DNA of 43,873 bases, taken from contig JABIFY010000041.1 of NCBI GenBank assembly GCA_018650465.1, forward strand, positions 1-43,873, written 5' to 3'. The translations under genes and the position numbers were made by a program. Within the stretch, counting starts at the first letter, position 1; every line of letters starts with the position of its first letter. Under the pieces are notes generated by a model, which searched no databases, had not been told where the DNA came from, and was given only the letters and a program-made list of their open reading frames with translations. The stretch comes from Alphaproteobacteria bacterium (lineage in GTDB: Bacteria > Pseudomonadota > Alphaproteobacteria > UBA2966). Of the stretch, positions 1 through 43,873 are shown one piece after another.

Positions 1-311
1 ACTTTTCTCTGAGCAGAAACAGAGCGTTGAAGATATTCGCTCTCGAAATCAACTAACTTCGACGAAACCGTAGTTCTGAACACTGAAAGCCCTTCGTCTT
101 CACGGACTTCAAACAGAGCCTGCTTCCTAATTGCGACTTCGATCGCAGTCGTCAGCGCCTGCGAATCCAAGTTTACATACTTGTATTTTTTGAGATTGCG
201 CAGCCAGATTCGAGCGTAATATTCGTCGCTCTCACCACCAGTCAATCGGCGCTTTCCGACGACTACTTGCTTGTTGATCTTAGTTACCTCCCCTGCGAAC
301 CAACTTGCCAT
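1..311 (-). CDS. Tyrosine recombinase/phage integrase, N-terminal fragment (cut by window edge)
   Basis: An uninterrupted minus-strand reading frame of 103 codons begins with ATG at 311 and runs off the left edge. The translation starts MASWFAGEVTKINKQVVVGK and continues with a basic and aromatic stretch, then a helix rich in E, A and R. This order of short beta strands followed by a helix is what the N-terminal arm-binding region of phage-type site-specific recombinases looks like; the catalytic Arg-His-Arg-Tyr domain would lie outside the window. No good Shine-Dalgarno is visible; the upstream sequence instead carries GTAAC repeats. Base use is more AT-rich than the genes to the right, in keeping with acquired DNA. 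The family call rests on fold-like appearance only, so another DNA-binding protein is possible. Confidence 0.5.
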   Translation of the reverse strand, partial: MASWFAGEVTKINKQVVVGKRRLTGGESDEYYARIWLRNLKKYKYVNLDSQALTTAIEVAIRKQALFEVREDEGLSVFRTTVSSKLVDFESEYLQRSVSAQRK

Positions 312-652
312 ATCTGTAACATTTCTGTAAGAGTCACATACTCTAAGTCATTGATATTTCGCCAATGTAACACTTTAGTAACACTGATACCAGTTCATTT
401 TATTGTTTTATTTCAGCATATTACTATTTCATGATCATTGTGTAGATGTACTGATAGGACGCCATGGTGCGTATTCTTTCTGACAGGTTCGGAAGGGGTG
501 ACCATTTTGGATTTGGGCCGATTTTTAACCCAATCCTGCGAGGGGTGCAATGCAGGGCGCCGCAGGAAGTGTTCGCAGAATGTATACTGCTTTCATGTAA
601 TTAATGATATATATCCTGTGCAGACAGCCTGGGGGTTTTTCGGAGGGACCGT
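312..652. other. Intergenic stretch between integrase fragment and histidine kinase
   Basis: This 341-bp stretch has no convincing gene. Its left part (312-430) is AT-rich and carries the GTAAC repeats. A TTGGG/CCCAA inverted repeat (513-517 and 529-533) and a TATACT box near 582 that could serve as a -10 element lie closer to the kinase gene. I looked for a tRNA or tmRNA end that could serve as an integration site and found none. Reading frames through the stretch lack ribosome-binding sites. Confidence 0.5.
314..383. repeat. Cluster of TGTAAC/AGTAAC direct repeats upstream of the integrase-like gene
   Basis: Short repeats TGTAACA (315-321), TGTAAG (326-331), TGTAACAC (366-373) and AGTAACAC (376-383) all lie in one orientation within 70 bp of the integrase-like start. 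Such iterated short sites next to an integrase gene are typical of recombinase arm sites or autoregulatory operators. No function can be shown from the sequence. Confidence 0.35.
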
Positions 653-2029
653 ATGTCAGACAATTTACCGTCACTGGGACGGTATTCCGGGGAGTTTACC
701 GACCCGGCCCATGAACGTGAATACAGAATGGCCACGTTCGCCCAGTCGTCCCGACGCACTCAGATATTTCTTTGGTTTGCCAGTGGTGTGCTGGCAATTG
801 TCCTTGCCCTGGTGTGGCAAGGCCAGGCTTCTGCTGCCGATTTTCTGGATATTTCTGTGCCGAGAATTACCGTCTGGATTCTGGCCATGCTGTTTCTCTG
901 GCTCAGCTATCGCACGCCGTCGTGGCAGCGTCTGGATAATATGGGCGCGGTTACTTACTTTTGCATGTTCGTCTTAACCGTCATTTACAGCGCCGATTCC
1001 GGATTGCCATCCGCCTCATTGATCACACGCAATCTGATCATCGTATTTTTGGGCTATTTGATCAGACCAACCAAAATGATCTATCTGGTGCTCATTGGCT
1101 GTCTGTTGTCTATTTTCATGGTGAACCAGGTTCTGGCCGTACCTGATGTAGCCAGACAAGAAATAACGGCGGCCGTTGCCTCTGCCATCATCATCAATGT
1201 GGTTGGTTATTTTGCCAGCCGGGACACCTCCAGAAACCTGCGCGTTAACTATCTTTTACGCTCGCAATCAGAACGCTTTGCTTACGAAGCCGAGGTTTCA
1301 CGTGCCATGGCCGTAAAGGCGAACGAATCAAAATCAGAATTCCTGACGGCCCTGAACCATGAACTGCGTAATCCATTGAATTCTGTTGTTGGCTTTTGTG
1401 AAGTCCTGAACCAGAGTTTTGACGAGACAACAACGGATATGCAGCGTGAATCTGTTGGCTATATTGCCTCTGCCGGAAAACACATGGTCGAGATCACCGA
1501 TCAGGTGCTGGATCTGGCGCGCATGGAAAGTGGATTTATAGAGCTGAACCCGGAAAAAATTGAAATTGGTGATTTGGTCAAGAATTGCCTTGGCATGATC
1601 GATATTGAAGCCAGGCAACACCATCTGACATCGGAAGCAGAAATACCGGCCCCCTCCCCCGTCGTCTGGGCCGATGCCACGCGCGCGCGCCAGGTTTTGC
1701 TGAACCTGCTGAGCAATGCCATCAAATACAATCACGACGGCGGCAGCATATCAGTGACGGTCAATGAAGTTCCCCACGCCATCCGCATTGCCGTCAGCGA
1801 TACAGGCGAAGGCATTCCCGAAGAACGCTATGACGAGTTGTTTGAACCTTTCAATCGCCTGGAAATGGAAGACCGCAGCATCAAGGGCACGGGCATCGGC
1901 CTGTCCATTGCCCGCAAGATTGTTGAAGCCATGGCCGGACGCATGGGCGTCGAAAGCGTTGTCGGCAAGGGATCGACCTTTTGGTTCGAGCTTCCCCTGC
2001 CCGTAGCTGCGGCAGGGGCAGAAAAATAA
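653..2029 (+). CDS. Membrane-bound sensor histidine kinase (orphan)
   Basis: This 458-residue protein should autophosphorylate on a histidine and pass phosphate to a response regulator. Residues about 35-210 are a run of hydrophobic segments, probably six membrane helices with short loops, so the sensor is the membrane domain itself. The H-box is LNHELRNPLN with His236, the N-box LLSNAIKY, the G1 box DTGEG at about 383 and the G2 box GTGIGLS at about 412, so both the dimerisation and ATPase domains are complete. The ATG at 653 follows a GGAGG ribosome-binding site. No response regulator is adjacent; the gene stands alone and converges on the hydrolase gene. Its signal and partner are unknown. 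Confidence 0.9.
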   Translation: MSDNLPSLGRYSGEFTDPAHEREYRMATFAQSSRRTQIFLWFASGVLAIVLALVWQGQASAADFLDISVPRITVWILAMLFLWLSYRTPSWQRLDNMGAVTYFCMFVLTVIYSADSGLPSASLITRNLIIVFLGYLIRPTKMIYLVLIGCLLSIFMVNQVLAVPDVARQEITAAVASAIIINVVGYFASRDTSRNLRVNYLLRSQSERFAYEAEVSRAMAVKANESKSEFLTALNHELRNPLNSVVGFCEVLNQSFDETTTDMQRESVGYIASAGKHMVEITDQVLDLARMESGFIELNPEKIEIGDLVKNCLGMIDIEARQHHLTSEAEIPAPSPVVWADATRARQVLLNLLSNAIKYNHDGGSISVTVNEVPHAIRIAVSDTGEGIPEERYDELFEPFNRLEMEDRSIKGTGIGLSIARKIVEAMAGRMGVESVVGKGSTFWFELPLPVAAAGAEK

Positions 2030-2104
2030 GACCAGGCGATATCGATCTTGTCGGGATCGCCCCGGCTCATATTTTCTATGCCTCGCAACGGGTTACAGGC
2101 ATCA

Positions 2105-2130
2105 GGTGTTTCAATCAAAATTGAAACGCC
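2105..2130. terminator. Hairpin between convergent genes
   Basis: GGTGTTTCAAT (2105-2115) pairs with ATTGAAACGCC (2120-2130) around a CAAA loop, giving an 11-bp stem with one G-T wobble. It lies between the ends of the histidine kinase and hydrolase genes and could end transcription from both sides. There is no long T run, so factor-independent termination is not certain. Confidence 0.4.
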
Positions 2131-2135
2131 CTGGG

Positions 2136-2996
2136 TCAGACTTTCCCCAGCCAGTCCGACGCTTCGACCCACAGGTTGTCGCGCAAAGGCTCCCGGAAAA
2201 AACCAAAATGACCGATGGATTTCAGACCAACGTCGGACGGTGCAAGATTGCGCCAGGTAATGTCCGCCTTTTTGAAACGCCCGATCACACTTTGATGGTA
2301 GTGCGATGACACATAGGTATCGTCATGGAAGCTGAAGGCAAGGATAGGAGCCGTAAAATTTGCATAGCCTGCAAAATCAAGACTTGCATCGCTGAACAAA
2401 TAATCCGGATGCTTGCACCAGCGCGACCACTGCAAGGCGACTTCACGAGGTAAATCAGCGATCCCAAGGCGCTTGCCGGGATAGTGGCCCAGCAATCGCG
2501 CAAGGCCCGGCATCATGACCGACCACATTAAGCGCAGGATCAGGCGTTTGGGCAAATATTTCAGCCCAGCCCAGTGTGCGTCATGCCCGCCGATGGCCGC
2601 CACCGCCATAAACCCGTCCAGCAGATCAATGTTGGGCACCAGACCCATGGTCTGGCCACCGCTGGAATGGCCAATGGCCAGCAATTTATTCTCGGGCCAG
2701 GCCGACTTCGCCCAATCAAGGACGCCCGGCGCATCGAGACAAGCCCAGTCGCTCATGCGGGCCTCGAAGCCTTTCAGGCTGCCGGGTCGGGACTGACCGT
2801 TGCCACGTACATCATAAGTAATGACGTCAAAGCCCTGATCGGCCAGATATTCTGCAAAGGTACGATAATATTGTCGCGGCACACCGAGGGCCGCGTTAAT
2901 CACGACTGTGCGCGCCTGACGCTGAGACGGGACAGCGTCAAATCGTGAGGCTGAAAGAGCAAATCCGTCGCTTGCCATAATTTCAAGATCGGACAT
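2136..2996 (-). CDS. Alpha/beta-fold hydrolase
   Basis: This 286-residue alpha/beta hydrolase carries the nucleophile elbow GHSSGG (Ser111 from the start chosen here), a later acidic segment DDTYVS and a C-terminal IGHFGFF that offers the catalytic histidine, so the triad looks complete. It resembles the predicted hydrolases grouped in COG4757; the substrate is unknown. An in-frame start lies at 3035, but the ATG at 2996 is preferred: AGGGG lies just upstream, and the palindrome at 3043-3058 with its TTGACG box would place the promoter so close to 3035 that transcription likely begins inside that extension. There is no signal peptide, so it should be cytoplasmic. Confidence 0.85.
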   Translation of the reverse strand: MSDLEIMASDGFALSASRFDAVPSQRQARTVVINAALGVPRQYYRTFAEYLADQGFDVITYDVRGNGQSRPGSLKGFEARMSDWACLDAPGVLDWAKSAWPENKLLAIGHSSGGQTMGLVPNIDLLDGFMAVAAIGGHDAHWAGLKYLPKRLILRLMWSVMMPGLARLLGHYPGKRLGIADLPREVALQWSRWCKHPDYLFSDASLDFAGYANFTAPILAFSFHDDTYVSSHYHQSVIGRFKKADITWRNLAPSDVGLKSIGHFGFFREPLRDNLWVEASDWLGKV

Positions 2997-3040
2997 AACA
3001 CCCCTGCTAGACTGAAATACACCAATACCAAACATGTAGT

Positions 3041-3061
3041 TAACGTTTACGTAAACGTCAA
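3041..3061 (-). promoter_or_regulatory. Perfect 16-bp palindrome in the hydrolase promoter, likely operator
   Basis: ACGTTTACGTAAACGT (3043-3058) is a perfect palindrome, imperfectly extended to 3041-3061. On the minus strand its outer edge forms TTGACG, a good -35 box, followed after 17-19 bp by weak -10 candidates near the hydrolase start. A symmetric site in this position suits a repressor, or a MerR-type activator acting in a long spacer. From memory the sequence resembles LiuR-type (MerR family) operators of branched-chain amino acid and fatty acid catabolism genes. That link is inference. Confidence 0.6.
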
Positions 3062-3080
3062 TCTAATAGTGGCTGGATAT

Positions 3081-3608
3081 TTATTCAGCCGGGATCGGAT
3101 TGGCGAGGTCAGAGATAATTTCACAGTTGGCAAGACCCTGAAAATAAGCTGGATCGACAATCACTTTTTTGGCCCGGCTGCCGCCACCCAGAATAACCCG
3201 GTCAAATTCCATAACGCGGGCATCAACCCAGACAGCAAGATCATCCGGCAGGGCAATGGGCGTTACACCGCCGATTTCCATACCTGTGTGCTCACGAGTC
3301 TCATCGGCTCCGGCAAAACTGGCTTTGCGCGCACCCAGCTTCTTTCTGACAACCTTGTTCACATCCAACCGACAATCAGCCAGTACAATACACAAGGCAT
3401 ATTTTTCTTCGCCTGATTTTGATCGCACGAGAATAGCATTGGCCGAATTTGCCAGATCATACCCATAGTGAGCACAAAACTGCGCGGTATCCGCCAAGGC
3501 AGGATCACAGTCGATTATTTCAAAAGCCACTCCGGAAGCCTGCAATGCTTTTAGAATACGTTCTTCCAGATCGGGCAGTGTCGACATATCAACCATCAGT
3601 TTTTTCAC
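3081..3608 (-). CDS. YbaK/EbsC-type aminoacyl-tRNA deacylase
   Basis: This protein of up to 175 residues belongs to the YbaK/prolyl-tRNA editing domain family, which hydrolyses mischarged aminoacyl-tRNA in trans. The visible signatures are the lysine-rich VRKKLGARKASFA segment, GGVTPIALP and the glycine-rich ILGGGSRAKK near the C-terminus; the domain fills the protein. The start is uncertain: GTG at 3608 overlaps the upstream kinase gene by 20 bp, while ATG at 3596 or 3587 would reduce or nearly remove the overlap; none has a strong ribosome-binding site. Translation is probably coupled to the kinase gene, although no functional link is obvious. The amino acid corrected is not predictable. 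Confidence 0.85.
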   Translation of the reverse strand: MKKLMVDMSTLPDLEERILKALQASGVAFEIIDCDPALADTAQFCAHYGYDLANSANAILVRSKSGEEKYALCIVLADCRLDVNKVVRKKLGARKASFAGADETREHTGMEIGGVTPIALPDDLAVWVDARVMEFDRVILGGGSRAKKVIVDPAYFQGLANCEIISDLANPIPAE

Positions 3609-5838
3609 TCAGGAACAAATTGCGGCCCGCACTTGCAGAGATACCAATGACCGGCAGATCAAAATAAAAAACCGACCCTTTGCCGACTTGTGATGAAAAA
3701 TCGATGTCGCCATTGTGGTGTTCAATGATCGCCTTACAAATGCTCAAGCCAAGACCTGTGCCGCCGATTTTGCGGCTATCCGATGAATCAGCCTGGGAGA
3801 AACGTTGAAATATCCTGCCCAAAAATTCATCGGGAATACCAACACCATGGTCGCTCACCGATGCTCGCCAGGCCTCATTCAGCTGTTCAAGTTTCACCTC
3901 AACAACATCGCCGTCAGAAGAAAACTTGGCGGCATTTGACAGTAAATTTGTAAGCACCTGCATCAGCCGGGCATGGTCGCCATGGACAATCGCCGGTTCA
4001 TCCGGAACTGAAAGGTTCAGTTTCACATTGTGTTCTGCGGCGTAAGCCTCGTGGGCATTCGTTGCTTCCGCAACAAGTGAGCCGAGATCAAGATCGACCA
4101 TATTGAAATCCATTTTCCCGGCTTCGATTTTTTCGATATCCAGAATATCGTTAATCAACAAGACCAGACGTTCCGAATTTTTGTAGGCAATCTCCAGCAT
4201 CGAGCCAAGTTCTTCTGGCAAATCACCCGTCACACCGGCCCGGATCAGGCCTAGCGAGCCTTTGATTGAAGTCAGTGGCGTGCGCAATTCGTGACTAACT
4301 GTCGATACGAATTCTGACTTCATTTTTTCTGCCCGCTTTTGCGCCGTAATATCCCGGACAACGCAGGTGAACTTGCGCTGACCTGCCACCGTCATTTCAC
4401 TGATACCGATATCAAGCGGAAATTCAGTACCGTTGCTGTGCAATCCCTGAATTTCACGCCCCCCACCGACAATCTTTGTATCGCCGGATTTCCGGTATGT
4501 TTTGAGATACCCTTCATATTCATCATGCCAAGGCCTCGGCAACAGAACCCACATTTTTGCCCCGATCAGGTTGGCCTCGTCATATTCGAAGATTTGCGCA
4601 GCCGCCGGATTAATGGATTCAATAGTGCCATTTTGATCAAAAGTAATAATGCCATCAACGACGGTTTCGACAATAGCCCGTACACGCGCTTCGCTGATCA
4701 GGGATCGCTGAGTGGCTTCCTTCAGCTCAGCCGTGCGCTGATCAACCAGGATGCGGACTTGCTGGTTCTGGCGGGAAATCGTGGTGAAGAAAACGGCGGA
4801 CAAAAAAGAAATCATCAAGATAGCGATTGATGTCCCGGCTGCGGCTATATGCCAGGTTGCGGCCAGTGAAGTGACCGTTGGGCGCGCGATCAGCTTCCAT
4901 GCGCGCCCGCCAACAATAATTTCATGACTGAAATAAATATCTTGCCGGGCCGTATCGAAGTCCAGAACGGGTGCCGGGCTTTTCCTGGATCTTGAGTTAT
5001 GAACGTAAATGAGTTCCTGTTTATCGTTCGTCCCGCCATCAAACAGATAGAGATCAATTCCGGCAGGTGATCGCACAGCCTTGTTGGCATCCGATGAATT
5101 AAGGGCTGTATCGACCAACAGGCTGATCTTAAAAACACCCAGGGCAAAACCATGCAGATTTTTCTGACGCAATTTGACTGTCGAAATATCTGTATTATTC
5201 TTGTAGACCGGAGAAAACACCAGAACACCAGCCGGATCGTTTGGTATTTGCACCAGATTGATACGGGCACTGGCAACACTTGAATTGCTATCTCGTGCCA
5301 GTTCCAGTGCCTTTAACCTTGCCGGGTTTGATCCCAGATCAAACCCCAGTGCCCCCTCGTTCCCCGTATAGGGATAAACGAAGTGAACCGGAAAATACGC
5401 AGTCCGATCCGCTGGAACCGGTCCCATTTTATGGTTCTCCAAGCGTTGCTTGAAATGATAGGCCGCAAAACCATCAGCCTTCCCGGCTGCCTCATATTGT
5501 TCTTTTTCAGCCCTTGGCACCCGCGGAATCCACTCCAGGGCCTGATAGGCATGAGTTTTCAATTTGCGTCTGGAAGCTTCGATTAATCGGTCAAAATCGG
5601 CCCGATCAATATTTGGCTGCAGCGTGACATAGGCCACCAGCGTATTGACGACAGAAAGCTCATTAATGATGCGGTTTTCAACGGCCGCGAATCGTTCCAA
5701 GGCATTATGTTCAAAATCTGAAACAAATTTTGACTTGCCATATTCCAGCACAGCCAGATGAGCCACAACGGCAAAGATAATGCCGACAAGTGAAACAAGA
5801 ATAGCTGGCAGATATATCCGGCTAAGTATCTTTGTCAA
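3589..5838 (-). CDS. CHASE-PAS sensor histidine kinase
   Basis: This is a 749-residue membrane histidine kinase. A membrane helix at about 7-29 is followed by a periplasmic CHASE domain (about 75-290; note the conserved-looking ALEWIPRVPRAE segment), a second helix at about 325-350, a short coiled coil, a PAS domain (about 375-490, ending in the usual CVVRDITAQKRAEKMKSEF junction), the H-box SHELRTPL with His516, N-box Asn635, a G1 box DHGVG near 663 and G2 box GGTGLGLS near 692. The start codon is TTG at 5838; GGTGGGG stands eight bases upstream. CHASE domains bind small extracellular ligands such as cytokinin-like or peptide signals, but the ligand here is unknown. No cognate response regulator is adjacent. 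Confidence 0.92.
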   Translation of the reverse strand: MTKILSRIYLPAILVSLVGIIFAVVAHLAVLEYGKSKFVSDFEHNALERFAAVENRIINELSVVNTLVAYVTLQPNIDRADFDRLIEASRRKLKTHAYQALEWIPRVPRAEKEQYEAAGKADGFAAYHFKQRLENHKMGPVPADRTAYFPVHFVYPYTGNEGALGFDLGSNPARLKALELARDSNSSVASARINLVQIPNDPAGVLVFSPVYKNNTDISTVKLRQKNLHGFALGVFKISLLVDTALNSSDANKAVRSPAGIDLYLFDGGTNDKQELIYVHNSRSRKSPAPVLDFDTARQDIYFSHEIIVGGRAWKLIARPTVTSLAATWHIAAAGTSIAILMISFLSAVFFTTISRQNQQVRILVDQRTAELKEATQRSLISEARVRAIVETVVDGIITFDQNGTIESINPAAAQIFEYDEANLIGAKMWVLLPRPWHDEYEGYLKTYRKSGDTKIVGGGREIQGLHSNGTEFPLDIGISEMTVAGQRKFTCVVRDITAQKRAEKMKSEFVSTVSHELRTPLTSIKGSLGLIRAGVTGDLPEELGSMLEIAYKNSERLVLLINDILDIEKIEAGKMDFNMVDLDLGSLVAEATNAHEAYAAEHNVKLNLSVPDEPAIVHGDHARLMQVLTNLLSNAAKFSSDGDVVEVKLEQLNEAWRASVSDHGVGIPDEFLGRIFQRFSQADSSDSRKIGGTGLGLSICKAIIEHHNGDIDFSSQVGKGSVFYFDLPVIGISASAGRNLFLSEKTDG

Positions 5839-5959
5839 AAATCGCGCCCCACCTGAATTTGTCTTCGCTTTGTCTATGCCTGTACTTCAAGAAAAATTAC
5901 AAATAACCTGGCCCTGACAGCCCTTAATTTCCACGCACGAATAGTTCGTGGCGAAAGTC

Positions 5960-7021
5960 CTACAACCTTGCGGGATTCTTGATCATTATCAACCCGAGAT
6001 TAGCGTTGCTCAAAGGAAACAAAACTTTTGTCTCATTTTTGTCGGACAGCAAAACCATGTCGCCAGTAATTTTGGCTTTTAGATTGATATAATGTAGTTC
6101 CCTGAACAAACCACCCGCGAATGTAACAATCCTGATCGCCGTACGGCTTTCATTCGGAATCAGAATATCTGAAATGCCATCGCCGTTGACGTCCGCAACC
6201 GCCGATAGCTGCATGTCTTGCATACCAATGCCATGATTGGAAAATCCCTGTGCTTCGTGGTCCGGGACAAGGCGGTTTCCGTCCAGCACAAACAAACGCA
6301 GCAGAACGCCCAGATGCGGTGTTATTACAGCCGCGATTTCAATGTCGCCATCGCCATCAAAATCGGCTGCGGAAACCGGATTTAGCCACCTGTAGGCTTT
6401 GCCGATGACAGCGGATTCTGCAAACGGTACAATCCGACCCTGACGAATTGAATAGGCAGCTATTCTGGCACCACCATCAAAGCCGCTTTTGACGGCGACG
6501 AGTTCCGGTTTCTTGTCCCCGTCAATATCCAGAAATCTTATACGACGATCTTCAAACACATGATGCGGCGAAAGCCGGTAATTTATTTCCTCGCCGGTAT
6601 TCATTTTAATTCTGAACCCGGTCGCTTCGATGTCGTCCCCCAGGACGGCGTGATCATACTGACGCGTTGGTCCGGTTAGCCAGCCCTGCATCTTGTCATC
6701 ATCTGAAACTGTAATTTCACCATCGGGCAGTCCGTCCTTTGGCTTTTGTCTCACAGGCCTTTTCCCCCGTAAGACAAACCGGAACGGTGGTGCAAACCCT
6801 GCCATTTGGTATTGCTGGCCCAAGCGACCTTCGATCACTATCCGCCCGCCTTCAGCTGTGATTTCCTGAACGGCAACAGGCGGGACAATATTCAAGAACC
6901 GCACATCTGAACCGGCTATCGAACCATGTGGCGCAAAAATAATCACAATCCATGTTGCAATTGCAGATACAAATCGTAGTTTCCAAAGACGCCTGCCTGG
7001 CAGGAAGTGTTTACGTGGCAT
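5960..7021 (-). CDS. Secreted FG-GAP/VCBS-repeat protein
   Basis: This 353-residue protein has an N-terminal basic and hydrophobic signal sequence (about 13-37, probable cleavage after SIAG). Three calcium-binding-type loops follow at roughly 50-residue spacing: DIDGDKKPE, DFDGDGDIE and DVNGDGISD, each the centre of an FG-GAP/VCBS repeat, so the C-terminal two thirds likely fold as blades of a beta-propeller. No enzyme motif is visible; a periplasmic or surface binding role is likely. The ATG follows AAGGA at good spacing. It is divergent from the gene at 7196. A small stem, CACGAA/TTCGTG (5937-5951), lies just past the stop but has no T run. Confidence 0.8.
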   Translation of the reverse strand: MPRKHFLPGRRLWKLRFVSAIATWIVIIFAPHGSIAGSDVRFLNIVPPVAVQEITAEGGRIVIEGRLGQQYQMAGFAPPFRFVLRGKRPVRQKPKDGLPDGEITVSDDDKMQGWLTGPTRQYDHAVLGDDIEATGFRIKMNTGEEINYRLSPHHVFEDRRIRFLDIDGDKKPELVAVKSGFDGGARIAAYSIRQGRIVPFAESAVIGKAYRWLNPVSAADFDGDGDIEIAAVITPHLGVLLRLFVLDGNRLVPDHEAQGFSNHGIGMQDMQLSAVADVNGDGISDILIPNESRTAIRIVTFAGGLFRELHYINLKAKITGDMVLLSDKNETKVLFPLSNANLGLIMIKNPARL

Positions 7022-7195
7022 TTTATTCCTTCATCTTGCGGGGTTGGTGAACACCTTATTTTACGACAGGATATATCATGCAGGAGATTTTTCTTCTTGT
7101 GTTGATGACTTGTCCTCAGAAGACCGGGCGAGAACACTTATAAATCTGGCGAGAAAACCTGGAATTGATGACAACATACGGATATCCTGGGCGCC

Positions 7196-8116
7196 ATGAG
7201 CAACATTGAAGAGTTGCGCCTTAGACTGGAAGACGCTGAGCGGCGCTTTGGGTTAAAGTCGGCGAAAAACAATCAATACAGTGTGCGCCTGGTTCAGCTT
7301 GTCGATGCCGTGGTCGATGATCTATGGGTGCAGCGGCGCGATCACGAACGCTTGAGTTTTGAAAACGAAGAATTTCGCTCCATGTTGATATCCTTGCTGG
7401 CCACGATCGAAGGCGGCGACAAGGATGATTTGCGTACTATGATGCACGGCATGGCCGAGCGAATCGCAACTTTAATGGCCGCCGGTGCCGGTGCACCTTC
7501 CTATGAACCGGTCCTGGAACGATATCCTGATCCTGAATTTGATCCTGAGCCCGCACTCGCACCAAACCCAGTGCATGAACCCGCGCCGCAATATGAGGCC
7601 AATGAAGAAGAAATTCCTCTGAGTGCAGCGGATTTACCCGAAATTGTAGATGTCTCGCCACCGCAGCCGCTGCCTGAAGAAATTAACGCCACGGCCATCG
7701 ATGATCCTGTACTTGATGCCCCGGAAGAATTCGAACAATCTTCCGAGCTCCCTGACATCGACGTCGACACCATTTCGGCCGCAGTGGCAGATCTTGCCCA
7801 TAAAACAAAATCTGTTAAACCTGTTCTTGATTTTGGATCCGCTGAGCCACAAACGCCCGAGCCGGTTGCGACACATGAGGCCGAGCCAGTGCCCCCCGTG
7901 CAAATAGATGAACCTGTCGCCGGGCCGCCACCAGCAGCGGACGAAACGCCGTCAGATATTGCCGCCATGGCCCCGACTGCTGAAATGCCACGGGAAATCA
8001 AAACACGCACCGGCGAATTTGCCGACCTACATAATGTGCTGGATGACATTCGGGAACTGGTCGGTTTGATGGACCCAATTGATGCCCCCTCTCCGACGGA
8101 ACCTGGGCAAGTCTGA
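7196..8116 (+). CDS. Acidic, proline-rich protein of unknown function
   Basis: I do not recognise this 306-residue protein. Residues 1-90 are predicted helical and charged, with a coiled-coil-like start (MSNIEELRLRLEDAERRFGL). Residues about 95-270 are dominated by P, E, A, D and V with little hydrophobic content and are probably disordered. The end (ADLHNVLDDIRELVGLMDP) looks like a short amphipathic helix. The two-helix plus acidic linker plan recalls scaffold or adaptor proteins, but no family signature is visible. The stop overlaps the start of the FAD oxidoreductase gene by one base (TGATG), so the two are co-translated. The ribosome-binding site before 7196 is weak. Confidence 0.7.
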   Translation: MSNIEELRLRLEDAERRFGLKSAKNNQYSVRLVQLVDAVVDDLWVQRRDHERLSFENEEFRSMLISLLATIEGGDKDDLRTMMHGMAERIATLMAAGAGAPSYEPVLERYPDPEFDPEPALAPNPVHEPAPQYEANEEEIPLSAADLPEIVDVSPPQPLPEEINATAIDDPVLDAPEEFEQSSELPDIDVDTISAAVADLAHKTKSVKPVLDFGSAEPQTPEPVATHEAEPVPPVQIDEPVAGPPPAADETPSDIAAMAPTAEMPREIKTRTGEFADLHNVLDDIRELVGLMDPIDAPSPTEPGQV

Positions 8117-9420
8117 TGGCATCCGGAGATGTGATTGTCATCGGCGCAGGCGTTATCGGGTGCTCGATCGCTTTTGAACTGGCCAAGGCAGGCTGGTCTC
8201 CCGTGGTTGTCGATAAATTGCCGGCTTCCGGTTATGGCTCGACCAGTGCCTCCAGTGCCATTGTCCGCAGTTTTTACTCGACCGAGGCCGGGTCCGCCAT
8301 GGCTTGGGAATCAACGCAGGTCTGGAATCGTTGGGCCGACTACGTTGAGCATGCGGATGAACGGGGTGCCGCCGTGTACCGACAGACAGGTTGCCTGCTC
8401 ATCAATGGCAAGGACGACGCTTTCGTTTCTCTGATTCGTAAGGTCATGACGGATATCGGCGTGCCTTTCGAAAGCTGGGACGTTGATGCTCTTGCCCGGA
8501 AATTGCCTTGGCTTGATCTGCATCTTTATGGTCCTCCGCGACATCCTGACGAGGCAGGTTTTGCAGAAGCTGGCGAGGCACTGGTCGAGGGCGCCCTCTA
8601 TTTTCCCCAGGCAGGTTATGTCAACGACCCCCAACTGGCCGCCCACAATTTACAACGCGCCGCCGAAGCCCACGGCGCGACCTTCCGCTTCAACGCGCAA
8701 GTCAGCGCAATTCGCCAGAGTAACGGTCGGGTCGATGGCGTCGAACTGGCCGATGGCACTTCCCTGCCCGCCCCTGTCGTGGTCAATGTTGGTGGACCGC
8801 ACAGCGGCGGAATTAACCGCCTTGCCGGGGTCGATAAAACCATGACCGTCCGCCACCGGCCTTTGCGCAAGGAAGTCTGCTATCTACCCGGTCCGTCTGA
8901 CGTCGACCTTGAAAGCCAGGGCTTGTTTATTGCCGATATGGATGTGGGCGGATATTGCCGTCCTGAAACCGGCAACAAGCTGGTGATTGGCAGCACGGAG
9001 CCAGCCTGTGATGACTTGACGTGGATTGATGATCCGGACGACTACAATACCGCCTTCAGCAACCAGTGGACCGTACAGGCCATGCGTATGGCCATGCGGA
9101 TACCCACGCTGGGTATTCCGGGCCAGGCGTCCGGCACCGTCGCCCTGTATGACGCCAGCGAAGACTGGATACCGATCTATGACCGTTCTGATTTACCAGG
9201 CTATTACATGGCCTGTGGCACCAGCGGCAACCAGTTCAAAAATGCACCTGTGGCCGGTGCCCTGATGGCAACCTTGATCGGGACTTGCGAAAATGGGCAC
9301 GACCACGACCAGGAGCCCGTGCTTTTTGACTTGCCAGAAACGGGACGGACCCTTGACCTCGGGAATTTTTCCCGGCGCCGGTCTATACATCGTGAAAGCA
9401 GTTTTTCAGTTCTCGGATGA
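8116..9420 (+). CDS. FAD-dependent oxidoreductase of the D-amino acid oxidase/sarcosine oxidase family
   Basis: This 434-residue flavoprotein opens with the dinucleotide-binding motif IGAGVIGCSIAFELAKAG (about residues 8-25) and ends with the FAD-contacting region around YYMACGTSGNQFKNAP. It fits the DAO family that oxidises amine groups of secondary or D-amino acids, including sarcosine oxidase beta-like and glycine oxidase-like enzymes. There are no partner subunit genes of the four-subunit sarcosine oxidase nearby, so a single-subunit enzyme is more likely. The substrate is not predictable. The gene is coupled to the acidic protein gene upstream and converges on the receiver gene downstream. 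Confidence 0.85.
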   Translation: MASGDVIVIGAGVIGCSIAFELAKAGWSPVVVDKLPASGYGSTSASSAIVRSFYSTEAGSAMAWESTQVWNRWADYVEHADERGAAVYRQTGCLLINGKDDAFVSLIRKVMTDIGVPFESWDVDALARKLPWLDLHLYGPPRHPDEAGFAEAGEALVEGALYFPQAGYVNDPQLAAHNLQRAAEAHGATFRFNAQVSAIRQSNGRVDGVELADGTSLPAPVVVNVGGPHSGGINRLAGVDKTMTVRHRPLRKEVCYLPGPSDVDLESQGLFIADMDVGGYCRPETGNKLVIGSTEPACDDLTWIDDPDDYNTAFSNQWTVQAMRMAMRIPTLGIPGQASGTVALYDASEDWIPIYDRSDLPGYYMACGTSGNQFKNAPVAGALMATLIGTCENGHDHDQEPVLFDLPETGRTLDLGNFSRRRSIHRESSFSVLG

Positions 9421-9445
9421 TCCAGGCAGTTAGCCTCTGATCCGG

Positions 9446-9853
9446 TCAGCCAAAGCCAATGGCCAAGGCGATTTCCTTACGCAGATCGGGCGCAGAAATG
9501 GGTTTGGTCAACACTTTGGTTGCCCCGGCCTGTTGTGTCACTTCGTGCATAAAAGTGTCATGGTCGCCTGTCAGGATCAAAATCGGAATGCCGGCAAGTT
9601 TCGGCACTTTGTTTCGGCGAACAAGATTGGAAAACTCCAGACCATCAATATTTGCCATATGCAAATCGCAAATCACCAAATCCGGCGTTTGATTGCTGGG
9701 ATGCATCAAATAATCCAGCGCTTCCCTGCCATCTTCGGCTTCAATAACGTTTTCAATGTTCACCTGACTTAACAGCCTGCGAATGATCATGCGCATGGCG
9801 CGCTGATCATCGACAATCATAATACATAATTCACTTAATGGATCGTCGGACAT
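9446..9853 (-). CDS. Single-domain response regulator (CheY-like receiver)
   Basis: From the preferred ATG at 9853 the product is 135 residues and consists only of a receiver domain. The acidic pocket is Asp15/Asp16 (IMIVDDQRAM), the phosphoacceptor Asp63 (LVICDLHM), with Thr95 and Lys117 (VLTKPIS) also conserved, so it should be phosphorylatable. GGAGG lies just upstream of 9853; a longer frame from 9946 would overlap the NIPSNAP gene and adds nothing domain-like. With no output domain it must act by protein contact, as a phosphate carrier or motor/kinase modulator. It is a possible partner for one of the orphan kinases in this window, but no linkage shows which. Confidence 0.88.
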   Translation of the reverse strand: MSDDPLSELCIMIVDDQRAMRMIIRRLLSQVNIENVIEAEDGREALDYLMHPSNQTPDLVICDLHMANIDGLEFSNLVRRNKVPKLAGIPILILTGDHDTFMHEVTQQAGATKVLTKPISAPDLRKEIALAIGFG

Positions 9854-9935
9854 CGGACCTCCAATACCTTCCGCTCGCTGACAGGCGGGCAGCAGGTATA
9901 AACACTTACCAATAAATACTTGTCTACCAAAATAC

Positions 9936-10271
9936 TCAGCTTTCAACCGCTTTGGGGTCGGGCAAAAAGCCGACCGGGTTCATCAGTTTGTTTTCCTGGT
10001 TGATCAAGGCACCAAGTTTCGCGCTTTCGCGGGTATAGGCCAGCCATTCTTCATCTGCCCACAAGGCCGCACGTTTGGCCTCGCGGTCACCGGCGTCTTC
10101 ATAGACCCAGATATGCATGTATTGATTAGGATTTCCTGTTTCCGTCGTCATGTAGGCAAGTGGCGTACCCAGGCATTTCTTTTGCGGCGCCAAGCCAAGA
10201 CGGGCATAGAGCTCCATATGTTGTTTGAGCGTTCCAGGGCGGCAGGTGTAGGTTCGAACGTCGAGAAGCAT
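9936..10271 (-). CDS. NIPSNAP family protein
   Basis: This 111-residue protein matches the NIPSNAP ferredoxin-like fold: an N-terminal RTYTCRPG strand, a central MHIWVYEDAGDREAKRAALW segment and a WLAYTRES helix, with the family's usual length of about 100. Bacterial NIPSNAP proteins are small dimeric proteins of unclear function. It stands just upstream of the receiver gene with about 80 bp between the coding regions, so they may share a transcript. Confidence 0.85.
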   Translation of the reverse strand: MLLDVRTYTCRPGTLKQHMELYARLGLAPQKKCLGTPLAYMTTETGNPNQYMHIWVYEDAGDREAKRAALWADEEWLAYTRESAKLGALINQENKLMNPVGFLPDPKAVES

Positions 10272-10654
10272 GAGTAAAATCCATTAATTTCAGTTTCAAT
10301 TTGGAAGATTATACCCCGGACGAAGGGTTCGCGGAATGCCTTTCGGTGTCGAATTAGATGATCAGGTTCCCGGCTTCAACCTGTTCAGGTCACCCATGGG
10401 CAATAATCGCGCTGCAAAGCCCGGATTTCAGCGCTTTATTGGCAATAATTTCGATCAAAAACCAGTTAATTCACTGATCTACAATGCCTGTGATATATTC
10501 TTCATCTGAAAGAACTGTCAGGATCACGACTGGTATCGACAAAGATGAAGGGCGCGCATGCTTTTTTTGAACAAATTTAACGTCTTTGTTTCTGAAATTA
10601 AATCAGACGGCAGCCTGACGAAATTGACTTCTGACTTGTGGCGAGAATAGAACG
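10272..10654. other. Intergenic stretch with two very short reading frames
   Basis: This 383-bp region separates divergent genes. A 57-codon frame (10336-10509, starting MPFGVELDDQ) has AAGGG eight bases before its ATG, and a 30-codon frame (10558-10650, starting MLFLNKFNVF, ending SDLWRE) has AAGGG six bases before its ATG and stops four bases before the next gene's GTG. Either could be a leader or small protein, but neither matches anything I know. No RNA gene was recognised. Confidence 0.3.
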
Positions 10655-11296
10655 GTGCCTTGGCAAAACCGGGTGACGCCCACAGGCGAAATCATCAGTC
10701 ACAAAATGCGGGGCCTGTTCATGGGTAACCGCGGTATATTGCATGACGACCACGGTCAGTTGGGTATCAGTCGCTGGAAGCATCCTCACTGGATCATTTG
10801 CCTGACTGAATTTCGGAACCGTCATCGTGTGGTCATGAGCCCGCGACGTTATACTGAATTGTTTTTTCTTGATGAAGCCGTGGCCCTGGCCGCCGGGCAT
10901 CGTCCCTGCGCTGAATGTCGGCGGCTTGAATATAACCAGTACCTTGTCGCTGTATCGGATACTTTTGATGAAGGCCCTCCAAAAGCCGCTGAGTTGGATC
11001 GCAGACTTCAGAATGAACGGGTCAGCCGGCTGCGCCAACAAATAACGCATCAGGCCCCGGTCACTGTTTTGCCAAACGGCACCATGCTGCGCCTGGCGGA
11101 TGATGCAAATCAAATCCGTCTACGGGTTGGGAACCGGTTATTATTATGGACGATGGAGAGTTATATCGATGATGGAATGGTGGTTCACCAGCCTGGTGGA
11201 GAACGATCGGCAGAAGTTCTGACGCCACCCACTTCGGTACGCGCCTTGCTGGCCGGTTATCAGCCGGTTCTACATCCAAGCGCCCGGCATGGCTGA
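10655..11296 (+). CDS. Conserved protein of unknown function with an Ada-like GHRPCAECRR motif
   Basis: This 213-residue protein resembles an unnamed family often seen in alphaproteobacteria (start MPWQNRVTPTGEI, then RGLFMGNRGILHD). Its best marker is ALAAGHRPCAECRR at about residues 76-89, which strongly resembles the second half of the Ada zinc site (ALAAGFRPCKRC) in spacing and sequence. The first Cys pair of Ada is missing; the only upstream cysteine is in WIICLTEF. A basic helix follows. The start is GTG at 10655 with a weak ribosome-binding site. Function is unknown; zinc binding or nucleic-acid contact is only an inference. Confidence 0.75.
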   Translation: MPWQNRVTPTGEIISHKMRGLFMGNRGILHDDHGQLGISRWKHPHWIICLTEFRNRHRVVMSPRRYTELFFLDEAVALAAGHRPCAECRRLEYNQYLVAVSDTFDEGPPKAAELDRRLQNERVSRLRQQITHQAPVTVLPNGTMLRLADDANQIRLRVGNRLLLWTMESYIDDGMVVHQPGGERSAEVLTPPTSVRALLAGYQPVLHPSARHG

Positions 11297-11412
11297 CACC
11301 ACAATGGATGCATTAGAAATATTGCCCTTCAGACAGGACAAAAGTAGACATTTTCTGTCAGAATTCACGCAATACATCACGAAGACCAATTAGCTGAAAC
11401 AGGGGAATATCA

Positions 11413-12228
11413 GTGGCATCACATAACCTCAAGCGTCTTTTCGCCGGTAGAGGTCTCAAAGTCGGGCACGCCATTTTCGAATTTGAGACACCAGGTATTG
11501 GCCAGATCATCGGTCAGGCCGGGGCGGATTTTGCCTTTATCGACATGGAGCATTCCGGCTTTGGCTACGCCGAACTAAAGCGTCTGGTCACATCCATGCG
11601 GGCCGCCAATATCCCTAGCCTGGTGCGGCCACCGTCGAAATCAGGACCGCACATTTCCCGCGCCCTGGATGTCGGGGCCGATGGTTTGATCCTGCCTATG
11701 GTCGGTTCCGCTGCCGAAGCCGAACAAGCTGTCGCCGATATGAAATATCCTCCCATGGGTCGCCGCGGTGTGGCCCTGGGCATTGCCCACGACGGCTATA
11801 CAACTGGCGGTGCGGCGAAAAAACTTCAGGCAGCCAACAAACGCACGGCTTTTGTCGCCTTGATTGAAACGGCCGAGGGCATAGAAAATGTCGATGAGAT
11901 CGCCGCCGTCAAACAGCTGGACGTTCTGTGGGTCGGGCATTTCGATCTGTCTTCATCTCTGGGTATTCCCGGAGAGTTTGATAATCCCCTCTTCAAAAAA
12001 TCCGTCGACAAAGTGCGACGGGCCGCAAAAAAACACGGCAAGTCCCTCGCCCAACTGGTCGATAATGCGCCCGCCGGTGCGGCCCTCCATAAAAAGGGTT
12101 TTGATATTATCTGTTACGCCGGTGATGTCTGGACCTATCAGAAAGCCTTGACCGAAGGCATTGGCGATTTGCGGGCAGCCTGCGCACCAAAATCTGACAA
12201 GACCGCATCAGGCAAGCGCAAAAAATGA
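11413..12228 (+). CDS. HpcH/HpaI-family aldolase
   Basis: This 271-residue class II pyruvate-type aldolase cleaves or forms 2-keto-4-hydroxy acids with a divalent metal. Family marks are FIDMEHSGFGY (about 42-52), LVRPPS with the substrate-binding Arg, GADGLILPMV, ALIETAEGIENVDEI and GHFDLSSSLG, in the usual order and at typical length. The GTG start at 11413 follows AGGGGA. The lysine-rich C-terminal tail (KSDKTASGKRKK) is unusual. The gene overlaps the dehydrogenase gene by four bases (ATGA), so the two likely act on one carbon skeleton, for example a hydroxy-keto acid cleaved to products whose 2-keto acid is then reduced. Confidence 0.9.
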   Translation: MASHNLKRLFAGRGLKVGHAIFEFETPGIGQIIGQAGADFAFIDMEHSGFGYAELKRLVTSMRAANIPSLVRPPSKSGPHISRALDVGADGLILPMVGSAAEAEQAVADMKYPPMGRRGVALGIAHDGYTTGGAAKKLQAANKRTAFVALIETAEGIENVDEIAAVKQLDVLWVGHFDLSSSLGIPGEFDNPLFKKSVDKVRRAAKKHGKSLAQLVDNAPAGAALHKKGFDIICYAGDVWTYQKALTEGIGDLRAACAPKSDKTASGKRKK

Positions 12229-13274
12229 ACACCTTCCGGGTTGCCCTGTCCGCAGATTTCCGAAGTGAAGATGGCAGCCTCACCTTCCCGGACTTTGATC
12301 TGGCACCGCTTTACGCGGACAGCAATATTGACGTCGCATACATTCCGTCCAGAGACGGTCGGATCGCGGCAGAGGATGTGGCTGATTTTGATGCCCTGAT
12401 CCTGTTAATGCCAACATTTGATGGCGACAGTATTCCGCACAATGGTCGTCTGGGGATCGTCGCACGTTTTGGAGTGGGCTATGACACGGTTGATGTAGGC
12501 GCTTGCAGCAAGGCAGGCATTGCGGTGGCCATCACGCCAGATGGCGTACGCCGTCCGGTGGCCGCAGCTGTTTTGACTTTCATACTGGCTTTGGCAGGTA
12601 AACTGTTCGTCAAGGACAGTCTGGTACGGCAGGGACCTGAGGGTTTCGCCCGGCGCGTCGATCACATGGGCATGGGCTTGGTGGGCAAAACCCTTGGCAG
12701 CATCGGCCTTGGCAACATCGGCGCTGAGGTTTTTCGCTTGTGCGCACCCCTGGACATGAATTTTATCTACACTGATCCCTATGTAGATCCGGCTGTTGGC
12801 ACATCTGTAAATGCCCGCATGGTTGATCTGGAGACCCTGTTCCGGGAAAGTGATTTCATCACCGTCAATGCGCCTTACAACGATGAAACCCACCATCTGG
12901 TCAATGCTGAACGCTTGGCAATGATGAAACCAACCGCCTATCTGATCAACACAGCCCGCGGCCCATTGGTCGATCAAAAGGCGCTGGTCAACGCCCTGCA
13001 AAACAATGCCATCGCAGGTGCCGCCCTGGATGTTTTTGATCCGGAGCCTCCCATGGCCGACGACCCTTTGCTTGCACTGGATAACGTCATCCTGACACCC
13101 CACGCCCTGTGTTGGACGGATCAGTGTTTTGCAGGCATCGGTGCGTCTGCTGTAGCCGCTGTGCTGGATGTCAAAAATGGACAGTCCCCATCCCACCCGG
13201 TTGATAGCGCCATTGTTGATAATTCACAGTTCCAAGGTCGCCTGAAAGCGAACATCAAACTTTTTTCTGACTAA
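12225..13274 (+). CDS. D-2-hydroxyacid dehydrogenase, NAD(P)-dependent
   Basis: This 349-residue enzyme reduces 2-keto acids to D-2-hydroxy acids or the reverse. The Rossmann motif is GKTLGSIGLGNIGAEV (about 147-162). Catalytic residues are present: Arg in INTARGPLVD, Glu in FDPEPP and His in LTPHALCW. The family includes glyoxylate/hydroxypyruvate, phosphoglycerate and D-lactate dehydrogenases; the specificity loop does not settle which. It is co-translated with the aldolase gene. Stem-loops after the stop suggest that this two-gene operon ends here. Confidence 0.9.
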   Translation: MNTFRVALSADFRSEDGSLTFPDFDLAPLYADSNIDVAYIPSRDGRIAAEDVADFDALILLMPTFDGDSIPHNGRLGIVARFGVGYDTVDVGACSKAGIAVAITPDGVRRPVAAAVLTFILALAGKLFVKDSLVRQGPEGFARRVDHMGMGLVGKTLGSIGLGNIGAEVFRLCAPLDMNFIYTDPYVDPAVGTSVNARMVDLETLFRESDFITVNAPYNDETHHLVNAERLAMMKPTAYLINTARGPLVDQKALVNALQNNAIAGAALDVFDPEPPMADDPLLALDNVILTPHALCWTDQCFAGIGASAVAAVLDVKNGQSPSHPVDSAIVDNSQFQGRLKANIKLFSD

Positions 13275-13278
13275 TTTT

Positions 13279-13319
13279 CTGACCCGATTTCTGGTCAGTT
13301 TCGGCTGAAGCCGCTTCAG
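13279..13319 (+). terminator. Tandem stem-loops after the aldolase/dehydrogenase operon
   Basis: CTGACC (13279-13284) pairs with GGTCAG (13293-13298), and CTGAAG (13305-13310) pairs with CTTCAG (13314-13319). They stand 5 bp after the dehydrogenase stop and before the AT-rich leader of the sulfur operon. T runs are short, so the terminator call is moderate. Confidence 0.4.
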
Positions 13320-13340
13320 TTAAGGATTACAGATTATTAT

Positions 13341-13471
13341 AATACACACTAATAATATGTGTTTTATTTTATTTCACACTGTTTATTGATTTACTGTTTG
13401 TAAACACCAAATATTTATGTGATACAAAGTTTAGCACATAATAATTAGACAAATTAGGACAGGAGCCTCCC
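13341..13471 (+). promoter_or_regulatory. AT-rich control region of the sulfate assimilation operon
   Basis: This leader is much more AT-rich than its neighbours. It holds an ACACA/TGTGT inverted repeat around 13345-13362 and a TGTTTG-TAAACA near-palindrome (13395-13406). TTGTAA at 13398-13403 may be a -35 box, with GATACA about 17 bp later as -10. A regulator bound at the palindrome would sit on the -35 box. AGGAG precedes the first gene at 13472. The sulfur-responsive regulator cannot be named from the site. Confidence 0.4.
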
Positions 13472-13774
13472 ATGACGGCCAGGATCATCACAGCCAACCG
13501 CCTCGACACCGGTATCGTCGTTTACCTGAACCAACTTTTTGATTGGAGCACGGAAATCTCGGCAGCCCGTGTCATCACAGAAGACAGCGAAGTTGAAGAC
13601 GTTCTCAAAATCGTCGACCGCGCCAAGATCGGCGAGAACGTCGTGGGCGTTTATGCCATCGATGTTGATGACACTGACGAAATCGACGTGCCTGTGCCGC
13701 TGCGCTTCCGCGAACGTATCCGGGTTAACGGTCCCACAGTCTCACCTCACCACGTCACACCCCACCACGCCTGA
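13472..13774 (+). CDS. DUF2849 protein, partner of sulfite reductase
   Basis: This 100-residue protein of the DUF2849 family is regularly found immediately before the siroheme sulfite reductase gene in alphaproteobacteria, as here (28 bp apart). It has an N-terminal TARIITANRLDTGIVVYL strand pair and a central acidic segment. Its C-terminus is histidine-rich (SPHHVTPHHA), which could bind metal and is worth noting. The biochemical role is unknown; conserved position suggests that it helps assembly of, or electron delivery to, CysI. Confidence 0.85.
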   Translation: MTARIITANRLDTGIVVYLNQLFDWSTEISAARVITEDSEVEDVLKIVDRAKIGENVVGVYAIDVDDTDEIDVPVPLRFRERIRVNGPTVSPHHVTPHHA

Positions 13775-13802
13775 CCCCCTCTCAGCTTACAGGAGCCGGT
13801 AT

Positions 13803-15458
13803 ATGTATACCTACCAAGCCCAGGACCAATTGCTGGTCGATCAGCGCGCCGCCCAGTTTCAGGAACAGGTTGAGCGCCGGTTTGAAGGTGCCCTGAATGA
13901 AGACGAGTTCCGGCCCCTGCGCCTGCAAAATGGTCTCTATCAGGAGATGCACGCCTATATGCTGCGCATCAATATCCCCTATGGCACCTTGTCTTCCAGG
14001 CAACTGCGCAAGCTGGCCGATATCAGCAGGACCTTTGACAAAGGATATGGCCACTTTACCACGCGCCAGAACCTGCAACTGAACTGGCTGTCCCTGAAAG
14101 ACACACCGGCTATCCTGGCTGAACTGGCCACCGTGGAAATGCATGCGATCCAAAGCAGTGGCAGCTGCATCCGTAATGTCACGGCGGATCACTTTGCCGG
14201 GGCCGCAGCCGACGAAATTGATGATCCCCGGATCTGGGCCGAAATCGTGCGCCAGTGGTCAACCCTGCATCCGGAGTTCGCCTTTTTGCCGCGCAAGTTC
14301 AAAATCGCTGTATCCGGTGGCGGCAAGGACCGCGCAGCTACTGCCGTGCATGACATCGGCCTGAAACTTGTGCGCAACGATGACGGCCAGATCGGTTTTG
14401 AGGTTATGGTGGGCGGTGGTCTCGGCCGTACGCCTATGCTGGGCAAAGTCATTCGTGAATTTCTGCCAAGCGATCACCTGCTTTCCTATCTGGAAGCCAT
14501 CCTGCGGGTTTATAACCAGCTCGGCCGTCGCGACAACAAGTACAAGGCACGCATCAAGATCATGGTGCATGAACTGGGCGCTGAAGTTGTGCGCGACCTG
14601 GTCGAAGACGAATGGCTGGCCACACGTGACAGCGGCCTGAAACTGCCCCAATCAGAAGTCAGCCGCATCCGTGATAACTTCCAGCCCCCTGCTTTTGAAG
14701 TTGTTGACGCGCCAGACCCGGATCATCAGGTGCAGGAGCCCGGATTTATCGACTGGCAACGCACCAACGTGCATGCCCACAAGCAGCCCGGCTACAATAT
14801 CGTCACGGTCTCACTGAAGGCCTTTGGCATTGCCCCAGGGGACGCCAGCGCTGAACAGATGTATGTGCTGGCCAACCTGGCTGATGCCTACAGCTTTGGT
14901 GAAATCCGCGTTAGTCACGAACAAAACCTGATCTTGCCACATGTGCGCCGGGACCACTTGCCTGCCCTGTGGCAATCCTTGCAGCGAGTTGGGCTGGGAA
15001 CGGCCAATGCGGGCCTCGCGACCGACATTATCTCCTGCCCTGGCATGGATTTTTGCACCCTTGCCAGCGCCCGTTCCATTCCCGTATCGCTGGCCATTAC
15101 CGAACGCCTGGATGACCTGAAGCGCCTGCATGATATTGGCGAATTGAAGATCAAGATTTCCGGCTGTGTCAACGCCTGTGCCCACCACCATGTGGGCCAT
15201 ATCGGCATTCTGGGCCTCGAGAAAAAGGGTGAAGAATTCTACCAGGTCACAGTCGGTGGCCGGGCAGATGAAGAAGCCGCCATTGGTCAGGTTGTCGGAC
15301 CCGGTTTCGCCGGCCACGAAATCCCCGATGTGATCGAAAACCTGATTGCCGTTTATCTCGACGTCCGCAAGAACGGTGAACTTTTTGTCGACACCGTGAA
15401 ACGCCTCGGCACCAGCCCCTTCAAGGAGAGCCTCTATGCCCATTCTGAAACACGGTGA
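13803..15458 (+). CDS. cysI: Siroheme-dependent nitrite/sulfite reductase
   Basis: This 551-residue hemoprotein reduces sulfite to sulfide with six electrons. The coupled 4Fe-4S/siroheme site is intact: Cys412 and Cys418 in CPGMDFC, Cys455 and Cys459 in GCVNAC. Two ferredoxin-like halves typical of the family precede and flank these. The ATG at 13803 follows AGGAG; an open frame extends upstream to 13539 but runs antiparallel to no family sequence and through the DUF2849 gene, so it was rejected as the start. No flavoprotein CysJ gene is present, so a ferredoxin or another small donor is likely. The operon context with APS reductase favours sulfite over nitrite as substrate. Confidence 0.92.
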   Translation: MYTYQAQDQLLVDQRAAQFQEQVERRFEGALNEDEFRPLRLQNGLYQEMHAYMLRINIPYGTLSSRQLRKLADISRTFDKGYGHFTTRQNLQLNWLSLKDTPAILAELATVEMHAIQSSGSCIRNVTADHFAGAAADEIDDPRIWAEIVRQWSTLHPEFAFLPRKFKIAVSGGGKDRAATAVHDIGLKLVRNDDGQIGFEVMVGGGLGRTPMLGKVIREFLPSDHLLSYLEAILRVYNQLGRRDNKYKARIKIMVHELGAEVVRDLVEDEWLATRDSGLKLPQSEVSRIRDNFQPPAFEVVDAPDPDHQVQEPGFIDWQRTNVHAHKQPGYNIVTVSLKAFGIAPGDASAEQMYVLANLADAYSFGEIRVSHEQNLILPHVRRDHLPALWQSLQRVGLGTANAGLATDIISCPGMDFCTLASARSIPVSLAITERLDDLKRLHDIGELKIKISGCVNACAHHHVGHIGILGLEKKGEEFYQVTVGGRADEEAAIGQVVGPGFAGHEIPDVIENLIAVYLDVRKNGELFVDTVKRLGTSPFKESLYAHSETR

Positions 15459-15927
15459 AATCATTATCGACGACTGGCAGAATCTGGCCGATGACGAAGT
15501 GTTGCCAGAAGAAGGTCTGGCTATTGTTTCGCTGGCACGATGGCAGACTGATCGCGACCAGCTGATCAACGCCAGGCGTCCACTGGGCCTGCGCCTCACT
15601 GGCAAAGTTGATGTCAGCGAAATCGCCGCTGATCTGGATCACTTTGATCTGGTGGCGGTGTCTTTCCCCGGCATTGCCGATGGCCGGGGCTATTCACAAG
15701 CCCGACTACTGCGCCAGCGCTTTGGCTTCACAGGTGAGCTTCGCGCCACCGGTCCCTTGGTCCGCGATGTTTTTGCAGCCCTTGAACGGGTTGGCTTTGA
15801 CGCCATCGAAGCCCGTGACCAAGCCGAAGCCGAAGCCTGGTCAGTGGCTGTAGGCCGTATAACTGTGCGTTTACAGTCAGACATCACGGCACCTGAAATG
15901 TCTTCCTTTCAGACGGCAGCGGAATAG
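15436..15927 (+). CDS. DUF934 protein of the sulfite reduction operon
   Basis: This 163-residue protein belongs to the DUF934 family, which occurs next to cysI and cysH in many Proteobacteria. The recognisable core is FDLVAVSFPGIADGRGYSQA followed by LRQRFGFTGELRATG and a DAIEARD segment. It overlaps the end of cysI by 23 bp, so translation is coupled. The role is unknown; persistent linkage points to sulfite reductase function or assembly. Confidence 0.88.
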   Translation: MPILKHGEIIIDDWQNLADDEVLPEEGLAIVSLARWQTDRDQLINARRPLGLRLTGKVDVSEIAADLDHFDLVAVSFPGIADGRGYSQARLLRQRFGFTGELRATGPLVRDVFAALERVGFDAIEARDQAEAEAWSVAVGRITVRLQSDITAPEMSSFQTAAE

Positions 15928-15936
15928 GTCAGGATC

Positions 15937-16692
15937 ATGACCGCCCTTGCCATACACAACCTTGAACCAGGTTTTGATCCCGACCGGAATGCCCGTACCC
16001 TTGAGCAAAAATATGCAAACTTGGGTGCGCGTGAACTTGTGTCTCGATCCATAAATGACGTCTTTGGCGACCGCATTACGCTGGTATCCTCCTTTGGATC
16101 AGGCTCGGCGGTGCTGTTGCATATGGTGGCGCAAGCCGACAAAAAAACGCCTGTCTTGTTCGTTGATACAGGCAAACACTTTGGCGAAACCTTGCGCTAT
16201 CGCGACCAGTTAATCGATCAAATGGGTTTGCAAAATGTGGCCAGCCTGAAGCCGTTGAATGGCGACGTGTCGATCCATGATCCGCAAGGCATCCTGTGGT
16301 CACAAAATTCAAATGCCTGCTGTGCCATTCGCAAAGTGGCGCCCTTGAACGCTGCTTTACAAAATTACGACGCCTGGTTTACCGGCCGTCGCCGCGAACA
16401 ATCAGATCACCGGCAAGCCCTGCCGCGATTTGAGGTTGCCGATGGCAAGATCAAGGTCAACGCATTGGCAAACTGGACCGCTGAAATGGTTGAAGACTAT
16501 TTCAGCGAATTCAAGCTGCCCAAACATCCCCTGGAAGCCGATGGTTTTCTGTCTATTGGCTGCATGACCTGTACAGACCGGGTTGCCGCAGGCGAAGACC
16601 CACGGGCCGGACGCTGGCGCGGACAAGATAAAACAGAATGCGGCATTCACTTAGCCAACACGGAATTCAGGAACATCGGAATAGACATATGA
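15937..16692 (+). CDS. cysH: Adenylylsulfate (APS) reductase, 4Fe-4S type
   Basis: This 251-residue enzyme reduces APS to sulfite and AMP. The iron-sulfur ligands that separate APS reductase from PAPS reductase are present: Cys128-Cys129 (NACCAIRK) and Cys209/Cys212 (IGCMTC). The catalytic Cys235 lies in TECGIH near the C-terminus. The nucleotide-binding SSFGSGSAVLLH and TGRRREQS segments are as expected. The stop overlaps the cysD start by four bases. The enzyme needs thioredoxin or glutaredoxin as donor, neither of which is encoded here. Confidence 0.92.
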   Translation: MTALAIHNLEPGFDPDRNARTLEQKYANLGARELVSRSINDVFGDRITLVSSFGSGSAVLLHMVAQADKKTPVLFVDTGKHFGETLRYRDQLIDQMGLQNVASLKPLNGDVSIHDPQGILWSQNSNACCAIRKVAPLNAALQNYDAWFTGRRREQSDHRQALPRFEVADGKIKVNALANWTAEMVEDYFSEFKLPKHPLEADGFLSIGCMTCTDRVAAGEDPRAGRWRGQDKTECGIHLANTEFRNIGIDI

Positions 16693-17483
16693 ACCACCTT
16701 GATGCCCTCGAGGCTGAAAGTATCTACATCTTGCGGGAAGCGAAAAACCGTTTTGAAAAGCTGGCCCTGCTGTGGTCGTTGGGCAAAGACAGTAATGTCA
16801 TGATCCGCCTGGCGCAAAAGGCTTTCCTGGGCCAACTCCCCTTCCCCGTCGCCCATCTGGATACGGGCAAGGAATTTCCCGAAACATATGCCTTTCGGGA
16901 ACAATATGCCAAGGAATGGCAGCTTGATCTTATTGACGATGATTGCCCGCCCATTGAAGACGTCGATATCGACCTGGAGCCGGCATCACGTTTTGCCGCC
17001 CGCAAGAGCCTTGGTCTGAAACAAGCCGTCAAGCGGTATGGTTTCCAGGCCCTGATCACCGGTATTCGTCGCGACGAACAGGCCACCCGCGCAAAAGAAC
17101 GGGTGTTCAGCCCGCGTGGTGAAGACGGTGCCTGGGATTTTCGCGATCAGCCACCGGAAATGTGGAATCACTACAACACTGATTTTCCGCCAGGCACGCA
17201 CATCCGGGTACATCCCCTGTTGCATTGGACCGAAGTTGACATCTGGCGCTACATCCAGCGCGAGGATATCCCGGTGGTGCCACTGTATTTTGCCAAAGAC
17301 GGCAAGCGGTTTAGGTCTCTCGGCGAAGAAGGCATTACCTTTCCCATCGACAGCACCGCCACAACCCTTGATGAAATTATCGAAGAACTGGAAGCGACGC
17401 GCGCGCCGGAACGGGCCGGGCGGGCCATGGACCACGAGGCAGAAGATGCCTTCGAGCGCCTGCGTGCGCACGGCTACCTGTAG
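16689..17483 (+). CDS. cysD: Sulfate adenylyltransferase small subunit
   Basis: This 264-residue ATP sulfurylase catalytic subunit makes APS from sulfate and ATP. The PP-loop-like SLGKDSNVM (about 31-39), [11 protein letters not shown] and [14 protein letters not shown] are family marks. The ATG at 16689 overlaps the cysH stop and opens with [12 protein letters not shown], the family's usual start; the frame open from 16638 is within cysH and was not used. It acts in complex with the CysN GTPase encoded next, 11 bp downstream. Confidence 0.93.
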
Positions 17484-17494
17484 GAAATACGAAC

Positions 17495-19414
17495 ATGACA
17501 ACGAATAGCGAACCAATCGATCTGACACCCTTGCCTATTGTCATTGTCGGCCACGTCGATCACGGCAAATCAACCCTTGTTGGACGATTGTTGCACGACA
17601 CCAACAGTCTGCCCGAGGGCAAAGTTGAAGAGTTAAAGGCCCAGGCTGACCGACGCGGTGTGGCTTTTGAGTGGTCCTATGTCATGGATGCCCTGCAGGT
17701 CGAGCGCGACCAGGGCATCACCCTTGATACCACCCGCATCTGGTTCAAAACGCCAAACCGTCGCTATGTGATAATTGATGCGCCTGGCCACAAGGAATTC
17801 CTCAAGAACATGGTCACCGGTGCGGCCGCCGCCGACGCTGCCTTGTTGGTAATTGATGCAGAACAGGGCGTGTCGGAGCAAACCAGGCGGCATGCTTATT
17901 TGCTGCATTTGCTGGGTGTGCCTGAAGTTGCAGTTGTCATCAACAAAATGGATCTGGTGAACTATTCGCAGGAACGTTTTATGACTGTGGAAGCGCAAAT
18001 TCGTAAATATCTACGTGAACTTGGCATTGCTGCCAAAGCGATTATTCCGGTTTCCGCCCGTGATGGCATCAATATCAACAAGCGATCTGACGATCGGGGC
18101 AAATCTCGCATGGGGTGGTGGAAGGGTAATAATGTTGTTTCCGCCCTGGACAGCTTTACGGCTCAGAACGCCCCTACCGAACAGGGATTGCGTTTCCCTG
18201 TCCAGGATGTTTATCGCCAGGGCGATCAGCGTTATCTGGTGGGTCGCATTACCAGCGGCCTGATCCGGGTCGGCGATCAATTACAGTTTTCACCGGGCGG
18301 TCAAACGGCGAGGGTGCAGTCCATTATCGATCCGGGCCAGACGAACAACCCTTCTGCCAGTCTGAGCACGAGTTTGACCAGTGGGGCCGGACAATCCATC
18401 GCCCTGACCCTGGATGAAGAAATATTTGTTGAGCGTGGGCACATTGCCAGTCATCGAAATGCGACGCCTGTTGAAACCAACACCCTGAATGTGCGCTTGT
18501 TCTGGTTGGACAAAATACCCTTGAACAAGGGCGACCGACTGGTGTTGAAACTGGGTACCGCCGAACACACGGTGACCGTCGCGGATATCAGACGTGTTAT
18601 CGACGTGGAGACTTTGCAGCCCGATCCAGTCAACAACGAGATAAGCCACAATGCGGTTGCCGATGTGACCTTGCGTAGTCGTTCTCGCATGGCGCTGGAT
18701 GCCTTTGTTGATCATCGGGCCACCGGGCGCGGTGTATTGGTGCGGGACTATCGCGTTGTCGGTGGCTGTATCTTTGAAGGCGCGGTCGACCTTGCCGCGG
18801 CCCGCCACCTGACCGCCGTCGATCAAACCGTCACGCAAGTCGAGCGTCTGCAAGCCAATGGCCATGCCGGTGGCGTGCTGTGGCTGACCGGACTTTCTGG
18901 ATCGGGCAAATCAACCCTCGCCATGGCGTTGCAGCGCAAGTTATTTGAACGAGGTGACCAGGTTTATGTGCTGGACGGTGACAATGTCCGCCAGGGTCTG
19001 AATAATGACCTGGGTTTTGGCCCGGTCGACCGCACGGAAAATATCCGTCGCATCGCCGAAGTCGCGAACCTGTTTGCCGATGCCGGTTTTATTGTTGTCA
19101 CGGCCTTCATATCGCCCTACCGGGAAGACCGCGACAACGCCCGTGCCATCGTTGGCAACAAATTCCGCGAAGTCTTTGTCAAAGCCAGCCTCGCCGCCTG
19201 CGAAGGCCGCGACCCCAAGGGCCTGTATGTCAAAGCCAGGGCAGGTGAAATTCCGGAATTTACCGGCATCAGCGCCCCCTACGAAGAACCCTTGTCACCA
19301 GAATTAGTGGTCGATACAGAACATCAGTCTCTGGAGGCGGCCGTCGCAAAAGTTCTGGCAGATATTGACAGGTCCGCCATTCGTTCCGGCGATGAGAAAC
19401 GTAAAGCGGGTTGA
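17495..19414 (+). CDS. cysNC: Bifunctional sulfate adenylyltransferase GTPase subunit/APS kinase
   Basis: This 639-residue fusion joins an EF-Tu-like GTPase (G1 [23 protein letters not shown]) and its beta-barrels to a C-terminal APS kinase starting near residue 460. The kinase has Walker [10 protein letters not shown] (about 467-475), [15 protein letters not shown] and [11 protein letters not shown], so both halves look active. The GTPase drives APS synthesis with CysD; the kinase phosphorylates APS to PAPS. Because the operon reductase is of the APS type, the PAPS made is not needed for reduction and may feed sulfation. It is the last gene of the operon and ends 3 bp from a convergent small gene. 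Confidence 0.93.
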
Positions 19415-19417
19415 GCC

Positions 19418-19639
19418 TTATAATTCGCCGCGGCTCATGGGGCCATGCAGCACCTGACTGAGCAGTGTGAATAAAGCCGCTGATCCAATGATGGTTCCCA
19501 GGAAAATGAACAGGGTCGGTTTGGACCAGGCACCCCATAAAACCGGGATCATGAAAATGGCCACTGCACCGGACAGCGTTTGCAGCGAGCGCAAAAGCCT
19601 GAGGATGGTCAGACGAAAAGTGGATGTGTTTGTCTTCAT
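19418..19639 (-). CDS. Small two-helix membrane protein downstream of the cyclase
   Basis: This 73-residue protein has two hydrophobic segments (about 22-36 and 42-60) with a basic N-terminus, so a small inner-membrane protein is likely. It begins 6 bp after the stop of the large cyclase gene and is probably co-translated with it. No family is recognised. The absence of a clear ribosome-binding site of its own and the convergent overlap-free end 3 bp from cysNC argue for a real but minor gene. A membrane anchor or modulator of the cyclase is a guess from position. Confidence 0.6.
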   Translation of the reverse strand: MKTNTSTFRLTILRLLRSLQTLSGAVAIFMIPVLWGAWSKPTLFIFLGTIIGSAALFTLLSQVLHGPMSRGEL

Positions 19640-19645
19640 GCGTTT

Positions 19646-22600
19646 CTATTGATGCTTTGAAGGAGCTGCCCTGGAAAGAGCTGCCTTTAACCCAGGAATA
19701 ATAGCAATAAACCCTTTTTCTTGCGCGTCGTCCAGCACCTGGCGAGCTTCCGATATGGTTTGATCATCCACCTGACCTCGACCCATGGACGCCATCACCC
19801 GAGCCCGACGAATGATGATATTCATCCAGGGTATGGGTTGAGGAGAGATATATTCTTCGGCAGCGTCCGCAATAGCCTCGGCCCCCTCCCAGTTTTCTGC
19901 AGCCAGCAAGGCATCCATGGCGTTGCGATAGAACCAGATATGGCTGTGCCCGACACAGCCTTGCTCCAGCACGGCCATGCCTTCACTGATAGCGAGGCGC
20001 CGTTCTTCTTCACTGTCCGTCGCCATGGCCAACGCCCCCATGGCCAGGGGGCCTGCAAACCGAATACCTGTTTCCCGACTGATCGCAACTGCCTTGCGGG
20101 CCATATCCACAGCCTTTGCGCGATTGCCTTCAACCAGTTCGATTTGTGTCAGGACGGCAAGATTGACAGGCTCAAACCGTCGGGCACCAATTTTGGCGGC
20201 TATGTCGAGAGCCAGCCCCAACTGTTTGCGGGCCTCTTGATATTCTCCCCTGTCGAACAGGATTTTTCCGCCGCTGCTGCCTCTGGCCACCATTTCTGCC
20301 CGAACATTGCCAGCCTTGACGGCCAGCTCGGCGGCCATCATGGCATTCTTCAAGGCCTCATCCAATTCCAGCAAATATAACTTGGAATGCCCATACATGG
20401 CTCTGTTCACCGGCTCGATCTGCGTCAAACCATGTTGTTCGACAACGGCCAGACAAGCCTGAAAACTGTCATGAGCCGTAATCAAATGCCCTCGCATGAA
20501 CCAGGCATCGCCAAGGCCACTGAGAGCCCTGGCTTCCATGGCCGGGGATGCGGCTTTGCGGGCAAATTGTTGCGCCTGTTCGTGTTCATGCAAGCAACCA
20601 TCAAGATTGCCCATAGGAAAATAAATATTGCCGCGCATATAGTGAATATGCGCCAAGGCTTCGTCATCATTAACCGTTGTCGCCGCAACTTCGGCTTTTT
20701 CCAGGGCCTCAAGGGCATCAGGATAGCGATCAAGAATACGTAAGCCCGCGATTAAATCCAGCAGCAACGGTAATTCCAGGGCGGTTCGCTTCGGCGATTG
20801 AGGCATGGATGCCGTCATCTCCAGACCGCGTTCCAGGTGCCCGACGGCTTCTGCATTGGCCCAGCGTTCGCCAGCCCGGTTCGCTGCTTCTTTCCACAAG
20901 GGCACAGCCTGTTCCGGCGCTTGTGCCTCGGAATAATGATGCGCCAGAATTTCAGCAGGCACTTGATCGTGGCCAACCTGGTCATGCCCGTCTCGACGCG
21001 CAGCCAGGGCCTTGGCGACATCAAGGTGATAACGCTGCCGGGTAGCCTTCAGTAAAGATTCGTAAGCCGTGTCCTGAACCAGTGCATGTTTAAACTGAAA
21101 AGTTGCGGACGGCGGCAAGCTTTGGCGCACAATCAAATCCGCTTCGATAAGCTGCTCCACCGCCGCTCTGAGGCTTTCCAGATCAAGTTGGCAAACCTCG
21201 GCCAGAATGTCTTCATCAAATTGCCGCCCGATGACGGCCGCGATCTGGGCCACTTCCTTGACCGGGGCCATGCGATCCAGCCGAGCCATCAGGCTGTCAT
21301 GCAAGGATCCCGGAATTTCGATTCCCTGCATCTTCCCCGCCAGCCGGTAATTGCCTTCAAACAATTCAAGGGAGCCTGATTCGAGAACAGTTTTTGTCAG
21401 CTCTTCGGCAAACAACGGCACCCCGTCTGTACGTTCTATGATCTGGTTCAGCACATTGTCTGGCAATCCAGCTCCGGCGATACCCCGGATCAGAGCTTCA
21501 CTGTCGCTGCGGCTGAGGCGGTTCAGGGTAAAGGTTGTGACATGTGGGTGGCCAAGCCATGGGGCTTGATATTCCGGTCGCGTACTGAGGACCAATAACA
21601 ACGCGAGATCCCGCAGCCGTTCGATCAGCAAACTGCAAAATTCCTGGGTGGAAGGGTCGATCCAGTGGATATCTTCGCCGATCATGATCAGGGGGCGTTG
21701 ACGGGTTTGGGCCTCCAGCAGAGACAGCAGGGCATCCCAGACCAGACGGCGTTGTTGTTCCGGTGTGCCACCCAAATGTTCTTCCGGCAAGGTTGCCCCT
21801 TCGATCATCACGGAGGCCACAAAAGGCACGATGTCGTCGGTTTCCAACCCGCACGCACTGACGAAATCGTCCAGCTTTTGCAGTCTGAGGGCGGCTGGGT
21901 CTTGTCGCTCAATATTCATCACACGTTCAAGACAGCCGATAATCGGATAAAGCGCTGTGTTGCTGTGAAAAGGCGAACAGGACAAGGTTATCGTGCCGTG
22001 ATCTTCATTTTCAATGCGTCTGCAGAAAGCTTCTACGATGCGGGATTTGCCGACCCCGGCCTCGCCTGACAGCATCACCACCTGACCTTCGCCCGATTTA
22101 CATTGTCGCCAGCGGCCCAATAACAGTGAAATTTCTTCTTCCCGACCGACCAACGGACTAAGGCCTGCTTCGGTTGTCGCTTCAAAACGGCTTGTGGTTT
22201 GGCTTGTGCCCGTTACCCGCCAGGCATTTTCCGGATCCTTAATGCCTTTCAGTTGATGTGGACCCAAATCTTCGTAATCAAAAAAGCCACCGGTCAAACG
22301 ATGCGTCCGGTCACTTATAACAACCGTGTCATATTCTGCCAGGCTTTGAAGGCGCGCGGCCAGATTGGGCGTTACCCCAAGAACAACGCGTTCTTCAGAC
22401 GCCCCTTCACCAATGATATCACCTGCAACGACCACACCGGTGGCAACCCCGATGCGTACATGCAGGGCCAGGTCAGGGCGGACATCCAGATGATTTACTT
22501 TTGCAATGATATCCAGGCCGGCATGAACCGCCCGTTCAGGGTCATCTTCATGCGCCTGGGGATAACCAAAATATACCAGGATGCCATCCCCCATATAGCG

Positions 22601-23038
22601 GGCAATATAACCACCCCATTTTTCGATTTGTGCCGCAGCAGCAGACTGATAGGCAGCAATAACGTCACGCAAATCTTCCGGGTCCAGTTGGCCGGATAAC
22701 TCTGTTGAATCCGCCAGGTCACAAAACATAACCGTCAGGTGACGTCGTTCGGCAGCCCCTTCCCTGGCGAGCGCTGCTTCCCTGGCAGGTGCTCCGTCCC
22801 TAACCGCTGGCTGATTTTTTTCAGAGACCGGGGTGGTGACTGCCGACGGTTGGTCGGTGTTACGCGCATCAAAGCCGCAATTACCGCAGAAATTATTACC
22901 CGCTGGTATTTCACTGCCACATGAAGGGCAGGTGTCGGGCAGTTGCGTGCCACAGCCCCCGCAAAACTTGTTTGTCAGTGGATTTTCCGCCGCGCAAATG
23001 TGGCAGCTGGATACGCCCAGAACCGAACTGTTACTCAC
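19646..23038 (-). CDS. Zinc-ribbon/class III cyclase/AAA ATPase/TPR signalling protein
   Basis: This 1130-residue soluble protein has, in order: two zinc ribbons (Cys12/15/26/29 and Cys37/40/51/54), an Ala/Arg/Glu-rich linker (about 78-98), a class III nucleotide cyclase domain with metal-binding Asp107 (MFCDLADST) and Asp151 (YMGDGILVYFG) and a TPNLAARLQ motif, an AAA-type ATPase with Walker A GEAGVGKS, and C-terminal TPR-like helices to the end. The position normally holding a purine-recognition Lys is Arg147 (IARYMGDG). Such proteins make cAMP or cGMP under control of the ATPase/TPR part. The start is GTG at 23038, after GGTGGGGG. The gene lies 22 bp behind the protease gene and could share its transcript. 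Confidence 0.9.
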   Translation of the reverse strand: MSNSSVLGVSSCHICAAENPLTNKFCGGCGTQLPDTCPSCGSEIPAGNNFCGNCGFDARNTDQPSAVTTPVSEKNQPAVRDGAPAREAALAREGAAERRHLTVMFCDLADSTELSGQLDPEDLRDVIAAYQSAAAAQIEKWGGYIARYMGDGILVYFGYPQAHEDDPERAVHAGLDIIAKVNHLDVRPDLALHVRIGVATGVVVAGDIIGEGASEERVVLGVTPNLAARLQSLAEYDTVVISDRTHRLTGGFFDYEDLGPHQLKGIKDPENAWRVTGTSQTTSRFEATTEAGLSPLVGREEEISLLLGRWRQCKSGEGQVVMLSGEAGVGKSRIVEAFCRRIENEDHGTITLSCSPFHSNTALYPIIGCLERVMNIERQDPAALRLQKLDDFVSACGLETDDIVPFVASVMIEGATLPEEHLGGTPEQQRRLVWDALLSLLEAQTRQRPLIMIGEDIHWIDPSTQEFCSLLIERLRDLALLLVLSTRPEYQAPWLGHPHVTTFTLNRLSRSDSEALIRGIAGAGLPDNVLNQIIERTDGVPLFAEELTKTVLESGSLELFEGNYRLAGKMQGIEIPGSLHDSLMARLDRMAPVKEVAQIAAVIGRQFDEDILAEVCQLDLESLRAAVEQLIEADLIVRQSLPPSATFQFKHALVQDTAYESLLKATRQRYHLDVAKALAARRDGHDQVGHDQVPAEILAHHYSEAQAPEQAVPLWKEAANRAGERWANAEAVGHLERGLEMTASMPQSPKRTALELPLLLDLIAGLRILDRYPDALEALEKAEVAATTVNDDEALAHIHYMRGNIYFPMGNLDGCLHEHEQAQQFARKAASPAMEARALSGLGDAWFMRGHLITAHDSFQACLAVVEQHGLTQIEPVNRAMYGHSKLYLLELDEALKNAMMAAELAVKAGNVRAEMVARGSSGGKILFDRGEYQEARKQLGLALDIAAKIGARRFEPVNLAVLTQIELVEGNRAKAVDMARKAVAISRETGIRFAGPLAMGALAMATDSEEERRLAISEGMAVLEQGCVGHSHIWFYRNAMDALLAAENWEGAEAIADAAEEYISPQPIPWMNIIIRRARVMASMGRGQVDDQTISEARQVLDDAQEKGFIAIIPGLKAALSRAAPSKHQ

Positions 23039-23060
23039 GCCCCCACCTTATCAATGCTTT

Positions 23061-24398
23061 TCAGTCTGTCGTGCAAGACGGCTGTGCCTTGACGAGACCC
23101 CAGCCAAAAACTTTGTCCCGTCCCCGTTTGCCCAGATCAACGGTTTCACGGCGCAGACTGCGGCGCAGGATTTCCGGGTCTGCCCGCTGGCCTTGTGCAA
23201 CGCGCAAGCCAGCCAGCACGGAAATGAACGGCGCCGCATAAGACGTGCCATCGCCCAATTGTCCTTTTGGCCCCACAGGCACCCAGACGCCTTCGCCGGG
23301 GGCTGCGAAATCGACATAGCGTCCTTGATTGGCATTAGCAAAAATTCTGTTTCGACGCCCGACAGCCGTGACAGCAACCACATCGCGGTACGCCGCCGGA
23401 TAGGCTGGCTTGTTCTTTGCTCCCCAGTTTCCAACGGAAGCAATCAAAACCATGCCTGACTTGCGCGCCTTCTTCAGGGCCCTGGCGACGGTTTTATTGT
23501 CCGCACCGGCGATACTGAAATTTACCACTTTCACATTGTTACTGATCAGCCAGTCCAGGGCCTTGAGCAAGCCGCCACTGTTGCCAACGGTTTTGTCCTG
23601 ACGGTCGACTTCAAACATGCTGGCGGCAAACAACTGGGCTCCTGGTAACAAACCGGACCAGCCATTGCGCATGGGCTTACCGATCAGCAAGGTGGCGATC
23701 GACGTCCCGTGTCCATCCTGGGAGGGATTGCGTGTCTTGTCGTGGAACGACCGGTAAACAATGTTTTGCCCCCTGAGGGCCGGATTTCGAACATCAACGG
23801 CACCATCAATCATGCCAATGCGTACACCCTTGCCACAATTCGCCGGAACTTTGGACCAGCCAGCAACCTGGCGTGGAAATCGCAAACGGGTATTGGTGGC
23901 CGATAGATCGTATCGATGGTTCGCATCGATAATCCCCGAAGGATACCGAGCATTTAAATTGCCAATCATTTTCTTGACTGAACTGCCTTTTGGCAACCGC
24001 AGGCGCATCACTTCCAGATTGAGTTTCGGGATCGTGATTTTCTCGATTAATTTCAGTTTCAGGGTTACCATATTTGCCTGGAACTTGCGCGGCATTTGGG
24101 CCACCAGAATTTCACCGGGCTCGAAGTCATCCTCAGGCGCTGGCCGTCCCTCACGCCCTCGCAGGTTATGACGACCCGTTGCCCTGCCTGTGACTCCGTT
24201 CGCCCCACTCTTGCCGGAGACCGAACGTTCTGTCTTCTTGCCCCTGTCATAGGACCGGACTTTAACTTCCGCTATTGCCGATGCCGTGAACAGCACACCC
24301 ATGCCCGCGATCAGCACAACAGAAAAGGCAAGCCGAAGCCGTCGTGAACTGTCTTTCACGAGATCAAAGGTGCAATAACTTCTTGCTTCGGGCATCAA
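23061..24398 (-). CDS. Subtilisin-like serine protease (S8), exported
   Basis: This 445-residue protease has the complete S8 triad: Asp198 (GMIDGAVD), His230 (DGHGTS) and Ser386 (GTSYAAP), with oxyanion Asn324 (SVGNWG). Residues about 21-43 are a hydrophobic signal sequence, so it acts outside the cytoplasm. Residues 45-180 form a basic linker plus a segment reminiscent of S8 propeptides or inhibitor domains (MVTLKLKLIEKITIPKLNLE and on). The target is unknown. It is followed within 22 bp by the cyclase gene. Confidence 0.9.
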   Translation of the reverse strand: MMPEARSYCTFDLVKDSSRRLRLAFSVVLIAGMGVLFTASAIAEVKVRSYDRGKKTERSVSGKSGANGVTGRATGRHNLRGREGRPAPEDDFEPGEILVAQMPRKFQANMVTLKLKLIEKITIPKLNLEVMRLRLPKGSSVKKMIGNLNARYPSGIIDANHRYDLSATNTRLRFPRQVAGWSKVPANCGKGVRIGMIDGAVDVRNPALRGQNIVYRSFHDKTRNPSQDGHGTSIATLLIGKPMRNGWSGLLPGAQLFAASMFEVDRQDKTVGNSGGLLKALDWLISNNVKVVNFSIAGADNKTVARALKKARKSGMVLIASVGNWGAKNKPAYPAAYRDVVAVTAVGRRNRIFANANQGRYVDFAAPGEGVWVPVGPKGQLGDGTSYAAPFISVLAGLRVAQGQRADPEILRRSLRRETVDLGKRGRDKVFGWGLVKAQPSCTTD

Positions 24399-24491
24399 AT
24401 ATCGGTCTTAAACCGGCATAGGGGAGGTTATATCGCGGAATATAGGGCAAAGTGGCCGATATAGCGAAAGTTATTATCGGACACCCGCAAA

Positions 24492-26171
24492 TTATCCGGA
24501 ATTGTCTACGCCCGTGGTTTCTGGCCCGGAAACCGGCAAAAGAACTCTGAATTCAGCGCCTTCACCTTGTTTACTGCTTATGGAAATATTGCCACCTAAT
24601 TGTTCGACAAAGTCCCTGCAAACCTGCAGTCCAAGTCCTGTCCCGGTTTCACCATCAGTCCCGGACAAGGATTTCACCCTTTCCAGAGTAAAGGCCTTCT
24701 CCACCTCTTCCGGCGGCATCCCGATACCGGTGTCTGATACGCCCATAACCGCCTGTGGACCATCAATGGCCGTCATGATGGTAATGGAGCCACCTTCGGG
24801 CGTGAATTTCACGGCGTTACTCATCAGGTTTCGAAATACCGCCGCAATCATGTCCCGATCGGTCGTCATTGCCACAGGCTGGATTTGATCAATGATCAAA
24901 ATGTTCTTTTGGGCTGCTGAAGCAGTGAACAAATCCCGGACTTCGCCTGCAACCTCATGCAGTTGAACCAGTGTCAGATCAACGACAGCACCGTCCATTT
25001 GCGTACGTGACCATTCCAGCAAGTTGGCCAGCAACAGATGCAAGCCGGTCGCCGACTCATTTATCGCATCTGCCGATTCGATGATCTTTTCCGGTGCCAT
25101 TTTTCCCGCTTGCATTTTCAGCAAGCTGGAAAAACCAATTATGGCGTTAAAGGGGCTTAACAGATCATGGGCCAGTATCGAGAACAAGCGATCCTTTTCC
25201 TGATTCATTTTGACCGACTCACTGCGTGCCCGATCCAGATCGACGCTTAGCTTTTCCAGATAATTTTTTTGTAGTTCCAGCTCGTTTTCACGGCGTTTCA
25301 GTTTTTCAATCTGTTGGTTTAGTTGATCCTGCGCCCGACGCAAATCATCTTCTGTATCTTTCAGGGAAGACACATCAGTGAACGTTGAGATCGAGCCGTA
25401 ACCCGGCACGAAGCGTCGACGGACATAGAGGGTTATGCCTGCGCGCGTCGTGTGCAGATCATCAATATTTTCCTTAAAAAAGGACCGTTTGGCGATCATA
25501 TATTTCATGGCAAGTTCAACAGGGTCGCCTGGACCAAACTCACCATGCTCGGCACTATAAATCAGAAACTCCATGACCGGGATGCCGGGCTTACCCATCT
25601 TTTCAGGATAACCCCAAAGTTCCAGAAAACGGTTGTTACATAATTCCAGCTTCAGGTCCTCATCTTCTCCCCAAATGGCGACGCCCTGGTCCACAGCGTC
25701 CAACGTCGATTGCAGCTGTCCGGATTTCCGGATGAGTGCCTCTTCCACATTTCTGACCGTTGTAATATCTGAATAAGTGGCGACCTTGCCAAGTCCGGTT
25801 ACAGAGAACCGCCGGATCAGAATTTCCCGTCCATTGTAGTGAGAGTATTGCTCACTGCTAGCGGCATCAACGGAGTTAGAAATAAGGGATAATCTGCGAT
25901 CAACTTCTTTTTCACGGGCTGCATCATCATACCCGGATGCAGAGGGGCTATGATCAAGGTGATATCGCAAAAGGGCCTGAGAGCTTATGCCGGGGGCGGC
26001 GACTTCATCAGGATAACCCCATAATTCACGAAACAGTTGATTGCACAAAACCATTTTGTTGTCGTCATTCCAGACAACAAACCCCTGGTCAATCGACTCA
26101 ACGACGTTTTCCAGCAATGCCAGTTTTTCGGCATCAACCAAGTCAGACAACTGATCACCAATGGAAGTCAT
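24492..26171 (-). CDS. Double-PAS cytoplasmic histidine kinase
   Basis: This 559-residue kinase has no membrane helices. Two related PAS domains of the PAS-7 type occupy about 15-130 and 145-265; each contains an NxxFLELWGYPEK-like segment, seen as NQLFRELWGYPDE and NNRFLELWGYPEK. A coiled coil (about 270-320) leads to the H-box LAHDLLSPFN with His335, N-box LMSNAVKF, G1 DTGIG near 480 and G2 GTGLGL near 511. It is likely a soluble redox or small-molecule sensor. No response regulator is adjacent. The ribosome-binding site is poor. Confidence 0.9.
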   Translation of the reverse strand: MTSIGDQLSDLVDAEKLALLENVVESIDQGFVVWNDDNKMVLCNQLFRELWGYPDEVAAPGISSQALLRYHLDHSPSASGYDDAAREKEVDRRLSLISNSVDAASSEQYSHYNGREILIRRFSVTGLGKVATYSDITTVRNVEEALIRKSGQLQSTLDAVDQGVAIWGEDEDLKLELCNNRFLELWGYPEKMGKPGIPVMEFLIYSAEHGEFGPGDPVELAMKYMIAKRSFFKENIDDLHTTRAGITLYVRRRFVPGYGSISTFTDVSSLKDTEDDLRRAQDQLNQQIEKLKRRENELELQKNYLEKLSVDLDRARSESVKMNQEKDRLFSILAHDLLSPFNAIIGFSSLLKMQAGKMAPEKIIESADAINESATGLHLLLANLLEWSRTQMDGAVVDLTLVQLHEVAGEVRDLFTASAAQKNILIIDQIQPVAMTTDRDMIAAVFRNLMSNAVKFTPEGGSITIMTAIDGPQAVMGVSDTGIGMPPEEVEKAFTLERVKSLSGTDGETGTGLGLQVCRDFVEQLGGNISISSKQGEGAEFRVLLPVSGPETTGVDNSG

Positions 26172-26293
26172 GTACGGTACTGTATACTTTGAATAATCCG
26201 GAACTATATTTTAAACTAGTTTTCCGAACCAACAAAGCAAAGAAATATTTTCGGACACAGCACTCGAATATTTACAAATGACTTTCCCTACCT

Positions 26294-27553
26294 TCAATAT
26301 TTATACGATACCGACAACCAAATCTTTTGCGTGTCTGTTGCGAAGGTATCGGCGTCATAGTCAGCATATTTCAGAGCCAGTCCCATTTTGCCAAAATCGG
26401 TCTTGAAGCCCTTCGACAGAGCGAAATTCCATTCACTGCCATAATTGCTGCCGCCGTTTTCGGCCTTGAGATCATGATATTGTGCGGCGATTTTGCTGCC
26501 TTTCAGGGGGCCGTCCAAAGGGATCGTCAAGACCGCCTTGAGGTACTTGTCTTCAATACCATTGGCTGGTGTGGAAAGAAATTTGTCGGTGAAGCCCTGG
26601 AAAGCATGAAGTGTTGCCAGTGGCGTTGAAAAGCCAGTGGTGCCGTCACCTTCGAGGATTTCATACCCGGCTTTCACAACCAGGGACTTCCAGGCAATGC
26701 CGGGCTCCAACAATTTGTAGTCAAGTCCAATATTTGCCGTGTTATCGGCGTAATCGCTTTGGCGGGCATACTCAACGGCATAGAGCAGTTTAAACTCATC
26801 GCCTGGCAAATTTTGTTTGCCCGTCAGCCGCAGACCCAATGTGCGGGTCGACAAGCTGGCAACCCGGTGTACATCCAGAAAGTAGCCATATCCGGTGATC
26901 TTTACGGGTTTGAAACTCTGGTTCGAGATATTCACAAGGTGGGTCCGGGTCGACAAATCCCCCAGGCTGGCATCATCGCCAAAAATCCGGTTCACATTGT
27001 AGACATAACCATAGATCAGGGTTGTTTTCGGCAGGGATGAATTGCTGGCGACCAGACCATCAAAGGTTTGCTGATTTTGGCGAAAACCAACATTGCCGAC
27101 AAAGCGGGCGTTGTCCAGAATCACTTTTTGCCGACCGTAAGTTAAACTGGTATTGGCAAGACCTGTGTATCTGATCCATGCCGTATCCACTTCAGTGGTC
27201 TCTGGATCAGCAATAGTCGGAAAAGTCGATTTGCCATTGATTGTGTCATTGTAATCCTCGCTGCCCAAAGCAGAGATATTTTCGACGGCAAAGGCAGCAC
27301 TCAAGCCCTGCCAATCTGCCGTGCCATAGCCCACCCTGGTCCGCAAGGTCAGGGCATCTGCATCGTTGCTCAGGCCTGCCTGATCAACAGATTCATAACG
27401 TAGCCGAAGATCGGCAACAGGCTTTCCACCTGTTAGCGCGTCCACAAATGTATCGGCAGCCAGTGCCTTGTCGGTGCTGTAGGCCATTGCCAGCGCCCCG
27501 GCAAACAGTGAAATTCCAATGCGTGCAACACGATTTCTGATTACGCCAGTCAT
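26294..27553 (-). CDS. Outer-membrane porin of the alginate-export/OprD-like type
   Basis: From ATG 27553 (AAGGGA upstream) the product is 419 residues: a signal peptide ending near KALAADTF, then alternating beta strands to a C-terminal SVSYKY ending in an aromatic residue, as outer-membrane barrels do. The segment RFVGNVGFRQNQQTFDG is typical of the alginate-export family of porins. The frame is open upstream to 27670, but that extension has no signal-like character and was rejected. The gene is divergent from the STAS gene and may share its control region; its substrate is unknown. Confidence 0.85.
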   Translation of the reverse strand: MTGVIRNRVARIGISLFAGALAMAYSTDKALAADTFVDALTGGKPVADLRLRYESVDQAGLSNDADALTLRTRVGYGTADWQGLSAAFAVENISALGSEDYNDTINGKSTFPTIADPETTEVDTAWIRYTGLANTSLTYGRQKVILDNARFVGNVGFRQNQQTFDGLVASNSSLPKTTLIYGYVYNVNRIFGDDASLGDLSTRTHLVNISNQSFKPVKITGYGYFLDVHRVASLSTRTLGLRLTGKQNLPGDEFKLLYAVEYARQSDYADNTANIGLDYKLLEPGIAWKSLVVKAGYEILEGDGTTGFSTPLATLHAFQGFTDKFLSTPANGIEDKYLKAVLTIPLDGPLKGSKIAAQYHDLKAENGGSNYGSEWNFALSKGFKTDFGKMGLALKYADYDADTFATDTQKIWLSVSYKY

Positions 27554-27623
27554 GGTCTCAATCCCTTTGAATAATATAATGCTGATATAGCAGTGCGGGA
27601 TTGAAATTGCTGTGTGCCTTATT

Positions 27624-27669
27624 GTCGCACAGGTAGAATTGAACCCGGAAGCAATGAAATGGTCGCACA
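27624..27669. promoter_or_regulatory. Two GTCGCACA direct repeats between porin and STAS genes
   Basis: GTCGCACA occurs at 27624-27631 and again at 27662-27669, 38 bp apart, in the 202-bp divergent region between the porin and STAS genes. The spacing is close to whole helical turns, so one regulator could bind both sites. No promoter boxes are clear enough to assign. Confidence 0.35.
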
Positions 27670-27755
27670 AATTTCCTGCCGCCTCGCAGTAGGCAATGGA
27701 CCGAAAATCATCAATAATCTATGTCCGGTTTTGCTTTGAGGGAACATTGAGCAAC

Positions 27756-28133
27756 ATGGACGCACAGGATTATTCCGAAGTCATCATCTTAGCCCCGACC
27801 GGGCGGGTGGATCACACAAGTGCCGAGGTTTTCCAGACTGAATTGCTGGAACATGTCACAAAATGTGCAGCTGCCGACAAACACATCATTCTTGATCTGA
27901 GCGGTATAGATTACATGAGCAGCGTCGGCCTGCGGGCGTTGATGATCGCCTCAAAGGAAAGTAAGAAAACGGATCTGACCATTGTCGTTTCGGCTTTGCA
28001 GCCCGACATGAAGGAAATATTCGAAATCAGCCGCTTCCACTTTGTCTTCAAGACCTTCGAGACAACCGCCGAAGCGATCAAGGGTTTTTCTGATGCAGCT
28101 GTTGCCGCCTATGCTGCCGCGGGCGAGGGATAA
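27756..28133 (+). CDS. STAS-domain anti-sigma factor antagonist (RsbV-like)
   Basis: This 125-residue single STAS protein (start MDAQDYSEVI) contains LDLSGIDYMSSVGLRAL with Ser56 at the position phosphorylated in RsbV/SpoIIAA. In the partner-switch scheme the unphosphorylated form binds the RsbW-like kinase and the PP2C phosphatase reactivates it. Both partners are encoded in this cluster. The ATG at 27756 is preferred over upstream 27696 because the family begins here. The stop lies 3 bp before the hydrolase start, so the genes are one operon. The C-terminal alanine-rich tail (AAVAAYAAAGEG) is an extension. Confidence 0.88.
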   Translation: MDAQDYSEVIILAPTGRVDHTSAEVFQTELLEHVTKCAAADKHIILDLSGIDYMSSVGLRALMIASKESKKTDLTIVVSALQPDMKEIFEISRFHFVFKTFETTAEAIKGFSDAAVAAYAAAGEG

Positions 28134-28136
28134 CAG

Positions 28137-29096
28137 ATGAAGGTACATTTCTGGGGTACAAGGGGTTCCCTGCCCGTTTCCCTGAACGGCGATGGCGTCC
28201 GCAGGAAAATATTCCAGGCGCTGCAAAAGGCCAATGGCAAATCATTTACGGATGATGCCGCCATCGACAACTTCATGGATACTGAGCTTGCCTTTCATCA
28301 ACGCGGCGGATTTGGTGGATCGTCATCTTGTGTCGAGATCAAAGCGTCGGACCAGGATTATATTATCTGTGACATGGGATCAGGCCTGCGTGAACTGGGT
28401 CAGCAGATCATGCAGGAGCATGGCCCGGGCAAACCGCAAGTCTATAATATTTTTATGTCGCATCCCCATTGGGATCACATTATGGGGTTGCCTTTTTTCC
28501 CACCCGCCTACATTCCCGGCAACAAGTTACGCATACATGGTGGCCACGACACCCTGGAAAAAGCCTTGCGCAAACAGCAAGAAGACCCCTGCTTCCCGGT
28601 TCATTTTGATTTTCTGGGGGCGGATATTGAGCTTATCAAACTATCGCCTGGCGAGCCTTTTCAATGTGGAGATGTGACCGTCCACACAATTGTGCAGCCC
28701 CATCATGGTGATTCTTATGGCTATCGCTTCGAACATGACAACAAGGCCGTTGTTTATTCCACAGACGCCGAACACAAACTGGAATCAGAAACTGAAACAG
28801 CTGAATTTGTTGAATTCTTCAAGGCTGCTGATCTGGTAATTTTTGATGCCATGTACACCATGGCCGACATGATTTCTGTCAAAGAGGACTGGGGTCATTC
28901 CAGCAACATTATTGGTGTTGACCTTTGCCATCGCGCAGGTGTGAAACATTATTGCATGTTCCACCATGAACCCGTGTTTGGTGACAAGGCCCTTGCGGAT
29001 ATTCTCACCGAAACCATTCGTTATGAGGAAATCATTCGAGACGGGCATGAATTGAAAGTCTCGTCAGCTTATGACGGCCTTGAAATCGTGATTTGA
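28137..29096 (+). CDS. Metallo-beta-lactamase-fold hydrolase in the partner-switch operon
   Basis: This 319-residue protein opens with the family's MKVHFWGTRGSLP strand and carries the metal site SHPHWDH (His109, His111, Asp113, His114), His190, Asp210 (YSTD) and His254/His277, so a two-metal site is complete. It resembles the RNase Z/class II cyclic nucleotide phosphodiesterase-like branch rather than true beta-lactamases. A GAGGGA ribosome-binding site precedes ATG 28137. It is sandwiched between STAS and PP2C genes and ends 4 bp before the next start, so it is probably part of the signalling unit. The substrate is unknown; a nucleotide is plausible. Confidence 0.85.
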   Translation: MKVHFWGTRGSLPVSLNGDGVRRKIFQALQKANGKSFTDDAAIDNFMDTELAFHQRGGFGGSSSCVEIKASDQDYIICDMGSGLRELGQQIMQEHGPGKPQVYNIFMSHPHWDHIMGLPFFPPAYIPGNKLRIHGGHDTLEKALRKQQEDPCFPVHFDFLGADIELIKLSPGEPFQCGDVTVHTIVQPHHGDSYGYRFEHDNKAVVYSTDAEHKLESETETAEFVEFFKAADLVIFDAMYTMADMISVKEDWGHSSNIIGVDLCHRAGVKHYCMFHHEPVFGDKALADILTETIRYEEIIRDGHELKVSSAYDGLEIVI

Positions 29097-29100
29097 TGTC

Positions 29101-31239
29101 GTGGCCACTGGCACCCCACTGAACCCTGCGTCCGGCTGGTCAAACCATGCCCTGGCCCGTGGCTTGGCGGCGGAGCACGGTCGTATCGTCGCCGTGATTA
29201 CCTTGTGTCTGATGATCTTGATACAAGCCGTTGTTGCCCAGAGCGGCTTCAATCGCATTGGCCAAAGCCTGATTGATCTTTATCACCGGTTATCGCCACG
29301 CATCGTCGAAAACCTGCCTGTGATCATTGTCGATATTGATGAAGCAACGTTGAAGGCACAGGGTCAGTGGCCGTGGCCGCGGACCCGTTTGGCTGAACTG
29401 ATCAACAAGGTCGGACAGATGAAGCCTCTGGCCATTGGCCTGGATATCATCATGCCGGAAGCGGATCGCTTGTCACCGAGCCGCTTTGCCGCTGAGCATC
29501 CTGGCCTGGCTGCTGATTTACGACAAAGGCTTTCCGGCTTGCCGTCAAATGATGCCATCCTCGCGCAAACCATTGCCCGCTGGCCGGTTGTGCTCGGCCG
29601 GGCAGCCCTGACGAAAAAGCAACAGCCAGACACCCTGGCCCCTGCACCACAAACCCCGGTGCAGATCAGGGGGTACAAACCGCAAGATTTCCTCACGACC
29701 TTCCCTGACCACTTGACCAACGTCGCCCTGATTGAAAAAGCAGCCATGGGTTTTGGTTATCTGAATTCCATACAGGATCCAGACAGCATTATGCGCCGAA
29801 TGCCAACCGTCATCCGGATCGGCGACCAGATGGCCCCCACCATGGCAGTTGAGTTGATCCGGGCGGCCATCGGGGCCAACTGGATTGAGACGGATGCGGT
29901 GCCTGAGGGCATCACGGGCATTCGTATCGGGCAGGTTGCCTTGCCGACAGCAAGAGATGGCTGGGTTGATTTGCATTTTTCAGCCGCCGATTCGCGCCGA
30001 CGCATTTCAGCTCAAAAAATACTGAACGGTTCGGTCGACAAAAATATTCTGGCCCAAAAACTTGTCCTGATTGGCGTCACGGGACTGGGCATTGCAGATG
30101 TCTATGCCACGCCGGTGACGGCGCGTATGGATGGCGTCGAAATACAGGCGCAGTTTGTTGAAAATCTGCTGTATGGCCTGCGTCTGATCAAAGAACCAGA
30201 TTCGACGGCAACCCAGGTGATGCTGCTGCTGCTGGCGGCAGGTTTGTTGATCGCTTTTGGCCCCATCCTGGGTACCGGCTTCATGACAGCCGCAACGATA
30301 ATCACGATTATGCTGGCCTTGCTTGTAGGGTTCGAATATTTCCGCCTCGCCCGACAGATCGTTGATCCGGGCTTCATTATTCTCAGCCTGTTACTCACAT
30401 ATCTCGTGATGATGATTGCGCAGCTGATCGAAGAAGATCGTGACCGTCGTGTGATGGCACATAACCTGCTAATTGAACGGGAAGACAATGCCCGAATGTC
30501 TGGCGAACTAAATGCCGCGCGGGAAATCCAGATGGGTATCTTGCCCGACCCGGAAAGCATTCAGGGCTTGCCAGACGATCTTGAGGTCCACGCCTTTCTG
30601 GAACCAGCCAGGGAAGTAGGCGGCGATTTGTATGACCTCTTTATGCTGGATGAACACCGGCTGTTTTTTGTCATCGGCGATGTTTCTGGCAAAGGTGTTC
30701 CAGCCTCCCTGTTCATGGCGCTCAGCAAGGCCTTGTGTAAAAGCGCCGCCCTGCGTAGCGATGCATCTGTTGCAGAACTGATGACCACGGCCAATGTTGA
30801 AATTTCACGAGAAAATCCGGCTTACATGTTTGTGACGGCAGTTGCCGGGATCATCGATGCCCGGACCGGTGAAATTGAATATTGCAATGCCGGTCATGAC
30901 GCACCCCTGGTTGTTGCCCCCGGACAGGCGACAGTTTCTGTGGACAGCGACGGGGGGCCTCCCTTGTGTGTGATTGATGATTTCGACTATCCCCTGGACC
31001 ATGCCCGGCTGGCCCCCGGTGAAACCCTGGTCTTGACCACTGACGGTGTAAACGAAGCCATGACGGCAAGTCAAAAAATGTTTGGCGGCCATCGCCTGAT
31101 CCAAAACTTGACCCACAATGCAGACGACAACTCACCAAAAAACCTGGCAGCAAAACTCTATGAAAACGTCAAGGAATTTGTCGCCGGAGCGGAACCAAAT
31201 GACGACATTACGATCGTCGCAATCCGCTATCGGGGATGA
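29101..31239 (+). CDS. CHASE2-domain PP2C (SpoIIE-type) phosphatase
   Basis: This 712-residue membrane phosphatase has a first membrane helix at about 21-42, a periplasmic CHASE2 domain (about 55-335; VIIVDIDEATLKAQGQWPWP is its hallmark), three helices at about 360-445, a linker, and a SpoIIE/PP2C domain (about 475-710). Metal ligands are present in REVGGDLYD, VIGDVSGKGVPASL, TTDGVNEAM and PNDDITIV. It should dephosphorylate the STAS protein when an envelope signal reaches CHASE2. The GTG start at 29101 is preceded by a weak ribosome-binding site. CHASE2 is more often fused to cyclases or kinases, so this pairing is notable. Confidence 0.9.
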   Translation: MATGTPLNPASGWSNHALARGLAAEHGRIVAVITLCLMILIQAVVAQSGFNRIGQSLIDLYHRLSPRIVENLPVIIVDIDEATLKAQGQWPWPRTRLAELINKVGQMKPLAIGLDIIMPEADRLSPSRFAAEHPGLAADLRQRLSGLPSNDAILAQTIARWPVVLGRAALTKKQQPDTLAPAPQTPVQIRGYKPQDFLTTFPDHLTNVALIEKAAMGFGYLNSIQDPDSIMRRMPTVIRIGDQMAPTMAVELIRAAIGANWIETDAVPEGITGIRIGQVALPTARDGWVDLHFSAADSRRRISAQKILNGSVDKNILAQKLVLIGVTGLGIADVYATPVTARMDGVEIQAQFVENLLYGLRLIKEPDSTATQVMLLLLAAGLLIAFGPILGTGFMTAATIITIMLALLVGFEYFRLARQIVDPGFIILSLLLTYLVMMIAQLIEEDRDRRVMAHNLLIEREDNARMSGELNAAREIQMGILPDPESIQGLPDDLEVHAFLEPAREVGGDLYDLFMLDEHRLFFVIGDVSGKGVPASLFMALSKALCKSAALRSDASVAELMTTANVEISRENPAYMFVTAVAGIIDARTGEIEYCNAGHDAPLVVAPGQATVSVDSDGGPPLCVIDDFDYPLDHARLAPGETLVLTTDGVNEAMTASQKMFGGHRLIQNLTHNADDNSPKNLAAKLYENVKEFVAGAEPNDDITIVAIRYRG

Positions 31240-31247
31240 ACGTCGTC

Positions 31248-31874
31248 TTACCGTACGATAATCTCAACTCGCCGGTTCAAGGGTTCGGCAACATTATCGC
31301 CGGTGGGGACCAATAGATCACGCTCGCCGCGGCCCGCCGTCAGCACGCGTTTGGTGCCAAGGTCCTGCTTTTGCAACAGCACAGCTACGGCCTCGGCCCG
31401 CTTGAGTGCCAGATTGTCATTGGTCTTCAGACGCCCGACCGTATCCGTATGACCTGTTACCTGAACTTCTGCCACCTGACGACTTGCAACTTCCAACAAT
31501 AACATGCGCATGGCCGGTCGGGATTTCTCCAACAAGTCCGTGCTGCCTTTGGCAAAATAAAGCGTAAAGGACACAGGCTCGGGCGGCACCGCCTGCAAGG
31601 CAGCAGCGAATGTTTTGTCGACCTCTGCTTTATTCAAAGTAACGGCTTCGGCTTGCGTCTTGCCGTCTCCGACGCGGGCCGCAGCCAGGGCAGTATTGAG
31701 CACAGTTTTGTTCGGACCAATGTTCACAATCACCGTGCCGACTTTGCCTTTTGCATCCGCTAACAACACGATCAATTCTGAAGGGCCAGGTTGAGGTGCG
31801 GCACAGGCTGCCATGACAGCAACGACCACCAACAAGATCGAAGCGCGAACACCAGCCTTCAATCCCGTTCTCAT
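31248..31874 (-). CDS. OmpA-family lipoprotein
   Basis: This 208-residue protein has a lipoprotein signal (hydrophobic 11-22, lipobox VMAAC near 20-24) and a C-terminal OmpA/MotB peptidoglycan-binding domain: FAKGSTDLLEKSRPAM, VTGHTDTVGR and LNRRVEIIVR are its marks. A middle segment (25-85) is of unknown fold. It should sit in the outer membrane facing peptidoglycan. The start overlaps the FecR stop (ATGA), and the end converges on the PP2C gene with an 8-bp gap. Confidence 0.88.
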   Translation of the reverse strand: MRTGLKAGVRASILLVVVAVMAACAAPQPGPSELIVLLADAKGKVGTVIVNIGPNKTVLNTALAAARVGDGKTQAEAVTLNKAEVDKTFAAALQAVPPEPVSFTLYFAKGSTDLLEKSRPAMRMLLLEVASRQVAEVQVTGHTDTVGRLKTNDNLALKRAEAVAVLLQKQDLGTKRVLTAGRGERDLLVPTGDNVAEPLNRRVEIIVR

Positions 31875-32332
31875 TTAACTACTCCCGCATCATCAACCTT
31901 GACCAGAAAGCGTGTGCCCCGCACCCCCAGGATTGAGGCAGGCGTCATTACCTTCATGGCATCGGGAGAGCGCTTGGCGATTTGGCCAGAGATGACCGAC
32001 AGGGTGCCACGTTTGACGCGGGTATTGAACTCGCCATCATGGGTGGTCGAATTAAACCGGAAACGACTGAGTTCGATGCGACTGTTGGGCCCGGATGACA
32101 TCCGGGTACTGTCAATAAATGTCATGCCAAGCTGGCCATCGGGGCCTGTCACAATCGTGTCTGCCTGTTCGAGCGCATCACCGGCGTTGGCTGCAATTGT
32201 CTTGCCGCCCCGGACGATTTCAACTTTGCCCTTCAAGGTCTTGATCTGGCCGATATCCGCCAGACCCGGCTGCCCAAACATCAGCAATAATCCAAGAACT
32301 GCAATGAGCGTTAATCCTGTCCGCACAAACAT
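31871..32332 (-). CDS. Periplasmic FecR-domain protein
   Basis: This 153-residue protein has a signal peptide (about 7-25, probable cleavage GLA-DI) and then a single FecR domain, with marks GDALEQADTIVTGPDGQLGMTF, RIELSRF, RVKRGTLSVISG and PASILGVRGTRFLV. Unlike classical FecR it lacks an anti-sigma cytoplasmic domain and a membrane anchor, so it is periplasmic. GGGGGG precedes the ATG. It is translationally coupled to the OmpA lipoprotein gene. FecR proteins of this kind often accompany CHASE2 signalling proteins, which supports a shared envelope-sensing role. Confidence 0.88.
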   Translation of the reverse strand: MFVRTGLTLIAVLGLLLMFGQPGLADIGQIKTLKGKVEIVRGGKTIAANAGDALEQADTIVTGPDGQLGMTFIDSTRMSSGPNSRIELSRFRFNSTTHDGEFNTRVKRGTLSVISGQIAKRSPDAMKVMTPASILGVRGTRFLVKVDDAGVVK

Positions 32333-32542
32333 AAACCGTTCCCCCCGTTTATATATCCATCATTAAAATACCAAAGCCGCACAAAAGCGAGGAGAGAATT
32401 CCTGGGCAACGATGAGAAAGCAGGAAAATTCATGGACAGGAAAAATGTTCAATCCAAGGTGTATTGCATTGAACCGCAGACATTGGCGATAATGGCAATA
32501 ATGGTTCAAACTCATTATTGACGCCCAGGCATTGAGGATACT

Positions 32543-32944
32543 TTGCAGAGAAAACTTCAATATGGTCCTTTGTTGACCCACGAAGCCGTCGAATTTGTCG
32601 AACAGGTCGGCCTTGCCTACAGTCTGGCACCCACTGTTCGCCACAGGCTGACCCTGATTGTTGAAGAACTGGTCAGCAACAGCGTGAATCATGGCAAAAT
32701 GAAAGCGGACGGACATATTGAACTGGATGTTGAAGTTGAGAATGATATCGCCAGCCTGCGTTACGTCGACACCGGCATTGAATTTGACCCGATTGGCAAC
32801 GCACCACAGGATGATCGCCATCTGGCGGCAATCGACCGGCGCGTTGGTGGACTGGGCTGGCCCCTTATCAAAGACCTGTCGACGAACCTGAGCTACCTGC
32901 GCCAGGACGGACAAAACCAGATCACTCTCAGTCTGGCGCTTTAG
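32543..32944 (+). CDS. RsbW-like serine kinase (HATPase_c_2)
   Basis: This 133-residue GHKL ATPase is of the RsbW/SpoIIAB type. The N-box VEELVSNSVNHG contains Glu42 and Asn46, the G1 motif is YVDTGIEFDP with Asp76 and the G2 motif VGGLGWPLI near 101-109. There is no histidine-phosphotransfer domain, so it should phosphorylate the STAS serine and inhibit a client protein. The start is TTG at 32543, with GAGGA just upstream. It lies alone on the plus strand behind the inverted OmpA-FecR pair, so it has its own promoter or depends on read-through. No sigma factor gene is near. Confidence 0.8.
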   Translation: MQRKLQYGPLLTHEAVEFVEQVGLAYSLAPTVRHRLTLIVEELVSNSVNHGKMKADGHIELDVEVENDIASLRYVDTGIEFDPIGNAPQDDRHLAAIDRRVGGLGWPLIKDLSTNLSYLRQDGQNQITLSLAL

Positions 32945-33069
32945 CCCACCCACAATCGCCAAACAATATTTATGTGGATCGTGCCCGTCATCTTCCCTTC
33001 CGGCTGAGACAGGTTTAGGTTCTTGCCAGCAAATAAATAACCCCCCTTCGATTCAAGAAAGACGACATC

Positions 33070-34050
33070 ATGAAAGCGATCCTGATCAACAAAGATGACA
33101 ACGGCTATAGTGCAGCTTTAAGCGATGTCGACGAGAATGACTTGCCTGAAGGCGACGTAACAGTGCAGGTGGATTATTCCACCTTGAACTATAAAGACAG
33201 CCTGGCCATCACAGGGTCGTCCCCGGTTGTCAGAAACTTTCCCATGGTGCCCGGCATTGATCTGGCCGGTACCGTCACAGACAGCAGCAATGCAGACTAC
33301 AGCACCGGTGACAAAGTCGTGTTGAACGGCTGGGGTGTGGGTGAAGTGCATTGGGGTGGCCTGGCCCAAACGGCTCGCCTGAAGGGCGACTGGCTCGTCC
33401 CCCTGCCGGATGCTTTCACAGCGAAACAAGCCATGGGGATCGGTACTGCGGGTTATACCGCCATGCTGTGTGTCATGGCCCTGGAAGACAATGGTGTGAC
33501 ACCGGATCAGGGTGAAATTCTGGTGACAGGCGCCGCCGGTGGTGTGGGTAGCGTTGCCATATCCCTGCTGGCCAAACTTGGTTATACCGTTGTGGCCTCA
33601 ACTGGTCGTGCGTCAGAAGCTGATTACCTGAAGGGCCTTGGTGCCACCGATTTGATCGACCGCAACGATTTGTCTGAAGCCGGTCGCCCCCTGGCCAAGG
33701 AACGCTGGGCTGGTGCCGTCGACGCGGTAGGTAGCCACACGTTGGCCAATATTTGCGCCAGTCTGAAATATGGCGGCACCGTCGCCGCCTGTGGTTTGGC
33801 CCAGGGTTTTGATTTACCTGCAACAGTGATGCCCTTCATCCTGCGTGGTGTCACCCTGGCCGGTGTCGATAGCGTGAATTGCCCGCGCCCTCGCCGGATT
33901 GACGCCTGGAACCGCCTGGCCAAAGACCTGGACATCGGTCATATCGAAATGATGATGACCGAGATTAATCTTGGGGACGCCATTGCCACCGCCGCCGATC
34001 AGATGGCCGGAAAAACCCGCGGTCGCGTTGTGGTAAACGTGAACGCCTGA
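33070..34050 (+). CDS. acuI: Acrylyl-CoA reductase/YhdH-type zinc-independent oxidoreductase
   Basis: This 326-residue MDR enzyme aligns closely from end to end with YhdH/Acu[50 protein letters not shown], the NADPH site [12 protein letters not shown], and [16 protein letters not shown]. AcuI reduces acrylyl-CoA to propionyl-CoA with NADPH, so it may serve DMSP, acrylate or 3-hydroxypropionate-type metabolism and detoxifies acrylyl-CoA. No DMSP lyase gene is in the window. It has its own upstream gap of 125 bp, with a GA-rich weak ribosome-binding site. Confidence 0.9.
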
Positions 34051-34071
34051 TTGGCAGGTAATCTCTTTGCT

Positions 34072-34102
34072 CGTCATGCCCGGGCTTGACCCGCGCATGA
34101 CG
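34072..34102. repeat. REP-like palindromic repeat between convergent genes
   Basis: CGTCATGCCCGGG, a CTTGA loop and CCCGCGCATGACG form a 31-nt inverted repeat with one mismatch in 13. The sequence is of the CGTCATGCCCGGGCTTGACC kind that is scattered in many alphaproteobacterial genomes. It lies 21 bp after acuI and 19 bp before the end of the next, convergent gene, so it could also act as a two-way terminator. Confidence 0.7.
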
Positions 34103-34121
34103 GTATTTTGTTGTTGCGCCC

Positions 34122-34481
34122 CTACAAGTACGGTGACCCATCCGGCAGACATTCCATCGGCACCCGAACCATAATTTCCCCCAACAGTAAAAAAGACAGA
34201 GTCTTGCCGTGGCCATCGATACCGAGGCTGCCGTTTACGCCGCCTTCCAGGGCATCGTCGATAACAAAATTCAGGGCACCAAGGTTTGGCAATTCATAAC
34301 GGTTACAACCAGTGGCCCCCTTGTGGCGAAAGACCTCCAGAATACGATCTGCGGTCACCTGATCCACAAGATAATTCCACGCCTCAGGGCGATAGACGAC
34401 AACGCTGATATTGGACCGATTGCCCTTGTCCCCGGCGCGACCGTGGGCGATGGCATGAAGGGGAACTTCCAGGGTCGTCAT
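34122..34481 (-). CDS. AtuA-like C-terminal domain protein (second half of a split AtuA)
   Basis: This 119-residue protein corresponds to the small ferredoxin-like C-terminal domain found fused to AtuA (DUF1446) proteins; marks are AHGRAGDKGNRSNISVVVYRP and FVIDDALEGGVNGSLGIDGHGK. The function is unknown, but it accompanies the catalytic-looking N-terminal protein, with a 4-bp overlap here, so they form a two-part version of AtuA. AtuA proteins belong to acyclic terpene and related branched-acid utilisation. Confidence 0.82.
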   Translation of the reverse strand: MTTLEVPLHAIAHGRAGDKGNRSNISVVVYRPEAWNYLVDQVTADRILEVFRHKGATGCNRYELPNLGALNFVIDDALEGGVNGSLGIDGHGKTLSFLLLGEIMVRVPMECLPDGSPYL

Positions 34482-35848
34482 GCGAAAACCTCCCGTGCGT
34501 GCACATGGGGCAAGACGTCATCCCGGTCGATCAGAATGGAAGCTGTGCTGACATGTTCAGTAACGTACTGGCGCACACCACCACCTGCGGCCGGACCAGA
34601 ACAATAAAGACTGAGCACTTCATCGGAGACTTGTTGCGCGGTTTTCCTCACGCTTGCGCGCACTGCCGCCCGCACCCGGTATTCGCCATCAAGCGGCAAC
34701 TTCGCCTGGACGCGTTTGCTGCCCATATCATTGTCATGCACAGCGCCCGCACCAAATATATCAACCCGCACAGGTTCCTGAATACCGAGTATTTGGCAGC
34801 GGCGGCGAATGACAGATGCCGCCAGTTCGGCCCGCGCCAGCGCATTGGGTCCGGCATAGGTGATTTCGCCTTCGCCCAACCAGCCCCCATCAATGGAAAT
34901 TGTGGCCTTTAATGTCGGCGGCGGCGGCGTACCCTTTGCCCCGGTTATCCGGACCCTGTTGGGTGCAATTTCTTCAACAGAAATATTGCTTAAATCCAGC
35001 ACAACATCTGGCGTCAGATAATTTGCCGGATCGTGAATTTCATACAAGGCCTGTTCGATGACTGTGGCCCGTGAAACAAGGCCACCGGTATGGGCTGCCT
35101 TGGTGATGACCATGTCACCAGCCTCGTCCACTTCGGCGATGGGAAAGCCGACCTCGGCCAGGTCTGGCACATCCTTGAAACCGGGATCGGCAAAATAGGC
35201 CCCGGTCACCTGGCCACCACACTCCAGCAAATGCCCGGCCATGGTGCCTTGCGCCAGGCGATCCCAATCGCCTGCTGCCCAACCGAATTCATGGATCAAC
35301 GGCCCCAACACCAGTGCCGCATCCGTCGTGCGTCCCACCAGCACCACATCCACGCCTATGGCCAGGGCATCAGCAATGGGTTGGGCACCCAGATAGGCGT
35401 TGGCCGCAACGATCTCCCGGTCAGCCAGGCCGATGCCCTCAATCGTTGGCAACTCCCGGATTGTCTCCACGGTGTGCACGGCCAACAAGTCATCGCCGGT
35501 AACAACGGCCACGCGCAAATCTGTAAGCCCCGCTTCAGCCGCTAACGCCAAAACGCGACGGGCCGCGCCCAGGGGATTGGCTGCCCCCATATTGGAAACA
35601 ATGCGGATATCATTGGCTTTGGCCTTTGCGAGGATGGGTTCAATATAGTGATCCAGATAAGGTGAATAACCAGCCTCTGGATCATTGCGCCGCAAGCGTT
35701 GGGCGATGGCCAGGGTGCGCTCGGCCAGCACTTCATAAATCAGATAACGCGGGCCATCACAGGCAGACAGGGTGTCAACGACAGGTCCCGCAGCGTCAAA
35801 CCGGTCACCGGAAAAACCGGCTCCACAACCAATAAATACCTTGTTCAT
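34478..35848 (-). CDS. AtuA-like protein (DUF1446), N-terminal part
   Basis: From ATG 35848 the product is 456 residues. GCGAGFSGDRFDAAGPVV, the VVTGDDLLA segment, VDVVLVGRTTDAALVLGPLI and HTGGLVS are characteristic of the AtuA/DUF1446 family implicated in acyclic terpene and isoprenoid-acid catabolism. The usual protein is fused with the small domain encoded just downstream. An open frame upstream to 35959 does not look like coding sequence; AGGGGG stands ten bases before 35848. It is divergent from the CitE gene, with a strong inverted repeat between them. Confidence 0.85.
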   Translation of the reverse strand: MNKVFIGCGAGFSGDRFDAAGPVVDTLSACDGPRYLIYEVLAERTLAIAQRLRRNDPEAGYSPYLDHYIEPILAKAKANDIRIVSNMGAANPLGAARRVLALAAEAGLTDLRVAVVTGDDLLAVHTVETIRELPTIEGIGLADREIVAANAYLGAQPIADALAIGVDVVLVGRTTDAALVLGPLIHEFGWAAGDWDRLAQGTMAGHLLECGGQVTGAYFADPGFKDVPDLAEVGFPIAEVDEAGDMVITKAAHTGGLVSRATVIEQALYEIHDPANYLTPDVVLDLSNISVEEIAPNRVRITGAKGTPPPPTLKATISIDGGWLGEGEITYAGPNALARAELAASVIRRRCQILGIQEPVRVDIFGAGAVHDNDMGSKRVQAKLPLDGEYRVRAAVRASVRKTAQQVSDEVLSLYCSGPAAGGGVRQYVTEHVSTASILIDRDDVLPHVHAREVFA

Positions 35849-35941
35849 ACTGAAAAAACCCCCTGTTAAGTAAACTATAGCATTTTCTACAAACGTTGAA
35901 TCTCTTGTTTGGCAGAAATAGAATCCATATGAGAGGACTGT

Positions 35942-35975
35942 GCGTTTTCCATGAAACATATTTCACGGAAAACGC
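35942..35975. promoter_or_regulatory. 34-nt inverted repeat between AtuA and CitE genes
   Basis: GCGTTTTCCATGAAA (35942-35956) and TTTCACGGAAAACGC (35961-35975) pair as 15-bp arms with one mismatch around CATA. Each arm contains its own TTTC...GAAA semi-symmetry. It sits in the 197-bp divergent intergenic region and is likely an operator controlling both transcription units. It could instead be an RNA hairpin. Confidence 0.6.
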
Positions 35976-36045
35976 CTCAGCTGGTTGACCTGTGTTGGGT
36001 CAAATTCGACAATGACAGGATCAACCCTGAAATATCGGAGACCTC

Positions 36046-36912
36046 ATGAGTACCGATGCCGACCGCCAAGTGCGCCCGCGCCGCAGTTTTATTTTCACAC
36101 CAGGTCTGAACCCGGCCATGTATCCCAAGGCCCTGGCTTCAGGTGCAGATATTGTCTGTGTCGAACTTGAAGACGGCATTGCGCCAAAGGACAAAGACGC
36201 CGCGCGCGCCAACGCCCTGGCCCTGTTTACCGAGCCCCAGGCTGATGACGGTGTTGAGCGGGTCGTACGCATCAATTGCCTGCGCGAGGCCTTTGGCCTG
36301 GCGGATGTCACAGCCGTCTTGCATACGGACACACCACCGCCGGCCCTGATGCTGCCAAAAGTGAAGACACCAGAAGAAATTGTCTGGCTGGATGATCTGC
36401 TGAGTGAGCGCGGCCACGACACTCGTCTGCATGTCATCATCGAAACCAATGCTGGTCTGGAGGCAGTACAGGAAATTGCCAGGGCTTCATCGCGGATTGA
36501 TGCCCTGTTCTTTGGCGGGGTCGATATGGCTGCGGAATTGCGCTGCACAAATGCCTGGGAGCCATTGCTTTATGCCCGCTCACGGATTGTCCATGCCGCA
36601 GCCAGTGCCGGTCTGGATGTATTGGATGTGCCCTGGCTTGATCTTGACGATCCAGAGGGCATGAAAGTAGAAGCGGCGCGTTCACGTGATCTGGGTTTCA
36701 GTGGAAAAGGCTCTGTTCATCCAAAACAAATCGGAATTCTGAACAATGTCTTCACCCCGGACGACGCCGCCATCACCCATGCAAGGCGTATCATTGAAGC
36801 TTTCCGGGAAGCTGACACTGGCCTGGTGGTCGTTGACGGAAGACTGATCGAAAAACCGGTGTTGCGTGAAATGCATCGTATCCTTTCAATCGCTGACCGG
36901 CTGAAAAGATAG
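36046..36912 (+). CDS. CitE-type CoA-ester lyase (HpcH/HpaI aldolase superfamily)
   Basis: This 288-residue protein matches CitE-like lyases of malyl-CoA, citramalyl-CoA or related hydroxyacyl-CoA thioesters. Marks are RSFIFTPGLNPAMYPKAL, ELEDGIAPKDKDAAR (metal and substrate region), HVIIETNAGLEAVQEIA, FFGGVDMAAEL and FSGKGSVHPKQI. GGAGACC precedes ATG 36046. It is divergent from the AtuA pair, so it probably cleaves a hydroxyacyl-CoA intermediate of the same pathway. The exact substrate is uncertain. Confidence 0.88.
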   Translation: MSTDADRQVRPRRSFIFTPGLNPAMYPKALASGADIVCVELEDGIAPKDKDAARANALALFTEPQADDGVERVVRINCLREAFGLADVTAVLHTDTPPPALMLPKVKTPEEIVWLDDLLSERGHDTRLHVIIETNAGLEAVQEIARASSRIDALFFGGVDMAAELRCTNAWEPLLYARSRIVHAAASAGLDVLDVPWLDLDDPEGMKVEAARSRDLGFSGKGSVHPKQIGILNNVFTPDDAAITHARRIIEAFREADTGLVVVDGRLIEKPVLREMHRILSIADRLKR

Positions 36913-36921
36913 GCTTGTCGA

Positions 36922-37884
36922 CTATTTCCAGACACGTTCAGCCACGGAGAGGAAATTGCCACCCAGAATGCCGATGACGTCTTCTTCACTTAAACCCCGT
37001 TCCAACATCAGCTCTGTTGCCCGTGGCAAAACATCCAGGCCCATGCAGCCGATATCGCCAACATAGCCTTCACTTTTGGGCCAGAAGGCCGGGTTTCTGG
37101 ACGTCAAACCGGATATTTCGTCCTCTCCCTCGAAGTAATCAAGGCCCATCCCCACATGTTGGGCACCAACCAGTTCGACGGTATAGATCACATGGTCAAC
37201 GAAGGCTTCGACGGTGGTGGTGCCGCCCAGAAACAATTGTACGCCATTAATGCCAATAACTCCGCCGGTTGCAGCGCAGGCCTTGATTTGTTCATCCAGA
37301 ATATTGCGTCCCTGATCGACCAGGGCACGTGGATTGGAATGGGAAAAAACCACCGGGTCCTTTGAAATTTCCATGGCTTCCATGGTCGTGCGATAGCCAC
37401 TGTGAGAACAGTCAACGACCATGCCTACCCGGTTCATTTCTTCCACCACATTGCGGCCAAAGGTGGACAGGCCGATGTCTGTATCATGACAACCACCCCC
37501 GGCCTTGTTGTTCAGGTTATAGGCAAACAACATGTGTTTAACGCCCAGGTCATAATACATGGAGACCATATCAAGGCTGTCGTTCAGCGATTCCATGCCT
37601 TCAATATCAAAGGTTACGGCAAGCTTGCCTGCCGCCTTGGCGTTAGCGATATCCTCAACCGTTTTGACGATGACATATTTATCGGTCATGCCTGCCAGTT
37701 GACGATGGAAGGAAGCCAGGGTTTTGACCGTATTATCCCAGGGCCGAACATCGTAACCAGCATTTACAGAAAGATAGTTTACGCCCGCTTTGCGCCACGC
37801 TTCCAGTTGATCAAGGTTGGCTTCGGGCTTGGATTCAAAACCGGCGTGATCGTCCCAAACGAGGGCGTTTTCATAAAGTTCCAT
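36922..37884 (-). CDS. M19-family dipeptidase (membrane dipeptidase-like)
   Basis: This 320-residue peptidase has the M19 TIM-barrel residues His13 (WDDHAGF), Glu95 (TFDIEGMES), His161 (VVDCSHSG) and His182 (VFSHSNPRAL). The usual first metal motif is His-x-Asp; here it is His-Ala-Gly, so the Asp ligand is missing and a one-metal or altered site is likely. There is no signal peptide, so it acts in the cytoplasm. It lies 23 bp after the last ABC transporter gene, so it probably hydrolyses what the transporter brings in. AAGGAT precedes the ATG. Confidence 0.87.
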   Translation of the reverse strand: MELYENALVWDDHAGFESKPEANLDQLEAWRKAGVNYLSVNAGYDVRPWDNTVKTLASFHRQLAGMTDKYVIVKTVEDIANAKAAGKLAVTFDIEGMESLNDSLDMVSMYYDLGVKHMLFAYNLNNKAGGGCHDTDIGLSTFGRNVVEEMNRVGMVVDCSHSGYRTTMEAMEISKDPVVFSHSNPRALVDQGRNILDEQIKACAATGGVIGINGVQLFLGGTTTVEAFVDHVIYTVELVGAQHVGMGLDYFEGEDEISGLTSRNPAFWPKSEGYVGDIGCMGLDVLPRATELMLERGLSEEDVIGILGGNFLSVAERVWK

Positions 37885-37907
37885 AGAGATAATCCTTCGA
37901 GACAGAA

Positions 37908-38903
37908 TCAGATGTCAGGGTCGTGACAGGCTGTCTGATGCAAAGTATCAGTGCCATGGCCCTTTAGTACCGGATTCTGTTCCCGGCACAGGGGTTGAAC
38001 CTTTGGACAGCGTCCGGCGAAGGGGCAGCCAGGAGGTGGATCAATGGGGGTCGGCGGATCGCCCTCCAGCACGACGCGGGTTTTGCGCTGGTCGGCATGA
38101 ATGGATGGCAAGGCCGCCAACAAAGACCCTGTATAGGGATGTTGCGGCTGATCAAAGACACTTTGCGTGGGGCCGGTTTCAACAATGTTACCCAGATACA
38201 TCACGGCGATACGGTCGCTCATATACCGCACCACACCGAGATCGTGGGAAATAAACAGGTAAGTCAGGCCCAGTTCGGTTTTTAATTCCTTCAGCAGATT
38301 CAGGGTTTGCGCCTGCACAGAGACATCAAGCGCCGATGTAGGTTCATCGAGGATGATCAGTTCCGGGTGCAACACCAAAGCCCGGGCCAGGGCGATGCGT
38401 TGGCGCTGGCCGCCTGAAAATTCATGGGGAAAGCGATAGAGGTGTTCCACGCCTAAGCCCACACGCTGAAGCATGGAAAGGGTTAAACGATCGGCTTCTG
38501 CGCCCTTGGCGATACCGTTTATCACCAAGGCTTCCCCCACCAGGTCCCGCACCATTTTGCGAGGATGCAGCGAGGAATAAGGATCCTGAAAGATCAACTG
38601 GATCTTTTTGGCAAGGCCGTCTACGTCGTCGCGGTCTTTACCCGCCAGTTCCAGGCCATCAAATTTAATACTACCACCACTGGTCGGCGTAAGGCCGACA
38701 ACGGCGCGGCCCAACGTGGTTTTGCCACAGCCCGATTCGCCAACCAGGCCCAGAACTTCGCCGCGCCTGGCGCTGATGCTGACACCGTTGACGGCATGCA
38801 CCGTGGCATGGGTGCGCATTAACAGGCCACTGCGCAAGGCAAACGTGACGTGCAGATCGCGAATGTCCAACAATGGCTGCGTTTGATCCAGCATGGCGTT
38901 CAA
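37908..38903 (-). CDS. Oligo/dipeptide ABC transporter ATPase (DppF-like)
   Basis: This 331-residue ATPase energises the peptide-type importer of this operon. It has Walker A GESGCGKT (about 55-62), the signature FSGGQRQR, Walker B LIILDEPTSALD and H-loop FISHDLGV, and the oligopeptide-transporter C-terminal region with Cys-rich GCPFAGRCPKVQPLC. It overlaps the DppD-like gene by four bases and forms a heterodimer with it. The substrate may be a peptide or another small molecule. Confidence 0.92.
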   Translation of the reverse strand: MNAMLDQTQPLLDIRDLHVTFALRSGLLMRTHATVHAVNGVSISARRGEVLGLVGESGCGKTTLGRAVVGLTPTSGGSIKFDGLELAGKDRDDVDGLAKKIQLIFQDPYSSLHPRKMVRDLVGEALVINGIAKGAEADRLTLSMLQRVGLGVEHLYRFPHEFSGGQRQRIALARALVLHPELIILDEPTSALDVSVQAQTLNLLKELKTELGLTYLFISHDLGVVRYMSDRIAVMYLGNIVETGPTQSVFDQPQHPYTGSLLAALPSIHADQRKTRVVLEGDPPTPIDPPPGCPFAGRCPKVQPLCREQNPVLKGHGTDTLHQTACHDPDI

Positions 38904-39937
38904 ACCTCAAGTCCAGCACTGGGCCCACTTGAAGCGCTGGCTTGTGGTGAGGATGTCTCGTGCAGGAAGCAGGCGACCTGGTGGCCGGGACCGACGTCAA
39001 AAACCGGCGGTTTTTGGCGGAAACAGCGATCCATGGCTTGCGGACAACGCGGGGCAAAGCGACAGCCAAGCGGTTCCTCCAGCAAATTCGGCACCGTGCC
39101 CTTGATGGAATAAAGCGGCTGGCCTGGATCAATGGCGTCGGGCAAGGTGCGCAGCAGGCCCTGGGTGTAGGGATGTTGCGGATTTTCCATCACCTCCTCC
39201 ACCAGACCACTTTCGGCCACACTGCCCGCATACATAACGATTACCCGATCACAGGTTTCAGCTACCACGCCAAGATCATGGCTGATCATCAGGACCGAGG
39301 ATCCAATGTCTTCAATCAGGCCATTGATCAGGTCAATGATCTGGGCCTGAATGGTTACATCCAGGGCTGATGTGGGCTCGTCCGCGATCAACAGTTTCGG
39401 GCGCGTCACCAGCATCATGGCAATCATGATGCGCTGGGCCATACCACCGGACAATTCGTGCGGAAAGCGCTTGGACATATGCCCCGGATCGGGGATGGAG
39501 ACGGCATTCAACATATCCAGAGCCTGAGCCATGGCCGCCCGTTTGCCCAGAGACCGGTCATGGATCATCAGGGTTTCTGCCACCTGTTTGCCCACCCGCA
39601 TGGAGGGGTTCAGGGACATTTTGGGCTCCTGCATGATCATGGAAATCTGGTTGCCACGAATATCGCGGATTTCCTTTTCACTGAGCTCCAGCAATTGTTT
39701 ATCTTCGAAGCGGATGTGACCGCGAATGATTTTTCCGGGTGGCGATATAATACGCAGAATGGCGCGCGCCGTCAGTGATTTACCGCAACCGGTTTCGCCC
39801 ACCAAACCAACGCTTTCGCCCTGGCCCAATTTGAAGGATACATCCTCCAGGGCATGCACGGTGCCGCGCAGGGTGTAAAAACGCACCGCCAGATCATCGA
39901 CTTCCAGCAAAGGCCTTTGATTCATTGAACCGTTCAT
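38900..39937 (-). CDS. Oligo/dipeptide ABC transporter ATPase (DppD-like)
   Basis: This 345-residue ATPase is the second half of the transporter motor. Walker A is GETGCGKS, the signature LSGGMAQR (the form seen in DppD), Walker B LLIADEPTSALD, H-loop MISHDLGV. The C-terminal Cys-rich segment GCRFAPRCPQAMDRC is as in the family. A nested ATG at 39925 (MNQRPLLEV) is an alternative start; the frame from 39937 overlaps the stop of the permease gene. Confidence 0.92.
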   Translation of the reverse strand: MNGSMNQRPLLEVDDLAVRFYTLRGTVHALEDVSFKLGQGESVGLVGETGCGKSLTARAILRIISPPGKIIRGHIRFEDKQLLELSEKEIRDIRGNQISMIMQEPKMSLNPSMRVGKQVAETLMIHDRSLGKRAAMAQALDMLNAVSIPDPGHMSKRFPHELSGGMAQRIMIAMMLVTRPKLLIADEPTSALDVTIQAQIIDLINGLIEDIGSSVLMISHDLGVVAETCDRVIVMYAGSVAESGLVEEVMENPQHPYTQGLLRTLPDAIDPGQPLYSIKGTVPNLLEEPLGCRFAPRCPQAMDRCFRQKPPVFDVGPGHQVACFLHETSSPQASASSGPSAGLEV

Positions 39938-40848
39938 CAGCTTTGCCTCTGATGGGGATCAAGGATATCCCGGATACCATCGCCGATCAGGTTAAAGCCC
40001 AGCACAACAATCAAAATGGCGATGCCGGGCAAGGTGGATACCCACCATTGATCAACCAGATAATCACGACCATCGGAGACCATCAGGCCCCATTCCGGCG
40101 AGGGTGGTTGCGCGCCCAGACCCAGAAATCCAAGGCCCGCCGCGATCAGGATAATCGCACCCATGTCAAAGCTGACACGCACGATCAAAGTTGACATGCA
40201 CATGGGCGTAATGTGGCCGATCATGATGCGCAAACGCCCGGCGCCCAGCACCCGTATGGCCTGGATGTAATCGCTGTTGCGAACCGCCAGCGTTTCCGCC
40301 CGGACCATACGGGCATAACCGGGCCAGTTGGCGATCGATATGGCGATGATGGCATTTTCCAGACCGGCGCCCAGGGCCGCGGCAAAAGCCACAGCCAGAA
40401 TAAGCTTGGGGAAGGCCAGAAAGACGTCGGATATCCGCATCAATACTTCGTCAACCCAGCCGCCGAGATAACCGGACAGGACGCCGACGACCAATCCGAT
40501 AGGGCCGCTGATCACAGCGACCAGAATGGCAATCATCAATGTCAGGCGAGAGCCGTGGACGACCCGGGAATAGATATCCCGACCCAGATTGTCGGTGCCA
40601 AACCAATGCGCCGCCGAGGGCGCGTGCAAGCGGTCCGCCAGAACCTGGTTAAAGGGATCATGGGTCGCCAACAGAGGTGCAATGAAGGCAATCAGGATCA
40701 GCAAGGCGATAACAATTGTGCCGACCATGGTGATGGGATTGCGCTTCCACAAAGTATAGCTGTCCTGAAAATAGCGCTTGCGGGCTTCGCTGCGCATCTG
40801 GCGCACGACCTCGGGCTTCAGGGCATCTTCGCGTGTGGTATCAGACAT
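39937..40848 (-). CDS. Oligo/dipeptide ABC transporter permease (DppC-like)
   Basis: This 303-residue inner-membrane permease has an N-terminal cytoplasmic segment, a first helix near 37-60 and the family's periplasmic FGTDNLGRDIYSRV motif, followed by five more helices. The EAA loop is represented around IQAIRVLGAGRLRIMIGHITP. It pairs with the DppB-like permease. The ATG at 40848 is preceded by GGAG in the second copy of a small duplicated segment. Confidence 0.92.
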   Translation of the reverse strand: MSDTTREDALKPEVVRQMRSEARKRYFQDSYTLWKRNPITMVGTIVIALLILIAFIAPLLATHDPFNQVLADRLHAPSAAHWFGTDNLGRDIYSRVVHGSRLTLMIAILVAVISGPIGLVVGVLSGYLGGWVDEVLMRISDVFLAFPKLILAVAFAAALGAGLENAIIAISIANWPGYARMVRAETLAVRNSDYIQAIRVLGAGRLRIMIGHITPMCMSTLIVRVSFDMGAIILIAAGLGFLGLGAQPPSPEWGLMVSDGRDYLVDQWWVSTLPGIAILIVVLGFNLIGDGIRDILDPHQRQS

Positions 40849-40853
40849 ATCGG

Positions 40854-40880
40854 TTACTCATCTCCATCTTACTCATCTCC
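40854..40880 (-). repeat. 12-bp tandem repeat covering the DppB stop and DppC ribosome-binding site
   Basis: GGAGATGAGTAA (minus strand) occurs at 40869-40880, where it carries the natural stop of the DppB-like gene, and again at 40854-40865, 15 bp further on. The second copy supplies a GGAG before the DppC-like start. It looks like a recent duplication at the gene junction. Confidence 0.7.
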
Positions 40881-41888
40881 TTGGGCCAGGGTGATTTTGG
40901 GATTGAGATAGGCATACAAAAGATCGACCAGAAGGTTGACCAGGCTGTAACTGATGGCGACCAACATGGTGCCGCCAACAATGGCGTTCAGGTCCAGGGT
41001 TAAAAAGGCCACTGTCAGATAACGACCCAGGCCCGGCCACGAGAAGATGGTTTCCGTCAGCACCGCCCCTTCCAGCAAACCACCATAGGTCAGGCCGATC
41101 ATGGTCACTGTGGGCACCAGGGCATTGGGGAAGGCATGGCGCGCAATCACCCAGAATTCAGACAGACCCTTGATGCGGGCCGTCTTGACATATTCCTGGG
41201 ACAAGACGTCCAGCATGGATGATCTGGCAATCCGGGCGATGCCTGCCAGACCAAAAAGGCCCAGCACTGTTGCCGGCATGATGGAATGCATAAACGCGTC
41301 CCAAAAAACTTCCCCGTCGCCAGCAATGGCACTGTCGATCAACAACATGCCGGTAATGCGGGGTGGTTCGATCAGCATGATATCCAGACGACCTGGTTCC
41401 GGCAGCCAATCCAGCTTGAAATAGAAGATCAGCAACAAGACCAGACCCAGCCAGAAAACCGGCATGGACACACCGATTAAACTGATGACACGTGCAGCCT
41501 GATCGAGGAAGGAATTGCGCTTTACCGCCGAAATCACACCAAGGGGAATGCCAAACACAATAGCGATAATCATGGCAATAGAGGCCAGCTCAAACGTGGC
41601 CGGGAAAAAATATAGAATGTCATCAAGGACAGGACGCCCCGTCTGGAAAGACATGCCCAAATCAAAATGGGCCAAGCGTTCTATATAACGATAGAACTGC
41701 ACATGTAAGGGCTGATCAAAGCCATAAAGGGCGCGCAGACGTTCAACCGTTTCCGGGTCGGCTTGTGGTCCGGCAATGGCGGCCAGGGGATCAAGGGGCA
41801 CGATCAGTGAGAGGAAAAAAGTCACGATCGCTATCCCTGCAACGGTTATGCACAGGGAGACCAGGCGCTTGAGTATGTAATTACCCAT
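40869..41888 (-). CDS. Oligo/dipeptide ABC transporter permease (DppB-like)
   Basis: This 339-residue permease has the typical N-terminal YILKRLVSLCITVAGIAIVT helix, a large periplasmic loop with LYGFDQPLHVQFYRYI, and C-terminal helices with the EAA-type ARHAFPNALVPTVTMIGLTY and the TETIFSWPGLG segment. It forms the channel with DppC. It has a poor ribosome-binding site and follows a terminator-like hairpin, so it may be expressed less than the binding protein. Confidence 0.92.
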   Translation of the reverse strand: MGNYILKRLVSLCITVAGIAIVTFFLSLIVPLDPLAAIAGPQADPETVERLRALYGFDQPLHVQFYRYIERLAHFDLGMSFQTGRPVLDDILYFFPATFELASIAMIIAIVFGIPLGVISAVKRNSFLDQAARVISLIGVSMPVFWLGLVLLLIFYFKLDWLPEPGRLDIMLIEPPRITGMLLIDSAIAGDGEVFWDAFMHSIMPATVLGLFGLAGIARIARSSMLDVLSQEYVKTARIKGLSEFWVIARHAFPNALVPTVTMIGLTYGGLLEGAVLTETIFSWPGLGRYLTVAFLTLDLNAIVGGTMLVAISYSLVNLLVDLLYAYLNPKITLAQGDE

Positions 41889-41908
41889 AAATAATTGTGA
41901 ATATCTTT

Positions 41909-41943
41909 AAAAAAATGGCGCCGATCCTTGCGGGACCGGCGCC
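41909..41943 (-). terminator. Internal terminator/attenuator hairpin after the binding-protein gene
   Basis: On the minus strand GGCGCCGGTCCC pairs with GGATCGGCGCC around a short loop (41917-41943; 11-bp stem with one mismatch) and is followed by a run of seven T (41909-41915, after one A). It begins 14 bp after the stop of the binding-protein gene and ends 20 bp before the permease gene. Partial termination here would make binding protein in excess over permeases, as is common for such operons. Confidence 0.85.
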
Positions 41944-41957
41944 TGTTTTTGGCTAAA

Positions 41958-43547
41958 TCAGCCTTTGCTCACGGTATAGAGCTTCCACAGATCAAATGTC
42001 GGTGGTGGCAAGAAGCCTTTCACATTGTTCCGTACGCCATACTGATACAGTGGCTGAAACAGGAAGATATATGGACCATCCTGCTGGATGATGTCGTTGG
42101 CTTTATTATACAACGCCATACGCTTTGTTTGGTCCATTTCTCGGCTGGCTTGATCGATCAGGCCGGCAGTGGTGTCATTGTAATACGCATTACGCCATGA
42201 CAGTTGCTTCACAGTGTGATCAGCAAATGGCTGGGCGTTGGTGTGCGGATCGTTATAGTCCGGACCCCAGCGCGCCATGATGATGTCATGGTTTTGCTTG
42301 CGATAGTCAGGCCACAATTGTGACGAGATCATCTTGTTGATCTTCAGCTTGATACCGATTTTGGCCAAAGATGCCTGCAGAACCTGAGATAGTTCAGGGT
42401 TCGGGGTTTGATCACCGGTATTAATGGTGGTCTCAAACCCGTTCGGGAAACCGGCTTCGGCCATCAGGGCCTTGGCTTTGGCAATATCCTGCGTGAAGTG
42501 GATTTTTGGGTTGTAGCCTGCAAAACCTTCAGGAATAAAGGTGTTGATAGCCTTGGCAGCACCGCCCATGACGTGGTTGATGATGCCGTCATAATCCACG
42601 GCATAACGAATGGCCTGACGCACCTTGGCATTCTTCAGCGGACCCTTGGTGACGTTCATGCCGACATAATAGATCGTCGTCGCCGGGAATTTGTCGATGT
42701 GCAATTCTGAACTGCTTTGCAAGGCTTTGACCTGATCCGGGAACAATTCCCAGGCAATATCAATATCACCTTTTTCGACCTGCAAACGACGGCTGGTGGC
42801 TTCGTTGATTTCTTTGACAACAACACGCTTCAGCTTGGGTACGTTGCCCCAGTGACCTGAGAAAGCATCCAGAATGACACGGTCATTCTTGGCCCACTTA
42901 CGCATAATGAAAGAACCGGAACCGGCTTCATTTGTGCTCAACCAGGTCAGACCCATATCACCCTTGGGGTGTTTGTCAGTCTTCTTGGCGTGGCCTTGTA
43001 CAACCTTGGAATCAACAATGCCTGTGACACCGGACGCCAAACAGGCCAGAAAAATACCGCCGGCATATTTTTTGTCGAGGGTGATCTGAACAGTGTGGTC
43101 GTCAACAGCTTTCATGCTGTCTGGTGTGATACCAAACTGGGTTAAAATGAAAGAAGGTGTTTCTTTCAAAGTGACCACGCGACCAAGTGAATAAACGACA
43201 TCGGCGGCTGTGACAGCGTTACCACTGTGAAACTTTGCGTCTGTGCGCAGTTTGAATGTCCAGGTCTTGCCATCAGCGGAAACTGACCATGACGTCGCCA
43301 ATGAAGGTCCTGGTACATCATATTTGCCGGGCGCAAAATCAAGCAACCGGTCATAAGTTTGGGAATTGACACCGATTCCGGCAAATTCAAAGGCCTTCGC
43401 CGGATCGAGGCTGATCAGGTCACTTGTGGCCATACCAATAACCAGCACATCGTTACGGCTGGCGGCCTGGGCCGGGCTTCCTGTCGCGAGCACTGCTGTC
43501 GCGGCCAAAGCCACGGATACAGTGAGAGCGCCGAGTAGTTGTCTCAT
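41958..43547 (-). CDS. Oligo/dipeptide ABC transporter substrate-binding protein (SBP_bac_5)
   Basis: This 529-residue periplasmic binding protein has a signal peptide ending at SPAQA-ASRN (about 28) and family-5 marks: LATSWSVSADGKTWTFKLRTDAKFHSGNAVTAADV, VRQAIRYAVDYDGI and GFPNGFETTI. It captures the substrate and delivers it to the two permeases. GGGGGAG precedes ATG 43547, a strong ribosome-binding site. The binding specificity cannot be inferred; family members bind peptides, opines, metals or glycosides. The downstream M19 dipeptidase gene supports a peptide-like ligand. Confidence 0.93.
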   Translation of the reverse strand: MRQLLGALTVSVALAATAVLATGSPAQAASRNDVLVIGMATSDLISLDPAKAFEFAGIGVNSQTYDRLLDFAPGKYDVPGPSLATSWSVSADGKTWTFKLRTDAKFHSGNAVTAADVVYSLGRVVTLKETPSFILTQFGITPDSMKAVDDHTVQITLDKKYAGGIFLACLASGVTGIVDSKVVQGHAKKTDKHPKGDMGLTWLSTNEAGSGSFIMRKWAKNDRVILDAFSGHWGNVPKLKRVVVKEINEATSRRLQVEKGDIDIAWELFPDQVKALQSSSELHIDKFPATTIYYVGMNVTKGPLKNAKVRQAIRYAVDYDGIINHVMGGAAKAINTFIPEGFAGYNPKIHFTQDIAKAKALMAEAGFPNGFETTINTGDQTPNPELSQVLQASLAKIGIKLKINKMISSQLWPDYRKQNHDIIMARWGPDYNDPHTNAQPFADHTVKQLSWRNAYYNDTTAGLIDQASREMDQTKRMALYNKANDIIQQDGPYIFLFQPLYQYGVRNNVKGFLPPPTFDLWKLYTVSKG

Positions 43548-43717
43548 GTAATTCTCCCCCTAAGGTTTCTGGAAGTTTTTATATTTATGGCAAAATTGTT
43601 TCACGAATTTGGTTGTGAAGATACTTGTTTATGAGAATACTTCAGACTCAAAGTAATTTTTGCCCCTGACCTCACAGTACCCGACTTAATAGGATAAAGC
43701 CCTGAAGTGATTCATAC

Positions 43718-43749
43718 TTTGAGATTCTCCGACCAAAGAAAGTCTCAAA
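43718..43749. repeat. TTTGAGA/TCTCAAA inverted repeat just upstream of the transposase-like start
   Basis: TTTGAGA (43718-43724) and TCTCAAA (43743-43749) can form a stem two bases before the ATG at 43752. It may lower translation or read-through into the transposase, as sequestering hairpins do in several insertion sequences. Confidence 0.4.
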
Positions 43750-43751
43750 AT

Positions 43752-43873
43752 ATGCAGCAATTACTTGGCAAGGCCTTATCCCCACCGTTAGGAGAGCACA
43801 TCCCCCTTTGGCGGACAAGACAGGAAACGCTGATTTGGCTGGTGACGCTGGTCATTCAAACCGGGACCGTAAG
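43752..43873 (+). CDS. Probable insertion-sequence transposase, N-terminal fragment (cut by window edge)
   Basis: An open frame of 40 codons starts at ATG 43752 and leaves the window (MQQLLGKALSPPLGEHIPLW, then RTRQETLIWLVTLVIQTGT). This resembles the beginning of IS4-type transposases, in which a helix with a TLIWLVTLVIQTGTV-like segment comes early. The DDE catalytic residues would lie beyond the window. The element's left end is likely near 43670-43690, but no terminal repeat can be proven without the other end. It is the only candidate mobile gene on the right edge. Confidence 0.5.
   Translation, partial: MQQLLGKALSPPLGEHIPLWRTRQETLIWLVTLVIQTGTV

Follow-up and report, generated by a model that had tools for sequence, protein, structure and literature searches.

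The six-gene locus

The window analysed here, a stretch of 43,873 nucleotides, is contig C75 of an alphaproteobacterial draft genome (4.8 Mb, 163 contigs, 98.9% complete). Six genes occupy positions 27756 to 32944, a span that runs exactly from the start of the STAS gene to the end of the kinase gene, and all of them lie where the first-pass annotation had placed them. Three genes follow each other on the plus strand, 3 and 4 bases apart, and encode a STAS-domain switch protein that resembles anti-sigma factor antagonists (27756..28133, 125 amino acids, putative phosphoacceptor Ser56; Pfam STAS 3.7e-20), an MBL-fold metallo-hydrolase of the RNase Z / PhnP / phosphodiesterase-like kind (28137..29096, 319 amino acids; Lactamase_B_2 1.1e-16) and a CHASE2 membrane sensor fused to a PP2C/SpoIIE phosphatase (29101..31239, 712 amino acids; Pfam CHASE2 1.1e-51, SpoIIE/PP2C 5e-47). 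Convergent to these three are the minus-strand genes for an OmpA-family lipoprotein (31248..31874; Pfam OmpA 4.2e-15) and a periplasmic FecR-domain protein (31871..32332, 153 amino acids including a signal peptide; Pfam FecR 1.4e-10), the end of fecR overlapping the start of ompA in an ATGA. A divergent intergenic region (32333..32542) separates fecR from the plus-strand gene for an RsbW/SpoIIAB-type serine kinase (HATPase_c_2; 32543..32944, 133 amino acids; Pfam 1.8e-15), and this divergent order is kept in distant genomes. The sequence gives the kinase gene a TTG start codon at 32543 with a GAGG ribosome site ahead of it. The six-gene set is real, since each domain was confirmed by Pfam and the catalytic residues are present.

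The STAS protein scores above the cut-off of TIGR00377, and its best match among solved structures is SpoIIAA, with TM1442 also matched in the PDB; Ser56 aligns with the position of the SpoIIAA phosphosite. In an alignment of 12 relatives S55, S56, G58, L59 and R60 are invariant, and an Asn in place of Ser56 was seen in one genome only (G126, see below). The kinase has its best solved-structure matches in RsbW (6m36, 1.4e-11) and SpoIIAB, and stays below the NCBIfam equivalog cut-offs for both (RsbW PRK04069 20.3 bits against 145, SpoIIAB 19.7 against 135). Thirteen family members, which share no more than 22-31% of their residues with the kinase of the window, all retain E42 and N46 (N box), D76 (G1) and G102/G105 (G2). 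The metal ligands of the PP2C domain, D509, D512, D527, D648, D701 and D702, do not vary among 14 relatives of the phosphatase. The CHASE2 domain of this protein (176 bits, cut-off 26.3) is located N-terminal to the membrane segments and the output domain, with hydrophobic segments near residues 29-47, 373-391, 393-411 and 425-443 according to hydropathy, and the SiaA model covers the PP2C part only (44.8 bits against a cut-off of 700). The first-pass annotation had described a complete circuit with CHASE2 input and intact key residues, and both statements hold. Judged by sequence, the STAS protein, the SpoIIE-type PP2C and the RsbW/SpoIIAB-type kinase would form a complete partner-switch set, and none of these three, nor the MBL hydrolase, appears to be decayed.

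The metal ligands of the MBL hydrolase, H109, H111, D113 and H114 (HxHxDH), H189, D210 and H276, are the same in all 11 aligned relatives. In comparisons with models RNase Z scored best (57.8 bits, far under the cut-off), and the match to the NCBIfam cyclic nucleotide-degrading phosphodiesterase model, which we take to be that of the Rv1339 type, was weak (37.5 bits) and did not reach the cut-off of 400. AlphaFold models of the hydrolase and of the CHASE2-PP2C protein, built from two or three sequences, had a pLDDT of 43 and 41, too low for a fold comparison. In alignments of relatives the mean column identity was 66% for the MBL hydrolase, 49 for the phosphatase, 40 for the STAS protein and 33 for the kinase.

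Conservation of the neighbourhood

The nearest relative among the genomes compared, Alphaproteobacteria bacterium SI054_bin61, carries the six genes in identical order with 73-90% protein identity. When 289 genomes of the class were searched with the full-length phosphatase, long matches turned up in a few different families. The search for the neighbourhood, set beforehand as a refuting test, found it conserved far beyond close relatives: adjacent STAS and MBL genes are present in 17 alphaproteobacterial genomes, and the CHASE2-PP2C gene comes next in 14 of these and also in a betaproteobacterial MAG (L065). The order STAS-MBL-CHASE2/PP2C was read in the flanks of G194, G281, G230, G197, G081, G082, G093, G080, G525, G608, G656 and L065, and it was also found in G195, where it is spread over two contigs, and in G679, where the phosphatase gene is interrupted. 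The MBL gene adjoins the STAS gene in 17 of 17 genomes having the pair; this constant pair is the strongest new element of the system.

Not every genome shows this arrangement: beside the CHASE2-PP2C gene of G112 there are no STAS and MBL genes, and in G246 the contig stops after the MBL gene. In a census at E 1e-70 the MBL hydrolase was detected in 15 of the 385 genomes sampled from the class, and among 398 genomes of the phylum there were three close matches, the genome of the window included. Given these counts and this spread, the module is an old one, though rare and scattered. The MBL of the system was not found in the class of G320 (48 genomes), and a plasmid collection yielded distant MBL relatives only (less than 60% identity), two of which were inspected and lacked the system.

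OmpA and FecR genes convergent to the phosphatase gene are present in the window, in G194, G281, G081, G093, G525 and G163, and in L065; the G163 phosphatase lacks CHASE2, and STAS-MBL was not seen there. The MBL hydrolase and the FecR/OmpA proteins had at first been taken for odd company of a partner switch, a view that the genome comparison corrects, as it shows both to be integral parts.

The FecR/OmpA cassette and its connection to the kinase

The FecR protein consists of a signal peptide followed by a FecR domain only, with a single, N-terminal hydrophobic segment. The cytoplasmic anti-sigma domain is absent, as are a linked ECF sigma factor and a TonB receptor; this architecture rules out a sigma regulator of the FecIRA type. 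The OmpA protein has a lipobox-like MAAC after a hydrophobic signal. FecR genes were found near 13 of 30 CHASE2-cyclase loci and near none of 19 control loci (Fisher 6e-4, ignoring phylogeny), and in Campylobacterales a FecR gene adjoins a CHASE2 gene (L066). In Burkholderia, the BiofilmReg operon (response regulator, LysM-FecR, CHASE2 histidine kinase, DUF4136) likewise pairs a FecR-domain envelope protein with a CHASE2 sensor, and a strain with an interrupted response regulator gene of this operon lost biofilm formation (PMC5192318). The output there, however, is a histidine kinase with a response regulator, and the operon contains no PP2C, STAS or MBL gene (PMC5192318). Because FecR flanks so many of the CHASE2-cyclase loci, the simplest reading of this co-occurrence is that FecR, together with the OmpA lipoprotein, would be a periplasmic arm of CHASE2 sensing.

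The kinase gene is not always linked to the operon. A profile search detected a member of the kinase family in 10 of 10 hosts tested, including those in which it is unlinked. It lies divergent to fecR, with or without ompA, in ten genomes, in four of which it is unlinked from the operon: the divergent neighbour is then fecR-ompA in G230 and G608, and fecR alone in G197 and G082. In a census of the kinase across the class, a FecR gene is located within 1.5 kb of the kinase gene in 7 of 11 hosts, compared to 0 of 19 other kinase loci (Fisher p 1.6e-4, ignoring phylogeny). The FecR-OmpA-kinase cassette is broken up in G281 and G093, and in G080 and G195 FecR/OmpA were seen neither near the kinase nor near the operon. 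In these last two genomes a gene for an MlaE permease with a STAS domain lies beside the kinase gene; it was discounted since both belong to one genus.

This separation of the halves in four genomes, as well as the disrupted cassettes, would fit two independent systems, an operon of STAS, MBL and CHASE2/PP2C genes and, next to it by chance, an unrelated cassette of FecR, OmpA and kinase genes. We consider this highly improbable. All four genomes with unlinked halves carry both of them, and among the loci examined the FecR-kinase arrangement was found in hosts of the system only. Furthermore, in 7 of 12 hosts, counted without correction for common descent, no other SpoIIE phosphatase was found above the cut-off, so the unlinked kinases of G281, G230, G082, G195 and G608 are without another SpoIIE partner; three of these genomes (G230, G608 and G082) are among the four with unlinked halves. 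Since the phosphatase is the sole one of its kind above the cut-off in these seven hosts, all six genes most probably act in a single circuit.

Output of the switch

Two genomes with a reduced gene content bear on what the circuit might control. G126, the most informative of the outliers, which belongs to the family of G230 and G679, has kept the STAS and MBL genes, but the next gene downstream is aldehyde dehydrogenase-like instead of encoding the phosphatase. The kinase was not found at E 1e-14 in this single genome, in which the genome-wide absence of kinase and phosphatase is judged at strict thresholds only. Its STAS protein reads ISNGG where the others have xSSxG, replacing Ser56 by Asn, and all metal ligands of its MBL hydrolase are intact. 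G690 has an operon of STAS, MBL and kinase genes without the CHASE2-PP2C gene. From the gene content of these two genomes, the STAS-MBL pair appears to form the core, with kinase and phosphatase as its control. Because G126 retains the pair and the MBL hydrolase is the most conserved part, the comparison suggests that the hydrolase is the controlled output.

Partner switches classically end in a sigma factor, and the annotation had pointed out that no sigma or anti-sigma gene is encoded at the locus. This absence stands and extends further: such genes were found neither in the flanks read for the window locus nor in those read for its relatives, nor beside the unlinked kinases. It is less unusual than it had seemed, as several sigma-free partner switches have been published (PMC7647112, PMC6482189). 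In an all-against-all comparison of flanking proteins, no shared client gene emerged; apart from the six families of the module itself, it returned only antisense frames, ordinary metabolic genes such as those for MDR dehydrogenases, and common families that a few loci share, for instance histidine kinases and ABC-type proteins. Pfam searches of the genes adjoining the unlinked kinases revealed nothing recurrent, and the search for an EcfG-type promoter (GGAAC-GTT) upstream of the operons other than that of the window gave one chance-like match. A defence function was considered as well and dropped, since PADLOC gave no meaningful match. It might nevertheless be that the RsbW-like kinase is the anti-sigma factor of a sigma factor whose gene lies elsewhere, and that dephosphorylation of the STAS protein by the PP2C sets this sigma factor free, with the MBL hydrolase as an accessory enzyme. 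RsbW and SpoIIAB are the solved structures nearest to the kinase, and proteobacterial RsbW-type domains are known to bind sigma factors, as shown for CrsR and HsbR with RpoS (PMC6482189). The missing regulator genes beside the operon and the unlinked kinases, the low conservation of the kinase, which is the least conserved part, and the STAS-MBL pair of G126 with no detected kinase all argue against it, and we regard it as rather doubtful.

The contrast with the PhyR-NepR-EcfG pathway, which the annotation had drawn, loses its force on closer inspection. NepR (PF18557) was detected neither in the source genome nor in eight further hosts, which makes 9 of 12; the three hosts with NepR are G608, G525 and G093. 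At the same sensitivity only 47 of the 289 genomes sampled from the class gave a NepR match. For this reason the switch is neither an exception to PhyR-NepR-EcfG nor an obvious replacement for it, and the argument for a replacement was dropped.

We favour, with modest confidence, one signalling module encoded by all six genes, an envelope-gated partner switch with the MBL hydrolase as its most likely output. In such a module the periplasmic FecR protein and the OmpA lipoprotein, presumably anchored to peptidoglycan, would supply or modulate the signal for the periplasmic CHASE2 domain, which would control the PP2C domain. The latter would dephosphorylate the STAS protein at Ser56 and the RsbW-like kinase would phosphorylate it again, so that the ratio of free to phosphorylated STAS protein would decide on the binding partner. 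We infer these phosphorylation steps, the direction of the signal and the role of the MBL hydrolase from the gene set and its conservation. The most likely output would be the MBL hydrolase from the same operon, in analogy to the diguanylate cyclases that serve as outputs in the Sia, Hsb and Bgr systems; alternatively, the kinase might have a transcription factor as its client. More specifically, and only tentatively, we propose that the STAS protein binds and gates the hydrolase depending on the state of Ser56, and that the hydrolase cleaves a substrate, perhaps a nucleotide, with a role in signalling or in the envelope; on this view G126 would be a lineage whose STAS-MBL pair operates without the switch. 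Alternatively, the hydrolase may function upstream, or its substrate may have nothing to do with STAS binding.

Another possibility is that the switch signals through a client encoded elsewhere, for example a diguanylate cyclase in a second-messenger pathway, and that the MBL hydrolase serves feedback or housekeeping. Diguanylate cyclases are known as clients of sigma-free switches (PMC7647112), and in the betaproteobacterial L065 a Cache-HAMP-GGDEF gene adjoins the kinase gene. This is the only locus with such a neighbour, however, and the other flanking genes scanned by Pfam included no GGDEF gene; we therefore think this explanation unlikely.

Relation to known systems

Compared with RsbU-RsbV-RsbW and SpoIIE-SpoIIAA-SpoIIAB, the module likewise has a SpoIIE-family PP2C, the phosphoserine position in the STAS protein and an RsbW-type HATPase with all motifs. 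It differs in having no sigma gene, in the CHASE2 domain and about four membrane segments on the phosphatase, and in the constant MBL neighbour and the FecR/OmpA cassette. Partner switches that act on an enzyme via a STAS-like protein are SiaABCD of Pseudomonas aeruginosa, in which SiaC acts on SiaD (PMC7647112), and HsbR-HsbA-HsbD, in which HsbA targets both FlgM and the cyclase HsbD (PMC6482189). BgrUVW of Sinorhizobium meliloti, as cited in PMC7647112, acts on BgrR in the same manner. The enzymes controlled in these three systems are diguanylate cyclases, whereas the linked enzyme here is an MBL hydrolase. The hydrolase shares the MBL superfamily with the atypical class II cyclic nucleotide phosphodiesterases of the Rv1339 type (PMC9293780), but it lies far below the cut-off for this type and RNase Z models score higher.

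In the literature searched, nothing was found that joins CHASE2, partner switching and STAS, or MBL, a STAS domain and SpoIIE. The module is conserved, looks functional, was not found described as such in these papers, and in its mechanism would be a partner switch. In one recurrent unit it combines sigma-free partner switching with FecR-linked CHASE2 sensing, each of which was known separately, and provides CHASE2 with a defined set of candidate envelope partners, FecR and OmpA. The conserved MBL hydrolase is a testable candidate output; should the STAS protein gate it, the outputs of partner switches would include a class other than sigma factors and diguanylate cyclases.

The source genome contains a second partner-switch set, located on C68 and consisting of STAS, PAS-PP2C and REC-HATPase genes, which adjoins a chemotaxis receptor gene.

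Changes within the operon

In one alphaproteobacterial genome with the STAS-MBL-CHASE2/PP2C operon (G081), a tandem pair of STAS genes lies 5' of the MBL hydrolase gene (locus L052, 6992-7940), and the phosphosite serine is present in both. The CHASE2-PP2C gene of another such genome, G679, is split by a stretch of foreign DNA about 2.3 kb long (locus L175, 4473-6735), the ends of which resemble the two halves of one macro-domain gene. The insert looks as though integration had opened a circular element within its macro-domain gene; alternatively, the interruption may be an assembly artefact.

Neighbours of the kinase gene

At L119 and L121, the loci of the unlinked kinase gene in the congeneric genomes G080 and G195, an mlaE gene is located divergently to it and encodes a protein with an N-terminal STAS domain. 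No FecR or OmpA gene was found near the kinase or the operon in these two genomes. The kinase gene of the betaproteobacterial locus L065 is adjoined by a gene for a Cache-HAMP-GGDEF diguanylate cyclase (4352-6145).

Other groupings of FecR with CHASE2

A second way of arranging FecR with CHASE2-PP2C is found at L057 in the 1.2 Mb genome G098, where two genes follow that for CHASE2-PP2C, the first for an unknown protein of 435 aa and the second for a FecR protein of 504 aa, with neither STAS nor MBL nearby. L105 (G246) is a further MBL-FecR-CHASE2 grouping, in which an MBL relative has FecR and CHASE2 cyclase genes as neighbours.

Further signalling genes in the window and its genome

The window also encodes, at 19646-23038, a large protein that combines a zinc ribbon with class III cyclase, AAA and TPR domains; its gene is adjoined by a subtilase gene and is close to a PAS histidine kinase gene. 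Elsewhere in the same draft genome, a second partner-switch set (L062, contig C68, about 19184-23443) comprises a PAS protein and MCP receptor, STAS, PAS-PP2C and a REC-HATPase fusion, and is apparently a chemotaxis-linked switch.
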